From: Gardnerella vaginalis ATCC 14018 = JCM 11026
GTDB taxonomy: Bacteria; Actinomycetota; Actinomycetes; Actinomycetales; Bifidobacteriaceae
DNA: 64,000 nucleotides
Assembly (NCBI RefSeq): GCF_001042655.1
Contig: NZ_AP012332.1
Span: 744,001-808,000, forward strand
Direction of reading: 5' to 3'
Shown: in pieces, positions 1 through 64,000 of the stretch
How positions within the stretch are numbered: position 1 is the stretch's first letter
Layout: every line of letters starts with the position of its first letter
Translations under genes and position numbers: made by a program
The notes under the pieces: model-generated
The model's input: the letters and a program-made list of their open reading frames with translations, nothing else
What the model was told of the DNA's origin: nothing
Database searches by the model: none

Positions 1-2262
1 GTTTACATAATTGCATCCGCATATGGAACCTTATCTAGACTAAGTCGCGCAATACAATCAACTGGAATTTTTGATTTTGTACCGATTCAATCGCAAATAG
101 TGGACGGATTCATAGATGAACAAAGTAAAATCGCTATTCTTACAGAAAGAGATTTGACTGGAAAAACATCTTCTGCAAGCGCGCTTAAAACTCCTAGGAG
201 AAGACGAAAATCAATAGACCTTCTAGATCTTAAACCAGGCGATTTTGTTGTTCACGATCAGCATGGAATCGGCAAATTTATAGGCATGAGGCAGCGAAAT
301 ATAAAAACCTCAAGTGGAGAAGCTACTCGTGAATACTTGGAAATTGAATACGCGCCAAGTAAACGTAATGCGCCTGCCGACAAGCTTTTTATTCCAACCG
401 ATCAACTCGACTTGGTTAGCAAATATATTGGGGCTGAAATTCCAAAGTTAAACAAACTTGGAGGATCAGATTGGGCTGCTACAAAGGCAAAAGCTAGAAA
501 GCATGTTCAAGAAGTTGCAGAGGATTTAATCAAATTATATTCAGCCAGAGCATCTACTAAAGGTTTTGCCTTCAGCTCTGACACTCCGTGGCAAAAAGAG
601 CTGGAAGATGCATTTCCGTATCAAGAAACGCCGGATCAGCTTACTACTATTGACGAAGTTAAACAAGATATGCAGAAGCCAATTCCAATGGATAGGTTGA
701 TTTGCGGAGATGTTGGGTTTGGTAAAACGGAAATTGCTGTTCGAGCTGCATTTAAAGCTGTTCAAGACGGTAAACAAGTAGTTGTTCTAGCGCCAACCAC
801 TCTTTTGGTTCAGCAGCATTACGAGACTTTTACTAACCGTTTTTCTGGCTTCCCTGTAACAGTTGCCGCAATGAGCAGATTCCAGAGTGCAAAAGAAATA
901 GACGCTACAATGCAAGGAATAGAATCCGGGCAAGTAGATGTTGTTGTTGGAACTCATAAACTTTTAAATCCAAATATAAAATTTAAAGATTTAGGATTAG
1001 TGATTATAGACGAAGAACAACGTTTTGGTGTTGAGCACAAGGAGACTTTGAAAGCTCTACGAACAAATGTAGATGTGCTTAGCCTTTCTGCAACGCCTAT
1101 TCCTAGAACGCTTGAAATGGCTGTTACGGGTATTCGTGAAATGTCTACGCTTGCTACGCCTCCAGAAGATCGTCTACCAGTCTTGACTTATGTTGGAGCA
1201 TATGAAGATGCACAAGTTGCAGCCTGTGTTAAACGTGAATTATTGCGTGGAGGACAAGTATTTTACGTTCATAATCGCGTAGAAGATATTAGTAAAATTG
1301 CCTCTAATATTCAAAAACTTGTGCCAGATGCTCGAGTGGCGATTGCACACGGAAAAATGGGCGAGAAGCAACTTGACACTATTATTCGTGATTTTTGGCA
1401 TAGGGATATTGATGTTCTTGTTTGCACTACGATTATTGAAACAGGATTAGATATTTCTAATGCAAATACGCTTATTGTAGATCACGCTGACAGATTCGGT
1501 TTAAGTCAGCTTCATCAATTACGAGGGCGAGTTGGCAGAGGTCGTGAGCGCGCATACGCATACTTTTTGTACGATCCTACTAAGCCTATGACTCAGCAGG
1601 CTCACGACAGGCTTGCAACAATCGCTCAATATACTGCTCTTGGCTCTGGTTTTGATGTTGCTATGAAGGATTTGGAATTGCGCGGAACTGGCAATTTGCT
1701 TGGAGATGCTCAGAGTGGGCATATTGAAGGAGTCGGATTCGATTTATATGTTCGGATGGTATCTGAAGCTGTTGAAAAATATAAGGAACCAGATCATAAA
1801 GAGTCCATATCTGTTTCTATTGATTTGCCAATAGAAGCCTCAATTCCAGTATCTTATATTGATTCAGATAAATTACGTTTGGAAGCTTATAGGAAGCTTG
1901 CTGAGGCTCAGAATGATGAAGACTTAAAAGAGATTTTCAATGAGTTAAGCGATAGATATGGAAATCCTCCTAAATCCTTACAAACATTATTTGATGTTGC
2001 AAGATTACGTTTTAAAGCTAAACAAATGGGTATTAATCAAATAAGCATGCAAGGTAAAACTGTGCGCGTTATTGGCGTAGATCCAGCTCAATCTGTTTGG
2101 ATGCGTTTGAGTAGGATCTACAGGGGAGCACAGTTTAAGCCTGTAACCCACACAATGATTTTTCCATCTCCTTTTGCGTCTGTTTTAGGGGATTCATCGT
2201 CTATGAGTGAAAAAGAGATAGTCGAATGGGCTAAGCAACTTTTAGAAGACATTGATTGGTAA
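1..2262 (+). CDS. mfd: Transcription-repair coupling factor Mfd, C-terminal part (5' end outside window)
   Basis: Mfd is a DNA translocase that pushes stalled RNA polymerase off lesions and recruits UvrA. The reading frame is open from base 1, so the gene starts upstream and the first in-window Met (nt 100) is not its start. Visible in order: the end of the N-terminal UvrB-like region; a CarD-like RNA-polymerase-interaction domain beginning near nt 232 (KPGDFVVHDQHGIGKF); the translocase Walker A GDVGFGKT at nt 706-729; a DEEQ box followed by RFGVEHK; the SATPIPRTLEM motif; the second RecA lobe with QLRGRVGR; and a C-terminal TRCF domain. It converges on thiZ with a 33-nt gap. Nothing is broken in the visible part. 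Confidence 0.96.
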   Translation, partial: VYIIASAYGTLSRLSRAIQSTGIFDFVPIQSQIVDGFIDEQSKIAILTERDLTGKTSSASALKTPRRRRKSIDLLDLKPGDFVVHDQHGIGKFIGMRQRNIKTSSGEATREYLEIEYAPSKRNAPADKLFIPTDQLDLVSKYIGAEIPKLNKLGGSDWAATKAKARKHVQEVAEDLIKLYSARASTKGFAFSSDTPWQKELEDAFPYQETPDQLTTIDEVKQDMQKPIPMDRLICGDVGFGKTEIAVRAAFKAVQDGKQVVVLAPTTLLVQQHYETFTNRFSGFPVTVAAMSRFQSAKEIDATMQGIESGQVDVVVGTHKLLNPNIKFKDLGLVIIDEEQRFGVEHKETLKALRTNVDVLSLSATPIPRTLEMAVTGIREMSTLATPPEDRLPVLTYVGAYEDAQVAACVKRELLRGGQVFYVHNRVEDISKIASNIQKLVPDARVAIAHGKMGEKQLDTIIRDFWHRDIDVLVCTTIIETGLDISNANTLIVDHADRFGLSQLHQLRGRVGRGRERAYAYFLYDPTKPMTQQAHDRLATIAQYTALGSGFDVAMKDLELRGTGNLLGDAQSGHIEGVGFDLYVRMVSEAVEKYKEPDHKESISVSIDLPIEASIPVSYIDSDKLRLEAYRKLAEAQNDEDLKEIFNELSDRYGNPPKSLQTLFDVARLRFKAKQMGINQISMQGKTVRVIGVDPAQSVWMRLSRIYRGAQFKPVTHTMIFPSPFASVLGDSSSMSEKEIVEWAKQLLEDIDW

Positions 2263-2295
2263 AAATTAATAGGTGAATTTTAAATAGTGGACATG

Positions 2296-3036
2296 TCACT
2301 TTAAGGCAAGTCTTAAATCATCTTCAATAGAAACATGATTTGTAGGTCTTCCTTGCGAATCAACACTGCTCCTATCGATATTCCATTGCCTTGATATTAC
2401 GCCATTTTGAAGCATTAGAATACGATCTGATAATCTTACAGCTTCCGCAATATCGTGAGTAACCATGATTGTGCTCCAGCCGTTTTGTGTTCTTAGCTTA
2501 GCTAGAAGATCTTGCATGTCTAGTCTTGTTAAAGCATCTAATGCGCCGAAAGGTTCGTCTAAAAGCAATAGCTCTGGGTTTCTTACTAATGCTCTAGCTA
2601 AAGAGACGCGTTGAGCTTGACCGCCAGAAAGTTGAGAAGGCCATTTATTGGCGTATTCTTCTAATTGCATTTTGCTAAGAGCATTATTTGCAAGTTTTTT
2701 AAGATTGTTTTTACTGTCTGAAAGACCAAAAACAACGTTTTCACCAATTTTTAGCCATGGGATTAATCTTGCATCTTGGAATCCTATAGCCTGCATGTCT
2801 GTAACGTTTATACTGCCGCTTGTAGGTTTTAATAAACCAGATATTACTTTAAGAAGCGTTGTTTTTCCGCAACCTGATCTGCCAATAAGTGAGACAAACT
2901 CGCCTTGCTTAATGTTTAAATTAATATCTTTCAAAACCTTATAAGTGTCGTCAAATGCTACTTCAATATGCGTTAAAGAAACACAGTAGGAATTGTTGAC
3001 ATTATTAGCATTATTTTCATTGTTTTGAATGTTCAT
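2296..3036 (-). CDS. thiZ: ABC importer ATPase, thiamine-precursor type (ThiZ-like)
   Basis: ATP-hydrolysing subunit of an importer of the SsuB/TauB/ThiZ group, 246 aa. Walker A (GRSGCGKTT) lies at about residues 52-60, the LSGGQ signature at 136-140 and Walker B (LLLLDEP) at 155-162, followed by the H-loop (MVTHD). The start has an AGGAG ribosome site close upstream. It is last in a three-gene minus-strand unit (thiX-thiY-thiZ). Sequence alone would fit sulfonate or taurine importers. The substrate call is an inference from the TPP riboswitch in front of the first gene, which in known systems controls thiamine or hydroxymethylpyrimidine transporters. Confidence 0.85.
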   Translation of the reverse strand: MNIQNNENNANNVNNSYCVSLTHIEVAFDDTYKVLKDINLNIKQGEFVSLIGRSGCGKTTLLKVISGLLKPTSGSINVTDMQAIGFQDARLIPWLKIGENVVFGLSDSKNNLKKLANNALSKMQLEEYANKWPSQLSGGQAQRVSLARALVRNPELLLLDEPFGALDALTRLDMQDLLAKLRTQNGWSTIMVTHDIAEAVRLSDRILMLQNGVISRQWNIDRSSVDSQGRPTNHVSIEDDLRLALK

Positions 3037-3094
3037 ATTAACTCCTACTGTGTTTTGATTTTGAAAATTATTTAGCGTATTTTAAAGGTTTAGG

Positions 3095-4099
3095 TTACTT
3101 GCTGCAATCCATTACGGAATCATCCAAGTTTGTTGGAGCTTGCTTAATTAAACCATATTTTACGTATTCTTTTGCCTGAACCTTCATCATTTCTAAGCCT
3201 TTCTTATCGATTGGCTTAATTGTTGGATTATCGAATTTTTCAATCTGCTTAATGATTGTGTCGCTTGCTCCAAGTTGCTTATAAGCATTCCCGATAACAT
3301 TCTTTTCTTTATGTGACTTATTAGCTTCGCGAACAAGAGCATTATACATTTTTTTAACGAGCTCAGGATGCTTCTTAGCAAATTTTCTAGAAACAATGTG
3401 AATGGTAACATTCATGTTGCCATACTTTTTAGCGTTAACAAGTAATTTTGACCCAGGGGTTGTCATCGCTGCAGCAAGATTCTGATCGAATGAGGAAATT
3501 GCATCAATCTGTCCAGATGTAAATGCTGCCTGGAAGTTCTTAGGGCTCATCTCTACTTTATGCACTTTAGAAACGTCTAATCCGCTTTTATCGAATGCGC
3601 GGTGAAGCATGTAATCGCCAGTATCACCGTTGTGAATAATAGCAACTTTCTTTCCATATAAGTCTTTTAGTGTTTTTGCGCCGCTTTTTGCGGATGCAAC
3701 GATTCCTTGAGAATCACCATTGTAATATTCGAGCGCAAATGCAACCCAAGGTTGACCTTCTGCAATCAAATCAATAAATCGTCCAGTTCCAGTAGTTGTT
3801 GCATCAGCGCTTCCGCTCATAACTGCGGTAAGACCATCAACTGGAGTGTATGGTCCAGTATAGGTGACTTTTGCTTTTCCAAATTCTTCCTGAAGGAATT
3901 TTTCATTTTTTAACGTTGTTAAATAGTTTGCTGTAGAAAGATAAGCAACCCTCATTATTCCCGTATCTTTGCTAGAAGATTGGGAGTTATTTGCAGGTTT
4001 TTGAGCTCCGCCGCAAGATGCAAGAGCGATAGTTGCGCAAAAAGCGCATATTGCTGCAATAGAGCGTTTGCTAGCAATTTGTATTTTGAAATTAGCCAT
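3095..4099 (-). CDS. thiY: ABC importer substrate-binding lipoprotein, ThiY/NMT1-like
   Basis: Extracellular binding lipoprotein, 334 aa. Residues 1-28 form a lipoprotein signal with lipobox LASC, so Cys29 would be lipidated. The body has the two-lobed NMT1/SsuA fold seen in thiamine-pyrimidine and sulfonate binding proteins, with typical stretches such as MRVAYLSTANYLT and the hinge region TSGQIDAISSFDQN. It starts at an ATG with AAAGGAG about 7 nt upstream. It sits between permease and ATPase genes. Because the unit begins with a TPP riboswitch, the likely ligand is thiamine or its pyrimidine precursor (HMP or a formylaminopyrimidine); this is inferred, since no ligand-contact residues were checked. 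Confidence 0.83.
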   Translation of the reverse strand: MANFKIQIASKRSIAAICAFCATIALASCGGAQKPANNSQSSSKDTGIMRVAYLSTANYLTTLKNEKFLQEEFGKAKVTYTGPYTPVDGLTAVMSGSADATTTGTGRFIDLIAEGQPWVAFALEYYNGDSQGIVASAKSGAKTLKDLYGKKVAIIHNGDTGDYMLHRAFDKSGLDVSKVHKVEMSPKNFQAAFTSGQIDAISSFDQNLAAAMTTPGSKLLVNAKKYGNMNVTIHIVSRKFAKKHPELVKKMYNALVREANKSHKEKNVIGNAYKQLGASDTIIKQIEKFDNPTIKPIDKKGLEMMKVQAKEYVKYGLIKQAPTNLDDSVMDCSK

Positions 4100-4152
4100 G
4101 ATTTGGCTCCTTTACCTTTATTTTGTGTTTTTCTTATTTGGTTTATTTGGTT

Positions 4153-4190
4153 GTTGATTAAATTTTGTTGATTAAATTTTTATAAAAATT
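4153..4190. repeat. 14-bp tandem duplication plus 16-bp AT palindrome between thiX and thiY
   Basis: GTTGATTAAATTTT occurs twice in tandem (4153-4166 and 4167-4180). It runs into a perfect palindrome, AATTTTTATAAAAATT (4175-4190). The 187-nt gap between thiX and thiY is otherwise AT-rich with no reading frame I would support. Function unknown. Confidence 0.6.
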
Positions 4191-4286
4191 GACTTATTTT
4201 TAAAAGTATCGTTAAAAGTATCTCTAAAATTCACAGAGGATTTTATAAATTCTTTATTTACGTGAATTTCTAAAATCAACTCTTTG

Positions 4287-5084
4287 TTAAGATTCTCTAT
4301 TTACTCTACGTTCTGGCATAAGCCAATATTCGAATATGTTTGCAGTAACTTCTGATCCAAGTCCTGCAATCGCATATAAAATAATGCATGCCATCATTTG
4401 ATCTGGTCTAAAGAATTGTTGAGCTCTAGAAAGAATATATCCGATTCCTATTGAAGAATTAACTGTTTCACAAGTAACTAAAGCAACCCATGCTACGGAA
4501 ATTGAAAATCGCAATCCTGTCATAAAATTAGCTAGTGTTCCTCGCATAAAAATTGTTGTAAAAACAGTCGATTTTTTAACGTTATAAGCCTTTGCAAGTT
4601 CTATTAGTTTAGGGTCAATGTTCCTTACTCCATCTCGAATATTGACATACATTGGTCCAAAAACACCAAGCGCTATAAGCATTATTTTCATCATTTCGTC
4701 CACACCGAGAAAAATGATCAATAAAGGTGCTAATGCTGGGAATGGGATGGATCTGAGCATATGACTTGGTTTATTTATTACTGATTCTCCTATTTTGCTT
4801 CCGCCAGAAATGATTCCAGATGGCAAAGCAAAAGCAATTCCTAAAAGAAGACCAGCTACAACTCTAAATATGCTTATTGCAAGAGACGGTAGTAATATTC
4901 CTTCGTTGTTTAAGTCAACAAATGCTTTTATTACCTCGATTGGAGATGGCAAAGCGCGATTTTCGGCAGGAGTTAAGGTTATTAAAAACCATAAAAAAAG
5001 AATCGCTATAGTAGAAAGCCAAGCTTTTAAAGAAATAAAAGCTTTATGATGCAGTTTTGCAATCGCGCTAAAAAGGTTATTCAT
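4287..5084 (-). CDS. thiX: ABC importer permease, thiamine-precursor type (ThiX-like)
   Basis: Membrane subunit of the importer, 265 aa, with about six hydrophobic segments and the cytoplasmic EAA-type loop (ELAKAYNVKKSTVF, about two thirds along) that contacts the ATPase. It belongs to the BPD_transp_1 family (SsuC/TauC/ThiX). It is first in the minus-strand unit. Its ATG lies four bases after the last paired base of the TPP riboswitch, and the apparent ribosome site (AAGGGAA) is part of the aptamer core, so translation should fall when TPP is bound. The family is certain; substrate assignment rests on the riboswitch. Confidence 0.85.
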   Translation of the reverse strand: MNNLFSAIAKLHHKAFISLKAWLSTIAILFLWFLITLTPAENRALPSPIEVIKAFVDLNNEGILLPSLAISIFRVVAGLLLGIAFALPSGIISGGSKIGESVINKPSHMLRSIPFPALAPLLIIFLGVDEMMKIMLIALGVFGPMYVNIRDGVRNIDPKLIELAKAYNVKKSTVFTTIFMRGTLANFMTGLRFSISVAWVALVTCETVNSSIGIGYILSRAQQFFRPDQMMACIILYAIAGLGSEVTANIFEYWLMPERRVNRES

Positions 5085-5087
5085 AAC

Positions 5088-5171
5088 GACATTCCCTTCG
5101 ATAGTTTTAGCTATATCAGGTTCGACGGGTATAATCTCAGCAATTACAATTAAATAATTGCACCCCGTGTC
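5088..5171 (-). promoter_or_regulatory. TPP (THI-box) riboswitch upstream of thiX
   Basis: Read on the minus strand, the conserved THI-box blocks occur in order: CGGGGTGC, TGCTGAGAT, ACCCGT, GAACCTGAT and the terminal GAAGGGAA. The closing helix P1 is GACA (5168-5171) with TGTC (5088-5091). The aptamer ends 4 nt before the thiX ATG and its GAAGGGAA block doubles as the ribosome-binding site. This suggests direct translational control rather than a separate terminator, and I see no T-run hairpin between aptamer and start. Confidence 0.93.
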
Positions 5172-5316
5172 AGTTTGTTATTATCGTATAAAGGCATGGA
5201 CAAATCGCGAAACGCTTAGATTATATAGGCTTGTATCTTTAACGACTTACGCTACGAAATAACGTCCATAAAACGCATTAATCTTGAATATGTTACACAA
5301 CCAACAAAATGAATAA

Positions 5317-6621
<1,305 letters not shown>

Positions 6622-6694
6622 TATACTAGGGCTTTTATAAGTTCTTCATAAGACTTGTTTAAGCTTTTTAAGCTTTGAGCTGAAGTTTATTTTT

Positions 6695-6730
6695 GGTCAG
6701 TCGCAATAAAATGCGGCTGGCCGTTTTTGT
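6695..6730 (+). terminator. Rho-independent terminator after eno
   Basis: GGTCAGTCGC and GCGGCTGGCC pair with GT wobbles around an AT loop, followed directly by TTTTTG. It lies 74 nt after the enolase stop. Confidence 0.88.
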
Positions 6731-6842
6731 ATATTTTCAATGATTTCTTAAAATTTTAAAAAAATTTTTCTAAAATTACTTTCATTATCTCCAGAATAGT
6801 GCTATTTTTATGAAAAACTAAAAACAGAAGGAGATGTTTCAT

Positions 6843-7757
6843 ATGAGAAAAGTCGCTGTTATAGGCATGGGTAATGTTGGTGCTGCAGTAGCCCATCAGC
6901 TCATTATTGGTGGTCACGTTGACGATTTGTATCTTTATGATTCAAATGAAGCAAAAGTTAAGGCTGATGCTCTTGATTTTGAAGATTCAATGGATAATGT
7001 GCCTTTTAACGTTAATATTACAGTAAATGATTATGAAGCATTAAAAGACGTAGAAGTAATCGTAAGCGCCTTGGGTCATATAAAACTTTTGGATGTTCCT
7101 CATCCAGATCGTTTTGCGGAGCTTAAGTATAACCGTAAAGAGGTTGCAGAAGTTGGTGCAAAAATTAAAGCTTCTGGATTCCATGGCGTTTTGATAGATA
7201 TCACTAATCCTTGTGATGCTATTTGCCAGCTCTACAAGGAAGCTACTGGGCTTCCATACGAAAGAGTTATTGGTACTGGCACTCTTCTTGATTCTGCCCG
7301 TTTGCATCGTGCTGTAGGAAAGTTCTTCGGAGTTCATCCTAAGGCAGTTAAGGGTTATAGTTTAGGTGAGCACGGCGATTCACAGTTCGTTGCATGGTCT
7401 ACGGTAAAAGTGTTAGAGCAGCCAATTACTGATCCTGCTGAGGAAAAGAACATTGACTTGGATGCTGTTGATGATGAAACTCGCGAAGGCGGTTTCACTG
7501 TGTTCTATGGAAAGAAATATACCAACTACGGTATTGCTGCAGCAGCTGTTCGTTTAGTGAATGCTGTAATGACGGATTCTAGAGAACAGATGCCTGTATC
7601 CAATTATCGTGAAGAATATCATTCTTATCTTTCTTATCCAGCGATTGTTGGTCGAGATGGCATTATTGAGCAGTGCAAGCTTGATTTGACTGAAGAAGAG
7701 TTGCAAAAGTTGCAGCATTCTGCAGATACGATTTTGAGCAAGGCTCAAATGGAATAG
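6843..7757 (+). CDS. L-2-hydroxyacid dehydrogenase of the lactate/malate family (L-2-hydroxyisocaproate or L-lactate dehydrogenase)
   Basis: NAD-dependent reduction of a 2-oxoacid to the L-hydroxyacid, 304 aa. The second ATG is chosen because AAGGAG (6828-6833) sits 9 nt before it but touches the upstream in-frame ATG (6834). The NAD motif GMGNVG, the substrate-Arg segment DRFAELK, the ITNP loop and the catalytic GEHGDSQFVAWST region are visible. From memory, whole segments (GNVGAAVAH, DRFAELK, GFHGVL, SQFVAWSTV, SYPAIIGRDG-like) resemble lactobacillar L-2-hydroxyisocaproate dehydrogenase more than bifidobacterial L-LDH. It may still act on pyruvate. It is monocistronic, with its own terminator. 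Confidence 0.88.
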   Translation: MRKVAVIGMGNVGAAVAHQLIIGGHVDDLYLYDSNEAKVKADALDFEDSMDNVPFNVNITVNDYEALKDVEVIVSALGHIKLLDVPHPDRFAELKYNRKEVAEVGAKIKASGFHGVLIDITNPCDAICQLYKEATGLPYERVIGTGTLLDSARLHRAVGKFFGVHPKAVKGYSLGEHGDSQFVAWSTVKVLEQPITDPAEEKNIDLDAVDDETREGGFTVFYGKKYTNYGIAAAAVRLVNAVMTDSREQMPVSNYREEYHSYLSYPAIVGRDGIIEQCKLDLTEEELQKLQHSADTILSKAQME

Positions 7758-7795
7758 TTGGGAATCTAAGTTTTAAAAGAATTTTGAGTATGATT

Positions 7796-7837
7796 TTGTG
7801 ACCAGCTCCTATATATGGATAGCTGGTCACAATTTTT
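7796..7837 (+). terminator. Rho-independent terminator after the hydroxyacid dehydrogenase
   Basis: Perfect 12-bp stem TTGTGACCAGCT / AGCTGGTCACAA with a 13-nt loop, followed by a T-run. Confidence 0.93.
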
Positions 7838-7942
7838 GTATTTTGGCGTGTATTTTGTTCATATTGTGTAATAATGATTTTTTAGGCTAAAAGTAAATAT
7901 AAGGTGTATTTACACGTCGAATATTTAAAGTAACTTAGAAGT

Positions 7943-8563
7943 ATGGTTTTGAGAAATCGCCGCACGGCAACAAGTACAGTTGATGAATCAAATCAGCCAA
8001 AGAAAAAAAGGCTGTTTTCTGGTTCGTTCGTATTTGTTTTTATGATAGTAGTGGCGTTTCTTTGTTCTATAGAATTTGTTTCAACAATTCGAAATTATGC
8101 GTTAAGCTTGGCTGAATTACACGCTTTGCAAAGAGATGAGTCTGCTCTAAAAGACAAAAAACAGGAGTTGGATAATAATATTGATCGTTGGAAAGATAAA
8201 GCGTATGTTACTGCACAAGCTAGGGATAGGCTAGGATTCATATTCCCTGGAGAGCAGGCTGTTAGAGTTGAACACCCAGAAGCTGTTACAGGAGTTGTGC
8301 CAAAATCATTTAATAAAGATGAATCACAGTATGAAGAAAGAAAAGCTCTTCCTTGGTATAGTGATTTGTTCTATTCTCTTCATAAAGCAGATAAGCCAGA
8401 TGATATGAGTATGAAATCTCAAAACGATGACGTTAACGATTCTAATAAAGATAAGACTTCTAAGCATAATAAAATGGATAAAAGTCGCCAGCAAAATGAG
8501 CATCAGAAAAATAAATCGTCAAAATCTACAGATAAGAAACAGAGTAATACAAGTAGACAGTAG
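7943..8563 (+). CDS. FtsB/DivIC-like septum formation initiator
   Basis: Bitopic divisome protein, 206 aa. A basic cytoplasmic head (residues 1-27) is followed by one membrane helix (about 28-48) and a coiled-coil segment (about 55-85, AELHALQRDESALKDKKQELDNN cut short here), then the typical FtsB element with ARDRLGFIFPGEQ. The C-terminal 70 residues are a Lys/Asp/Ser/Asn-rich tail of low complexity. In actinobacteria this gene usually stands between enolase and DUF501/Ppx, as here. No strong ribosome site is visible before the ATG. Confidence 0.88.
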   Translation: MVLRNRRTATSTVDESNQPKKKRLFSGSFVFVFMIVVAFLCSIEFVSTIRNYALSLAELHALQRDESALKDKKQELDNNIDRWKDKAYVTAQARDRLGFIFPGEQAVRVEHPEAVTGVVPKSFNKDESQYEERKALPWYSDLFYSLHKADKPDDMSMKSQNDDVNDSNKDKTSKHNKMDKSRQQNEHQKNKSSKSTDKKQSNTSRQ

Positions 8564-8623
8564 TAAGAAAATATTAAAGTACTTTATTTTAAAATCATGC
8601 AAATGCATAGGGGAGTTAAAAAC

Positions 8624-10252
8624 ATGGATTTGAATATACAATCCTTAGTGGATAGTTTGTTGGAAAACCCTGCAAGTGATGCAGATAAAGACATTGTTAA
8701 ACGTCAATTGGGAAGATTCCCTAGGGGCATGGTTGCAGTTGGAGCTAGATGCGCTTGTGGACGTCCTCTTGCTGTTATTACAAGACCATGCTTAGAAGAT
8801 GGAACTCCTTTTCCAACTACATGCTACTTAACAAGTCCAGAAGCGGTTAAAGCAGCTTCGCATCTTGAAGCACAAGGTTTTATGAAGGAATGCAACAATT
8901 TATTGAATAATGACAATGATGTTGCTAAAAAATATGAGCAGGCACATAAATACTATTTAGAGTTTCGTCACGAATTAGCTATTCGATTAGAAGATAGTGA
9001 AGAGCATATTAAAGATATGAGTGCTGGGGGTATGCCTGTTCGTGTTAAGTGTTTGCATGCCTTGCTTGCGCAAAGTCTTGTAATGGGCAAAGGTGTGAAT
9101 CCTATTGGCGATATGGTGTTAAGCAAGGTAAAAAATGAATTTGACCCTAATGTTTGTAAGTGCACTACTCCTTGGAGTGATGATGCTAATGAAATTGAAA
9201 CTGAGAAATTATTAAATACAAAATCTTTTAACACCAATACAATCGTTGGAACTAATAAATCGGTTTGCGTAGCAGCAATTGACTGTGGCACGAATTCGAT
9301 TAGATTAAAAATTGCAAAAGTTAATGCTAATGGTATGCGCGATGTTGTTCCTAGAATGCTTAGAGTTGTAAGGCTTGGTCAGGGAATTGACGAAACGCAT
9401 ATGTTTGCTGAAGATGCTTTGCAGAGAGTTAAATCTGCTGCCAAAGAATTTGCAAAAGTGCTTAGCGAACACAAAATAGATGCTATTCGTTTTGTAGCAA
9501 CATCTGCAACTAGGGATGCGCTAAATAGAGACATTTTTGAACAGATGATGTTTGATGAGCTTGGCGTACGCCCTGAAGTTATTAGTGGAACAGAAGAAGC
9601 TGCTTTGAGCTTTTTGGGAGCAACAAGTGTTGTTTCTAGAAAAGATTTGCAAGCCCCTTATGTTGTTGTAGATTTAGGTGGTGGGTCTACTGAGATTGTT
9701 CTTGGTGGAGACGGCGTGAATATTGCGGAAGATAAAGTGGATTCCGCGTATTCAATGAATATTGGTTCCGTTAGAATGACTGAGAGGCATTTGCATACAG
9801 ACCCTCCAACAGAAGAAGAAATTTCTTGTGCTATAAAAGATATTGACAAGAATATAGATGAAGCTTTTAAGCATGTTAACGCTGGTAAAGCTCGCACGAT
9901 TATTGGTGTTTCTGGCACTGTTACAACTATGGCAGCCCTTGCTATTGGATTAAAGCATTATGACCATAAGGCTGTTGATGGAGTAAAAATCGCGTTGGAT
10001 CAGGCATATACAGTTAATGACAGGTTCTTGCATATGACAAGAGAACGTAGGCGTACTTATACCACTATTCATCCTGGAAGGATTGATGTTGTTGGTGGAG
10101 GTGCAGTTGTGTTGAGTCGTGTGCTTGAACGACTTGCAAAAGCTGCATATGAAGACCATGGTGGAGTTCTAGATACTTTTGTTGCTAGTGAGCATGGTTT
10201 ACTAGATGGAATCACGTTAGATTTGGGTCGTAGAATTCTCGCCACACGCTGA
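8624..10252 (+). CDS. DUF501 domain fused to Ppx/GppA-type exopolyphosphatase/pppGpp phosphatase
   Basis: 542 aa from the ATG at 8624, chosen because GGGAG (8611-8615) precedes it by 8 nt; the upstream ATG at 8597 has none. Residues 1 to about 190 match the actinobacterial DUF501 domain (GRFPRGMVAVGARCACGRPLAV, then SAGGMPVRVKCLHALLA). From about residue 213 comes an actin-fold Ppx/GppA phosphatase: phosphate-1 AAIDCGTNSIRL, the SGTEEA segment, phosphate-2 VVDLGGGSTEIV and a late GVSGTVTT loop. In many actinobacteria these are two adjacent genes; here one frame covers both with no stop or frameshift. Role: polyphosphate or (p)ppGpp hydrolysis; the DUF501 role is unknown. Confidence 0.9.
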   Translation: MDLNIQSLVDSLLENPASDADKDIVKRQLGRFPRGMVAVGARCACGRPLAVITRPCLEDGTPFPTTCYLTSPEAVKAASHLEAQGFMKECNNLLNNDNDVAKKYEQAHKYYLEFRHELAIRLEDSEEHIKDMSAGGMPVRVKCLHALLAQSLVMGKGVNPIGDMVLSKVKNEFDPNVCKCTTPWSDDANEIETEKLLNTKSFNTNTIVGTNKSVCVAAIDCGTNSIRLKIAKVNANGMRDVVPRMLRVVRLGQGIDETHMFAEDALQRVKSAAKEFAKVLSEHKIDAIRFVATSATRDALNRDIFEQMMFDELGVRPEVISGTEEAALSFLGATSVVSRKDLQAPYVVVDLGGGSTEIVLGGDGVNIAEDKVDSAYSMNIGSVRMTERHLHTDPPTEEEISCAIKDIDKNIDEAFKHVNAGKARTIIGVSGTVTTMAALAIGLKHYDHKAVDGVKIALDQAYTVNDRFLHMTRERRRTYTTIHPGRIDVVGGGAVVLSRVLERLAKAAYEDHGGVLDTFVASEHGLLDGITLDLGRRILATR

Positions 10253-10253
10253 G

Positions 10254-10282
10254 TTGTTTTTAATTGTATTATATGGCATAAT
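10254..10282 (+). promoter_or_regulatory. Promoter of tRNA-Leu
   Basis: TTGTTT, a 17-nt spacer, then CATAAT. The -10 lies 11 nt before the tRNA 5' end. The -35 starts 2 nt after the ppx stop. Confidence 0.6.
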
Positions 10283-10293
10283 AATTGTCTGTT

Positions 10294-10377
10294 GCCTCCG
10301 TGGCGGAATTGGCATACGCATCAGACTTAAAATCTGACGCCCTTACGGGCTTGTGGGTTCGAGTCCCACCAGAGGCA
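10294..10377 (+). tRNA. tRNA-Leu (anticodon TAA)
   Basis: Class II tRNA with a long variable arm (CGCCCTTACGGGCTT region). The anticodon loop CTTAAAA is closed by TCAGA/TCTGA, giving anticodon TAA (reads UUA, possibly UUG). The T arm is GTGGG-TTCGAGT-CCCAC. The acceptor is GCCTCCG with CAGAGGC and discriminator A; the sixth pair is C-A, a mismatch. CCA is not fully encoded (the sequence reads CAA after the discriminator). Confidence 0.95.
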
Positions 10378-10588
10378 CAAATGTTACGCTGCGAGTTTAT
10401 TTTTTACGTATTTAATGTTAATTTTTTGTTGCAATTCGTAAGATTTTTGGTTTAATTAGTCTTTTTTCTATAAAAATATCTGTTTACAGTCTTGCGTTAA
10501 TCGAGAATCGTACTAATCTATACCATTAATTGCAATAAAAGCAATAATAAAAATACAAGTAATATCGCAAATTAGGAAAAGAGACATA

Positions 10589-11758
10589 ATGGCTGATTTA
10601 GAGGTTGCTCCAGACTTTAAAAATGCCTATGATTCTTACGATCATAGTGATTCTGATCTGTTGAACAAACTGGCTGGCAATTTTACTGTTTTGCCTAACG
10701 ATAATCCTGTTTCGGATGCAAAGCGAGCAGAGCTGATTGATAAGCCTGCTTTTGGTCAGATTTTCTCCGACAATATGGTCCATATGTCTTGGACCAAGGG
10801 AGAAGGCTGGTCGGATAGACGTGTTGAGCCTTATGGGCCATTAAAAATGGATCCAGGTGCTTCTGTGTTGCATTATGCCCAAGAATGCTTTGAAGGTTTA
10901 AAAGCATACAAGCGAACTGATGGATCCATCTGGCTTTTCCGTCCAGATATTAATGCGGCACGATTCCAGAATTCTGCGAAGCGTTTGTATTTGCCAGATC
11001 TTTCTATCGACGATTTTATTGGATCTGTTGCAGCCTTAGTTAAGCGAGATAAAGAGTGGGTTCCAAGCCGACGCGAATATACTCTTTATATGCGTCCGTT
11101 CATGTTTGCTTCAGAGCCGTTCCTAGGTGTGCGAGAAGCTCATGAGGTTGAATATTGTGTTATTGCTTCTCCGTCAGGACCATATTTTAAAGGTGGCTTG
11201 AAGCCAGTTAGTATTTGGGTTGAAGATCAGTGGTTCCGCACTGGCCCTGGTGGTACTGGTTTTGCTAAGTGTGGTGGAAATTATGCGGCTTCCTTGCTCG
11301 GTGAATACAAGGGTATTGAACACGGTTGCGAACAGGTTTGCTTCGTTGATGCAGCAACTAAGACCTATTTGGAAGAGCTTGGTGGAATGAACGTGTTTGT
11401 TTTGCACAAGGATGGTCATTTGGAAACTCCATCTCTTACTGGTAGCATTCTTCCAGGTGTTACACGTCGTTCTATTATTCAGCTTGCAGAAGAAGCGGGT
11501 CACAAGGTTGTTGAAACTATGATTCCACTTCAGGGATTGCTTGACGATATTCGCTCTGGTGAGGTCACTGAAGTCTTTGCCTGCGGAACTGCTGCGATTA
11601 TTACGCCTATTGGTCGCTTTAAGTCAGATGACTTCGATCTTAAGGTTGCTGATGGTGGAGTTGGTGAGTTGACTCAGGCTTTGCGTGATGAATTGCTTGG
11701 TATTCAGCTTGGAGATGTTGAAGATACTCACAACTGGATGTGGAAGGTGTGCGACTAG
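10589..11758 (+). CDS. ilvE: Branched-chain amino acid aminotransferase
   Basis: PLP enzyme for the last step of leucine, isoleucine and valine synthesis, or their degradation, 389 aa. It belongs to the long class with an N-terminal extension (as in eukaryotic BCAT and many actinobacteria). The PLP lysine is in GFAKCGGNYAAS. Also visible are the glutamate-containing YLEELGGMNVFV segment, SILPGVTR and the GTAAIITPI phosphate-binding turn. ATG with AGGAAAAG upstream. It is monocistronic by spacing; a long hairpin follows. The 211-nt region before it, after tRNA-Leu, is AT-rich and shows no riboswitch or T-box that I can recognise. Confidence 0.95.
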   Translation: MADLEVAPDFKNAYDSYDHSDSDLLNKLAGNFTVLPNDNPVSDAKRAELIDKPAFGQIFSDNMVHMSWTKGEGWSDRRVEPYGPLKMDPGASVLHYAQECFEGLKAYKRTDGSIWLFRPDINAARFQNSAKRLYLPDLSIDDFIGSVAALVKRDKEWVPSRREYTLYMRPFMFASEPFLGVREAHEVEYCVIASPSGPYFKGGLKPVSIWVEDQWFRTGPGGTGFAKCGGNYAASLLGEYKGIEHGCEQVCFVDAATKTYLEELGGMNVFVLHKDGHLETPSLTGSILPGVTRRSIIQLAEEAGHKVVETMIPLQGLLDDIRSGEVTEVFACGTAAIITPIGRFKSDDFDLKVADGGVGELTQALRDELLGIQLGDVEDTHNWMWKVCD

Positions 11759-11818
11759 TTAAAAGCTGTTTAAGAGCTATTTAAAAGTCGTTTTAAATCC
11801 GTTAGAGTTTTTAGTATT

Positions 11819-11859
11819 TGGCGCGTCATTTTTTATATCTTATAAAAGGTGGCGCGCTA
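11819..11859. terminator. Long hairpin after ilvE, possible terminator
   Basis: An 18-bp stem with four GT wobbles (TGGCGCGTCATTTTTTAT against ATAAAAGGTGGCGCGCTA) and a 5-nt loop, 60 nt after the ilvE stop. No T-run follows on the + strand, so it is not a textbook intrinsic terminator. Confidence 0.45.
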
Positions 11860-11939
11860 ATTGTATGCTTAATTGGTTATAGGCTTATTAGGCGGATTTT
11901 GTTTTTTAAGTGTTTAACTAACCTTGGAAAGGAAATATT

Positions 11940-12695
11940 GTGGAAGGGGCTTTAGGAGATAACATTTTCTTCCTTGTTGTTGAATACATTGCTATGGGTT
12001 GCTGCGGAATGGTTGGCGGAATGTGGGCTATTCGCAAGAATTATGATATCTTTGCAATAATCACAACGTCATGGCTTACAGCATTGGGTGGCGGAATTGT
12101 TAGAGACGTTCTGCTTGGAGCTTTGCCGCCAGTTGGAATTGCAGATAGGGGATTTGTTTTTACTGGTCTTGCTTCGGGTGTTATTGTTGCTTTCGCTCAT
12201 CTAGAAATTGATGAGTGGAAATGGCTTATGTTAACTCTTGACGCTTTAGCATTGGGGCTTTTTGCTGTAAATGGTACCGCTAAAGGCTTGGATTTTCACA
12301 TGTCTGGAATGGCGTCTGTGTTTTTAGGCATGGCTACAGCTCTTGGTGGTGGATTAATTCGAGATATGGTTTTGAATCAAGTTCCTGTAATTGTTCGAGA
12401 TAAGCATTGGTATGCGCTTCCTGCTGCAGTTGGGTGTGTTTTGACGGTATTTGTTGTAAAAGCACAACGTGCAGGATGTTTTGACGTTATTACAGAGATG
12501 ATTTTAGATACTCTTATTGTTGTGCTAGTAGTTGCGATGCGATTAATGTCTGTAAAGTTTGATTTAACGCTTTTTGGTGCAATGAACCGCAAATCGCCAA
12601 TAAAAATAAGTAAATATCGCAGACATAATGCATATAGTCGTAAAATTTCCGATAAAGCCATAAAAAATACAGAAAAAAATAATCAAAATAAATAG
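11940..12695 (+). CDS. UPF0126 / TRIC-like membrane protein
   Basis: Integral membrane protein, 251 aa, with about seven hydrophobic segments arranged as a repeat. Each half carries the diagnostic glycine-rich motif (GGGIVRDVLLGALPP and GGGLIRDMVLNQVP), characteristic of the UPF0126/TRIC (YicG-like) family. Family members are glycine-bundle channels; a physiological substrate cannot be named from sequence. GTG start with GAAAGGAA about 6 nt upstream. The C-terminal 40 residues are basic (Lys/Asn/Arg) and presumably cytoplasmic. Confidence 0.85.
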   Translation: MEGALGDNIFFLVVEYIAMGCCGMVGGMWAIRKNYDIFAIITTSWLTALGGGIVRDVLLGALPPVGIADRGFVFTGLASGVIVAFAHLEIDEWKWLMLTLDALALGLFAVNGTAKGLDFHMSGMASVFLGMATALGGGLIRDMVLNQVPVIVRDKHWYALPAAVGCVLTVFVVKAQRAGCFDVITEMILDTLIVVLVVAMRLMSVKFDLTLFGAMNRKSPIKISKYRRHNAYSRKISDKAIKNTEKNNQNK

Positions 12696-12770
12696 AAAAT
12701 ATAGTCTAATCTGAATAAATATCGGTTAGTGTCTAGAGTTTGTCTTTGCCTATCTCAATAATGAAACACA

Positions 12771-12954
12771 TCGACCAGAGGTCGCGCTCAACAAGAGTAG
12801 CAATCATTAGCCAGAAAGAGGCGTTAAGTGATTTGCAAAAGGGGAGAGCGCCGAAGTTTGTAGGTTATTCTTTCTAGCTTACAAGCTGGGACTTGGCTTA
12901 ATAAGCCAAGGACTGTCGCAGCAATTTTGGCAATTTGCTGCGGAGTGCTATCGA
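12771..12954 (+). promoter_or_regulatory. Lysine riboswitch (L box) upstream of the permease
   Basis: Conserved L-box elements occur in order: AGAGGTCGCG, CAAGAGTA, AAGAGGCG, AAAAGGGGAGAGCGCCGAAG, GCTGGGACTTGG, GGACTGTCGCAGC and GCGGAGTGCTA. Closing pairs are AG/CT plus the self-complementary TCGA at 12771-12774 and 12951-12954. Helices such as TTGGCTTAATAAGCCAA and GCAGCAAATT-type arms are evident. It ends 55 nt before the permease start. With no T-run hairpin in that interval, control may be translational. It fills most of the 314-nt gap after the UPF0126 gene. Confidence 0.94.
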
Positions 12955-13009
12955 CATGCATACTGTTGCCTGTTTGCCTCTGTTTGAATATTGTCAAAAG
13001 GAGGAAACA

Positions 13010-14458
13010 ATGAATAACGACAGTTCATCAACTACTGAATCTCAAACTGTGCATCGCAGTTTAAAAACACGCCACATTTCCATGATTGCTTTGGGTGGAA
13101 GCATTGGAACAGGCTTATTTGTAGCTAGTGGCGCAACAATCCACATGGCAGGACCTGGTGGCGCGCTTTTGGCATACGCTGCAATCGGTATCATGGTTTA
13201 TTTTCTTATGACATCTCTAGGAGAGATGGCAACATATATGCCAATTAGTGGGTCTTTTGCATCTTATTCTGGAAAGTTTATTGATCCAGCTTTAGGATTT
13301 GCAATGGGTTGGAATTATTGGTTTAACTGGGCAATCACGGTTGCTGTAGATATAAGCACTGCAGCAATCGTTTTGCAATATTGGCTTCCTAATGTGCCAA
13401 TATGGGTGTTTTCGCTAACAGTTCTTGTTATTATTCTTTTGATTAATATTCTTACTGTTAAGTGCTTTGGAGAAACCGAGTATTGGCTTTCGATTATTAA
13501 AGTTGTAACAGTTATTATATTCCTTGCTATTGGTTTGCTTACGATTGTTGGAATTTTAGGCGGAAAAGCACCATTGTTAAGCAACTTTACTCATAAGAAT
13601 GCTCCATTTGCTGGCGGAATCCCAGCTGTTTTAGGTGCGTTTGCTATTGCAGGATTCTCGTTCCAGGGAACAGAGCTTATTGGCATTACAGCAGGTGAAT
13701 CTGCAACACCAGATAAGAGTATTCCAAAGGCTGTAAAGCAAGTGTTTTGGCGTATTGTTTTGTTCTACATTCTTGCAATCTTTGTAATCGCATGCATTAT
13801 TCCATACACAAGCCCAAGTTTGCTTGGATCGGAAGCTAGCGATATTTCTATAAGCCCATTCACTCTTGTGTTCCAGCGTGCAGGATTGGCGATTGCAGCA
13901 ACAATCATGAATGCCGTTGTGCTTACATCTGTTATCTCGGCAGCAAACTCTGGAATGTATGCTTCTACTAGAATGCTTTACGCTCTTGCAAAAGATAATC
14001 ACGCTCCAAAGATGTTTGGAAACGTAGATAGAAGAGGTGTTCCAATGCAATCTTTGGTTGCAACGTTTGTTGTAGCTCTTTTAACATTCTTGATGAGTAT
14101 TTTTGGAACTCAAATTTACATGTTCTTAGTTGCTGCAAGTGGTTTGACTGGATTTATTGCATGGGCAGGAATCGCAGCTGCGCACTACAGGTTCCGCAAA
14201 GCGTATATTGCTCAAGGAAAGTCTTTGGACGATCTTGTTTATAAAGCTAAGTGGTATCCATTCGGTCCTATCGTGGCTCTTGTATTGTGCATTTTGGTTA
14301 TTGTTGGCCAAGATCTTGAATCATTCCACACGCTTAATTGGCAAGCAATTGGCATAACTTATATGTCTGTGCCGCTGTTCATTGTGCTTTATGTTGGATA
14401 CAAGATTAAGTACCACACTAAGGTTATTCCTTTAGATCAAGTTGATTTAACAAAGTGA
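13010..14458 (+). CDS. lysP: Amino acid permease, probable lysine-specific permease (LysP type)
   Basis: APC-superfamily transporter, 482 aa, about 12 membrane helices. The first helix carries the family motif ALGGSIGTGLFVASG, followed by GPGGALLAY, and later GTELIGITAGES (helix 6 region). Start is the ATG at 13010 because AAGGAGG (12998-13004) precedes it by 5 nt. The longer in-frame version from 12935 would begin inside the riboswitch and is rejected. Substrate is inferred from the lysine riboswitch directly upstream. It ends in a bidirectional-looking terminator. Confidence 0.92.
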   Translation: MNNDSSSTTESQTVHRSLKTRHISMIALGGSIGTGLFVASGATIHMAGPGGALLAYAAIGIMVYFLMTSLGEMATYMPISGSFASYSGKFIDPALGFAMGWNYWFNWAITVAVDISTAAIVLQYWLPNVPIWVFSLTVLVIILLINILTVKCFGETEYWLSIIKVVTVIIFLAIGLLTIVGILGGKAPLLSNFTHKNAPFAGGIPAVLGAFAIAGFSFQGTELIGITAGESATPDKSIPKAVKQVFWRIVLFYILAIFVIACIIPYTSPSLLGSEASDISISPFTLVFQRAGLAIAATIMNAVVLTSVISAANSGMYASTRMLYALAKDNHAPKMFGNVDRRGVPMQSLVATFVVALLTFLMSIFGTQIYMFLVAASGLTGFIAWAGIAAAHYRFRKAYIAQGKSLDDLVYKAKWYPFGPIVALVLCILVIVGQDLESFHTLNWQAIGITYMSVPLFIVLYVGYKIKYHTKVIPLDQVDLTK

Positions 14459-14462
14459 TTAG

Positions 14463-14510
14463 AATATAAAAAATGCGCTCAGTGATTTTGCTGAGCGCAT
14501 TTTTATATTG
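14463..14510. terminator. Bidirectional terminator between lysP and the convergent coiled-coil protein gene
   Basis: The stem AAATGCGCTCAG / CTGAGCGCATTT, with flanking A and T runs extending it on both sides, lies between convergent genes. It can serve both strands. Confidence 0.93.
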
Positions 14511-14524
14511 ATTAACAGAGGTTA

Positions 14525-15448
14525 TTATTTGTCTCCGTCGTTAGAAATTTTAGGATCTGGCTGTTCCTTCTTTTTCTCTTCCTCTTCCGTCTGCTTTCTT
14601 TCTTCTTCCTTCTTTTTCTCTTCCTCTTCAGCTTGCTTCCTAGCTTGTTCTTCAGCTTGCTTCTTAGCTTGTTCTTCTAGCTGCTTCTGTAGATTTTCGG
14701 CAGCATCCCTAATTCGCTTTCTTCTTTCTAATTCTAAACGTCTCTTTTCTGCATCAGCCTTTGCATTTGCTTTAGCTTTAGCAGCTTGCTCGTCAGCTTG
14801 ACGCTTTGCTTCTTCAATCTTTTTCTGCATGGCGTTATCTGCTTGAACTTTTTCTTCTTGAGTAGGAGGAATATTTTGAATAATAATATTCGGCTTACGC
14901 TTTACCTTAGGAGCTATACGAATAACAGGAGCAGTAATCTTCTGCAGTTCCTTCTGGCTTTCTTCAGCCTTCTGCTTCTCCTGTGCATTCGCTGTAGTAT
15001 CTGTAGATGCTGCAGAAAGCTTATCAATCATTGCAGAAGTCACTCCACGAATACGCTGAGCATTGTCAGAATACCATTGAGTTGCAGCTATAGCTTGAGC
15101 TCCCTGAGACCCTAACTCTTCTGGAGAATTAGCATTGCATACAACTGTTTCTGGCAAACGCTGCTTCAAAAGCTTAGCAAGTAATTTGCCATTTTCTGAG
15201 TTATCTTGAGCAAAAGAGATAAGAAGAGAATTTTTAGTAAGTTTTTTCCATGACTGGCTTGCTTTGCTAACTTGTGCAACCTTAATTTCGCACTGTTTTC
15301 TAGCTTCTTTCATACGAGATGAGTGCTGAATGCTCCAGCAAATACCACCAACGCCTAATACTAAAGCTAATACAATGACGCCAGCAATGAGAATTATCAT
15401 CTTCTTTTTATGACCATTATTCGTGGCTTCGGAGATGTTTTCTAACAT
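14525..15448 (-). CDS. Membrane-anchored protein with a charged Glu/Lys coiled-coil tail, function unknown
   Basis: 307 aa, not recognised. Residues 1-17 are cytoplasmic and Lys-rich, one membrane helix spans about 17-38, then a putative extracellular domain follows (about 40-160, with two Cys at roughly 53 and 99). From about residue 195 to the end it is almost pure Glu/Lys/Gln/Ala (EEQAKKQAEEQARKQ and similar), predicted as a long single helix. The start has AGAGGATG upstream. At DNA level the tail contains 24-bp direct repeats (14564-14587 with 14606-14629; tandem 14630-14653 with 14654-14677), so its length can change in steps of 8 or 14 codons. Topology resembles the protein at 47914-48855. 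Possibly a wall-spanning or surface protein; no domain supports a specific function. Confidence 0.75.
   Translation of the reverse strand: MLENISEATNNGHKKKMIILIAGVIVLALVLGVGGICWSIQHSSRMKEARKQCEIKVAQVSKASQSWKKLTKNSLLISFAQDNSENGKLLAKLLKQRLPETVVCNANSPEELGSQGAQAIAATQWYSDNAQRIRGVTSAMIDKLSAASTDTTANAQEKQKAEESQKELQKITAPVIRIAPKVKRKPNIIIQNIPPTQEEKVQADNAMQKKIEEAKRQADEQAAKAKANAKADAEKRRLELERRKRIRDAAENLQKQLEEQAKKQAEEQARKQAEEEEKKKEEERKQTEEEEKKKEQPDPKISNDGDK
14564..14677. repeat. In-frame 24-bp direct repeats in the coiled-coil tail
   Basis: TTCCTTCTTTTTCTCTTCCT(CTTC) occurs at 14564-14587 and 14606-14629. AGCTTGCTTCCTAGCTTGTT(CTTC) is repeated in tandem at 14630-14653 and 14654-14677 with one mismatch. Both periods (42 and 24 nt) are multiples of three. 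Confidence 0.85.
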
Positions 15449-15624
15449 GTATCATCCTCTGTTTTTATCAATCTTCGCCAAGAATTGCTTTTTGCAAAAC
15501 AACACTTATAGTTTACGCCAAACTAAGTACGTGACCCTTGTAGTTTGTAGCATTTTTGATGATTTGCAAGACAAGCGATATCATTTGCGATTCATTAGAA
15601 TACAATATTCAAATAAATTCAAAA

Positions 15625-15655
15625 CAAAAAAACCACCAGACTTGCTGGTGGTTTT
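15625..15655 (-). terminator. Terminator after tRNA-Asn
   Basis: On the minus strand, AAAACCACCAG / CTGGTGGTTTT with a short loop and a T-run, starting 2 nt after the encoded CCA. Confidence 0.93.
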
Positions 15656-15657
15656 CT

Positions 15658-15733
15658 TGGCTCCTGCGGCTGGGCTTGAACCAGCGACCATTCGATTAAC
15701 AGTCGAACGCTCTGCCAACTGAGCTACGCAGGA
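15658..15733 (-). tRNA. tRNA-Asn (anticodon GTT), CCA encoded
   Basis: On the minus strand the acceptor TCCTGCG/CGCAGGA is fully paired, discriminator is G and CCA is encoded (15658-15660). The anticodon loop CTGTTAA is closed by TTCGA/TCGAA, giving GTT. The T arm is GCTGG-TTCAAGC-CCAGC. A short open frame overlaps it on each strand; neither is a gene. Confidence 0.97.
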
Positions 15734-16009
15734 ATATCCTTTGCGCTTGGCTGTGTGCCGTGCACAAGACATTTATATTACACGGAATTTTATGATATGC
15801 AAATATAGCGTGTTTGGGCGTGTCGAAAACTCATAATCGTTGGAATACCAATGATTTGTACGCTTTAACCACATTGATAAAAAAGTGTTCCTAAAAAAAG
15901 AATTTTGTGAAAAACTTTCAAATATAAGCGAAAACCTTTAAATAATGCAGATTTTCGCTGTTGAAGCATAAAACAAATTTGATTTATGAAAGGAGAAAAA
16001 TAAAATATC
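15734..16009. other. Gap between tRNA-Asn and the M23 gene, with one inverted repeat
   Basis: This 276-nt AT-rich gap holds an inverted repeat, AGCGAAAA (15927-15934) with TTTTCGCT (15952-15959). It ends in AAAGGAGA, the ribosome site of the next gene. No supported gene is seen. Confidence 0.5.
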
Positions 16010-16771
16010 ATGAGAAAAATATTTGATTTAAAAATGATTAAGCCCAGAATCTTAAAAGTCAAAAAATTTATATTAAAACAAAAATCACAATTTGTTAGAA
16101 TACTGATTTTTATTATTCTGATTGTAATCATGTTGATTATTCATAGTTGCATAAATCCTACAATAAACAAAAGTATTGAGTATGAATATTTGCAATCGAA
16201 TCAAACTGATTATAGTGTATCTTCATTTGACGCTGGTTGCATAGAAAAATCTTTTGTAGGTAAAAAGCAAAAAATAGTCGCGAATACAGTTAGTCAAGTT
16301 TCAACAGCTTCAACACTAAAAGAAACTACAAATTGTAAATCAAGGATGGTATGGCCAGTAAAAAATGTAAACATTATTAAAGATTTTGATGCTCCAGCAA
16401 AACCATGGCTCGCAGGTCATAGAGGAGTTGATTTGCGAGCAGAGGAAGGAACTGAGCTATATGCTCCATCAGATGGAATAATAAATTTTGCTGGACTTGT
16501 GGCTGGAAAATCTGTTGTAACAATCAAACATGGAGTTTTGTCTTCCACATTTGAGCCATCATATACGGATTTACCAGTTGGAACAGTTGTTAGAAAAGGT
16601 CAATTTTTTGGTTACGTAACAGTTGGATCAGATCATTGTGACAATTTGTGTATTCAATGGGGTTTAAAACGAAGAGACAGGACTTATGCAAATCCAAGGA
16701 AAATGGTAGCGAAAAAACGAATAATTTTAAAGCCCAAAGAAGAGACAAAAGAAGAAAAAAATAGTCTGTAA
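16010..16771 (+). CDS. Membrane-anchored M23/LytM-family protein, probably catalytically degenerate
   Basis: 253 aa: basic N-terminus, one membrane helix (about 29-46), a linker, then an M23 (LytM) domain from about residue 115 (MVWPVKN). The first zinc-ligand motif is kept (H137-R-G-V-D141). The final motif, which in the actinobacterial subfamily reads Cys-Leu-His-Trp-Gly, here reads C214-I-Q216-W-G, so the third zinc ligand appears to be Gln. Active M23 enzymes cut peptidoglycan cross-bridges; degenerate ones act as amidase activators or wall-binding scaffolds. Ribosome site AAAGGAGA upstream. Role as regulator or scaffold is an inference. Confidence 0.85.
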   Translation: MRKIFDLKMIKPRILKVKKFILKQKSQFVRILIFIILIVIMLIIHSCINPTINKSIEYEYLQSNQTDYSVSSFDAGCIEKSFVGKKQKIVANTVSQVSTASTLKETTNCKSRMVWPVKNVNIIKDFDAPAKPWLAGHRGVDLRAEEGTELYAPSDGIINFAGLVAGKSVVTIKHGVLSSTFEPSYTDLPVGTVVRKGQFFGYVTVGSDHCDNLCIQWGLKRRDRTYANPRKMVAKKRIILKPKEETKEEKNSL

Positions 16772-16865
16772 AATGCGTGTCGTATAGTGTAATAAGAGTC
16801 TTGGGCTTAAGACATTGACCTAAGATTATTACATAAGATTTTCTTAAACATATTAGGGAGCGAAT

Positions 16866-18680
16866 ATGCAAAAGTATTCTCGTAATCTCGATGAGAAAAT
16901 TGATTACAATGCAAACATTTTTTCGCTTCTTGAAAGTCGCGTAGAACGTAAGCCGAACGATTCATTGGTTGAGTATGTAGGACGCGACGGGGAATGGAAT
17001 TCCTACAGTGCTAAAGACTTTAAAGATTTGGTTATATCGGTAGCAAAAGGATTCATAGCACACGGTGTGATGCCGGGAGATACTATATCGATAATAGCGC
17101 ATACTTCATGGCAGTGGACTGTGCTTGATATGGCAATAATGTCTATAGGCGCGTTAACAGTGCCAATTTATGAAACAAGTTCTGCAGTGCAAATAGAAAA
17201 TATTATTAACGATTCTAGAGTAAGCATGATTTTTGTTGAAGATGAAAATATGCGTGAAACTGTGGAAATATCAAAGAAGTCATGTCCAAGCCTTAACGAT
17301 GTCTATGTATTAAGCAGAGACGCAATAGATGCGCTAATTGAGTATGGAAAAACAGTTACAGACTCAGAGTTTTATGAAAGAGAAAAAGCTGTTAAAGGCG
17401 ATGATCTAGCTACAATCGTTTACACATCTGGATCTACAGGAGACCCGAAAGGTATAGAACTTTCGCACGGAAATTTTGTGTTTATAGCGAAATCTGGAAT
17501 GCTTTCCATGCCAGATATAGCATTAAAAGGCAAACCAAGACTTCTTTTATTCCTTCCTTTAGCACATGTATTTGCAAGATTTATGCAGTTCTTCTGTTTT
17601 GCTGGAAATGTAACACTTGGATTGTCAAGCAACCTTAAAACAATACTAAGTGATTTTAAAAGTTTTAAACCAACTTTCATACTTGGTGTACCTAGAATAT
17701 TTGAAAAAATCTACAATGCTGCCTCTCAAAAAGCTGGTAGAGGAGTAAAAGGATTTATATTTGCTCAAAGCGTAAAAGTGGCAAAAGAATGGTCAAAAGC
17801 TCAACAATCGGGGAGAATGATTTCGCCAATGCTGGCTATAAGCCACTCCTTATGTAAAAAGCTCGTTTACAACTCAATTTTGCAAGTTTTTGGAGGAGAC
17901 GTTGAATATGGTGTTTCAGGAGGAGCACCATTAGACAAATCGATTTCGCATTTCTTCAATGGCATGGGATTGCCAATTCTCGAAGGGTACGGAATGACAG
18001 AAACATGTGCTCCGTCAATGGTAAATCCAACGAAAGGCTATAAAATCGGAACAGTTGGTTTGCCAGTACAGGGAGTGTCTGTAGCAATAGATGATGAGGG
18101 AGAGCTTTGTATTAAAAGTCCCGCTGTTTGCAAAGGATATCATAATCATCCAGAGATAACTGAAAAACAAATAGTAAATGGATGGTTGCATACAGGAGAC
18201 TTCGGATCTTTAGATTCCGACGGTTTTGTAAAAATTACTGGTCGCAAAAAAGATCTGATAATAACAGCTGGCGGGAAAAACGTTTCACCTAGCATACTCG
18301 AAGCATCAGTTATGACTTCTTCAATTATTTCTCAATGCGTTGTTATTGGAGACAGAAAACCTTTTATCTCTGCGATTATTGCGTTAGATCTTGCAGAAGT
18401 GAATTCTTGGCTGAAATCTCGAGGAGCAAGCCCAGTGCGCTCGCTGGAAGAGGCAAGAAAAAATTCAATCGTCATAAGTTCCGTAGAACAAAGCATAGTT
18501 AAAGCAAATTCTAATGTTTCTAGAGCAGAATCAATCAGAAAATTTGAGATTGTTCCAGATGCTTTTACTCAAGAAAATGGTTTAGTTACACCAAGCCTTA
18601 AAGCAAAGCGCAATGCGGTTATAGAACGTTATAACGATCTTATCGAAAATAAGATTTACGCTCCAAGACCAAGAAAATAA
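16866..18680 (+). CDS. Long-chain fatty acid-CoA ligase (AMP-binding)
   Basis: Adenylate-forming enzyme activating fatty acids to acyl-CoA, 604 aa, similar in length to actinobacterial FadD15-type ligases. The P-loop YTSGSTGDPKGIELSH, the GYGMTETCAP adenine-binding segment and the hinge region GWLHTGDFGSLDSDGFVKI-TGRKKD are all present. The C-terminal acidic-basic segment (LVTPSLKAKRN) supplies the conserved Lys. AGGGAG ribosome site. It converges with the lipoprotein gene after 6 nt. Bifidobacteria lack beta-oxidation as far as known, so a role in scavenging exogenous fatty acids for lipids is inferred. Confidence 0.92.
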   Translation: MQKYSRNLDEKIDYNANIFSLLESRVERKPNDSLVEYVGRDGEWNSYSAKDFKDLVISVAKGFIAHGVMPGDTISIIAHTSWQWTVLDMAIMSIGALTVPIYETSSAVQIENIINDSRVSMIFVEDENMRETVEISKKSCPSLNDVYVLSRDAIDALIEYGKTVTDSEFYEREKAVKGDDLATIVYTSGSTGDPKGIELSHGNFVFIAKSGMLSMPDIALKGKPRLLLFLPLAHVFARFMQFFCFAGNVTLGLSSNLKTILSDFKSFKPTFILGVPRIFEKIYNAASQKAGRGVKGFIFAQSVKVAKEWSKAQQSGRMISPMLAISHSLCKKLVYNSILQVFGGDVEYGVSGGAPLDKSISHFFNGMGLPILEGYGMTETCAPSMVNPTKGYKIGTVGLPVQGVSVAIDDEGELCIKSPAVCKGYHNHPEITEKQIVNGWLHTGDFGSLDSDGFVKITGRKKDLIITAGGKNVSPSILEASVMTSSIISQCVVIGDRKPFISAIIALDLAEVNSWLKSRGASPVRSLEEARKNSIVISSVEQSIVKANSNVSRAESIRKFEIVPDAFTQENGLVTPSLKAKRNAVIERYNDLIENKIYAPRPRK

Positions 18681-18686
18681 CGTACT

Positions 18687-20405
18687 TTACAGTCCTGCAT
18701 CTGCAAGAGTTACGTATCCAGGGTCAATCAAAAGAGCTTTAAGATTAGTTGCGCTTACAGCGAGAATTGGTTCTGTTATTACAGGTATATCTTTTTCTGA
18801 TCCACTGTTATTTACAAAAATAGAAATATCTTCGAGTTGAGATAATTTTCCATTAACATTTAGAGAACTACATTCTTGAGCAACATCAGTAGAGATTTTC
18901 TGAATGTTTTCGATAGAAGTCATCCATTGCTTTCCATTTACAAGATTTGGTAAAGCATCTTTGTAAGCGCCGTAGCCAGTAATAACAGGCCATTTTGAGT
19001 CGTTTAACAATTCATTCGCTGAATCTTTAAGCTCAGAATCTTCAGTATTTTTATTCTCTTTATTGGATTCAGATGAATTCAAATCATTATTTTTTGTGCT
19101 AGATTTTTGTGATTCATTATTTTTCGCAGTAGAAGCAGGCGTTGGAACCTTTTTCTTAGTCAAATTTCGTTTTCCTATAAAGCTTCCGATTATATCTGGA
19201 AGAGTAAAGGAAGGGTTGATATCCGCAGAGCTTCCCTTATACCCAAGGTCTTCAAGAGCTTTTTCCACTTGCATAACAACTTGATCATCTAAAGCAATAA
19301 TGCCATCTACGTGTTTTGTGGAAGTTGTTCCGTTATCATTCTTTATTACTAATCTCGAATTAAGTTCTGCCTTAACAGAGTCAGAATTATCTGCGTCGAA
19401 AGCAGCATTTTCCCAGTCATTCTCTGTTGAATCCTTACTAAGTTTTCCAGAAGGTGAAATCATTAATCCAGATGCGAAATAAGGTTTTAGAATTTTCCAG
19501 ATTCCAGCAAAAGCAAGTCGCGCGAATTCATCATCAAATTCTTGAATTTTGGAACTTGAATTATCAGAATCTGAATTACCATGAGTATTTACTCCAAAAT
19601 GCATATGAACATCTTGTTTTTGATTGTGGCAAGGCAAAAGTACTTCTACGCTTTTTGGATTATCTTTAGAAGCCTGATTTAATGCTAATTTTTGCACAAG
19701 AGTATACGCTTGAATTTCTCCAATGCTCTGAGCAGAAGAAAGTTTGAAGAATGCATCTGGCTTAAAATCTCTAGTAAGCCTAGATAACATAACGACATGC
19801 ATGCCAGCTTTTTTAGCCAAATCTAATGACGATGTAAGTCTATTTTCTGCTTCCTCTTGTGATTTTAGATCTTCTTCTTTTAGTTGCTCTTTAGGTGTTG
19901 TGGGTTGAGTGACGTAATCACCATAATTATTATTACCGTTTTTATTACTCCAAGGAGCAACAACAATAGTCGTATTAGAAAGTTGCTTTTTTACGATGCT
20001 ATGGATATCTCTGATACTTGTTTTCTTGTTTTTATTTTTAGAAGAATTTTTTGTTTTTAAAGATGTAATCATGCTTACAACGTAATCTTGAATATCTTGA
20101 CTTTGATCGTATAAGCTGCTGGACGATTTAGTAGTAATAGAATTTTCTGAAAATCCTTGCTTTTTTAACGATTTTACTATTTCTGGAACAAGATTATCCC
20201 ATGTACTTAATGGAGTTTTTCTACTTAAATTTAGACCATCAGAAGGCGTAAAAACTATAACGTTGCCGTGATTCACTTGAGGCTTTGCGCTAGGCGATGC
20301 GTTTTTTGCATTGCTCGATCCGCATGCGCAAATCGCAAGAAGCATTGTACTAGATACTACAAGAGCAATAGTTTTGCGCAAAATATGCTTATGCGTGCGA
20401 ATCAT
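18687..20405 (-). CDS. Lipoprotein with a sugar-binding-protein-like (type I periplasmic) fold
   Basis: 572 aa. Residues 1-27 form a lipoprotein signal; Cys28 (context ICAC) is the likely lipidation site. The C-terminal segments (DGIIALDDQVVMQVEKALEDLGY and, near the end, VITEPILAVSATNLKALLID with GYVTLADA) resemble the xylose/ribose binding proteins of the Peripla_BP_4 group. It is much longer than the usual 330-400 residues because of Ser/Asn/Lys-rich insertions (around 130-190 and 400-450). No ABC ATPase or permease is adjacent, so it may be an orphan binding protein, a sensor or a surface protein. Ribosome site GAAAGG. Confidence 0.7.
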   Translation of the reverse strand: MIRTHKHILRKTIALVVSSTMLLAICACGSSNAKNASPSAKPQVNHGNVIVFTPSDGLNLSRKTPLSTWDNLVPEIVKSLKKQGFSENSITTKSSSSLYDQSQDIQDYVVSMITSLKTKNSSKNKNKKTSIRDIHSIVKKQLSNTTIVVAPWSNKNGNNNYGDYVTQPTTPKEQLKEEDLKSQEEAENRLTSSLDLAKKAGMHVVMLSRLTRDFKPDAFFKLSSAQSIGEIQAYTLVQKLALNQASKDNPKSVEVLLPCHNQKQDVHMHFGVNTHGNSDSDNSSSKIQEFDDEFARLAFAGIWKILKPYFASGLMISPSGKLSKDSTENDWENAAFDADNSDSVKAELNSRLVIKNDNGTTSTKHVDGIIALDDQVVMQVEKALEDLGYKGSSADINPSFTLPDIIGSFIGKRNLTKKKVPTPASTAKNNESQKSSTKNNDLNSSESNKENKNTEDSELKDSANELLNDSKWPVITGYGAYKDALPNLVNGKQWMTSIENIQKISTDVAQECSSLNVNGKLSQLEDISIFVNNSGSEKDIPVITEPILAVSATNLKALLIDPGYVTLADAGL

Positions 20406-20482
20406 AGTAGTTAAGGCCTTTCGTAAATTTTAGTTTTGTGCTTACTTTTATATTAGTGTCTATTAAATTATCTAATGCAAAT

Positions 20483-21289
20483 TTAGCGATTAAGCAAATC
20501 CAAGCACATATCTCGGTATTCGCTAACGTAGCCTCCACCAAAGAAGACACAATGTCCAGCAATAGGGTAGAGCTGCCAAATTGTCATGCGATTTTCAAAA
20601 CCAGATTTTAATGGATGAACAGATTGATAGCCATCTAAAATCTGCTTAAAATAGCTAATCCCAAACAGTTGCAGCATTGCTAAGTCTTCCTCACGATGGC
20701 CGCCGTGAGCTGCAGGATCAATTAAAACAGCTTCTGTGTGTTCGCCATCTTCGCTTTTAGTCCAAAGCACATTTCCACTCCACAAGTCTCCATGGACTCG
20801 CGCTGGTTTATCTTCAGATGCTTTTCCCAGCAAATCTGGCATAGCATCAATAACTTTATTTGTAAGATCTAAATCGCTTTTTGTAAGGCTTCCTCTAGAA
20901 ATACCAAGATTTACCATTGGTAAAAGTCTGCCTTCTGCCAAATAGTCAATAACATTACTCCAAGTGCCACAATCCATTTTTACAGGGTCGCTTAATGGTC
21001 CAAAATAGCATGTGCCATCATAATCTGCAGGTGGCTCCCCAAAATATTTCGCACCGAAATCGTGCATATGCGCCAAAGATGCTCCAAATTCAAACGATGC
21101 TAAAGGAGTAGGGCTTGTAGTTTCAATGCGTTCAATGTTTAAGTAGTCTTTTCCCCAATCAAAAACTTTAGCTACTTTAGGCCCGCCATAGTCGTAAGCT
21201 TCTCGAAGCCAATTAAGGCCACGACCTTCGCATTCAAAGAATCGTTCTGGTGCGTATGATCTACTCTTTTTATACGCGTTATTACTCAT
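20483..21289 (-). CDS. Fructosamine/ketosamine-3-kinase family protein
   Basis: 268 aa aminoglycoside-phosphotransferase-like kinase that phosphorylates ketosamines on glycated amines so that they decompose, or acts on a related small molecule. The Brenner-type catalytic motif HGDLWSGNVLW and the metal-binding DPAAHGGHREEDLAML segment are intact and typical of this family. The N-terminal lobe is slightly short. Single gene; AGAAGG-type ribosome site. The substrate is not shown by sequence. Confidence 0.88.
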   Translation of the reverse strand: MSNNAYKKSRSYAPERFFECEGRGLNWLREAYDYGGPKVAKVFDWGKDYLNIERIETTSPTPLASFEFGASLAHMHDFGAKYFGEPPADYDGTCYFGPLSDPVKMDCGTWSNVIDYLAEGRLLPMVNLGISRGSLTKSDLDLTNKVIDAMPDLLGKASEDKPARVHGDLWSGNVLWTKSEDGEHTEAVLIDPAAHGGHREEDLAMLQLFGISYFKQILDGYQSVHPLKSGFENRMTIWQLYPIAGHCVFFGGGYVSEYRDMCLDLLNR

Positions 21290-21378
21290 AGCAACCTTCT
21301 TAATGTAGTAGCATATGCGGCTTATAGTTACACACTTAATAAATATTTTATGAATAAACTAAATTATTCCTATCATCA

Positions 21379-21822
21379 CTATTCTAATGAAGTATTAGCA
21401 CAATGAGCGATGCTGCGTTTAATTTGCAATAAGATTAGTACAATACTTACGCCAAGTAGGATGTGTCCGATTCCTGCTAAACCAGTTATGGAAAAATCTA
21501 TAGATGGACTGAGATGTAGACGCATTACTTGTGCAATTCCACGAGTAATCATCATTACTGCTGTTAGGTTGAGTCCAATATGATAAGTTATTAAGATTCT
21601 CGTAGTTTTTTCGTTACTAAAACTGAAGTTTTTCTCAAATAGTATGAGTAACAGAAAAACAACCATTCCAAGCATAAAGTAGTGTGTGTGAACTATAGCA
21701 AGCACAGTCTTTTCATGGAAAGCATTAAATTTTGTAAATTCGCGATAAAAGACGCCGCCAATCATGGCGAAGACAGCATACAACAAAGACGTATTAATAT
21801 AACGTTTCATAACATGGTTCAT
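21379..21822 (-). CDS. DUF2871-like small integral membrane protein
   Basis: 147 aa, four hydrophobic segments, starting MNHVMKRYINTSLLYAVFAM. A conserved-looking His-rich turn (IVHTHYFMLGMV) and a second polar turn (ITYHIGLNLT) are typical of the DUF2871 family, whose function is not known. The ATG at 21822 is chosen because AAGGAAG precedes it by 5 nt. A longer frame (to 21933) would overlap the upstream gene by 37 nt and lacks a ribosome site. Likely co-transcribed with the membrane protein at 21897. Confidence 0.75.
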   Translation of the reverse strand: MNHVMKRYINTSLLYAVFAMIGGVFYREFTKFNAFHEKTVLAIVHTHYFMLGMVVFLLLILFEKNFSFSNEKTTRILITYHIGLNLTAVMMITRGIAQVMRLHLSPSIDFSITGLAGIGHILLGVSIVLILLQIKRSIAHCANTSLE

Positions 21823-21896
21823 AGTAACTTCCTTACGTAGAGTGATAGTCAAATATTTCTTAGTAATGTTGATGTTGTTACAAGTGTTTGTAAGCG

Positions 21897-22337
21897 CTAT
21901 TGCATAGTATGAGTGTTTTTGTAACGCGGACATGCAGTTTTAGCAAAATGATACCCAAAAAGCAATCCTGCTAGAGTAAGAGCAGAACCTAATCCCGTAT
22001 AAAATACGGCTATAAATTGTTCTGGAGCTATATTTGTTGCACGAAGAACAATTCCAAAAGTCATCATAAAAGCCATGATTATAAAAGATTTAACGTCAAA
22101 GAATTTAAGGAAAAATTGCTTGTTTTCTTTGTATGCGTTAATCCTAGCAGTATGTTTTTTAACAAGTTTTCCGAAAATAAACACTTGGAATATTGCAAAA
22201 ACAGCTAAAGATAAAGCGAAATTAATAGGAGATAAAAAGTTTGAGTATGCAATAATACCAATCCTAAGAATGTTGAATCCAGCAAAACACCATACAATGC
22301 ATGCGATTAATAAAAGTGTGTTCTTTGATACCTTCAT
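21897..22337 (-). CDS. Small integral membrane protein, unknown
   Basis: 146 aa with four predicted membrane helices (about 8-28, 33-53, 80-100, 108-130) and a basic cytoplasmic loop between helices 2 and 3 (KLVKKHTARINAYKENKQ). Starts MKVSKN with AGGTTAG upstream. It lies 74 nt before the DUF2871-like gene on the same strand; the two may form a pair. I do not recognise a family. Confidence 0.65.
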   Translation of the reverse strand: MKVSKNTLLLIACIVWCFAGFNILRIGIIAYSNFLSPINFALSLAVFAIFQVFIFGKLVKKHTARINAYKENKQFFLKFFDVKSFIIMAFMMTFGIVLRATNIAPEQFIAVFYTGLGSALTLAGLLFGYHFAKTACPRYKNTHTMQ

Positions 22338-22504
22338 AACTAACCTCGTTAAATCACATTATTCTTAATAAAATCTTATGTTGAACGTTTAAAACAATTG
22401 TAGTAATGATTTTTATGAAAAACGCTAAATAAGAGTATTTTGTGAATTGTGCATTAAAACTTTCAAAAAACACAATAAAATATGATTAAAAGTTGTAAAA
22501 AGTG

Positions 22505-22534
22505 TTGCAAATTGACGATATGAGTCGCTATAGT
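22505..22534 (+). promoter_or_regulatory. Promoter of leuS, implying a leaderless or near-leaderless mRNA
   Basis: TTGCAA, an 18-nt spacer and TATAGT. Transcription would start close to 22541-22543, on or just before the chosen leuS ATG, and no Shine-Dalgarno is present. Confidence 0.5.
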
Positions 22535-22542
22535 GCTTGTTT

Positions 22543-25527
22543 ATGGAAGACAACGATCAACAGTATTCAACAGCTGACAATAAAGCTACTATTGCTGAGC
22601 CAGCTTTTCGTTACAATGCGCAGCTCGCACAAGATATTGAGCAGCGCTGGCAAAAGACTTGGGACGAGCAGGGCACGTTCTGGGCTGCTAATGTTAAGGG
22701 CGATTTGAAGGATGGCGAAGGCAGATTGGCTTGTGGCCGTCCTTCTTTCTTTGCAATGGACATGTTCCCTTATCCTTCTGGAAAGGGCTTGCATGTTGGA
22801 CATCCTCTTGGATATTTGGCAACGGATGTTGTGAGCCGATATCACCGTATGAAGGGCGAGAATGTTCTTCACGCGATGGGCTACGACGCTTTTGGACTTC
22901 CTGCAGAACAATATGCTGTTCAAACAGGTCAGCATCCGCGCATTACTACTGAGGCAAATATTGCAAATATGCGCAGGCAGTTGCATCGCATGGGATTGAG
23001 CTTTGACGATCGTAGATCTTTTGCAACTATTGATACAAACTACGTTCGTTGGACTCAATGGATTTTCTCGAAGCTTTATGACGCTTGGTATGACCCTGAT
23101 TTTGTACGCAAAGATGGCGGTAAAGGTTCTGCTCGACCAATTGCTGAGTTAGTTGATGAGTTTAAGAGCGCAAAGCGCGAAATTCCTGGTTTTGCTGACA
23201 AAAAGTGGGGAGAGCTCAATAAAGTAGATCAAGCGGATGTGTTGAATGACTTCCGCATTGCTTACATTTCTAAGTCTCCTGTAAATTGGTGTCCAGGATT
23301 GGGAACTGTGCTTGCAAACGAGGAAGTTACTGCAGAAGGTAAATCTGAGCGCGGAAACTTCCCAGTATTCCAGCGCAATCTTCGTCAGTGGTCCATGCGA
23401 ATTACAGCTTATGCTCATCGCTTGGTTGAAGATTTGGATACTATTGATTGGCCAGAAAAAGTTAAGCTTATGCAGCGAAACTGGATTGGCGAATCTCACG
23501 GTGCTTCCGTGCATTTTGAAGTTGAATGTGCAGATGGTGAAACGCGCGATTTGGAAGTATACACTACTCGTCCAGATACGCTTTTTGGTACAACTTTTGC
23601 TGTTGTTTCTGTAGATCACCCGATTCTTGAGCACGTTCCAGAAGCGTGGGAAGCTAGCGTTCCAGAAAGCTGGAAGGGTGGCTACGCAAGCCTTAAGGAA
23701 GGATTGGCAGAGTATCAGGCTCAAGCTCGCGCTAAAACCGCTAAAGATCGTACGGAAGACGCTGGTGCAAAAACTGGTTTGTTTACTGGTCTTTACGCAA
23801 TTAATCCTGTAACTGGAGCAAAACTTCCGCTGTTTGTTGCAGATTATGTGCTTATGGGTTATGGAACGGGCGCAATTATGGCAGTTCCTGGCGGTGACCA
23901 GCGCGATTATGATTTTGCTAAAGCTTTCGGCTTGTCTGTAATTTACACTGTTAAGCCTTTGCCTGATTCTGTCGAAAAGCTAGAAGATTATGATGGCAAA
24001 GCTCCGTTTGTTTCTCACGATGGAATTGTTATTAACTCTTCTGTGGAGCATACTTATAAGCTCGGTGACGCTTTGTCTATTAACGGTTTGCGCGTAGATG
24101 AAGCTATTAAAAAAGTGACGACTTGGCTTGAAGCAGCAGGCGTAGGCGTTGGTAAGGTTTCTTACAGACTTCGCGATTGGCTGTTCTCTAGGCAGCGCTA
24201 CTGGGGTGAGCCATTCCCAATCGTTTATGATGAGGATGGTGTTGCTCACCTTGTGCCGGATAGTGAGCTTCCAATTGCATTGCCAGACGTTCCAGATTAT
24301 CAGCCAAAAACTTACGCTCCAGACGACGCAAATTCTGAGCCTGAAGCACCTTTGAGCCGAAACGAGGATTGGGTTAAAGTTCAGCTTGATCTTGGTGACG
24401 GTGTAAAAACCTACTATCGCGACACCAACACTATGCCAAACTGGGCTGGTTCATGCTGGTATTACATGCGTTACTTGGATCCAAACGACGCTGAGCATAT
24501 GGTTGACAGCGACGAATACGACTATTGGATGGGTACGAATCGACCAGGCAAGGAACATGTTTCTGGAGGCGTTGACCTTTATGTTGGAGGCGTAGAGCAT
24601 GCAGTTTTGCACTTGCTTTACTCGCGCTTCTGGCATAAGGCGCTTTACGACTTGGGTTACGTTGATTCTGCTGAGCCTTTCCATCGCTTGTTTAACCAGG
24701 GTATGATTCAGGCTTACGCTTACACGGATGAGCGCGGGCAGTACGTGCCAGCTGATGAGGTTGAGGAAGGCGCTAATAACGGCGTTGGTGAGCCAACATT
24801 TACTTGGCACGGCGAAACCGTGAATCGCGAGTTTGGAAAGATGGGCAAGAGCCTAAAGAATATTGTGACTCCAGACTACATGTACGAAAATTACGGTGCA
24901 GACACGTTCCGTTTGTATGAAATGAGCATGGGTCCACTTTCTGAGTCTCGCCCATGGAATACGCGTAACGTTGTTGGAGGCATGCGATTCTTGCAACGCT
25001 TGTGGCGTAACGTTGTAAACGAAGAAACTGGCGCTTGCGTAGTAACAGAAGATGCTTTGGACGAAAAGACGCTAAAGCTTCTTAACAACACGATTGTAGA
25101 AGTAACTGTAGAAATGGAAGCAATGCGTCCAAACACTGCGATTGCTAAGCTGATTGTGTTGAATAATCACTTAACGTCTCTGCCTCACGTGCCTCGCGCA
25201 GCAGTTGAGCCGCTTGTTCTTATGCTTTCTCCAATTGCACCGCATATTTGTGAAGAAATGTGGAGCAAGCTTGGACATACTAAGTCGATTGCTCACGCAG
25301 ATTGGCCAGTTGAAGATTCCCGCTACGTTGGTGCGGATACTGTTACAGCTGTTGTACAAATCAAGGGCAAGGTTCGCGCAAAGCTTGAAGTTGACCCGAA
25401 TATTGATGCTAGTGAGCTTGAAAAGCTTGCTTTAGAGGCCGTAGCTGATCGCTTGGGTGGAAAGAAGCCGCGCAAGGTAATCGTGAAAGCACCAAAGATT
25501 GTGTCTATTGTGCCAGATGAAAGCTGA
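22543..25527 (+). CDS. leuS: Leucyl-tRNA synthetase
   Basis: Class I synthetase charging tRNA-Leu, 994 aa from ATG 22543 (a TTG two codons upstream is in frame). HIGH is present as HVGH (residues 84-87) and KMSKS as KMGKS (766-770), a variant common in actinobacterial LeuRS as I recall. The CP1 editing domain has YTTRPDTLFG; catalytic and zinc-type regions (SCWYYMRYLDP, GGVEHAVLHLLYSRFWHKAL in pieces) follow, and then the anticodon-binding and C-terminal domains. Transcription start appears to coincide with the ATG. A strong terminator follows. Confidence 0.97.
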   Translation: MEDNDQQYSTADNKATIAEPAFRYNAQLAQDIEQRWQKTWDEQGTFWAANVKGDLKDGEGRLACGRPSFFAMDMFPYPSGKGLHVGHPLGYLATDVVSRYHRMKGENVLHAMGYDAFGLPAEQYAVQTGQHPRITTEANIANMRRQLHRMGLSFDDRRSFATIDTNYVRWTQWIFSKLYDAWYDPDFVRKDGGKGSARPIAELVDEFKSAKREIPGFADKKWGELNKVDQADVLNDFRIAYISKSPVNWCPGLGTVLANEEVTAEGKSERGNFPVFQRNLRQWSMRITAYAHRLVEDLDTIDWPEKVKLMQRNWIGESHGASVHFEVECADGETRDLEVYTTRPDTLFGTTFAVVSVDHPILEHVPEAWEASVPESWKGGYASLKEGLAEYQAQARAKTAKDRTEDAGAKTGLFTGLYAINPVTGAKLPLFVADYVLMGYGTGAIMAVPGGDQRDYDFAKAFGLSVIYTVKPLPDSVEKLEDYDGKAPFVSHDGIVINSSVEHTYKLGDALSINGLRVDEAIKKVTTWLEAAGVGVGKVSYRLRDWLFSRQRYWGEPFPIVYDEDGVAHLVPDSELPIALPDVPDYQPKTYAPDDANSEPEAPLSRNEDWVKVQLDLGDGVKTYYRDTNTMPNWAGSCWYYMRYLDPNDAEHMVDSDEYDYWMGTNRPGKEHVSGGVDLYVGGVEHAVLHLLYSRFWHKALYDLGYVDSAEPFHRLFNQGMIQAYAYTDERGQYVPADEVEEGANNGVGEPTFTWHGETVNREFGKMGKSLKNIVTPDYMYENYGADTFRLYEMSMGPLSESRPWNTRNVVGGMRFLQRLWRNVVNEETGACVVTEDALDEKTLKLLNNTIVEVTVEMEAMRPNTAIAKLIVLNNHLTSLPHVPRAAVEPLVLMLSPIAPHICEEMWSKLGHTKSIAHADWPVEDSRYVGADTVTAVVQIKGKVRAKLEVDPNIDASELEKLALEAVADRLGGKKPRKVIVKAPKIVSIVPDES

Positions 25528-25582
25528 AACTCAATGTTTTCTAGGCAAAATAGCCTTTAACCACATTGGTTAATTTTACTTG

Positions 25583-25631
25583 AAAGATGCTTATCTTCAT
25601 TTAATAGTGGAAGTAAGCATCTTTTTTTTTT
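25583..25631 (+). terminator. Rho-independent terminator after leuS
   Basis: AAAGATGCTTA-T-CTTC pairs with GGAAGTAAGCATCTTT, with one bulge, then a run of about ten T. Confidence 0.93.
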
Positions 25632-25678
25632 ATTTAACAATCAAAAATAAATAGTCTGAAACGAAGGAGGTGGTTAAA

Positions 25679-26470
25679 ATGAACAAAAACAATAGTAACG
25701 TTCTAGAAAGATTGGCAGCTATTGATGCTTTAAATAATAATTATGAAAATTCAAATTATTTGCAAAATACTTTGAATGATGATTCTAAAAATCGCATATT
25801 GGCACAAGAGAAAAACAATTCTATAGATTATCAGCTTGCTGATTTTTGCATAAGCTCAAAAGATTCTGCTTCAAATATTGATAATCTTAATAAACGAAAT
25901 AATTTTGAAACAAGAAATCTCGTTAGATTACGAATAAAACCAGTACATGCTTTGTCTATTATGCTAATTCTCGTAGTATTCTTAGCATCAAGTTTAACCA
26001 TGCTCATATGTCAATCTAGAACTTATAACAAGATTTATTCTTATCAAGCACAGAGAGAATCTAAAGTTAAATCTTTAAGTAAAAAATTTGAATCAAATAA
26101 TAAAGATGATGATGAATATAGCAATGATTCTAAAGAGGATTCTAAAAAAGACTTACATACAAATGAGACTAAAGATTTAACTGTTAAAAATAAAAATGAA
26201 GATTTTAGTGATAGCACGCACAAAATTAATGAAAATGATATAAGCAAAAATAATAGTGTCAACAAAGATAAAAGCGGTTGCATAAATATAAACACAGCAG
26301 GGTTGGAAGAATTACAAACTCTAAAAAGTATAGGGCCAAAAATGGCTCAAAGAATATTAGATATGCGTAAAAAGTTGCGTGTTTTTAAGCGGGTTGAAGA
26401 TCTTATGCAAGTTAAAGGAATTGGGCAAAAGACTTTTTTAAAACTTAAATCAGCAATCTGCATTAAGTAA
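25679..26470 (+). CDS. comEA: ComEA-like DNA-binding protein (helix-hairpin-helix)
   Basis: 263 aa from the ATG at 25679: AAGGAGG (25664-25670) precedes it by 8 nt, while the in-frame GTG at 25670 overlaps it. A variable N-terminus, one membrane helix (about 90-115), a long Lys/Asp/Asn/Ser-rich linker, and a C-terminal pair of helix-hairpin-helix motifs (NINTAGLEELQTLKSIGPKMAQRI, here split, and VEDLMQVKGIGQKTFLKLK) that bind DNA non-specifically. In competent bacteria ComEA hands incoming DNA to ComEC, which is next (26 nt). Whether this organism takes up DNA is not shown by the sequence. Confidence 0.9.
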   Translation: MNKNNSNVLERLAAIDALNNNYENSNYLQNTLNDDSKNRILAQEKNNSIDYQLADFCISSKDSASNIDNLNKRNNFETRNLVRLRIKPVHALSIMLILVVFLASSLTMLICQSRTYNKIYSYQAQRESKVKSLSKKFESNNKDDDEYSNDSKEDSKKDLHTNETKDLTVKNKNEDFSDSTHKINENDISKNNSVNKDKSGCININTAGLEELQTLKSIGPKMAQRILDMRKKLRVFKRVEDLMQVKGIGQKTFLKLKSAICIK

Positions 26471-26496
26471 ATTTATGTGATTTTTAAGGTTGGAAA

Positions 26497-28320
26497 ATGA
26501 AAGAATTATATTGGGATCTTGAAAATGGAAACAAAGATTTTAGGCTTGTTCCTATTGCGTTTAGCGTATGGTTTGGTTGCTTATTCGCTCGATTTATAGT
26601 TGATTCACAACAAGATTTTTTCTGTATGATAATCGCAATATTATCATTTGCTCTTTTGTGCTTTTATACTATTTTTTCAATGGGAAATTGCATTTTTACG
26701 TGCCGCTTAAAGAATACAACTGATTACAAAAGTCGCATAAAATCAAAGTTTTATGAGTTAATTAAAAAATTAAAAATAATAGGATACAAGCATGCTTTTT
26801 TAACAAGTTTTTGTACGTTTCTAGCAGCTTTTATAATGTGTTCAATTATTCTAAACATAGAACATATGGACCCTGTTTTTAATGCTATTAAAGATCTAAA
26901 GCAAAGTGATACAGAATATAAATTTAATAGAAAAAACGATGTTCAATCCATCAGATTGCTTATGGATATAACGTCTCCTCCAAGAGTATCGCAATCCTTT
27001 AAGGGGGATTGCGTATTAAACGTGAATGTAAAACAGATTGAAATTATGGATAAAGAAAAAGTTATTAGTAGGAGTAAAAGCTTTGTGTCTGCTAAACTTT
27101 ACGCTTTTAATCCAGATTGCAAAATAATGAACTACGGATACAAGATAAGTAGTTTTGGAAAAATTTCGATTTCAAAATTTGACTCTCATGCGATAGACAT
27201 TCAAGTTCCTAAAGCAAACAAAACAGATAAAACGAAATTATATAAAGTAGAAGTTATTGAAAAAGCTAATCTTTTTAAGACATTACTAAATACATTGTGG
27301 AAAGAATTTTACAATGTGACTAGTTCTTTAGATGAACAGGGTCAAATGCTTGTTCCTGGTCTTACTGTAGGACTTTTGGGACAAGAGCATTTAAGTGATG
27401 TAGAAGATTTACGAAAAGTTAGTATCGATAGCACTTATGCGAATACTATGAAACAAAGATTCAAAATAGCTGGAATAATGCACCTTATGGCGGTTTCTGG
27501 AGGACATTTTTTGCTTTTATCTTGTGTTATTCGTAAGACATGTGCTTTTTTGCTTTTGCCAAGAGTAGTGAGCGCAATATTTGAAGCTTGTGGTCATATT
27601 CTTTTATCGTGTATTGTGTATCCGTCAGCATCGGTTCTTAGAGCGCTTATAATGGGTTTAATTTCTGCCGGGGCATTAATGTTTTCTAGACAATACCAGT
27701 CTGCTAGTGCTTTAAGTATAACTGTTATAAGTGTTCTTTTTATTTGTCCAAAATATGCATGGGATTATTCGTTTGCTCTTTCTGTTTGCGCAACTTTTGG
27801 AATAATTGTTTGTGGAATGTCTTTAAGAAGAATCTTTTTAAGATATATGCCGTCTAGTCTTGCAAGCGCATTAAGCATAACGTTGTGTGCACAGTGTTTT
27901 ACGCTTCCTGTACAAATATTAATGCAACCGCAAGTATCTTTTATATCTGTTATAGCGAATTTAATTGTTGCACCTTTTGTTGATTTTGCAACAATATTTG
28001 GTCTGCTTTCGCTTATATGCGCTAATTGGAGTTATTCTATTTCTCTGATTTTTGCCACAATTTCATCTTTTGGAACAAACATTATGGCAAATTGCGCATG
28101 GTATTTGGGAGATTTACAAATTGGAACAATACCTTGGGTTAATGGATCTTTAGGTGCGTGGCTAATTGCGTTTGCTGAATTCGCTATCTTTTTATTAGTA
28201 CTTATCATAAATAAATATTTTAGAAAAAGTGAATCATATAATAGTTTAAGTATATTTTTACAAGTTAAGTCAAATCGTTTTAAGCAGCTTATAAATGATT
28301 CAACAAAACTTTTTGAATGA
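26497..28320 (+). CDS. comEC: ComEC/Rec2-type DNA uptake channel without the metallo-beta-lactamase domain
   Basis: 607 aa polytopic membrane protein. Two N-terminal helices are followed by an extracellular OB-like DUF4131-type region (about 110-270), then the Competence domain with FKIAGIMHLMAVSGGHFLLL, VYPSASVLRALIMG and about eight helices. It ends about 40 residues after the last helix. The C-terminal metallo-beta-lactamase domain (HxHxDH) found in Bacillus ComEC is absent, as in some actinobacteria. It follows comEA and precedes holA, an order common in bacteria. Confidence 0.92.
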   Translation: MKELYWDLENGNKDFRLVPIAFSVWFGCLFARFIVDSQQDFFCMIIAILSFALLCFYTIFSMGNCIFTCRLKNTTDYKSRIKSKFYELIKKLKIIGYKHAFLTSFCTFLAAFIMCSIILNIEHMDPVFNAIKDLKQSDTEYKFNRKNDVQSIRLLMDITSPPRVSQSFKGDCVLNVNVKQIEIMDKEKVISRSKSFVSAKLYAFNPDCKIMNYGYKISSFGKISISKFDSHAIDIQVPKANKTDKTKLYKVEVIEKANLFKTLLNTLWKEFYNVTSSLDEQGQMLVPGLTVGLLGQEHLSDVEDLRKVSIDSTYANTMKQRFKIAGIMHLMAVSGGHFLLLSCVIRKTCAFLLLPRVVSAIFEACGHILLSCIVYPSASVLRALIMGLISAGALMFSRQYQSASALSITVISVLFICPKYAWDYSFALSVCATFGIIVCGMSLRRIFLRYMPSSLASALSITLCAQCFTLPVQILMQPQVSFISVIANLIVAPFVDFATIFGLLSLICANWSYSISLIFATISSFGTNIMANCAWYLGDLQIGTIPWVNGSLGAWLIAFAEFAIFLLVLIINKYFRKSESYNSLSIFLQVKSNRFKQLINDSTKLFE

Positions 28321-28418
28321 TTAAGTGTTTTAAGTTTTATATAGTTTGTACAATTAATAGGCGTGCAAAATTAAGCGGATTAAATAAAAACAAGGATATT
28401 CGCGTTAGTTAAATCGTG

Positions 28419-28434
28419 AGAATATAAATATTCT
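28419..28434. repeat. Inverted repeat before holA
   Basis: AGAATAT-AA-ATATTCT, ending 2 nt before the AAGGAG ribosome site of holA. It could form a small hairpin or an operator. Confidence 0.5.
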
Positions 28435-28446
28435 TAAGGAGTACGT

Positions 28447-29418
28447 ATGCAAGCGTTAAAAAAATTTGCGCCATTTACAGTTGTGGTTGGCGGTGATGCG
28501 TATTTAAATGATCTAAACGCGCGCGACTTAAAAACTCGCATATTAGGCTCCTACCCAGATGCAGATGTTATAAATTTAGACGCATTAAATGCCGATAAAT
28601 ATGCTTTTATAACTGCTACAGGACCATCACTTTTTTCTAGCGGAACAATTGTTGTTATTAATAATCTTGAACAAGCTAATGAAGATTTAGTTGAAGCGAT
28701 AATAGAGTTTTGTACTAGAGAATCTAAATCTAATAACAATGATTACTGGGTTATTGCGCGCCACGAAGGAGGTGTTAAAGGAAAGTCAATTGTTACAAAA
28801 CTTGAAAAAGCTGGAGCAAGTAAAATAACTGTACCAGATCTTAAAAAAGATGATGCAAGATTGAATTTTGTGCTAAGTCTTTTTGAAAGGCAAAATCGTA
28901 GTATAGAGCCTGCAGCAGCTGGACGCATAACAGAAGTCTTAGGTGGGAAAACCGATCAATTAGCGGCTCTTTGTTCTCAATTGTGCTTTGATTTTGAAGA
29001 TAACCCAATCACATTAAAAATAGTTGACCAATATTTAATATCGGATCCGCAAGTAACTGGATTTTTTGTAGCAGATAAAGCTGCAGAAGGTAACTATGCT
29101 CAAGCTATTCTTGCATCAAGAAGAGCGATTTTACAAGGCGTTGATGCTATAGCATTGATTGGGTCTTTGGCTGCAAAAATGCGAATAATTACAAAGGCTA
29201 TAGCTGTTAAAAACGGGGAAATTTCTAATGCTCAAGCAAAAGTTAACCCTTGGGCGTTAAAAATGGCTATGAGGGATTTAGGTGGATGGAATGATGATGG
29301 GATTCGTAAGTGTTTTAAATGTTTAGCGTGGGCAGATGAGCAATGCAAAGGCGGAACAAGTGATGCTGATTACGCTTTAGAAAAATGCATTAGCATGATT
29401 GCTTGTCGTGGGCGTTAA
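28447..29418 (+). CDS. holA: DNA polymerase III delta subunit
   Basis: Clamp-loader subunit that opens the sliding clamp, 323 aa, normal length. The N-terminal DNA_pol3_delta domain starts VVVGGDAYLND, with WVIARHEG midway. Later ISDPQVTGFFVADKAAEGN and the final helical collar region (WALKMAMRDLGGWND, ADYALEKC) fit actinobacterial HolA. AAGGAG ribosome site. It follows comEC. Confidence 0.93.
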   Translation: MQALKKFAPFTVVVGGDAYLNDLNARDLKTRILGSYPDADVINLDALNADKYAFITATGPSLFSSGTIVVINNLEQANEDLVEAIIEFCTRESKSNNNDYWVIARHEGGVKGKSIVTKLEKAGASKITVPDLKKDDARLNFVLSLFERQNRSIEPAAAGRITEVLGGKTDQLAALCSQLCFDFEDNPITLKIVDQYLISDPQVTGFFVADKAAEGNYAQAILASRRAILQGVDAIALIGSLAAKMRIITKAIAVKNGEISNAQAKVNPWALKMAMRDLGGWNDDGIRKCFKCLAWADEQCKGGTSDADYALEKCISMIACRGR

Positions 29419-29435
29419 TGTGAAAATTTTAAAAG

Positions 29436-29465
29436 CATAAAGTGTTAAAACATAGAGTGTTAAAA
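29436..29465. repeat. 15-bp tandem duplication before tsaE
   Basis: CATAAAGTGTTAAAA and CATAGAGTGTTAAAA directly adjacent (one mismatch), in the 64-nt gap between holA and tsaE. Confidence 0.75.
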
Positions 29466-29482
29466 GTCTAATATGAAAGTGT

Positions 29483-30052
29483 GTGATTTTGGAAAATCAT
29501 AATATCAAAAAGCTAGTAATTCCAACTGGTTCGTGTATGCGAGATCTTGGAAAAACTATTGCAAAAATAGTGCATGAGACAGATGTTATTTTGCTTTCTG
29601 GTCCACTTGGTGCTGGAAAAACAACGTTCGCGCAAGGTTTTGGACAGGGCTTGGGAATAAAAGATCCGATAGTTTCCCCGACTTTTACTATTGCTAGAGA
29701 GCTAAAAGGCACATTTTCTGATGGAAAAGTTGCGAATCTTATTCATGTAGATGCTTATAGGCTTGGTGGAAAAGATTATGCTCCAGGGCAAGACACTGTT
29801 TCTAGGCTTTTAGATGAGCTTGAATCTTTAGGTTTAGATGAAGCATTGGAAGAACCAGGAGAGGGAACTGTTGTGCTTATGGAGTGGGGAGAACAGATGG
29901 CTGGTGTTCTTGCTGATGTTCGTCTTGAAATTCATATTGATAGACCGATTGATAAAGAAAAGTCAAATGAGTTTACAAGTGAAGGCAAGCGCGTTGTAAC
30001 GCTTGTTCCAGTCGGAGGAGACTGGTGCGATCGCTTAAAAATTCTTGATTAA
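29483..30052 (+). CDS. tsaE: tRNA t6A biosynthesis ATPase TsaE
   Basis: P-loop ATPase that supports the TsaB-TsaD complex in making N6-threonylcarbamoyladenosine at A37 of ANN-decoding tRNAs, 189 aa. Walker A GPLGAGKTT at residues 40-48, then the family motif SPTFTI and the acidic box VLMEWGEQ. The GTG start is the first usable codon after an in-frame stop; the ribosome site is weak. It heads tsaE-tsaB-rimI-tsaD. Confidence 0.93.
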   Translation: MILENHNIKKLVIPTGSCMRDLGKTIAKIVHETDVILLSGPLGAGKTTFAQGFGQGLGIKDPIVSPTFTIARELKGTFSDGKVANLIHVDAYRLGGKDYAPGQDTVSRLLDELESLGLDEALEEPGEGTVVLMEWGEQMAGVLADVRLEIHIDRPIDKEKSNEFTSEGKRVVTLVPVGGDWCDRLKILD

Positions 30053-30090
30053 GAGTAAGCTAAATTGGTTGGTTAATTTAAGGAACAAAA

Positions 30091-30885
30091 ATGAGCAATA
30101 CGCTGATTATAGATACGTCATATGGTTCAACAGTTGGAGTTGTAGGTTATAAGCCAATAGTGGAAACGGATTCGCGTACACATGTTGAAAAGTTGCAAGT
30201 AAACATTGATTTTGCAGTAAAAAATGCTGGACTAGAGCTTAATCAAATAGACGAGATTGTAGTTGGAGTAGGCCCTGCTCCTTTTACAGGTTTAAGAGCT
30301 GGGTTGGTTGCAGCTAAGGCGATTGCTTTTGCGAATAACGCAAAGATTCTAGGATGCAACAGTTTGCTTCCACAAAGTTTAATGATTCGTTCTGGCGCTT
30401 TTGAAGAATCGCTTAAAGATGGCGTTATCTCTAATAGTGAAATAGTCGAAAATAATGAATCTTGCGTAGCTAAACACACGTATGTTCTTTCGTTAAATGA
30501 CGCTAGAAGACGCCAAGTTTATATGAGTTTATATGACGATAGTGGTTGTGCAGTAATAGAAATGGACATTGATTATCCTGCAAATATTGTTGAAAGAGTA
30601 AATCAATATTTTGAATCAAATAATATTTGCGATTATTGCGTTTGCGTTGCAGGCCATGGTGCTAAAAAATACGCTGAAGATTGGAAGAAAATCGGGAATA
30701 TATGCTTAATTACAGAGGCGAGTGCTCTTGATTTAGGCGTAAAAGGATTAGAGATATTTAAGCTGTGCGCAAGTCAAAAAGACGTTATTGAACCGCTTTA
30801 TTTAAGAAGACCAGACGTATCTGTTCCAAACCCGTTGAAGCACGTTTTGGGATCTGGCGCTGCTACAAAAGTGGCGGAAAAATAG
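30091..30885 (+). CDS. tsaB: tRNA t6A biosynthesis protein TsaB
   Basis: Actin/ASKHA-fold scaffold of the t6A complex, 264 aa. It begins TLIIDTSYGSTVGVVGY; the family hallmark GVGPAPFTGLRAGLVAAKAIA is clear, with LSLNDARRRQVYMSLYDD after it. It lacks the metal-binding HxxxH of TsaD, as expected. AAGGAACA ribosome site; 38 nt after tsaE and 20 nt before rimI. Confidence 0.93.
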   Translation: MSNTLIIDTSYGSTVGVVGYKPIVETDSRTHVEKLQVNIDFAVKNAGLELNQIDEIVVGVGPAPFTGLRAGLVAAKAIAFANNAKILGCNSLLPQSLMIRSGAFEESLKDGVISNSEIVENNESCVAKHTYVLSLNDARRRQVYMSLYDDSGCAVIEMDIDYPANIVERVNQYFESNNICDYCVCVAGHGAKKYAEDWKKIGNICLITEASALDLGVKGLEIFKLCASQKDVIEPLYLRRPDVSVPNPLKHVLGSGAATKVAEK

Positions 30886-30905
30886 GATTCAAGCGAAGTA
30901 CACAT

Positions 30906-31514
30906 ATGATTGTAGACATAACTCGCTCAAAATATCCAGCTTGTGCATCAAATAGTCAAAGCTGCGCAATAGAGAAAATTGATTATGCAAAATATGAAGC
31001 AATAGTTTCTCAAATTGCAAAAATTGAAGCAGACTTGTTTGGACCAGGATGCTGGAACAAGAACATGATTTTGCAAGAGTTACAAGCACCAATGCGCGCG
31101 TATTATGCAGATGTTGATCTAAACACAAATACGGTAACTGGGTATGCGGGATTTTGGTTTGATGGCGATGACGCTCAAATAATGACAATAGGCGTTGCAA
31201 AAGAATATCAAAAGCGAGGAATTGCAAGCAATCTTCTAAAAACTATGATTGAAAATGCAAAATCAATAGGCGCAAAACGAATGCTTTTAGAAGTTAGGGT
31301 AAATAACAATCCAGCGCTAAAACTGTATGAAAAATTCGGTTTTACAAAAATGGGATTAAGAAAAAGATACTATATGCCAGAAGGAATAGACGCATATACA
31401 ATGTGCGCACAAATAGACGATTTAGAAGACTTAGAAAATTTAAAAAGCTCAAAAAGCTTAGAAGAATCTAGCGAAGCTTATAACAGCGCTAAAAGTGAGG
31501 ATAATAATGAGTGA
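30906..31514 (+). CDS. rimI: Ribosomal protein S18-alanine N-acetyltransferase RimI-like
   Basis: GNAT acetyltransferase, 202 aa. Acetyl-CoA motif: IGVAKEYQKRGIASNLLKTMI; then LEVRVNNNPALKLYEKFGF and GLRKRYYMPEGIDAYTM, diagnostic for RimI. It has an N-terminal extension of about 25 residues and an acidic Glu/Ser-rich tail of about 35 that are not part of the fold. The tail overlaps the start of tsaD by 8 nt, suggesting coupled translation. The ribosome site before the ATG is poor; a slightly later start is possible. Confidence 0.9.
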   Translation: MIVDITRSKYPACASNSQSCAIEKIDYAKYEAIVSQIAKIEADLFGPGCWNKNMILQELQAPMRAYYADVDLNTNTVTGYAGFWFDGDDAQIMTIGVAKEYQKRGIASNLLKTMIENAKSIGAKRMLLEVRVNNNPALKLYEKFGFTKMGLRKRYYMPEGIDAYTMCAQIDDLEDLENLKSSKSLEESSEAYNSAKSEDNNE

Positions 31515-32571
31515 AACAATGAATAAAACAAGCGAGCCAATAGTTTTAGGCATTGAATCAACTTGCGATGAAACGGCAGCCGCAATCGTTAAAGGAAGAA
31601 CATTAGTTTCTAACGTTGTAGCATCCTCAATGCAAGAACACGCACGCTACGGTGGTGTTATACCAGAAATCGCATCACGCGCGCATGCAGAAGCATTCGT
31701 GCCAGTGGTATCAAAAGCATTAGCAGATGCAAATATGGATTTAAGCGATATTGACGCTATAGCAGTAAGTGCAGGTCCGGGATTAGCAGGATGCTTAGCT
31801 GTTGGAGTTTCGGGAGCTAAAGCACTAGCAAGTGCAGCAAAAAAGCCGATTTATGGAATAAACCACGTTATTGGACACATTGCAGTAACACAATTGCAAT
31901 TTGGCGATGTACCTAAAGACGTTCTAGCGCTTATAGTTTCGGGAGGTCACACTTCTCTTTTGCATGTTAATAACATTGCGCGCAGTATAGATGTTGTTGG
32001 AACAACATTAGACGACGCAGCTGGCGAATGCTTTGATAAAGTAGCTAGATTGCTTGGATTCCCTTACCCAGGGGGTCCGCATATTGATAGGCACGGGCGC
32101 CTTGGAAATCCAAATACTTTGAAAGTTCCACAAGGTCTTACGCAAGGTCGTTCTGGCAAAGAGCATCCTTACGACTTTAGTTTTTCGGGTGTCAAAACTG
32201 CTGTTGCGCGTTGGGTGGAAGCTCGCCAAGCACAAGGCTTAGAAATACCAGTTGACGACGTTTGTGCGTCTTTAGCAAACTCTGTTGCGGATGTTCTTTC
32301 TCGCAAAGCTATGATGGGCTGCGAGCAATACGGTTCAAAAACTTTGTTGATTGGTGGCGGATTCTCTGCAAACTCGCAACTTAGAGAACATCTTTTAGAG
32401 CAAGGCAAAGAGCATGGAATCGAAGTTCGTTTGCCAGAGCTTAAGCTTTGCACAGATAACGGAGCAATGGTGGCAATGCTTGGTGTGAATTTGGTGGAAG
32501 CAGGCGTTCGTCCGTCCGCTCCAGATTTTGCAATCGATTCAGCAATGCCACTTACAACCGTTAGCTTATAA
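31507..32571 (+). CDS. tsaD: tRNA N6-adenosine threonylcarbamoyltransferase TsaD
   Basis: Catalytic subunit for t6A37 formation, 354 aa. ATG 31507 is chosen for GAGG 6 nt upstream over the GTG at 31495. The metal ligands H120 and H124 sit in NHVIGHIAV; LGIESTCDETAAAIV, SAGPGLAGCLAVG and ALIVSGGHTSLL are also diagnostic. It ends the t6A cluster; trmI follows 36 nt later. Confidence 0.96.
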   Translation: MSETMNKTSEPIVLGIESTCDETAAAIVKGRTLVSNVVASSMQEHARYGGVIPEIASRAHAEAFVPVVSKALADANMDLSDIDAIAVSAGPGLAGCLAVGVSGAKALASAAKKPIYGINHVIGHIAVTQLQFGDVPKDVLALIVSGGHTSLLHVNNIARSIDVVGTTLDDAAGECFDKVARLLGFPYPGGPHIDRHGRLGNPNTLKVPQGLTQGRSGKEHPYDFSFSGVKTAVARWVEARQAQGLEIPVDDVCASLANSVADVLSRKAMMGCEQYGSKTLLIGGGFSANSQLREHLLEQGKEHGIEVRLPELKLCTDNGAMVAMLGVNLVEAGVRPSAPDFAIDSAMPLTTVSL

Positions 32572-32607
32572 TAGTAAAAGTCGTTCTGAAGATAAGCGAG
32601 GTGTTTT

Positions 32608-33708
32608 GTGTACGAAAGCTATGCACGTAGAGGAGTTTTGCAAGTTGGTGAAAAAATCCAATTCACCGATAGAAAAGGCAAGCGAATCACAGCACAGCTT
32701 ACTAAAGGCGGAGTTACACAAACCGAACACGGCATTATTTTGCACGACGATGTTATTGGCAAAACTCAAGGTGTTGTAGTAACAACAGTTAGCACAAAAC
32801 GTGATTTTGAGCGTAGCAATAAGCAGCTTGACGCATCTAAAGAATCAAACAAGCCATGGATGGCAGCCCGCGCAATAGGCGGATGGGATTATGTAGTTAT
32901 GCGTCCGCGATTGGCGGATTACGTTTTATCTATGCCAAGAGGCGCTCAAATCATGTATCCAAAAGATATTGCACAAGTGATTTCTTTAGGAGATATTCGC
33001 TCTGGAATGCGTGTTTTAGAGTCGGGAGCAGGATCTGGCGCAATGAGTTTAAGTCTTTTAGACGCTGTTGGTCAAAGTGGTGAGCTTACAACAATAGAGC
33101 TTAGGCCTGATTTTGCTAGAATCGCGCAACTAAACGCAACAATTTACTATGGCGAAAAACCAGAATGGTGGAATCTTTTAACTGGAGATTTTGACTCAGT
33201 AGCAAAGTCACTTCCAGAAGGCTATTTTGATCGCATTATGCTAGATATGCTTGATCCTTGGAACAGGCTTGAACAGGCTTATAGAGTTATTGCTCCAGGT
33301 GGAGTATTGGTTGCGTACGTAACAACCACAACGCAAATGTCTAGAATGGCACAAAGTTTGCGAGCTTCGGGAGTTTGGACAGAACCAGAGATTCAAGAAA
33401 CGTTAGAAAGAACTTGGAAAGCACAAGATTTAGCAGTTAGACCAGATCACGCAATGATAGGTCATACTGGTTTTTTGGTTATTTCGCGCGCAATGGCGCA
33501 AGGATTTAATGCGTTAAAAAAGCGCGATCGTGCTACAAAAGATACTGTTAGCGATATTGATGACTTAACTCCCGAAGAGCGCGCAGAACAGTTAGAAGAC
33601 TTGTCTCTTAGAGATATATCCGATAGAAAGCTTAGAAAAGTCCTTAGAGATTTAGATTTGCAAATCGCACAATTACCTAACTCAAATCCAAAGCCTGATA
33701 AGGCTTAA
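32608..33708 (+). CDS. trmI: tRNA (adenine-58-N1)-methyltransferase TrmI
   Basis: SAM-dependent enzyme making m1A58 in the T loop, 366 aa, as in mycobacteria. Contains an N-terminal beta domain, the Rossmann SAM motif RVLESGAGSGAMSLSLL and the DxLDPW-type active segment IMLDMLDPWNRLEQ. GTG start with GCGAGG 5 nt upstream. The C-terminus has an extra charged helix (about 315-366). Confidence 0.92.
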   Translation: MYESYARRGVLQVGEKIQFTDRKGKRITAQLTKGGVTQTEHGIILHDDVIGKTQGVVVTTVSTKRDFERSNKQLDASKESNKPWMAARAIGGWDYVVMRPRLADYVLSMPRGAQIMYPKDIAQVISLGDIRSGMRVLESGAGSGAMSLSLLDAVGQSGELTTIELRPDFARIAQLNATIYYGEKPEWWNLLTGDFDSVAKSLPEGYFDRIMLDMLDPWNRLEQAYRVIAPGGVLVAYVTTTTQMSRMAQSLRASGVWTEPEIQETLERTWKAQDLAVRPDHAMIGHTGFLVISRAMAQGFNALKKRDRATKDTVSDIDDLTPEERAEQLEDLSLRDISDRKLRKVLRDLDLQIAQLPNSNPKPDKA

Positions 33709-33729
33709 CTGAAGACTGAGGAGATTAAA

Positions 33730-34287
33730 ATGGCGGCGTCAATCAAAAAAATCGTTAAAAAAGTAAAGCACGCAAAATATGTGCTACTACTAATGCGCCA
33801 CGCAAAAGCACAGCCGCCAACAATGGGAGACGATTGGGGAAGGGACCTTAGCGATAAAGGTTTAAAACAAGCAAAAATCATGGCAAAAGGTTTGCAATCT
33901 TTAAAGCTTGTTCCAGACTACATTATTTGTTCAAGTGCAAATCGCACCGAACAAACGATGCACAAAATGCTTAAAAAGTTCGGAGATTCTCCAATAGTAG
34001 CGTCAAGAAAGAGCTTATATGATGGCGGAATGCAGTCTGTAATGGATGAGCTTTGTGCGATTAGGAGCGATTCTAGAATAACAATGATTATTGGTCATGA
34101 GCCAACAATGTCGATGGCTGCGCAATGGCTTTCTTCTCCAGATTCAGATCCTGATATATTAGGAACAATGCGACTCGGATTAGCTAATGCTTCGATTATT
34201 GTTTTAGTATCCGACGTACCTTTTGCATCTTGCGGTTTGCGAGGAGCTAAAGCGTTGGGAATTATAACCCCAAAGGATTTTGAATAG
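33730..34287 (+). CDS. SixA-like histidine phosphatase
   Basis: 185 aa, histidine phosphatase superfamily (branch 1). Catalytic RHAK motif (LLMRHAKAQPP), GRDLSDKGLKQA, and the second catalytic His in IIGHEPTMS. SixA-type enzymes remove phosphate from phosphohistidine on signalling or PTS proteins; the target here is unknown. GAGGAG ribosome site, 21 nt after trmI, so probably in one transcript. Confidence 0.88.
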   Translation: MAASIKKIVKKVKHAKYVLLLMRHAKAQPPTMGDDWGRDLSDKGLKQAKIMAKGLQSLKLVPDYIICSSANRTEQTMHKMLKKFGDSPIVASRKSLYDGGMQSVMDELCAIRSDSRITMIIGHEPTMSMAAQWLSSPDSDPDILGTMRLGLANASIIVLVSDVPFASCGLRGAKALGIITPKDFE

Positions 34288-34299
34288 TAAAATACGCAT

Positions 34300-34413
34300 A
34301 AATTTGCATAAAATCCTTATAAAATTTGCATAAAATCCACACGAATCATCTGCATAAATCTGCATATAAGTTTAGGTTATAACGACACCCCCAAATAGCT
34401 AATGACCTCATTA
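34300..34413. promoter_or_regulatory. Repeat-rich region upstream of metE
   Basis: A 17-bp unit, AAATTTGCATAAAATCC, occurs at 34300-34316 and 34322-34338. The core GCATAAA or GCATATA recurs five times between 34296 and 34370. A separate inverted repeat, TAATGA-CC-TCATTA, lies at 34400-34413. This arrangement looks like regulator binding sites for methionine synthesis, but no SAM riboswitch consensus was found. Confidence 0.5.
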
Positions 34414-34463
34414 AGCCAAATGTTTGCTAGGCTGAATCAGGTTGTTAATTATTTGGAGGATAT

Positions 34464-36800
34464 ATGCATACTGTTCTTACGTCCGTACAGGGATTCCCAC
34501 GAATCGGCGCAAATCGCGAGCTTAAAAAAGTTATTGAACGCTATTGGAAAAAAGACGCAACTCTAGAAGAAGTAAGACAAGTTGCAAAAGATTTGCGCAA
34601 AAAACATTGGAAAATCCAAACAGAATCTGGAATAGAACTTATACCAAGTAATGATTTTAGCTATTACGATCAAATGCTAGACACAGCAATCCTGCTTGGT
34701 GCAGTGCCAGAACGGTACAAGAATCTAGAGTTTGAAAATGCAGAAGATACGCTTTTTGCAATCGCACGCGGATATCAAGGTGAACGCGGAGACGTAACAG
34801 CGCTTCCAATGAAAAAGTGGTTCACAACCAACTACCACTACATTGTTCCAGAAGTAGAAAATCCGCAAGATTTGCATTTAGCTGGCACAAAACCATTCGA
34901 CGAGTTCAATGAAGCAAAAGCACTCGGAATTGAAACAAAACCAGTGTTGATTGGACCATACACCTTCTTAAAACTAGCGCGCACCCCGCAAGCACAAGAA
35001 TTAGAAGCAAACAAAGAGACGATTGAAGCATTAGCAAACGCGTATTGCGATATCGTAAAACGATTTGCAAGTCTTGGAGCAAAATGGTTGCAATTCGACG
35101 AACCATACTTGTGCTTAGATAAAGAAGATGGAGATTTAAGGATTTTTAGCGACTTATATAATCCGATTCTTCAAAGCAGATTTGAAAGCGCGGATAATGC
35201 TGAAAACGTTAAAATTTTGCTTAACACTTATTTTGGCAATATTTTAGACTCGTACAAAACACTAAACGATTTGGCATTTGATGCAATTGGCTTAGATTTT
35301 GTAGAAGGCAAAGAAGAAAACCTTGAAGCTTTGCAAAAATATGGAGTAAACGAGAAAACAACTATTTTTGCAGGAGTTGTAAACGGCAGAAACATTTGGA
35401 AAAATGATTACGCGCAAAGCCTTGGCTTGCTAGATGCTTTGCAAAAAAACGTTACTAATCGCATAGCTGTTTCCACTGAATGCTCGCTTTTGCATGTTCC
35501 ATTTAGTACGGATGGAGAAGAGCTTGGCGAAGACGTATTAAAGCATTTTGCGTTTGCTGTAGAAAAGCTGAAGGAAGTAAGCGAAATCGCTAAGCTTTGC
35601 GTTTTGAATGATGATGAGCTTAAAAACAGCGAGGAATTAGCGCAAAATCAGGCATTATTCGATGGGTCTAGAGTAAAAGTAGACGAAAATGTTAAAGCGC
35701 GAATCGCAAGCCTTAAGCCAGAAGATTTTGAGCGAAAGCCATCTCGCGCGGAGCGTCAAAAATTACAAAAAGAAGCATTAGGATTGTCTGATTTGCCTAC
35801 AACAACTATCGGATCCTTCCCTCAAACAAAAGAAATAAGATCGATTCGAGCGCTTTATAGAAAAGGCGAAATTAGCAAAGAAGAATACAACGCGTTTATT
35901 GCCAAGCAAATAGACGAGTGCATAGAACACCAGGAGCGCATTGGCTTAGACGTTCTTGTACATGGCGAATTTGAGCGAAACGACATGGTTGAATACTTTG
36001 GCCAGCATTTGCACGGATTTAAGTTTACAAAAAACGCTTGGGTGCAGTCTTATGGAACTCGATGCGTAAAGCCTCCAATCGTTTGGAGCGACGTTTCTAG
36101 AGCGCAGCCAATCACAGTAGAGTGGAGTGCGTATGCTCAAAGCCGCACAAACCATGTTATGAAAGGCATGCTAACGGGGCCTGTTACGATTCTTAACTGG
36201 TCTTGGCCTCGCGAAGATATTACGCACGAAGAGCAAACTCAGCAGCTTGCTCTTGCTATTCGAGATGAAGTCTTGGACTTGGAGCGTGCTGGAATTCGCG
36301 TAATTCAAATCGATGAGGCAGCGCTACGAGAAAAGCTTCCGCTTAGACGCTCGGATTGGCATAAGAAGTATTTGGACTGGGCGATTGCAGCTTTCCGTCT
36401 TGTGCACTCTGCTGTAGCTGCTACTACGCAAATCCACACTCATATGTGCTATTCGGAATTCAACGACATTATTCGAGACATTGATGCAATGGATGCGGAC
36501 GTGATATCGTTTGAAGCTTCGCGCGGAGATCTAGTTGTTTTGGACGCTATTCATAACGCGAACTTTGAAACAGAAGCTGGCCCTGGTGTTTATGATATTC
36601 ACTCTCCTCGCGTTCCTAGCGAAGATGAGATTGTTAACAGGATTCACGAGATTTTGCACAAAATGCCAGCAGACAAGCTGTGGATTAATCCAGATTGTGG
36701 CTTGAAAACTCGCGGAAATGCAGAAACTTGGGTTAGCTTGCAAAATCTTGTTTCGGCAGCTAAAAAAGTTAGAAGCGAATTGGGCGGTAGTCTAAAATGA
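34464..36800 (+). CDS. metE: Cobalamin-independent methionine synthase
   Basis: Transfers the methyl group of 5-methyltetrahydropteroyl-glutamate to homocysteine, 778 aa, full length. N-terminal [20 protein letters not shown]-terminal catalytic half begins [12 protein letters not shown]. Zinc ligands H660 and C662 (HTHMCYSE) and C745 (NPDCGLKTR) are in place. GGAGG ribosome site. It overlaps metF by 4 nt (ATGA), so the two are translationally coupled. Confidence 0.97.
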
Positions 36801-37651
36801 CGTACAAACCAAAGTTTTCGCTAGAGGTGTTTCCGCCTAAAAGAACATCTCCAATAGGTACGATTTACGACACTTTAGATGGCTTAAGGGGATTGGATCC
36901 AGATTTTATATCTGTAACTTATGGAACTGGAAAATCTTCGGATCGAACTGCTACTGCTAGAATCGCCAACACTATTCGATCGGAGTATGGCATTAAAACT
37001 GTTGCTCACTTAACAGCAAGATACTTGGATTATGACGATGTTGACGAAGCTTTAGATATGTTTGATAAGGCAGGCGTTAGTGGCGTTTTAGCTTTGCGCG
37101 GAGACGTTATTGAAAATCAGAATGCTGCTGGAGTATTTAATCACGCAAGCGATTTAGTATCATATATTCACTCAAAGCGCCCAGATTTGCCTATTTTGGG
37201 TGCATGCTACCCAGAAAAACATCCAGAAGCTGCTACTTTGCAAGAAGACATCGATAATCTAAAGCGAAAAGTTGATGCTGGAGTAACTCACTTGATTTCG
37301 CAACTTTTTTACAATAACGATGACTTTTTGCACTTTAGGGATTTAGCTAGAAAAGCTGGCATTAACGTTCCAATTGAAGCTGGAGTTATGCCTGTTGTAA
37401 ACGCGAATCAAGTTAAGCGAATGACAAAAATGTGCTCTTCTAAAATAAGTGAGCCAGTTTTAGCAATGATTGAGCGATGAGGAAGTAACCCAGAAGTCTT
37501 GCAAGACGCTGGAAGCATATTTGCGTCTCAACAGATTAACGATTTAGTTGCGGAAGGCGTAGATGGAATACACTTGTACACAATGAATCGTCCTGGCGTT
37601 ACCAGAAGCATTTGGTCAAACGTTAAGCCACTTTTTACTAAGATAGTGTAA
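36797..37651 (+). pseudogene. metF: Methylenetetrahydrofolate reductase with one in-frame TGA
   Basis: Would make 5-methyl-THF for MetE. The frame runs 36797-37651 (284 codons plus stop) but has TGA at 37478-37480, codon 228. Both sides read as MetF in the same frame: catalytic E10 (FSLEVFPPK), ALRGD, GACYPE, QLFYNN before the stop; after it, NPEVLQDAG, INDLVAEGVDGIHLYTMNRP and a normal C-terminus. So it is a single nonsense codon, not a frameshift. The truncated product (227 aa) lacks the last barrel strand and the YTMNR motif. It is recent decay, a sequencing error or readthrough; no initiation codon is well placed for restart. Confidence 0.9.
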
Positions 37652-37662
37652 ATTTCTAGATT

Positions 37663-37709
37663 TGTGGTGCAGTGCAAGGATCATGTTGTACTGCACCACA
37701 ATGTACAGT
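37663..37709. promoter_or_regulatory. 11-bp inverted repeat over the putative glnE promoter
   Basis: Perfect arms TGTGGTGCAGT (37663-37673) and ACTGCACCACA (37690-37700) with a 16-nt spacer. A -10-like TACAGT (37704-37709) lies 6 nt before the glnE ATG; the -35 is weak. No T-run follows, so an operator is more likely than a terminator. Confidence 0.55.
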
Positions 37710-37715
37710 GGCGTT

Positions 37716-40700
37716 ATGAGCAGTCAAAAAAGCAGTAATAGCGATTTAGATCATAATTTAGGCACTGATTTAAAACAGCATGCGGATTTTAATTTAAGTT
37801 TTGCTAAAGAAACTGACTTATCATACAGAACTCTAGTTAAAGCTGGATTTGCTCGTCCAGAATCTGCTCGTAAAACCATAGAAGATATTTGCAAAAATTG
37901 TGAGAATAACTCAATTAATGTGCTCAAAATCTTAGAAAGCATAAATAGAGTAGAAGATCCAGATTACGCAATTTTAGCGTTTAAAGATATATATCAATCT
38001 CAGAAAAAAACTGTTGAAAATATTGCGGAGAACTCGAATAATTCATTAATAACAAGCCCACTTGCGTCTTTAATGCAAGTTATTGGAGCATCTAAATCAT
38101 TTGCGATGCTAATGAGAACGCACGCCGATCTAATAAACGCTGCAGCAAATGACCCAAATCACTTACTACACATGACTTTAGAAGAACGTGTTTCGGATTT
38201 ACTTCAAGCTATTCAATCTTATAGTGCAACAGTAGTAAACGAAGAAAAAGATGACGCAAAGAATTGCAATTCGTGCACTGTTCCAATAAGCTCTATGCCT
38301 TTTGCACAAGCTGTTTGTGTGCTTAGAGCGAGATATCGTCAGCATATTGCCGCAATTATGGCATATGATTTGGCGAGCGCAGACCCTGTAGAATTACAGC
38401 CAGACATAAGTCGTAAACTTTCGGATGCTGCGGATGCGGCTCTTGAAGCTGCGCTTGCGATTGCGCGCGGGCAAATTTCTGGATCTTGTTGCTGCAGGTT
38501 TGCAATAATAGCAATGGGAAAATTGGGAGCGCAAGAAATAAACTACGTTTCAGACATTGACTTAATATATGTAGTAGAACCGACTAATGGCGTTAAACAA
38601 GATGAAGCTTTGCGAGTTGGGTCTTCTATTGCACTTGTTTTGCAAAAAGTGTGTCAATCGGTTGTTATGGGTTGTGCGGAGCCACCATTATGGCAAATTG
38701 ATACAGCGCTAAGACCAGAAGGCAAAGATGGACCTCTTGTTAGGCGATTGGAATCACATAGCGAATACTACGAAAAGTGGGCAAGTAGCTGGGAGTTTCA
38801 AGCATTACTGAAGTCGAGACCAGCCGCAGGAGACAGGCAGCTTGGTAAAGATTATAGACAAATGGCAGATTCGCTTATCTGGAAAGCGTCTGGGCGAGAA
38901 CACTTTGTTGCAGATTGCCAACATATGCGACAGCGAGTAGAGTCTTTGATCCCTGCATCTCAGCGAGATTTAGACATGAAGCTTGGGCGCGGAGGATTGC
39001 GAGATGTTGAGTTTACAGTTCAAATGCTGCAACTTGTGCACGGAAGTGAAGATAAGTCTTTGCGAGTTAGAGATACTTTAGGCGCGCTTAACGCACTATC
39101 TGCTGGAGGCTACGTTTCTAGGTCGCAAGCTGCAATTTTGGCAGAACACTACCGTTTTGAGCGTGTTCTTGAACATCGCCAGCAAATGTGGAGTATGCAA
39201 CGCACTCATTTATTCCCAGATTTAGGTGCCCAAGGAAATGGTGGATTAGATCGCGCTAGAAGCATTAGTGCGGAAGAGCTTAACAATAACGAACAAATCA
39301 GGCGTCTTGCTAGAGCTGTTAGACTTAAGCCAGAAGAGCTTGTTGCACGATTCGACAAAGCGCGCCGAGAAATTAGGCACTTGCATAAAGATATTTACTA
39401 CCGTCCAATGCTGCCAATCAATGCGCAAACGGATGCGGATCCTATTGTGTTGTCTGCAGAAGCTGCTCGCGCTCGCTTTGCATCGATCGGTTTTGCTGAT
39501 GCAAAAGCTGCACAAATGCATGTTGAAGCGCTTACTGATGGACTTTCACGCGCTGCTAAAATCCACAGAATTTTGCTCCCAGCAGTGTTGAAATGGCTTG
39601 GAGAAGGGCAAAATCCCGACATGGGTTTGCTTGCTTTTAGGCGACTTTCCGAGCGCTTTGGTGGAAAAAACACATATCTTGGATTTTTGCGTGATTCTCC
39701 TAGCGCGGCTCGCAGGCTTTGTCATGTTTTGTCTGATTCGCGTTATTTAGGCGATGCAATGATGCAGTCAATACAATCTATTACTTGGCTTGGAGACGAT
39801 TCGGCTCTTGCACCTAGAGGCAGAGAAAGTCTAGATATGCAAACGCGAGCAATGGTGGCAAGATATTCAAGCAGTATTGCGGATTTTGCACAATTTTTGC
39901 GCGCTTTAAGAAGGCAAGAAATTGAGCGAGTAGCTCTTGCTTGGATGTGCGGGATTATCGACGATGATACTTCTATGCAAGCGATGAGTGATGTGTTTGA
40001 TGCTGTACTTGATGCTGCTCTGCAATGGTCTATGAAAGATGCGTCTTTAAAAATGGGCTTAGACGAGAGTAAAGCTTCGATTGCCATTATTGCCCTAGGA
40101 CGTTATGGCGGAAGGGAAGTTAACTTCTGCTCGGATGCGGATATGATGGTTGTTTATAAGCCGACGTCTAATGGTGATGATTGCAAGATTGAATATGATT
40201 CCGTATCTGATCTTGCTCACCGTTTCGCGCAGACTACTGTAGACATATTGCGCAATATTCTGCAAGGTCCTCTTACTTTAGAACCAAAAATCATGGTCGA
40301 TTTAGATTTGCGACCAGAAGGTAAAGATGGTCCGCTTGTGCGTTCTCTAGAATCGTGTGAGCATTATTACCAAAAGTGGGCTAGTACGTGGGAAAATCAA
40401 GCACTTTTGCGCGCGCGTTTTGCTGCAGGGTCGAAAGATTTGGCAGATGATCTGCTAAGCGGAGTAGTAAACGACTTGCGCTATTCACCAGATGCTCTTA
40501 GCGAATCTCAATTGGCGGAAATTCGTAAGCTTAAAGCGCGTATGGAAGCGGAACGCTTACCAAGAGGCGTTAGTAGAGACAGACATTTGAAGCTTGGCCG
40601 CGGTGGTTTAAGCGATGTTGAGTGGACTGTTCAGCTTCTGCAATTGCAATATGCTGGGAAACACGAGTCCTTGCGCGTAGTTGGCACAATGCAAGCGTTG

Positions 40701-40973
40701 AAAGCGCTTAAAGAATTGAATTTGATTGAAGATGAAGACGCAAATGTGTTAGAAAAATGCTGGCATATGTGTTCTGCAGTGCGAAATGCGAACTTCTTGT
40801 GGTCTGGTTCCTTGGAGCGCGCGGATGTTCTTCCAACAGACTCTTATTCTTTGGGTGGAATCGCCACTTATCTTGGATACGATCCAAACCAGGGTCGCGT
40901 TTTTGAAAACGATTTAATGGCTGTTATGCGTCAATGCCGCGAAGTCATGTCTCGTATTTTCTACTGTCGCTAA
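37716..40973 (+). CDS. glnE: Bifunctional glutamine synthetase adenylyltransferase/deadenylylase
   Basis: Controls glutamine synthetase by attaching or removing AMP in response to PII, about 1085 aa. Two nucleotidyltransferase modules, each with its acidic metal motif: MGKLGAQEINYVSDIDLIY in the N-terminal half and LGRYGGREVNFCSDADMMV in the C-terminal half. Each is followed by a LRPEGKDGPLVR segment and a helical R-type domain (KLGRGGLRDVEF, KLGRGGLSDVEW). The start is set at ATG 37716 (MSSQKSSNSD). The longer frame from 37662 runs through the inverted repeat. No Shine-Dalgarno; a leaderless mRNA is plausible. Confidence 0.93.
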   Translation: MSSQKSSNSDLDHNLGTDLKQHADFNLSFAKETDLSYRTLVKAGFARPESARKTIEDICKNCENNSINVLKILESINRVEDPDYAILAFKDIYQSQKKTVENIAENSNNSLITSPLASLMQVIGASKSFAMLMRTHADLINAAANDPNHLLHMTLEERVSDLLQAIQSYSATVVNEEKDDAKNCNSCTVPISSMPFAQAVCVLRARYRQHIAAIMAYDLASADPVELQPDISRKLSDAADAALEAALAIARGQISGSCCCRFAIIAMGKLGAQEINYVSDIDLIYVVEPTNGVKQDEALRVGSSIALVLQKVCQSVVMGCAEPPLWQIDTALRPEGKDGPLVRRLESHSEYYEKWASSWEFQALLKSRPAAGDRQLGKDYRQMADSLIWKASGREHFVADCQHMRQRVESLIPASQRDLDMKLGRGGLRDVEFTVQMLQLVHGSEDKSLRVRDTLGALNALSAGGYVSRSQAAILAEHYRFERVLEHRQQMWSMQRTHLFPDLGAQGNGGLDRARSISAEELNNNEQIRRLARAVRLKPEELVARFDKARREIRHLHKDIYYRPMLPINAQTDADPIVLSAEAARARFASIGFADAKAAQMHVEALTDGLSRAAKIHRILLPAVLKWLGEGQNPDMGLLAFRRLSERFGGKNTYLGFLRDSPSAARRLCHVLSDSRYLGDAMMQSIQSITWLGDDSALAPRGRESLDMQTRAMVARYSSSIADFAQFLRALRRQEIERVALAWMCGIIDDDTSMQAMSDVFDAVLDAALQWSMKDASLKMGLDESKASIAIIALGRYGGREVNFCSDADMMVVYKPTSNGDDCKIEYDSVSDLAHRFAQTTVDILRNILQGPLTLEPKIMVDLDLRPEGKDGPLVRSLESCEHYYQKWASTWENQALLRARFAAGSKDLADDLLSGVVNDLRYSPDALSESQLAEIRKLKARMEAERLPRGVSRDRHLKLGRGGLSDVEWTVQLLQLQYAGKHESLRVVGTMQALKALKELNLIEDEDANVLEKCWHMCSAVRNANFLWSGSLERADVLPTDSYSLGGIATYLGYDPNQGRVFENDLMAVMRQCREVMSRIFYCR

Positions 40974-41014
40974 TATTTAGAAACATTTTTATTGTGTCGC
41001 TAAGTCTGACAAAT

Positions 41015-41025
41015 CGTGTACAATC
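41015..41025 (+). promoter_or_regulatory. Probable -10 of the pyr cluster promoter
   Basis: GTGTACAATCT contains TACAAT about 60 nt before the pyrB ATG. No convincing -35 at 17 nt. The leader that follows is GC-richer than its surroundings, with repeated GGTCGCG, and may be structured. Confidence 0.35.
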
Positions 41026-41084
41026 TACAAGGTCGCGTGTGGTCGCGGTCGTTTGCCAACTAGCGAAAGGTAAGCGGTTCTATT

Positions 41085-42314
41085 ATGACGAATGTATTTT
41101 CTGATTCTTCTAATCAAGTTTTTTCTCGTTGCGCAATTGCTCAATCGTTAGCAAACAAAAGCGTTGTTACTTTAGACGATATTTCCACGGCGCAAATACG
41201 AATGCTTTTAGACAAAGCCAGATATATTGACGAGCACAGAAAAGAAGTGGCCCACACTTGCGATGGCAGAGTGTTGGCCACTCTTTTTTATGAGCCGAGC
41301 ACGAGAACGCGACTAAGCTTTGAAACTGCAATGCTTCGCTTAGGTGGAAAGGTGATTGGTTTTGCAGGCGCTCAGCTTTCTAGTGCAAGTAAAGGCGAAA
41401 CAGTTAGCGACACTTTAAAAGTGGTGTCAAATTATGTAGATGTTGTAGCTATGCGTCATCCTAAAGAAGGTGCTGCATTTGTGGCGTCGCATGCAGGAAG
41501 TGTTCCTGTTGTTAACGCAGGAGATGGTGGTCATATGCACCCTACTCAAACTCTTGCAGATTTAGCTACAATTCTTGCACGATTTGGCAGGCTGAATAAT
41601 TTAACAGTTGGTTTATGTGGAGATTTAACATACGGCCGCACTGTTCACTCGCTTATCGAAACTTTATGCCGCTTTGGAAACGTTCACTTTGTGCTAATTA
41701 GCCCAGATGAGCTTAAAACTCCTCAGTACGTAATCGACCGCATTAATGATACACCTTCGTGCTCTTACGAAGAAACGCGCAATTTGATGGAAGTTATTGG
41801 CAGTCTAGACGTTCTTTACATGACTCGCGTGCAAGAAGAGCGTTTTACAGATCGCGAGCAATACTTGCGACTTCGTGACACTTACATTTTGACAGAAGAA
41901 AAATTGCAAAAAGCAAAATCTTATATGCCAGTGCTTCATCCACTTCCTAGAATTAACGAAATCGCTGTTGATGTTGATGACGATCCTCGTGCAGCATATT
42001 TTGAACAGGTTAAGAATGGCATGCTTATGCGAATGGCATTAGAAAGCTCTGTTCTTGGAGATGAGCTTCCAGGATATGAACCGACTGATTTTGTCAATGT
42101 TCCTAAAGATGAGTTGGAAGCTTACGATGCTCATGGAATTTCGTTGGCTAATCCTCGCGTTCACATATCTGACGAGAATGCTCCAGAAAATCTTATATGT
42201 CCTAACTCTCGTTGCATAACAAATAGTGAGTTGACTCTTAAGCGTAGATTCTATAAAGCTGAGTCAGATAGACATGAGTATCATTGCTTGTATTGTGATG
42301 AAGAATTGCAGTGA
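41085..42314 (+). CDS. pyrB: Aspartate carbamoyltransferase with a C-terminal PyrI-type zinc module
   Basis: Condenses carbamoyl phosphate and aspartate, second pyrimidine step, 409 aa (usual PyrB about 310). Catalytic features: YEPSTRTRLSFE (STRTR at 72-76), HPTQTLADL, YMTRVQEERF and VLHPLPRINEI. After the catalytic chain ends near residue 325 there is a linker of about 45 residues, then C372-PNSR-C377 and C401-LY-C404. The 24-residue step between the middle cysteines equals that of E. coli PyrI (Cys109, 114, 138, 141). The N-terminal allosteric half of PyrI is missing and no separate pyrI lies in the cluster. First gene of pyrB-C-F-K-D-E. Confidence 0.93.
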   Translation: MTNVFSDSSNQVFSRCAIAQSLANKSVVTLDDISTAQIRMLLDKARYIDEHRKEVAHTCDGRVLATLFYEPSTRTRLSFETAMLRLGGKVIGFAGAQLSSASKGETVSDTLKVVSNYVDVVAMRHPKEGAAFVASHAGSVPVVNAGDGGHMHPTQTLADLATILARFGRLNNLTVGLCGDLTYGRTVHSLIETLCRFGNVHFVLISPDELKTPQYVIDRINDTPSCSYEETRNLMEVIGSLDVLYMTRVQEERFTDREQYLRLRDTYILTEEKLQKAKSYMPVLHPLPRINEIAVDVDDDPRAAYFEQVKNGMLMRMALESSVLGDELPGYEPTDFVNVPKDELEAYDAHGISLANPRVHISDENAPENLICPNSRCITNSELTLKRRFYKAESDRHEYHCLYCDEELQ

Positions 42315-42400
42315 ATCCAAGTAGAATATACGTAAATAATATAATTCAAAATTAAAAATAAAACTGAATAAAAATAGAAATAAGCAAAACTAGGAGCAAT

Positions 42401-43813
42401 ATGAACGACTCACGCATGTTAACCTTGCGAAATATTGCCGTTTGGGATACTGGCGAGCGAATCGATTTGGTTGTAGATGGCGTTAGACAAGACGCTTTAA
42501 TTGAACAAAATGCCCGAATTTACGGGGAAATTGATGCAAGCGATTGGATTGTTGCTCCTGGTTTTGCAGATCCGCACGTGCATTTTAGGGATCCTGGTCA
42601 AACTGATAAAGAGACAATGATGACTGGTGGCAATGCTGCGGCTGCTGGAGGATATACGAATGTGTTGATTATGCCAAACACAATTCCAGCTGTTGACGGT
42701 GAGCCTTGGAATGATGCTCCTTTTGATGTAGAAAACGTTATAGATTTTTTGCAAAGATACGGGTGTATTTATGGCGTAAAATTGCCAGTCCACTACGATT
42801 TAAGTGTTTGTGCTTCAATAAGTAGGCAAGGTTTAAAACCAAGCAATATTGAACTTTGGAAAAAATATGTTCATGGTGTTGATGATAATCAAAAAACTTC
42901 GCCTATGAAAAAGCATCCAATTACTGCCATAAGTGATGATGGTTCTGCTGTTACAAATTCGATTTTGCTAGACGTTCTTAAAATGGCGAAAGAAACAGGA
43001 TTACCGCTTCTTGAGCATTGTGAGCACCATGATTATGGCTCGGTAAACGAAGGACCAGTTGCTAAAATTCTAGGTGTTGGCGGAATTCCTGCGTCTACGG
43101 AGCTTGCGATTGTTAATAGGGATATAGAAGCAGTTCGCAAAACAGGTGTTCACGTGCACTTCCAGCATGTTAGTACGGCTGCTGCTTTTGAAGCTATTCG
43201 CAAAGCCAAGAAGGAAGGTTTGCCGATTACTTGCGAAACAGCCCCACATTACGTTGCTCTTTGCGATGAGGATGTGCTTAAGTATGGGTCAATGGCAAAG
43301 ATGAATCCACCACTAAGATCTAAAGCGGATCGACAGGCAACTCTTGCTGCTATTGCAGATGGCACTATAGATATGATTGCCACAGATCATGCTCCTCACA
43401 CAGCAGGTGATAAAGCTGGCGATTTTGCTAATACTCCAAATGGGATTATTGGTTTGGAATGTGCTTATGGTGTATGCCGTAAAGTTCTTGTTGATGCAGG
43501 ATATACGGATGATAAGCACTTAATTGAACTTATGTCGATTAATCCTATGCAATTTATGAGTAGAAGGCCTACAGATGTTGCAGCTTTGCTTAACGTGTCT
43601 TCGCGTTGTGCCGTGAGACGAACATTAAAATTAAGTGAAACTGAACATCCAGAAAATATTGATTTAGTGCTTATTAATATGCGTGAAAAATGGAGCGTTG
43701 ATGCGAATTCATTCCATTCAAAGGCTCGTAATACTCCATTTGAAGGATGGCAGTTACAGGGAAGACCAGTGGCTACTATTGTTGGCTCAGAGATCGCCTT
43801 TTCTCGTATGTAA
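42401..43813 (+). CDS. pyrC: Dihydroorotase
   Basis: Closes carbamoyl aspartate to dihydroorotate, 470 aa, type I amidohydrolase. Metal motif DPHVHFRDPGQTDKE near the N-terminus, then GGYTNVLIMPNT, LEHCEHHDYG, VHFQHVST and ATDHAPHT. There is an insertion around residues 140-170 (Asp/Lys-rich) relative to shorter family members, and the C-terminal dozens of residues form the usual beta sandwich. AGGAGCA ribosome site. 86 nt after pyrB. Confidence 0.95.
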   Translation: MNDSRMLTLRNIAVWDTGERIDLVVDGVRQDALIEQNARIYGEIDASDWIVAPGFADPHVHFRDPGQTDKETMMTGGNAAAAGGYTNVLIMPNTIPAVDGEPWNDAPFDVENVIDFLQRYGCIYGVKLPVHYDLSVCASISRQGLKPSNIELWKKYVHGVDDNQKTSPMKKHPITAISDDGSAVTNSILLDVLKMAKETGLPLLEHCEHHDYGSVNEGPVAKILGVGGIPASTELAIVNRDIEAVRKTGVHVHFQHVSTAAAFEAIRKAKKEGLPITCETAPHYVALCDEDVLKYGSMAKMNPPLRSKADRQATLAAIADGTIDMIATDHAPHTAGDKAGDFANTPNGIIGLECAYGVCRKVLVDAGYTDDKHLIELMSINPMQFMSRRPTDVAALLNVSSRCAVRRTLKLSETEHPENIDLVLINMREKWSVDANSFHSKARNTPFEGWQLQGRPVATIVGSEIAFSRM

Positions 43814-43818
43814 TTTGT

Positions 43819-43846
43819 GTATTTTATAAGTCGTGTTTTATAAGTA
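43819..43846. repeat. 14-bp imperfect tandem duplication before pyrF
   Basis: GTATTTTATAAGTC followed by GTGTTTTATAAGTA (two mismatches), in the 84-nt pyrC-pyrF gap. Confidence 0.65.
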
Positions 43847-43897
43847 AAGACAAAGACTAAAAACTAAAAAATAGTTTGCGGCTAGTAGAGGAACAAT

Positions 43898-44932
43898 ATG
43901 GACGAACTGATAGAAGAAATAGCAGCGAAGCAAAACCCTACTGTTGTTGGATTAGATCCAAAGCCTGGGATTTTGCCTGCGCAAATTTTAAGTGGATTAT
44001 CTGATGAAGTTTTGCAAGAAGTCGAAGATGAAGAGGCTTTGCCAACCTTGCTTGCTGCATCGTACTTTGAGTTTAATCGTGCGATTATTGATGCGATTTA
44101 TGACATTGTTCCAGCTGTTAAGCCGCAAATTGCAATGTATGAGGCGCTTGGTTCAGCTGGAATAGACACTTATGCTATGACTTGTGATTATGCAAAATCA
44201 CGTGGGTTATTTGTTATTGGTGACGCAAAACGAGGCGATATTGGTTCCACTGCAGCTCAGTATGCAGCACATTTGCGAGGATTCGCTAATCTTGATTCGT
44301 ATTTCAAAGATGATTCTTACGATTTTAACGAATCTTTAGTTAATCTTCTTAAAAGCGCTAGTACAAAAGATGTGTGGCACGAGGATTCGTTTACTGTAAA
44401 CCCGTATATGGGTTCAGATGGTGTTAAGCCATTTATAGATGAGGCAGTAGCGCGTAATAAAAATATTTTTGTTCTTCTACGCACATCTAATCCTTCTAGC
44501 AAAGAGCTTCAAGAACTTGTTGTTGAAGATGGCAAACCAGTTTATGAGCATATGGCAGGTTTGATAGAAAAATGGGGTGAATCAAATATTGGGACTAGAG
44601 GGTATTCGCGAGTAGGAGCAGTAGTGGGAGCAACTCATCCAGAAGAAGGTAAGCGTTTGCGCGAGATTATGCCGCACACTTTCTTCCTTGTTCCAGGTTA
44701 TGGCGCACAAGGTGGAACGGCACAAGATGTTGCTGGAATGTTTGATGAAAATGGTCGAGGTGCAATAGTGAATTCTTCTCGCGGAATTATTGGTTCTTGG
44801 CGAAAATCGCAAGATTATGTTAAAAACAAGTCTTCTCTTTCTCTTAATAATATTCTTGAGATTGTATCTGATTCTGCTCGCAAATCTGCTTTAAACATGA
44901 GGGATGATTTAAGACAAGCAGTATATAAATAA
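43898..44932 (+). CDS. pyrF: Orotidine 5'-phosphate decarboxylase (catalytic copy)
   Basis: Last step to UMP, 344 aa, type 2 family. The catalytic D109-A-K111-R-G-D114 (IGDAKRGDIGST) is intact. VVGLDPKPG at the N-terminus, PAVKPQIAMYEALG, TVNPYMG and the phosphate loop VPGYGAQGG with NSSRGI are present. Somewhat longer than usual, through an insertion around 145-165. AGAGGAACA ribosome site. A second, degenerate homologue lies at 55081-55980. Confidence 0.95.
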   Translation: MDELIEEIAAKQNPTVVGLDPKPGILPAQILSGLSDEVLQEVEDEEALPTLLAASYFEFNRAIIDAIYDIVPAVKPQIAMYEALGSAGIDTYAMTCDYAKSRGLFVIGDAKRGDIGSTAAQYAAHLRGFANLDSYFKDDSYDFNESLVNLLKSASTKDVWHEDSFTVNPYMGSDGVKPFIDEAVARNKNIFVLLRTSNPSSKELQELVVEDGKPVYEHMAGLIEKWGESNIGTRGYSRVGAVVGATHPEEGKRLREIMPHTFFLVPGYGAQGGTAQDVAGMFDENGRGAIVNSSRGIIGSWRKSQDYVKNKSSLSLNNILEIVSDSARKSALNMRDDLRQAVYK

Positions 44933-45035
44933 ATCGTGTGTTAGTGTTAATGCAAAGCGAATCACAATTCGGAAATGTTTCAAGGTCATTGTGTCAAAAT
45001 TGTGAATATGCGCGTGTAAAAACAATTATGCATGT

Positions 45036-45081
45036 ATAACTAAATATAACTAAAACTAAAAATAGCTAAAGATAGCTAAAT
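45036..45081. repeat. 10-bp repeat, four copies, before pyrK
   Basis: ATAACTAAAT, ATAACTAAAA, a 6-bp remnant, ATAGCTAAAG, ATAGCTAAAT. They lie in the 188-nt pyrF-pyrK gap, the longest in the pyr cluster; otherwise nothing is seen there besides a ribosome site (AAGGTAGGG). Confidence 0.75.
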
Positions 45082-45120
45082 TACGCAACGATACGACTAC
45101 ATAAGGTAGGGTAAAACTAG

Positions 45121-46029
45121 ATGAGTGATGGCATGTTTATTCAAACTCGAAAATCTTTGAGAAACGCCATATTTACGTTACGTGAAGACGCTTATGATTC
45201 TTCGGGCGCAGATTCTTTTAGTGCAAAAAGTTTGCACGCTGATGATTTAAAATACACTCGTCTTTTAGGTCGCCGTGCTATAGAAGTTCTTGATAATCAA
45301 AAGCTTGATGAAGGTGTGTATCGCTTAGTTTTGCGCGATGATGCTATTGCTAAAACTGCCACTCCTGCGCAATTTGTTAACTTATATTCTCCAGATTCTA
45401 CGACTATGCTTCCTCGACCATTTGGTGTTGCAAGCGTTGATGGAGATACTTTTACTCTTATTTTTGCTGTGATTGGTAAGGGCACTGCCGAGTTTGCGCA
45501 GCTTAAAGCAGGAGACACTGTAGACGCTTTAGGACCATTAGGATTGGGCTTTGATATTTCTAAGCCAGCGCACTATGTTCTTGTAAGCGGGGGATTGGGT
45601 GTTCCTCCTTTGATTTGTGCTGCACAGGCGATTGCAAAAAACAAGAATTGCAAAGTGACTGCGGTTCTTGGATATCGCGATAATCATTTTGCTGACTCAT
45701 TTATGAAGGAATACGTTGATAATGTTTATAGCATTAGCAACGCGCAAGGAACTGTTATTACTTTGCTTAATGAACTAGAGCAAGAAAATCATTTTGATTT
45801 TAATGGCGATTTGCCTATTGTTGTTCTTTCTTGCGGTCCTATGCCAATGATGAAGGCTGTAGCTCATTGGACGCATGAGCGTAATGTTAAATGTCAATTA
45901 AGCCTAGAAGCAAGAATGGGATGCGGATATGGAACTTGTGTTGCTTGCGTTGTAGATACTTTAGAAGGCAGACTTAAAGTTTGTAACGAAGGACCAGTGT
46001 TTGACTCTGAAAGATTAGGCTGGGAGTAA
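45121..46029 (+). CDS. pyrK: Dihydroorotate dehydrogenase electron-transfer subunit
   Basis: FAD and [2Fe-2S] subunit that passes electrons from dihydroorotate oxidation by PyrD to NAD, 302 aa. Ferredoxin-reductase fold: FAD motif LPRPFGVA, NAD-binding GGLGVPPLICAAQAI. The four cluster cysteines are C268, C273, C276 and C288 (GCGYGTCVAC and LKVC). It has an extra 55-residue N-terminus compared with Bacillus PyrK, beginning at the ATG at 45121; a later start is possible. Only 6 nt before pyrD. Confidence 0.93.
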   Translation: MSDGMFIQTRKSLRNAIFTLREDAYDSSGADSFSAKSLHADDLKYTRLLGRRAIEVLDNQKLDEGVYRLVLRDDAIAKTATPAQFVNLYSPDSTTMLPRPFGVASVDGDTFTLIFAVIGKGTAEFAQLKAGDTVDALGPLGLGFDISKPAHYVLVSGGLGVPPLICAAQAIAKNKNCKVTAVLGYRDNHFADSFMKEYVDNVYSISNAQGTVITLLNELEQENHFDFNGDLPIVVLSCGPMPMMKAVAHWTHERNVKCQLSLEARMGCGYGTCVACVVDTLEGRLKVCNEGPVFDSERLGWE

Positions 46030-46035
46030 AAAGAT

Positions 46036-47031
46036 ATGAGTAACGAAATGAATAATACTTTAGAGAATGTGCAAAATAGCGCGCAAAATAATGCATCAAC
46101 TCTTGGATTTGACACAAGCCACGTTTGGAAGCACTCAACTAAAGTTGCTGGAGTTGAATGGAAAAACATGGTTGGAACAGCGTCTGGCACGTTTCAGCTT
46201 GCGGCTTGCGCTCACTTTTACGACGTGAGTCAGCTTGGTGCAATTTGCACAAAAGGTGTTTCACCTGTTCCTTGGCAAGGAAATCCTGCTCCGCGCACTG
46301 CTGAATCGCCTTCTGGAATGGTGAATGCTGTTGGTTTGCAAAATCCTGGAGTTGACCACTATTTAGTAGACGAGCTTCCAAAGTTAAAAAAGCTTGGAGC
46401 GCTTGTAATCACAAATGTTGCTGGCCACAGTGATGACGATTATGCTCAAGTTGTTGAAAAGCTTGCAGATTCTTCTGCAGACATGCTTGAAATTAACGTA
46501 AGTTGCCCAAACGTGACTCACGGCGGAATGAGCGTTGGCACGGATCCAGTGGCATTGCACCGCTTAATTAAGCGACTTCGCGCAATGACAGATAAACCAA
46601 TGATTGTAAAAATGACTCCAAACGTTACTGATATAGTCTCGATTTGCAAAGCTGCAGTTGATGCTGGAGCGGATGCTTTAAGCATGATTAATACGCTTGT
46701 TGGTTTGCGAATTGATATTCGAACAGGCGAGCCGATTATTGCAAACCGTACTGGCGGTGTTTCAGGTCCTGCTATTTTCCCGATTGGACTTGGGTTTGTT
46801 TGGAGAGTTCGTCAAGCTATGCCAGATATTCCAATTATTGGCATTGGTGGCATTGATTCTGGCGAAAAAGCTTTGGAATACTTGTATGCTGGCGCGAATG
46901 CTGTAGAAGTTGGTGCTGCCGCTTTGGTAGATCCTACTGCTCCTATTCGCATTGCTCGCGAGCTTGACGATTTGCTTGATTCGCGTCCAAAGCTTGCGTC
47001 TTTGCTTGCCGAAGGAAAAACTTGGCGCTGA
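46036..47031 (+). CDS. pyrD: Dihydroorotate dehydrogenase, class 1B catalytic subunit
   Basis: FMN enzyme oxidising dihydroorotate to orotate with PyrK, 331 aa. The catalytic base is Cys157 (EINVSCPNVTHGG), as in class 1 enzymes; FMN contacts MVGTASGTFQL, VKMTPNVTD, NTLVGLRID, GVSGPAIFPIG and GIGGIDSGEKALEYLYAGA. AGGGAGT-type ribosome site overlapping the end of pyrK. Confidence 0.95.
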   Translation: MSNEMNNTLENVQNSAQNNASTLGFDTSHVWKHSTKVAGVEWKNMVGTASGTFQLAACAHFYDVSQLGAICTKGVSPVPWQGNPAPRTAESPSGMVNAVGLQNPGVDHYLVDELPKLKKLGALVITNVAGHSDDDYAQVVEKLADSSADMLEINVSCPNVTHGGMSVGTDPVALHRLIKRLRAMTDKPMIVKMTPNVTDIVSICKAAVDAGADALSMINTLVGLRIDIRTGEPIIANRTGGVSGPAIFPIGLGFVWRVRQAMPDIPIIGIGGIDSGEKALEYLYAGANAVEVGAAALVDPTAPIRIARELDDLLDSRPKLASLLAEGKTWR

Positions 47032-47037
47032 AATTAA

Positions 47038-47059
47038 GTATTTAGAAAGTATTTAGAAA
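47038..47059. repeat. 11-bp tandem duplication before pyrE
   Basis: GTATTTAGAAA twice, followed by a partial third copy. Confidence 0.75.
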
Positions 47060-47093
47060 GTATTCAAAATTATTTTAAGAAAGAGAGCTAATT

Positions 47094-47786
47094 ATGGCAG
47101 AATTAGACGAACGTTTTACAAAGTTTTTGCTTGATTCAGGCGCACTTAAATTTGGTGATTTTACGCTAAAATCTGGTCGTCAATCACCTTATTTTATTAA
47201 CGCTGGAGCTTTTGACGACGGAATGAAAATCGCGAGCTTAGGAGCATATTACGCTCAGCGCGTTGTTGCAGCAATTGAAGATGGCAAACTTCCGCAAGAT
47301 ATTGATACTGTTTTTGGTCCTGCTTATAAGGGCATTCCGCTTGCAGTTTCTACGGCAATGGCTTTGACGAATAATCACAATATGCCTGTTGGTTTTACTT
47401 TTGATCGCAAAGAGCGAAAGGACCATGGCGACGGTGGAATTATGGTTGGAAAACCGTTAAAAGACGGCATGAAAGTTCTGTTAGTTGACGACGTGATGAC
47501 CGCTGGAACCGCAGTTCGTGAAACTTTGCCAAAGCTTAAAGCGGAAGCAAATGTGCAAGTTGTAGGCTTGATTTTGGCAGTAGACAGAATGGAACGCACG
47601 AAAGATAGTGAGCTTTCTGCAGTAAAAGCAGTAGAGCAGGAGTTTGGATTCCCAGTGTTGCCAATTGCTAACGTGCGTGAAATTTTTGCTGCAGCACAAA
47701 AACTTACTAATAATGACGGAAGCGCTGTTATGGATGAGAATTTAGCTGCTCGAGCTGAAAATTATTTGCGAGAATATGGTGCGTAA
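47094..47786 (+). CDS. pyrE: Orotate phosphoribosyltransferase
   Basis: Adds PRPP to orotate, giving OMP, 230 aa. PRPP motif [29 protein letters not shown] near the N-terminus; [11 protein letters not shown]; and the flexible loop [12 protein letters not shown] with its catalytic lysine. Last gene of the pyr cluster. AAGAAAGAGAG ribosome site. Confidence 0.96.
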
Positions 47787-47799
47787 ATTGTCTGTGCAA

Positions 47800-47827
47800 T
47801 ATAGACTTATACAATTATAGACTTATA
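47800..47827. repeat. 12-bp direct repeat after pyrE
   Basis: TATAGACTTATA at 47800-47811 and 47816-47827 in the gap before the membrane-anchored protein gene. Confidence 0.7.
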
Positions 47828-47913
47828 TAATCAAGCAATTATATAAGTCATGTATGAGTTGTGTTCTTGCTATTTTATTCATACATAGGTTTGTTAAACA
47901 GGAATGGCGGATT

Positions 47914-48855
47914 ATGAAAGAGGACAATAACGAATATCAGGATTTGAATGATATAGATTCATTTAATAATCCGCCTGAGTATGAGCAAGATGCCATTTTT
48001 GATCGGTCTAGTAATGATTCAAACAGATCATTATTAAGCGATAAGAAAGCTATTGCAGTGATTATATCTGTTTCACTTATTGCAGTAGCAATTGTTATCG
48101 GAATATGGTTATCTTTGTTTGCGCATAGTTCTAGTAATATAAACGCTGGCGAGCCATCTAAAAAGTGCGTGCAGTTGCGTACACAAGTTCTTTCAGCTAA
48201 AGCTAATCTTAAAAAAATCATTTCAAGCCAAAACGTGCATGATGCTTCTGAAATAAAATCTTCCGATTTTGATGCTGATTTTGATTCAGTTAAGGATGCT
48301 GTTGACGATTTTCAATCTTCCTTAAATTATGCCAAGGATGATTTGAAAAATGATATTTTAGATTGCCCAGTTGGAGCTAGTTCTTACGATTCCCCATCAG
48401 TTGAAAATAAGTTTTCCAACCAGTTGGATACTTTGAGTAAAGATGCGGATTTGCTTAAAAAATCTTCTGATAATCTTTTAAAAACACGCAGAACTGCTTT
48501 TGGTGATCAATTGTTAAATCTTGTTAAAAAAGCTAGAGAGCTTGTAGAAAAAGCGAAAGATTTGCCTATTTTAGCTGTTGCTTCTAAAAGTCTAGAAAAT
48601 GCTATTAATGATGCTGGTAATGCTCTTGCTAAAAGCAGCAATAATTATCAAGAGTTAAGACAGTCTTATCAAAAAATAAAAGCTGTTATAAGCCAGTACG
48701 AAGATAGAATTAAAAAAATGAGCGATAGATTTTTAAGTAGAGATGGCAATGGGTATCCTTTTGATGCTCCACATCCTCAGGATGATCAAGGTGGCTATAT
48801 TCCAATGGGTCGTAGTCAAAACTCAGAGTCGTCGGAACAAAACGATCAAGAGTGA
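47914..48855 (+). CDS. Membrane-anchored extracellular coiled-coil protein, unknown
   Basis: 313 aa from the ATG at 47914; the open frame extends 20 codons upstream without a ribosome site. Acidic cytoplasmic head (1-45), one membrane helix (about 46-70), then a mostly helical Asp/Ser/Lys/Leu-rich outside domain with two Cys (about 80 and 145), and a Gln/Asp/Ser-rich C-terminal tail. Layout matches the protein at 14525-15448, though the tails differ. I do not recognise a domain. It stands alone between pyrE and efp. Confidence 0.7.
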   Translation: MKEDNNEYQDLNDIDSFNNPPEYEQDAIFDRSSNDSNRSLLSDKKAIAVIISVSLIAVAIVIGIWLSLFAHSSSNINAGEPSKKCVQLRTQVLSAKANLKKIISSQNVHDASEIKSSDFDADFDSVKDAVDDFQSSLNYAKDDLKNDILDCPVGASSYDSPSVENKFSNQLDTLSKDADLLKKSSDNLLKTRRTAFGDQLLNLVKKARELVEKAKDLPILAVASKSLENAINDAGNALAKSSNNYQELRQSYQKIKAVISQYEDRIKKMSDRFLSRDGNGYPFDAPHPQDDQGGYIPMGRSQNSESSEQNDQE

Positions 48856-48944
48856 CGAATAATCGCGTTAAATGCGTGTTGTTATTTCAGTTGTTATTTT
48901 AATTAGTTGACGCTTTGTGGCATAATAAGCAAGGTTTATTTCTT

Positions 48945-48963
48945 AGCTGCGTAAATTGCAGCT
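48945..48963 (+). other. Small hairpin in the efp leader
   Basis: AGCTGC-GTAAATT-GCAGCT, 28 nt before the efp start. A -10-like CATAAT lies near 48921-48926. Confidence 0.4.
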
Positions 48964-48990
48964 TTAATTAACGAAAGAAACGGATAACTC

Positions 48991-49554
48991 GTGGCACAGA
49001 CTACCAATGATATTAAGAATGGATCGGTTTTGAACCTTGACGGTCAGCTTTGGACCGTCGTTAAGTTCCAGCACGTGAAGCCAGGCAAGGGTCCTGCTTT
49101 TGTGCGTACCACCATTAAGAACGTGCTCTCGGGCAAGATTGTCGACAAGACTTTTAATGCCGGCATGAAGATGGAGTTCGAGACCGTTGATAACCGCACG
49201 TTGCAATATTCATACGAAGATGGCGACAACTTCGTCTTTATGGATATGACCACTTACGACCAGGTTTATATTCCTAAGGTTTTGGTTGGCGAGCAGAGCA
49301 AGTATTTGCTTGAAGGCACCGACTGCATCGTAAGCTTCCATGACGGCACTCCTTTGAGCGTTGAGCTTCCAGCTTCCGTGATTTTGACTATTACTCACAC
49401 TGAGCCAGGCTTGCAAGGCAATCGTTCTAACGCTGGTACTAAGCCTGCAACCGTGGAAACCGGTGCTGAAATCCAGGTTCCACTCTTCGTGGGTGAAGGC
49501 GAAAAGGTGAAGGTCGACACTCGTGACGGCTCTTACCTTGGTCGTGAAAACTAA
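48991..49554 (+). CDS. efp: Elongation factor P
   Basis: Relieves ribosome stalling at proline runs, 187 aa, standard length. Start is GTG. Three beta domains; the tip lysine region reads [12 protein letters not shown] (K33). C-terminal signature [28 protein letters not shown] is present in pieces. Codons are more C/G-ending than the neighbours, as in a highly expressed gene. It has its own terminator. Confidence 0.97.
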
Positions 49555-49573
49555 TTAAATTTTTTGTATAAAG

Positions 49574-49608
49574 CGACTCGGCGGCGATTCTTGTTGCTGA
49601 GTCGTTTT
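49574..49608 (+). terminator. Rho-independent terminator after efp
   Basis: CGACTCGGCGGC pairs with GTTGCTGAGTCG (with wobbles), followed by TTTTATTTT. Confidence 0.88.
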
Positions 49609-49717
49609 ATTTTGCAATAGCTATTTTGTGCAATATTTGATATATATTGATGTAAGTTTAATTCTTGTAGACTTTAATGATCTATAAGACTATGTAGTTT
49701 GATAGAAAGACGATACT

Positions 49718-50248
49718 ATGGCACGTTCCACCGCTCGCAAAAGGGCTTTGAATACGCTGTATGAAGCAGATGAAAAGAATCAAAATATTCTTTCTTTGCT
49801 TGAAGAACGTTTGAAGGAGCCAGGTGCGCAAACTCCTCTTCCAGATTATGCTGTTGATATTATTCGAGGAGTTGGTGAACGTAGAAATAGGATTGATAAG
49901 ACATTGAATCGTTATTCTACTGGCTGGAAAGTCGGAAGAATGGCTGTGATTGATCGTAATATTTTGCGAATAGCCGTATGGGAGATTCTCTTAAACGACG
50001 AAGTTCCAGATAAGGTAGCTATCGATGAGGCTATTTCTCTCGCAAAAATGTATAGTGATGATGATGCTATTGCGTTTATTCATGGCTTGTTAAGCGCGAT
50101 TATGGCAGACAAAGAAGCTTGCTTAGCAAAGTTTAATGGTGAGGCATCTGCGGAAGATACTGCTGGAGAAGTTAATGAAACTGAAGCAGCTGATTCTTCA
50201 GATGTTGAACAATCTTCTAATGAATTTAATACTGATTCTGTTGAGTGA
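49718..50248 (+). CDS. nusB: Transcription antitermination factor NusB
   Basis: All-helical RNA-binding factor for rRNA antitermination, 176 aa. N-terminal ARSTARKRALNTLYEAD and later WKVGRMAVIDRNILRIAVWEIL and KVAIDEAISLAKMYS are typical. The last 35 residues are an acidic Glu/Ser/Asp tail outside the fold. It follows efp, the usual order, but the terminator between them suggests a separate promoter. Confidence 0.95.
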   Translation: MARSTARKRALNTLYEADEKNQNILSLLEERLKEPGAQTPLPDYAVDIIRGVGERRNRIDKTLNRYSTGWKVGRMAVIDRNILRIAVWEILLNDEVPDKVAIDEAISLAKMYSDDDAIAFIHGLLSAIMADKEACLAKFNGEASAEDTAGEVNETEAADSSDVEQSSNEFNTDSVE

Positions 50249-50264
50249 ATTTAAAATTGCGTAT

Positions 50265-50303
50265 AATCCGTTTAGTGCAGTAGCGTTAAGCGGATTTTTT
50301 TTT
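50265..50303 (+). terminator. Rho-independent terminator after nusB
   Basis: AATCCGTTTA pairs with TTAAGCGGATT (one wobble), followed by nine T. Confidence 0.87.
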
Positions 50304-50306
50304 ATT

Positions 50307-50334
50307 ATGAATTCGTAATAATGAATTCGTAATA
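50307..50334. repeat. 14-bp perfect tandem duplication before carA
   Basis: ATGAATTCGTAATA twice, directly after the nusB terminator. Confidence 0.85.
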
Positions 50335-50437
50335 ATAATTTGCATTAAGAAATTGTTGATAGCTATTATCGGCGCGTCGCCGTCCGCCAATCTGAGTAGA
50401 CTTGCCACGAATAACCTAAAGCCATAAGGGGGTTAAG

Positions 50438-51652
50438 GTGGGCTATAACGACACCTTCGCCGGATTCGGCACTGATGATGCAGTATTAGTATTGGAAGAC
50501 GGACAAGTTTACGTTGGTAAACCATTTGGCGCAAAAGGTTCTACGCGCGCTGAAATCGTGTTCTCTACAGGAATGACTGGTTACCAAGAAACGCTTACTG
50601 ATCCAAGTTATGATCAACAAATAGTTGTTCAAACGTTCCCACACATAGGAAATACGGGAATTAACAATGAAGACCCAGAATCTTCAAAAATATGGGTTGC
50701 AGGATACGTGGTAAAAGCTCCAAGCCCTATTGTTAGCAATTGGAGATCCACTGGTTCCTTGGAAGATGATTTAGAAAAACAAGGGATAGTAGGAATCAGT
50801 GGTATTGATACGAGAATGCTGGTACGACATTTACGCTCAGTTGGCGTTATGCGTGCCGGCATTTTTTCTAATGAAGCACTGATAGACAAATCTACTGGAG
50901 CAATTCGCACAGTTGCGTCTTTTGTGAATGAGATTAAACAAACTCCTCAAATGCAAGGCTTGCGACTAACTGACGAAGTTAGCACGCAAGAAGCTTATAC
51001 AATTGAGCCTTGTGGAGATTACGAAGGCAAGGAGCCTCTTTACACTGTTGTAGCTGTGGACTTTGGTATAAAAGCCATGACTCCGCATCGTTTGGCACAG
51101 CGTGGATGCCGTGTACACGTTGTAAGCTCCTCAATAAGTTTTGAGTCACTTCAAGCACTTAACGCAGATGGCGTGTTCTTCTCGAATGGACCAGGTGATC
51201 CTGCTCAAGCAAATCGAGAAGTGGAATTATTGCGTAACGTGTTAGACGCAGGATACCCATTCTTTGGAATATGCTTTGGAAACCAGCTTTTAGGTCGCGC
51301 GCTTGGGTTTGGAACGTACAAGCTTAAGTTTGGTCATCGTGGCATAAATCAGCCTGTAAAAGACGTGACTACTGGAAAAGTGGAAGTTACGGCTCATAAT
51401 CACGGATTTGCTGTAGATGCACCTATTGGTAAGACTGTTCAGTCTCCTTACGAAAATGGACATTTTGGTCGCGTAATAGTATCTCATGTAGATCTTAACG
51501 ACAATGTTGTAGAAGGCTTGCAATGCCTTGATATTCCAGCTTTTTCTGTGCAATATCATCCAGAAGCAGCCGCAGGACCTCATGATGCATCGTACTTGTT
51601 TAACCGCTTTGTAGAACTTATGCAAAATCACAAGAATAAAAGCGAAAAATAG
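50438..51652 (+). CDS. carA: Carbamoyl-phosphate synthase small (glutaminase) subunit
   Basis: Releases ammonia from glutamine for CarB, 404 aa. Class I amidotransferase triad: nucleophile Cys in [16 protein letters not shown], then His and Glu in [13 protein letters not shown]-terminal CPSase domain has [19 protein letters not shown] start with AAGGGGG upstream. 29 nt before carB. The product feeds both PyrB and arginine synthesis. Confidence 0.96.
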
Positions 51653-51681
51653 TAGGTATAAAGGGATAAAAGGAATTTATA

Positions 51682-54600
51682 ATGCCAAAACGTGCTGATA
51701 TTAAATCCGTAATGGTTATTGGTTCTGGTCCAATCGTAATTGGTCAGGCTGCAGAATTCGACTACTCTGGAACGCAAGCTTGCCGAGTACTTCACGAAGA
51801 AGGAATCCGCGTAATTCTTGTAAACTCTAATCCTGCTACTATTATGACGGACCCAGAGCTTGCAGACGCAACATATATTGAGCCAATAGACACGGCAATT
51901 TTGGAGCGCATTATTGCTAAAGAGAAGCCAGATGCGCTTCTTCCAACATTAGGTGGTCAAACTGCTCTTAATGCCGCAATGGACTTGGGTCGTGCAGGAA
52001 TCTTAAAAAAGTATAATGTAGAGCTTATTGGTGCATCTTTGGAAGCAATCGACCGCGGAGAAGACCGTGAGCTTTTCAAAAAAGTTGTTGAAAAAGCTGG
52101 GGCAGAAAGTGCAAAATCCTTTATTGCTCACTCAATTGAAGAAGTAGACAAAATTGTTGAAACACTAGGGTACCCAGTTGTTGTGCGTCCAAGCTTCACA
52201 ATGGGAGGTTTAGGCTCTGGAATTGCTCACAATCAGGAAGAATTACACCGCATTGCAGGAGCAGGCATTCACTATTCTCCAACAAACGAAGTGCTTATTG
52301 AAGAAGGCATTGAAGGTTGGAAGGAATTTGAGCTTGAGCTTATGCGAGATTCCAAAGACAATGTTGTTGTTGTGTGCCCAATCGAAAATGTTGATCCTGT
52401 AGGCGTTCACACAGGCGACTCGATTACAGTTGCTCCATGCTTTACGCTAACAGATCGCGAGTATCAAAAGATGCGTGATATTGGCATCGCGATTATTCGA
52501 GGTGTTGGCGTTGACACTGGCGGATGCAATATTCAGTTCGCAATCAATCCTCGAACTGGTCGCATTATCGTAATCGAAATGAATCCGCGAGTTTCGCGTT
52601 CTTCTGCGCTAGCATCTAAAGCAACTGGTTTCCCGATTGCAAAAATCGCTACAAAACTTGCCCTCGGGTACACTTTGGACGAAATTCAAAACGATATTAC
52701 GCGTTCAACTCCTGCAAGCTTTGAGCCAACGATTGACTATGTGGTAACTAAGATTCCGCGCTTTGCTTTTGAAAAGTTCCCTGGAGCAGACACTACGCTT
52801 ACAACTTCTATGAAGTCAGTCGGCGAAGCAATGGCTTTGGCTGGGAATTTCCAGGAATCTCTTGGCAAAGCAATGCGATCAATCGATAAACGTCACGCTT
52901 GCTTTAATTGGGACGGCGAGCGCCCAAGTAAAGAAGAAGTTGCTAAGCTTCTTGAAGAAATTCATACTCCAACCGAGCACCGCTACTTGCAAATTCAGCG
53001 CGCGCTCTGGGGTGGGGCTACGCCTGAGCAGATTTTTGACGCAACAAAGATAGACCCATGGTTTGTTGAGCAGCTTTCGTTAATCAATAAAACAGCTTTA
53101 GAGGTTCGTGAAGCAGAAAATTTGACGCCAAAAGTGTTAAAGAATGCTAAGCTTGCTGGTCTTTCGGATGTTCAAATTGCGCATTTGCGTAATCTTGGCG
53201 ACGAAGGCGAAAACATGGTTCGTGAGCTGCGTTGGGCGTATGGATTGCATCCTGTTTACAAAACGGTTGACACTTGCGCTGCCGAGTTCGACGCTGTAAC
53301 ACCTTACTACTATTCTTGCTACGCTGACGAAAGCGAGCTTAAGCCACGCGATCGTGACGCTGTAATCATTCTTGGCTCTGGTCCAAACAGAATAGGTCAG
53401 GGTATTGAGTTTGACTACACTTGCGTTCATGCTGTGCAAGAGCTGGGTAAGGATTACGACACAATCATGGTCAATTGCAATCCTGAAACAGTTTCTACAG
53501 ACTACGATATGTCGGATCGCCTTTACTTTGAGCCGCTTACTTTTGAAGACGTGCTCGAAATTTACCAAGCAGAAAAGAAGCTTGGTCCAGTAAAAGGTGT
53601 TATTGTGCAACTTGGCGGCCAAACTCCACTTTCGCTTGCTGCACGTCTTAAAGCTGCAGGAGTTCCAATTTTGGGCACTACGCCTGAGGCTATTGATTTG
53701 GCGGAAAATCGTGAGCTTTTCGGTGAGGTTCTTCGTCAAGAAGGCATGAATGCTCCGCGCTACGGAACTGCATTAAGCCTTGAAGAGGCTAAAGATGCTG
53801 CTCACGCAATTGGTTACCCTGTTCTTGTGCGACCAAGTTATGTGCTTGGCGGTCGAGGAATGGAAATCGTGTACGATGATGCTCAGCTTGCAAAATATGT
53901 GGATCGTGCTTTACAGGAAGCTCAAGCAGACACTGTTGTTTCTGGTCGTTTGCCTTCGCCGCTTTTGATTGATAAATTCCTTCAGGACGCTATTGAGATT
54001 GATGTTGACGCACTTTACGACGGCAATGAGCTTTATATTGGCGGAATTATGGAGCATGTTGAGGAAGCTGGCGTACACTCTGGTGACGCTGCTTGTACTC
54101 TTCCTCCAAGCACGCTTTCCGACGATCAAATTCGTAGACTTCGCGAGGGCACGCTTTCGATTGCTCGCGGATGCTCAGTTCGTGGTCTTATTAATGTGCA
54201 ATATGCTTTTATGGCAAACACTTTGTACGTAATTGAGGCGAATCCTCGAGCATCTCGTACTGTTCCGTTTGCGTCTAAAGCTACGGGAGTTGCTCTTGCT
54301 AAAGCTGCTGCTCGAATTATGGCTGGGGAAACAATCGCACAGCAGCGAAAGCGCGGTCTTCTTCTTCCTAAGGGAGATGGTGGAGATATTCACCCAGGCC
54401 AGCAAGTTGCTATTAAAGCTTCCGTCTTGCCTTTCAAACGTTTCCGCACGCCTGTTGGTCGCACAGTCGATATTTTGCTCGGACCAGAGATGCGCTCTAC
54501 TGGAGAAGTTATGGGCTTTGACCGCGACTTCCCACATGCTTTTGCTAAGAGTCAGCTTGCAGCGTACAAGGGCGGTTTGCCTACAAGCGGCAACGTGTTT

Positions 54601-55077
54601 GTGTCTGTAAGTGATGCAGATAAAAGACAATTGCCGCTACTTGCAGTGCGCCTAGTAGAGCTTGGATTTACGATTTGGGCTACAGAAGGTACGGCATCTG
54701 TTCTTAGACGTTACGGCATTGATTCCGTTATTGTTGATAAGCTTTCTAGCCTTGGCGACACGGCGAAGGATGTGCGAAATGCTGAGCCTTCGCATGAAAG
54801 AATCGGCAAAAACGTGGTTGAGCTGATTGAGAATGGTAAGATTGATATGGTGTTGAACACGCCGAATTCAAGAGGGTCGCGTACAGATGGTTATGCTATT
54901 CGTGCAGCTGCTGTTGCAGCAGACCTTCCGCAATTCACTACAATTACGGAGTTTGCACCAGTTCTTATGGCTATAGAAGCCGTTAAGAACAACGATTACC
55001 AAGTGATGAGCATTCAGGAGCATGCAAAGCAACTGTTTGCAATCGAGAAGGCAGAAAACGAAGAAAGTCGGGCTTAA
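51682..55077 (+). CDS. carB: Carbamoyl-phosphate synthase large subunit
   Basis: 1131 aa, two homologous ATP-grasp halves: the first begins [20 protein letters not shown], the second [18 protein letters not shown]. Each half has an ATP-grasp core ([14 protein letters not shown] and [18 protein letters not shown] segments). An oligomerisation domain lies between and the C-terminus is an MGS-like allosteric domain (from about 985, [12 protein letters not shown]). Full length. AAAGGAA ribosome site. It ends 3 nt before the PyrF-like gene. Confidence 0.97.
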
Positions 55078-55080
55078 TAC

Positions 55081-55980
55081 ATGACCGAAAGCATACGAGA
55101 GCAGGAATTGCAGGCGCAAAGATCCGATTTTGGATTGCGTCTAAAAAACGCTATGGCAAAATATGGGCCATTATGCGTTGGCATAGATCCGCACCGCAAG
55201 ATGCTGCTTAATTGGGGATACAAGATGGATGCTCAAGGAGCAGAATTGTTCTCCATGCGTATGCTTCAGGCCATGAACGGCAGAGCTGCTGCCGTAAAAT
55301 TCCAGTCGAGCATGTTCGAGCGTTACGGGTCTAAGGGGTTCGCGGCGCTCGAACGAGTGCTGTATGCTGCAAGACAAATGGATGTAATTACTATTGTTGA
55401 TTGTGGTCATGGTGGTTTGTCTACAACAATCTCTGCGCTTGCCGACGCATACTTTAAGCCAGATGCGCCTCTTCTTACTGATGCTATTACACTTCTTCCG
55501 TATTACGGAGCTAGGTCAATGGGTGGGTTGATTAATGAGGCTCTTAATAATGGCAAGGGAGTGTTCATTGCTTCGCTAACGTCTAATCGCGAAGGCGCTA
55601 GCCTGCAAACTGCTATTCGTCAGACTGGTTCCTACCGCGGCACAACTGTTGCTCATGGTATTGCTCAAACTGCGCAAATTTTTAACAATAATACAAAGGG
55701 CATGGGTTCCGTTGGCTTAATTGTTGGAGCCACTATTGGAGATTGGATGAATGGCGGTGGAATCGATTTAACGAGTTTTACTGGTCCTATTCTTTCTCCA
55801 GGTTACGGTTGGCAGGGAGCGGAAGCTAACGATTTGAAAACGGTTTTTGCTGGTACGCATGGAAATGTTTTAGTAACAGTTTCTAGGTCTATTGCTTCTC
55901 ATGGTCCAGATATTGGTGCATTATCTACTGCAACTGAACGAATAGCTTGGGATATTCGTCAAGCTTTAATGGATTCATGA
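55081..55980 (+). CDS. Degenerate orotidine-5'-phosphate decarboxylase paralogue
   Basis: 299 aa. Position (carB-here-gmk-rpoZ) and sequence (FGLRL, GPLCVGIDPH, GYGSKGFAALER-like, GVFIASLTSNREGA) make it the ortholog of the mycobacterial pyrF. The catalytic motif D-x-K-x-x-D, intact in the pyr-cluster copy, reads here D107-C-G109-H-G-G112: the lysine and second aspartate are both gone. Phosphate-side features remain (LSPGYGWQG, VTVSRSI). It starts 3 nt after the carB stop, so it is translated with CarB. It is an intact frame without decay, suggesting a retained non-decarboxylase role (binding or regulation); this is inference. Confidence 0.9.
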   Translation: MTESIREQELQAQRSDFGLRLKNAMAKYGPLCVGIDPHRKMLLNWGYKMDAQGAELFSMRMLQAMNGRAAAVKFQSSMFERYGSKGFAALERVLYAARQMDVITIVDCGHGGLSTTISALADAYFKPDAPLLTDAITLLPYYGARSMGGLINEALNNGKGVFIASLTSNREGASLQTAIRQTGSYRGTTVAHGIAQTAQIFNNNTKGMGSVGLIVGATIGDWMNGGGIDLTSFTGPILSPGYGWQGAEANDLKTVFAGTHGNVLVTVSRSIASHGPDIGALSTATERIAWDIRQALMDS

Positions 55981-56002
55981 AAATTATTTAAGAGAGTCAA
56001 AT

Positions 56003-56620
56003 ATGGTTAGTTTAAACGATACACAGAGTATGCCAGTCGCTACTAAAAGGCGTTTGATTGTTCTTACTGGTCCTACTGCAGCTGGTAAGGGCACTGTTGA
56101 GGGAGTATTGCGCGAAAAACATCCTAATATTTGGCTTTCTGTTTCTGCGACTACCAGAAAACCTCGTTATGATGAGTTTAATGGAATTCATTATTGGTTC
56201 ATTGATGAAGAAGAGTTTGAGCGCAGGAAGAGGAACGGAGAGTTTCTGGAGACTGCTCTTGTTCATGGAATGGCACATTATGGTACTTTAATTCAGCCTG
56301 TTTTAGATCATCTTGCTCAAAACGTTCCAACGCTTCTAGAGATTGATCTTCAGGGAGCTAGGAGAGTTAAGCAGGAAGCTTCTAGATTAGGTTTAGAAGT
56401 CGTATACGTATTTATTGCCCCTCCTAGCTTTGAGGAGCTTAAGCGTCGACTTATTGGTAGAGGCACTGAAACTCCTGAGCAGCAGGCTAAGCGTTTGCAA
56501 ACCGCTAAAGTAGAAATGGCTGCGTCTAGCGAGTTTGATTTTGTGATTGTTAATGACGATGCTCAGCGCGCTGCAGATGAACTTTGGAAGATAATAGCTA
56601 AAGAATACGATTTAGATTAA
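56003..56620 (+). CDS. gmk: Guanylate kinase
   Basis: GMP to GDP, 205 aa. P-loop GPTAAGKGTV (the actinobacterial form rather than GPSGAGKS), GMP-binding SATTRKPR and IHYWFIDEEEFERR, and the late DFVIVNDD. AAGAGAG ribosome site. In most actinobacteria an integration host factor gene (mihF) lies before gmk; none is here, since only 22 nt separate it from the PyrF-like gene. Confidence 0.95.
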   Translation: MVSLNDTQSMPVATKRRLIVLTGPTAAGKGTVEGVLREKHPNIWLSVSATTRKPRYDEFNGIHYWFIDEEEFERRKRNGEFLETALVHGMAHYGTLIQPVLDHLAQNVPTLLEIDLQGARRVKQEASRLGLEVVYVFIAPPSFEELKRRLIGRGTETPEQQAKRLQTAKVEMAASSEFDFVIVNDDAQRAADELWKIIAKEYDLD

Positions 56621-56629
56621 TTTAAATTA

Positions 56630-56647
56630 ATTTAGATTAATCTAAAT
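56630..56647. repeat. 18-bp perfect palindrome after gmk
   Basis: ATTTAGATTAATCTAAAT. Its left half repeats the sequence at the gmk stop (TTTAGATTAA at 56611), so it may have arisen by a short duplication. No T-run follows. Confidence 0.7.
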
Positions 56648-56729
56648 GAGTAATTCCTAAATATCCTTGCAATAGCTTACAATAGTCTACTTGGAAACTA
56701 TTGTGGCACCATAGAATATGGAGAACATT

Positions 56730-57014
56730 ATGGCATTGGGCACTAAGCCAACACCTACGGGACTTGCAAATCCGCCTATTGATGATTTGATGCAGCATGC
56801 GGATTCCAAGTATGCGCTTGCCTTGTTTGCCGCAAAACGAGCACGGCAGATTAATTCTTATTTCACTCAGCTCAACGAAGGATTGTTGCAGAATGTCGGT
56901 CCTCTTGTTGATTATAGAAACCAAGAGAAGCCTCTTTCTATAGCATTCCGAGAAATTAATAAAGGTTTGCTGGTGGAGAATCTTGGTGAAGATGATATGA
57001 ATGAGGGAAATTAA
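56730..57014 (+). CDS. rpoZ: RNA polymerase omega subunit
   Basis: Small subunit that folds and stabilises beta-prime, 94 aa. The ATG at 56730 is chosen because GGAG (56720-56723) is 6 nt upstream; an in-frame ATG at 56718 precedes that site. Core: [31 protein letters not shown], typical of omega with the conserved KRAR. Standard neighbour of gmk. Confidence 0.94.
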
Positions 57015-57036
57015 GTTTTCTTTACATTTTTAATTG

Positions 57037-57079
57037 CAGCCGTATTATCCTATGCTTGTTGGTATTGGATATGCGGCTG
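57037..57079 (+). terminator. Hairpin between rpoZ and metK
   Basis: CAGCCGTATTATCC pairs with GGATATGCGGCTG (one bulge, one wobble), 16-nt loop. Only a weak T stretch follows, so it may attenuate or process rather than fully terminate. Confidence 0.55.
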
Positions 57080-57127
57080 TTATTGGTTTTAGTGCATAAG
57101 TTTTAATTTTTTAATTAAAGGGGAGTT

Positions 57128-58354
57128 ATGTCGGAAGCTAAACTTATTTCTGCAGAATCTGTTACAGAAGGTCATCCTGATAAGCTTTGTGATCAGATTG
57201 CAGATGCGATTCTAGATGATATGCTTCGTCAAGATTCTCATGCGCATGTTGCTGTTGAAGTTTGTGCATGCGTAGGACAATTTGTAGTCTTCGGGGAAGT
57301 TAGGGGAGAAGTATACACCGACATACCAGGAATTGTTAGAAAAGTTGTACGCGAAGTAGGATACAACAGTTCAACTGTTGGATTGGATGCTGATTCATGT
57401 GGAGTAATGGTATCTTTAACTGAGCAAAGCGCGGAGATAAATCAAGGTGTTTCTAGATTAGATTTAGAATCCGAAAGTATTGCGTCTAAAGAAGATCGTT
57501 ATAAAAGCCAAGGCGCAGGCGATCAAGGCGTTATGTTTGGATATGCTAGCGATGAGACAGACGCTTATATGCCCCTTCCAATATATCTAGCTCATCAGCT
57601 TGCCCAGCGCCTATCCTACGTGCGAAAATCTGGAATTGTATCTAAACTTAGACCAGACGGTAAAACACAGGTTACAATCGAATATGATGAATGTGGGAAC
57701 CCTGTTCGTTTAGATACTGTTCTTATTTCAACACAGCATGACCCAGATGTGAGTCATGATTGGCTTAGAAATCAACTTGTTCAAAACGTTGTAGAGCCTG
57801 TTCTTAACAAAGTGTTAGGGAAAAACGTAAATCATAATGATTACAGAATGCTTGTAAATCCTACGGGATCTTTTGTTTTGGGTGGTCCTGCAGCAGATTC
57901 TGGTTTAACAGGCAGAAAAATTATTGTAGACACTTATGGAGGGGCTGCTCATCATGGCGGTGGAGCTTTTTCTGGCAAAGACCCTAGTAAAGTGGATCGT
58001 TCTGCAGCCTATGCTGCGCGTTGGGTTGCTAAGAATCTTGTTGCCGCAGGTTTAGCCCATAAAATAGAGGTACAAGTTGCATATGCGATTGGAATTGCAG
58101 AACCTGTTAGCGTAAATGTAGAAACTTTTGGAACCGAAGCTAATGGAATTACTCGTTCAGATATTTCTAAGATTGTTCGAAAAGTCTTTGATTTGCGCCC
58201 AGCAGCAATTATCGACGAGCTTGATTTGCTTCGACCAATCTACTCGAAAACTTCTGCTTATGGACATTTTGGAAGAACAGATGTTGATTTTCCTTGGGAA
58301 AGACTTAATCGTGTTGATCAGATTAAGAATGAGGTAAAATCTTTAAAAAATTGA
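57128..58354 (+). CDS. metK: S-adenosylmethionine synthetase
   Basis: ATP plus methionine to SAM, 408 aa. Signatures [32 protein letters not shown] and [22 protein letters not shown] (in part) are all intact; GRFVVGGP-like reads [24 protein letters not shown] ribosome site. Runs into priA after 25 nt. Confidence 0.97.
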
Positions 58355-58379
58355 TTTGAGGATTTAAAAGGATGTGCTA

Positions 58380-60830
58380 ATGCTTGAGCAGCCTTCACTT
58401 GATGGTTTAGCGCGCAAACCACGTAGGCGTAAGAAGAGTGATTCAACCCAGAGTCAAGCTGATAATTGCCCTATTGCTCATATTGTGCTGGATGTTCAAG
58501 CATCTCATCTCGGTAAAACTTTTGATTACATTGTTAGCAAAGATCAGGATGATTACGCTAAGCCAGGGTGTATGGTCCGCGTAAAATTTGGTACTAGACG
58601 CGTAAATGGAATTATTTGGAGTAGGAGTGAATCAAGCACAACACCAATATCTTCATTAAAGTTTATTGAAAAAATTATTCCAATAGGGGAAGTAGTTTCT
58701 AAATCTTTTATGGAAGATATTTCTTCAATAGCTGATGCTTATGGTGGAACAAGAGCTAATATTATTAGACTTGCTTTACCTAGAAGAATTGCTGGTGTAG
58801 ATAAAGAAAATTTGCTGGACGATATTCATTTATCTAAAAGAGTAAAATGGATTAATGAATTACAAAAAAATTTTAGGTCTAATGATACTTGCGCGATATC
58901 TCAATACGATGGAAGTGAGAATCTTAGAAAAACAACATATGCTCGTATGATTGCAACATACAATAATGCGAATCTTCTTAAACAATCCTTAGAAGATGTT
59001 CATAAACCGTATTATTTGCATCATGAAAATAGTTCGCTTTCGAATAATTATAAGAATAATTGCAAAGCTTTTCTTATAGATGCCTTACCAGGAGCAATGA
59101 GATGGGCTCAGGATTTAGCGTGGATTATTGTAACTGCAATAAGAGCTGGTCGTCAAGTTGCTGTTGTTCTTCCTACAATTCGCGAAGTAAACGATGTTAT
59201 GCGTGCCCTTATGGTTTATGGTCTTAAACCTTATAAAAAATCGCAGAATCCAAGTGGAACTTTAAGTGGAGATGTTGCTCGTCTTTGCGCATATGATTCT
59301 CCAGCAGACAGGTATAGAGCGTGGAGAGCTATAGAAAAAGGAATTGTTCCATGTGTTTTAGGAACAAGATCTGCAATGTATGCACCAGTTGAGTCGCAAG
59401 CGCTTTTTGTGATTGTAGAAGATGGCGCATATCAGTACGCAGATGGTATGATGCCTTACGCTCAAGCTAGAGGAGTTATGCGATTGCGCACACAAAATCA
59501 TAATGGCGTTTTCATAACAATGTCTTTTGCTAGAAGCGTAATAAGTCAAAACGAATTAAAAGGAAAAAATCTTGCTGCAAAAGTAAGTGGACCTTTAATT
59601 GAAATTAAACCATTTAATACTATTGTTAGTAATGCTTGCCCATGGGTTCGTCTACTTAATTTGGATAACCTTAATAAGATAAATGACCCGAGTGCAGGAT
59701 CTAGAATACCGTATACTGCACTAGCGTCGATTAGACAAACTTTAGACGCAAATCTGCCTGTTTTACTTGTTACAGCACAAGACGATACTGTTCAGCGTGC
59801 TGCATGCAAAAAATGCCATAGTATGGCTCGTTGTAAACGCTGTACAGGTCCTCTTGACTTACCTATAGATGGTTCTGCTCCTAAATGCGCATGGTGTGGA
59901 AGTGCTGCGATTGGCTGGAAGTGCTCGAATTGTTCTAGTGGATCTAACTTTATCGAGGCTATTCGTGTTGGCGTCAATTTTACTGCCAAAGAAATATTTA
60001 AGATTTTCAATGATGTTCCAATTATTATATCTTCCGCGAAGCAGAAAAGTGGTGTTATAGAGTGGATTGACCAGAAGCCGATGATTGTCATTTGTACTTT
60101 AGGAGCAGAACCTCGAGTTTTAAGCTCATCTAAAAATTCTTGCGGAGAATATGGTCTTGTTGCGATTTTAGACGCGTGGACGAGTCTTTACAACACTGGT
60201 TTAGATTCTCGAATAGACACTTTGAATGCTTGGATGAAAGCAGCTTCAATGTGTGCGTCAAAAAACAGAGGTGGAAGCGTTCTTATTTTGGGTGAAACTT
60301 ACGATATTCTCGCTAAATCTTTGGAAGAATGGGATTCATCAATTCTTTCTAAACAAGAGTTGCAAGAAAGAAGTGAAGCACTTCTTCCGCCAACTGTATG
60401 TGTCGCAAGAATATGGGGTTTTAGGCAGGCTGTAGTAGATACGCTTAATGCGATTGGCGCAATGAGTGTAGATGTAAGCGAAGATATTACAAAAGTTGTA
60501 AGCAAAAATGGTGATTTAGATAGTTCTAGTAATCTTCCAATGTTAAAAGTCGAAACTAAAGATAGTGAATCTGTGGTTTCAGGCGATTCGAGTGAATCCG
60601 AATATCTTCCACCTTTACTTGGAATTGTTCCAATGAAGCCTCCTTCAACATTGCACGAGCAAAATTCTCAACGCTTTGAAGAGTTAAACGACAGAGTTAA
60701 AGCAGTTGTAAGAGTGCCATTAGAGTATAGAGATGAATTAGTTAATCGTTTGAAAAAAGAATGTGCAAAGCATTTTGCAATGCGAAAAAATGGTGAATTA
60801 AAATTTAGTGTGGATCCTAAGGATTTGTAA
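58380..60830 (+). CDS. priA: Actinobacterial PriA-like primosomal protein without helicase motifs
   Basis: 816 aa; ATG 58380 preferred over the in-frame GTG at 58374 because AAAGGA (58367-58372) is 7 nt from the ATG. The N-terminal 3'-DNA-binding domain (HIVLDVQASHLGKTFDYIV) and the eight zinc-binding cysteines (CKKC, CKRC, CAWC, CSNC; nt 59803-59937) are kept. Walker A is gone (LIDALPGAMRWAQ where GxTGSGKT is expected) and DEEH reads VEDGAYQ. This is the usual state in actinobacteria, where PriA is thought to act without unwinding. In the normal order metK-priA. Confidence 0.9.
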   Translation: MLEQPSLDGLARKPRRRKKSDSTQSQADNCPIAHIVLDVQASHLGKTFDYIVSKDQDDYAKPGCMVRVKFGTRRVNGIIWSRSESSTTPISSLKFIEKIIPIGEVVSKSFMEDISSIADAYGGTRANIIRLALPRRIAGVDKENLLDDIHLSKRVKWINELQKNFRSNDTCAISQYDGSENLRKTTYARMIATYNNANLLKQSLEDVHKPYYLHHENSSLSNNYKNNCKAFLIDALPGAMRWAQDLAWIIVTAIRAGRQVAVVLPTIREVNDVMRALMVYGLKPYKKSQNPSGTLSGDVARLCAYDSPADRYRAWRAIEKGIVPCVLGTRSAMYAPVESQALFVIVEDGAYQYADGMMPYAQARGVMRLRTQNHNGVFITMSFARSVISQNELKGKNLAAKVSGPLIEIKPFNTIVSNACPWVRLLNLDNLNKINDPSAGSRIPYTALASIRQTLDANLPVLLVTAQDDTVQRAACKKCHSMARCKRCTGPLDLPIDGSAPKCAWCGSAAIGWKCSNCSSGSNFIEAIRVGVNFTAKEIFKIFNDVPIIISSAKQKSGVIEWIDQKPMIVICTLGAEPRVLSSSKNSCGEYGLVAILDAWTSLYNTGLDSRIDTLNAWMKAASMCASKNRGGSVLILGETYDILAKSLEEWDSSILSKQELQERSEALLPPTVCVARIWGFRQAVVDTLNAIGAMSVDVSEDITKVVSKNGDLDSSSNLPMLKVETKDSESVVSGDSSESEYLPPLLGIVPMKPPSTLHEQNSQRFEELNDRVKAVVRVPLEYRDELVNRLKKECAKHFAMRKNGELKFSVDPKDL

Positions 60831-60840
60831 AATCGCATAA

Positions 60841-60868
60841 ACTTATTAATAAAGACTTATAAATAAAG
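60841..60868. repeat. 14-bp tandem duplication before aroE
   Basis: ACTTATTAATAAAG and ACTTATAAATAAAG, adjacent, one mismatch, ending at the aroE ribosome site. Confidence 0.8.
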
Positions 60869-60876
60869 AGGTTAAA

Positions 60877-62001
60877 ATGGTTGAAAAATGCTACAATTGC
60901 GCGGTTTTGGGCAATCCTATATCGCACTCTCTATCTCCAGTTCTACACAATGCTGCATATAAGGCATTGGGCTTAAATAATTGGCATTATGGTAAAGAAA
61001 AAGTTAGCGAGGAAGACTTAAAAGATTTTATTGCAAATCTTGACGATTCTTGGAAAGGCTTAAGCCTTACAATGCCACTTAAAAAAACAATTATGAGCCT
61101 AGGTGTAGCTTGCGATTATTGGTCTAAAACGCTTGGTGTTGCAAATACTGCTGTGTTTAGTAAAAAGCCATGCTTAGAAAATCCTGAGACGATTGAGCTT
61201 TGTAACACAGATGTAAATGGTATTGTAATGGCGTTAATACACTCTTTAAAGTCTCAAATATTAAACGCTAAAAGTGCGGTTATTATTGGCAGCGGAAACA
61301 CTGCGTCTTCTGCAATGGCAGCTTTAATAGAAATTGCTCAAGGTTCAAAATTGAGTAAAGTTAGTGTTGTTGCAAGATTGCAAAGCGATGGTAAAACTGT
61401 TAAAGGCGTTAGTAGATTTAACGATTTAGTAGATAAATATAAATTGGATTTTCCAAATAGCAGAAGAATAGAGCCGTCTAACTTGAATCTTAAAAACAAA
61501 CGTGGCTACAAGCCTGTTTGCGGTATAGAATTCCCTACTATTGATCCTGAGTTTATAAAAATATCGCAAGATATAGAAAAATGTGATAAATCTCACATTC
61601 TAGAATCTATTTCTTCGTTGGATGCAATTGAAGCAATTGTAAACGCAGATATTGTTATAAGCACTGTTCCTGCTCATATAGCAGACGGATTAGCGCTCGC
61701 TTTGTGTGAATATTGCAAGGAAAAGTCAATAAAACATTTAGGAGCTTTGCTAGACGTTGTATATGATCCTCGACCAAGCCAGATGCTTAAAGTTTGGAGA
61801 AAATATGGCATGGGTATTGGTGGAGAAGAAATGCTTTTATATCAAGCACTAGATCAAGTAAAACTCATGACTTTTGATTATAGGCATTCAAGTGATGATT
61901 CGTGTGATGATTCTTGCATAATCAAACACCAATCTGACAAGGCTACAGATTACGATTACATAAGAAGTTGCATGGAAAAAGCATTGAAGGAGGCGTTATG
62001 A
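60877..62001 (+). CDS. aroE: Shikimate dehydrogenase, enlarged
   Basis: NADPH reduction of 3-dehydroshikimate, 374 aa against the usual 270-290. Catalytic residues are in place: K69 (LTMPLKK), N90 and D112 (NTDVNG), plus S18/S20 (SHSLSP). The cofactor turn is GSGNTA (138-143). The extra length is an insertion of about 60-70 residues (roughly 175-245, Lys/Asn/Asp/Ile-rich) within the cofactor domain. AGAGG ribosome site. It overlaps rapZ by 4 nt. Confidence 0.9.
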   Translation: MVEKCYNCAVLGNPISHSLSPVLHNAAYKALGLNNWHYGKEKVSEEDLKDFIANLDDSWKGLSLTMPLKKTIMSLGVACDYWSKTLGVANTAVFSKKPCLENPETIELCNTDVNGIVMALIHSLKSQILNAKSAVIIGSGNTASSAMAALIEIAQGSKLSKVSVVARLQSDGKTVKGVSRFNDLVDKYKLDFPNSRRIEPSNLNLKNKRGYKPVCGIEFPTIDPEFIKISQDIEKCDKSHILESISSLDAIEAIVNADIVISTVPAHIADGLALALCEYCKEKSIKHLGALLDVVYDPRPSQMLKVWRKYGMGIGGEEMLLYQALDQVKLMTFDYRHSSDDSCDDSCIIKHQSDKATDYDYIRSCMEKALKEAL

Positions 62002-62897
62002 TCACTGAAAATAGTGAATTCTCGCAGGTGGCAAGCGATTTTGAAGTAATGCTCATTACTGGCATGAGCGGCGCTGGCAGATCTCATGCAGCAAATGCTT
62101 TGGAAGACATGGGCTGGTATGTTATTGATAATCTTCCTCCAAAGTTACTCATCCCTCTTGTAGACATGATGACATCTTCTGGATCTAAAGTTCATAAGCT
62201 TGCAGCAGTTATTGACGTAAGATCACGCGGATATTTTGATGATTTATTTGTTGTTTTGGGTCATATAGATGATTTAGGCGTAAAAACTCGAATACTATTT
62301 TTAGATGCATCTGATTCTGTGCTCATTAAAAGATATGAGTCAGTGCGCAGACCACATCCTTTGCAGCGCGGAGGAAGACTTATAGATGGTATTTTGGAAG
62401 AGCGTGAGCTTTTATGTCATCTTAAAGATTGCGCAGATATTATTATCGATACTTCAAATCTTAGTATTCATCAGCTTTCCACTAAACTTTATGAGGGGTT
62501 GCTTGGAAAAGGATCTTCTACAGTATCTGTTCACATTTTTAGTTTTGGGTTCAAGTACGGAATGCCTATGGACGCCGATTTTGTGGCAGATATGCGATTT
62601 TTGCCCAATCCATTTTGGATTCCAGAGCTTAGGGATTTAACTGGAAAAGATAAAGCAGTTAGCGATTATGTTCTTAAAAATCCAGCGGCAATAGAATTCT
62701 TAGACTATTACGAAAAAGCTCTTCTTACGGCAATTGATGGTTTTGCAAAAGAAGATAAGCATTATGTAACAATTGCTGTTGGATGCACTGGGGGTCAGCA
62801 TAGGTCTGTAGCTATTAGCATAGAGCTTGCAAGAAGACTAAAATTAAGAGGATTGCAGGTTACAGTATCTGCTAGAGAGATGAGATCTAGAACATGA
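61998..62897 (+). CDS. rapZ: RapZ-family nucleotide-binding protein
   Basis: 299 aa P-loop protein (YvcJ/RapZ). In enterobacteria RapZ directs a small RNA to RNase E; in actinobacteria the role is unsettled. Walker A-like ITGMSGAGRSHA (about 20-31) and the C-terminal RapZ motif AVGCTGGQHRSVAI are intact. Start at ATG 61998, overlapping aroE as ATGA, with AAGGAGG upstream. The whiA gene follows as in most Gram-positive bacteria. Confidence 0.94.
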   Translation: MITENSEFSQVASDFEVMLITGMSGAGRSHAANALEDMGWYVIDNLPPKLLIPLVDMMTSSGSKVHKLAAVIDVRSRGYFDDLFVVLGHIDDLGVKTRILFLDASDSVLIKRYESVRRPHPLQRGGRLIDGILEERELLCHLKDCADIIIDTSNLSIHQLSTKLYEGLLGKGSSTVSVHIFSFGFKYGMPMDADFVADMRFLPNPFWIPELRDLTGKDKAVSDYVLKNPAAIEFLDYYEKALLTAIDGFAKEDKHYVTIAVGCTGGQHRSVAISIELARRLKLRGLQVTVSAREMRSRT

Positions 62898-62965
62898 TTT
62901 AATTTCTCCTATAGGATTATGTAATATAAAAAGTAGAACTATAAAAAGGTAAAATGTCCAAGTCA

Positions 62966-63036
62966 TTGGGTATCACAGAAAGCCGAGCATGTAGGTGTTT
63001 TGCACATCGTGCAACGGCATCTTGTATGAATCCCAA
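62966..63036 (+). ncRNA. Structured leader RNA upstream of whiA
   Basis: Nested helices: TTGGG (62966-62970) with CCCAA (63032-63036), GCCG (62982-62985) with CGGC (63015-63018), and TTGCAC-ATC-GTGCAA (63000-63014) stacked directly on the middle helix, with a 14-nt asymmetric loop at 62986-62999. It ends 36 nt before the whiA start. No open frame covers it. Class unknown. Confidence 0.5.
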
Positions 63037-63072
63037 CGCATACTCTAAGAAGAACAAAATAGGAGGTTTCCC

Positions 63073-64000
63073 TTGGCTCTTCTTGACGACGTAAAGAACG
63101 AACTCGTCGCAAATAATAGTGAGCTACCAGCGGTTGTTATGGCTCAGGCAGCAGCAATGATGCGTTTTGGTGGCGGCTTAAGGCCGGTTAATAATCAGGC
63201 TGTGATTCGTGCACAGTTTGATTCTCTAAGCGCAGCGCAATGGCTTGTAGATACGCTTGTGACATGTTTCCAAAGAGAAGCAACGATTTCTCAAACTACT
63301 CGTCAGACTCCTACAGGTGTTGTTACTCGTTACGATGTTCTTGTGGAGCGAGGTGCTGCAGCTTTGGCTCTGCAATCAGGTTTGTTGGACCGTCGTATGC
63401 ATATCGTTGCTGGTCTTGCCCCTGAAATTGTTGGTGGAAGTATTGCGCAGGTTAAAGCTGCGTGGAGAGGTGCTTTCTTAGCTCATGGGGCTATATCCGA
63501 TCCTGGAAAGGCAAGCTATTTAGAGATTGTTTGCCCAACTCATGAGGCTGCTACAGCGTTGCAAGCAATGGCAGCACGACTCGGAGTTGGTGCAAAGGCG
63601 CGCAAAGTTAAAAGCTCTGAGCGTGTTACTTTGAGAGATTCTGACGCTATTGAGCGTATGCTGATTTTGATTGGAGCTCCTCGTTCTGCTCGAGAATGGA
63701 CTGGTAAGCGTTCTGATGGTGAAGCAAGAGGCAAAGCTAATCGACTGGCAAACTTTGATGATGCTAATATGCGCAGAAGTGCTAAAGCTGCTGCAGAAGC
63801 TTGCGAAAAGGTTCGTCACGCTTTCGATGTTCTTGGGGACGATATTCCAGAAAATCTTTTGATGGCAGGAAAGTTGCGACTGCAGCATAGTGATGCAAGT
63901 CTAGAAGAACTTGGTCATTTAGCGGATCCTCCGATTACAAAGGATGCTGTTGCTGGTCGTATTCGTAGGCTTTTGCAGCTTTGCGCTAAGGTAGAAAAGT
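63073..64000 (+). CDS. whiA: WhiA DNA-binding regulator (3' end outside window)
   Basis: LAGLIDADG-like plus helix-turn-helix protein influencing cell division and sporulation in actinobacteria and division in Firmicutes. The frame is open to the window end (309 codons), so only a few residues are missing. Start is TTG, with AGGAGG (63061-63066) 6 nt upstream, giving [12 protein letters not shown]. Typical segments: [34 protein letters not shown] (in pieces), [15 protein letters not shown], and the HTH region [26 protein letters not shown] (in part). Confidence 0.95.

Follow-up and report, generated by a model that had tools for sequence, protein, structure and literature searches.

An OMP decarboxylase homologue without its catalytic Lys and Asp is conserved, very likely as a pseudoenzyme, between carB and gmk in Gardnerella and Bifidobacterium

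Here, we analysed a window of 64,000 nucleotides from the genome of Gardnerella vaginalis ATCC 14018 (NZ_AP012332.1, positions 744,001-808,000); unless a genome position is named, all coordinates are those within this window. On its forward strand, carA (50438..51652; PF00988 and PF00117) and carB, the gene for the large subunit of carbamoyl-phosphate synthase (51682..55077), are followed by an open frame of 299 amino acids (55081..55980), the ATG start codon of which is located three bases past the carB stop. The next gene on the same strand is gmk (56003..56620), encoding guanylate kinase (Gmk), for which the genome contains a single match. The 299-residue protein is a homologue of type-2 OMP decarboxylase (PyrF) and is named orotidine-5'-phosphate decarboxylase in databases. 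Against TIGR02127, the NCBI model for type-2 PyrF, it scores 203.9 bits (cut-off 110.6; E = 2.4e-60), and it also matches the Pfam model OMPdecase (E = 2e-12). The score above the curated cut-off and the orthologous carB-pyrF-gmk locus make it a member of the family by descent. Its closest solved structure is 3v75 (phmmer E = 7e-63), in which the aligned catalytic motif reads D-A-K-R-G-D. Orthologues show D-x-K-R-G-D at this place, whereas the Gardnerella protein reads D107-C108-G109-H110-G111-G112 (55399..55416, forward strand) and hence lacks both Lys109 and Asp112; we therefore refer to it as the degenerate copy. It keeps Asp36, Lys73, Asp107, Gln245, Ser268 and Arg269. Judged by motif, Lys73 (55297..55299) corresponds to the Lys contacting the ribose and belonging to the catalytic tetrad, the GYGWQG stretch with Gln245 (residues 241-246; 55801..55818) to the phosphate-gripper loop and S268-R269 (55882..55887) to the site of the phosphate Arg, all three on the forward strand. 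Direct reading of the sequence thus bore out the initial annotation, which had pointed to this altered motif in an intact frame three bases after carB and to the retention of the phosphate-binding loop and the SR motif.

A second pyrF gene is found in the pyr cluster of the window (43898..44932, forward strand). Its product reads D109-A-K111-R-G-D114, scores 250.3 bits against TIGR02127 (cut-off 110.6) and is the presumed working OMP decarboxylase. The presence of two OMP decarboxylase homologues, one of them with an intact motif, had been proposed beforehand and holds, as both exceed the TIGR02127 cut-off; in the whole genome, two PyrF copies also exceed the Pfam cut-off, while a third place scores below it. 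The nearest solved structure of the pyr-cluster copy is 3r89 and, judging from this structure and from the neighbouring genes, the copy probably arrived by transfer together with a Firmicutes-like pyr cluster. PyrB, the aspartate carbamoyltransferase (41085-42314), carries the C-terminal PyrI zinc-binding domain PF02748, and the PyrI allosteric domain PF01948 gave no match in the whole genome, PyrB included. No PyrR was found above the model cut-off in the genome; there are two weak matches, one of which (genome positions 791466-791597, window 47466-47597) is located inside the phosphoribosyltransferase of the pyr cluster. The pyr region also contains an open reading frame of 333 amino acids (47854-48855) without a Pfam match, for which inspection by eye suggests one membrane-spanning stretch.

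In a scan of genome contigs, we read the best 80 of 99 relatives (L005-L084), ten of which belong to the Gardnerella clade, the remainder being Bifidobacterium and one other member of the family. At the carB-gmk site of these Gardnerella and Bifidobacteriaceae loci, Lys109 is absent and Gly112 is present in 80 of 80 cases (best 80 of 99), i.e. the loss of the catalytic residues is consistent across orthologues. The initial annotation had recognised the loss of Lys and Asp in the second copy, but had framed it as a local oddity, whereas it is family-wide in the sampled Bifidobacteriaceae that carry the degenerate copy. A local mutation in Gardnerella was rejected as an explanation since the loss is common to all 80 loci read (best 80 of 99), and a chance event or sequencing slip was rejected on the same grounds.

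Together with the window and 16 further loci of the family, these best 80 of 99 relatives form an alignment of 97 degenerate rows, in which a few species are doubled (L052/L159, L081/L163 and L071/L164, each pair identical in the tree). The Lys/Asp/Lys/Asp tetrad of a functional OMP decarboxylase is incomplete in all 97 rows: position 109 is occupied by Leu (77 rows), Gly (11), Met (7), Val (1) or Ser (1) and position 112 by Gly throughout. The residues binding ribose and phosphate are kept, with Asp107 in 97 rows, Lys73 in 96 and Asp36, Gln245 and Arg269 in 95 each; the window protein is among the rows that keep Asp36, Lys73, Gln245 and Arg269. Pro240 (94 rows) and Ser168 (92 rows; Pro in four others) are conserved as well. 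In the list of the 120 nearest database proteins, 118 entries carry the altered motif and the other two did not match the search pattern.

Outside the family, all 176 active-type homologues read keep DxKxxD (36 + 120 + 20). They comprise 36 order-level loci in which the motif site could be read (the order search matched 274 of 297 genomes), the homologues P0121-P0240 among the matches listed (120 of 8000; Lys and Asp in 120/120) and 20 class-level loci (20/20; the class search matched 144 of 296 genomes). Both residues are also present in all 40 active-type rows used for comparison, namely the 36 order-level loci and four family loci of group g4, so that no parallel loss of Lys and Asp was found among the 20 class-level loci, the 36 order-level rows and the four g4 rows. 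The g4 loci (L146-L149 from G010-G013; completeness 81-89%) hold one active-type PyrF match each; since neither carB nor gmk is found on the fetched stretch, they provide no intermediate at the carB-gmk locus.

Active PyrF genes of the outgroup occupy the same place as the degenerate copy, with carB upstream in 32 and gmk downstream in 29 of the 36 loci within the stretch examined, in agreement with the earlier assignment of the gene to an ancestral actinobacterial locus. In the tree, the 97 degenerate rows come together with full support in a single group, which is set off by a long stem, long-branch warnings limiting the fine reading of its topology. The shared carB-gmk locus and the single group indicate that Lys and Asp were most likely lost once, in the ancestral copy.

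With type-2 OMP decarboxylases such as 3v75, the degenerate copy has in common the family, the match length, the carB-pyrF-gmk locus and the residues Asp36, Lys73, Asp107, Ser168, Gln245 and Arg269. Apart from the missing Lys109 and Asp112, it differs from them in a set of residues of its own: at 28 positions, a residue that reaches at least 95% in 95 degenerate rows occurs in less than 10% of the 40 active rows, a count that leaves out the two divergent rows L145 and L150. Among the residues specific to the degenerate copy are Phe74 next to Lys73, Cys108 adjoining the lost Lys, Tyr142, the pair Ala164-Ser165 preceding the TSN motif, and Tyr242 and Trp244 in the gripper loop; Phe74, Tyr142, Ala164, Trp244 and a short specific insertion near 181-185 are nearly fixed. 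Several of the new near-invariant residues fall in motifs bordering the OMP site, a placement that derives from motif alignment and family knowledge. An AlphaFold2 model (mean pLDDT 88.4, pTM 0.89) confidently predicts an alpha/beta fold, in which strands and helices follow one another as in a barrel, and assigns low confidence to the loop after the lost motif (below 50 for residues 113-115).

Does the remodelled pocket serve a different chemistry? A neofunctionalised enzyme might carry out another reaction on a nucleotide-like or sugar-phosphate-like ligand, using Lys73, Asp107 and Asp36. The 28 fixed positions, several of them beside active-site motifs, are consistent with such an enzyme, as are a conservation above that of the active PyrF set and two frequent gains that occur in no active row, Cys108 (55402-55404; 92/97 rows) directly beside the lost Lys and Lys126 (55456-55458; 86/97 rows). 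However, no newly fixed Lys, Asp or His was found at the 95% level across the 97 rows. Cys108 is replaced by Ser, Gly or Thr in 5/97 rows and position 109 is variable. We consider a new reaction rather unlikely. With regard to another Lys and Asp in the active site, which had been named beforehand as evidence against an inactive protein, the common gains also include Lys85 and Asp291 (90 rows each); none of the gains is located at a lost position, and one of them may or may not reach the site. The KGPDC/HPS branch of the OMPDC superfamily shares the barrel with the degenerate copy, but its members keep a DxKxxD-type motif, which the degenerate copy does not have.

The neighbourhood of the gene provides hints on a possible partner. 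In 20 of the 80 loci (best 80 of 99), the degenerate copy is fused in frame to Gmk without a stop in between, mostly via linkers rich in Ala, Thr, Asp and Glu; B. reuteri provides one such natural fusion. A count of 25 open frames was not used as the fusion count because two of the genomes in it, G172 and G173, were tested and found not to be fused. Start codons of Gmk were scored in 64 of the 80 loci, the P-loop pattern having missed 16. The 45 codons preceding the Gmk P-loop contain no ATG in 10 of the 20 fused loci, compared to 3 of 44 separate ones. A free Gmk is possible in fused loci too, because 15 of these 20 hold an ATG, GTG or TTG with a four-base ribosome-site match before Gmk, as do 44 of 44 separate loci. 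A quick carB tree (77 rows) requires at least six changes of the fusion state, gain and loss being indistinguishable, and six may be an overcount as this tree separates L020 from L025, which are joined in the tree of the degenerate copy. No fusion to CarB was found in the 79 loci with carB on the locus (among the best 80 of 99). Since the adjacency to carB was already present in active ancestors and the fusions join the degenerate copy only to Gmk, the CarB-linked role suggested in the initial annotation is not specifically supported; the loss of Lys and Asp, the intact frame, the kept binding residues and the intact motif of the pyr-cluster copy are the parts of that interpretation which stand. 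Gmk is the best-supported partner and CarAB a possible one. The adjacency to gmk is ancestral as well, so that the fusions may merely reflect a tolerated merging of neighbours.

The fusions would also suit a ligand-independent scaffold or folding partner, the barrel of which stabilises or oligomerises Gmk (or CarB). The same holds for L145 (G163) and L150 (G094), two rows on long branches, in which the frame is intact despite the additional loss of ribose or phosphate residues. A pure scaffold, however, would not need these residues, which are kept in 95-96 of the 97 rows. Furthermore, Gmk is present in all 12 genomes inspected around gmk, although 11 of them have no match to the degenerate copy there, the twelfth being G163. 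A role as mere scaffold is, in our view, unlikely. In seven of the 11 gmk loci without the degenerate copy, carB is still on the stretch. At one of these seven (L190, 338-1366 on the gmk-oriented strand), a protein that appears amidohydrolase-like by eye is encoded between carB and gmk, and a similar protein is encoded directly upstream of gmk in L186 (159-1136), where the degenerate copy is missing, too.

Among 189 genomes of the window's family, 119 contain a match to the degenerate copy (at least 42% identity), and 117 of these 119 hold at least two TIGR02127 matches, the other two genomes being 74% and 78% complete. Such co-occurrence would be in line with a prozyme-like activator that binds and activates the pyr-cluster PyrF, comparable to the trypanosome prozyme of S-adenosylmethionine decarboxylase, which is likewise reported to be a dead paralogue that is retained alongside its active partner (PMC5201418). 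Yet a TIGR02127 hit is present in 166 of the 189 genomes and 47 of these 166 show no degenerate copy, which is hence dispensable in some lineages and not universally required. Unlike the prozyme, the degenerate copy is not a close paralogue of its live counterpart: the two PyrF copies are 26% identical and differ in their closest solved structure (3v75 and 3r89), so that a shared dimer interface is unlikely and a common dimer is not expected. Activation of the pyr-cluster PyrF appears quite improbable.

Selection on the gene was assessed by dN/dS (NG86). For the 11 sequences of the Gardnerella clade (55 pairs), the degenerate copy has a median of 0.029 and a maximum of 0.053 (39/55 pairs usable), compared to medians of 0.042 for gmk (25/55 pairs) and 0.030 for carB (54/55 pairs), and over 70 other loci the values are 0.152 for the degenerate copy (1774/2415 pairs) and 0.187 for gmk (1486/2415 pairs), with dS close to saturation in many pairs. 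Internal stops are absent from all 119 matches. The gene is thus intact and under strong purifying selection, and the relaxed selection with stops that had been named beforehand as the evidence to look for against a retained function was not seen, dN/dS within Gardnerella being as low as that of carB. From the Gardnerella window to Bifidobacterium, the median amino acid identity is 76.1% for the degenerate copy and 67.5% for Gmk (70 loci each) and 86.7% for CarB (69 loci). The pyr-cluster PyrF reaches a median of 58.8% over 30 loci, those scoring highest against the family model, a value that comes from different genomes and makes the comparison indicative only: the degenerate copy looks better conserved than its live counterpart. 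Speaking of a 'demoted' enzyme, as done initially, is apt in that the catalytic residues are gone, but understates a protein that seems more conserved than the active copy. A relic in slow decay or a residual OMP decarboxylase, as might be suspected from the loss of Lys and Asp, the absence of the gene from several lineages and the long branches of L145 and L150, is hard to defend and highly improbable because the copy is more strongly conserved than Gmk and, by the indicative comparison, than its live counterpart, and because selection contradicts decay in the lineages tested.

But, why should a bacterial family keep a PyrF without catalytic Lys and Asp? From the sequence comparisons, the degenerate copy is very likely a selected pseudoenzyme. 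We favour, with a probability of roughly 0.4, the reading that it is a family-wide pseudoenzyme, which binds a pyrimidine nucleotide without turnover and signals by contact to a partner. Its most likely role, we infer, is that of a sensor for a nucleotide of the UMP/OMP type acting on Gmk or on pyrimidine supply. In the proposed mechanism, the protein would hold a pyrimidine nucleotide, UMP most likely and otherwise OMP, in its former active site without converting it, and the nucleotide-bound form would signal by direct contact to guanylate kinase (most likely), or perhaps to the co-encoded CarAB. The degenerate copy would thereby balance pyrimidine against guanine-nucleotide supply, and could thus provide a control that is otherwise missing, as the genome has neither a PyrR above the cut-off nor a PyrI allosteric domain. 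A more specific version, which we put forward tentatively, is that of a pyrimidine-nucleotide receptor serving as allosteric module of Gmk, in which bound UMP or OMP sets the phosphorylation of GMP. If true, guanine-nucleotide supply would be tied to pyrimidine supply, and the repeated fusion would represent a permanent complex in some species.

The expected ligand follows from work on the OMP decarboxylase of Methanothermobacter, in which K72, the equivalent Lys by motif, is reported to protonate the intermediate; the K72A exchange decreases the activity by about five orders of magnitude, with an equally large drop in the Kd for UMP (PMC12395307). Given the loss of Lys109 along with the retention of the ribose and phosphate contacts, tight binding of UMP (or OMP) by the degenerate copy would be the simplest forecast by analogy. 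Like the K72A laboratory mutant, the degenerate copy is devoid of the equivalent catalytic Lys; unlike the mutant, it is natural, is spread over a bacterial family and has lost the Asp as well. The additional loss of Asp112 speaks against the forecast, as do Phe74, Tyr142, Ala164, Ser165, Trp244 and the insertion, and the pocket may not fit UMP.

A study on a pyrE deletion in B. breve describes one pyrF step (PMC12459721). Another B. breve study reports that the majority of the genes for purine and pyrimidine synthesis are essential, and the term 'pyrF' is absent from its main text (PMC5514069). In the open-licence literature searched, we found neither a catalytically dead PyrF (i.e. a pseudoenzyme of OMP decarboxylase) nor a PyrF-Gmk fusion described, and the presence of two PyrFs in bifidobacteria was not mentioned either. 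The decarboxylase label carried by the dead form can mislead metabolic models as well as 5-fluoroorotate genetics. Textbooks use OMP decarboxylase to illustrate catalytic power, and the degenerate copy may provide a natural counterpart to the laboratory result that loss of the Lys leads to tight binding of UMP. It may also reveal a purine-pyrimidine control that is new to a major family of gut and vaginal bacteria.
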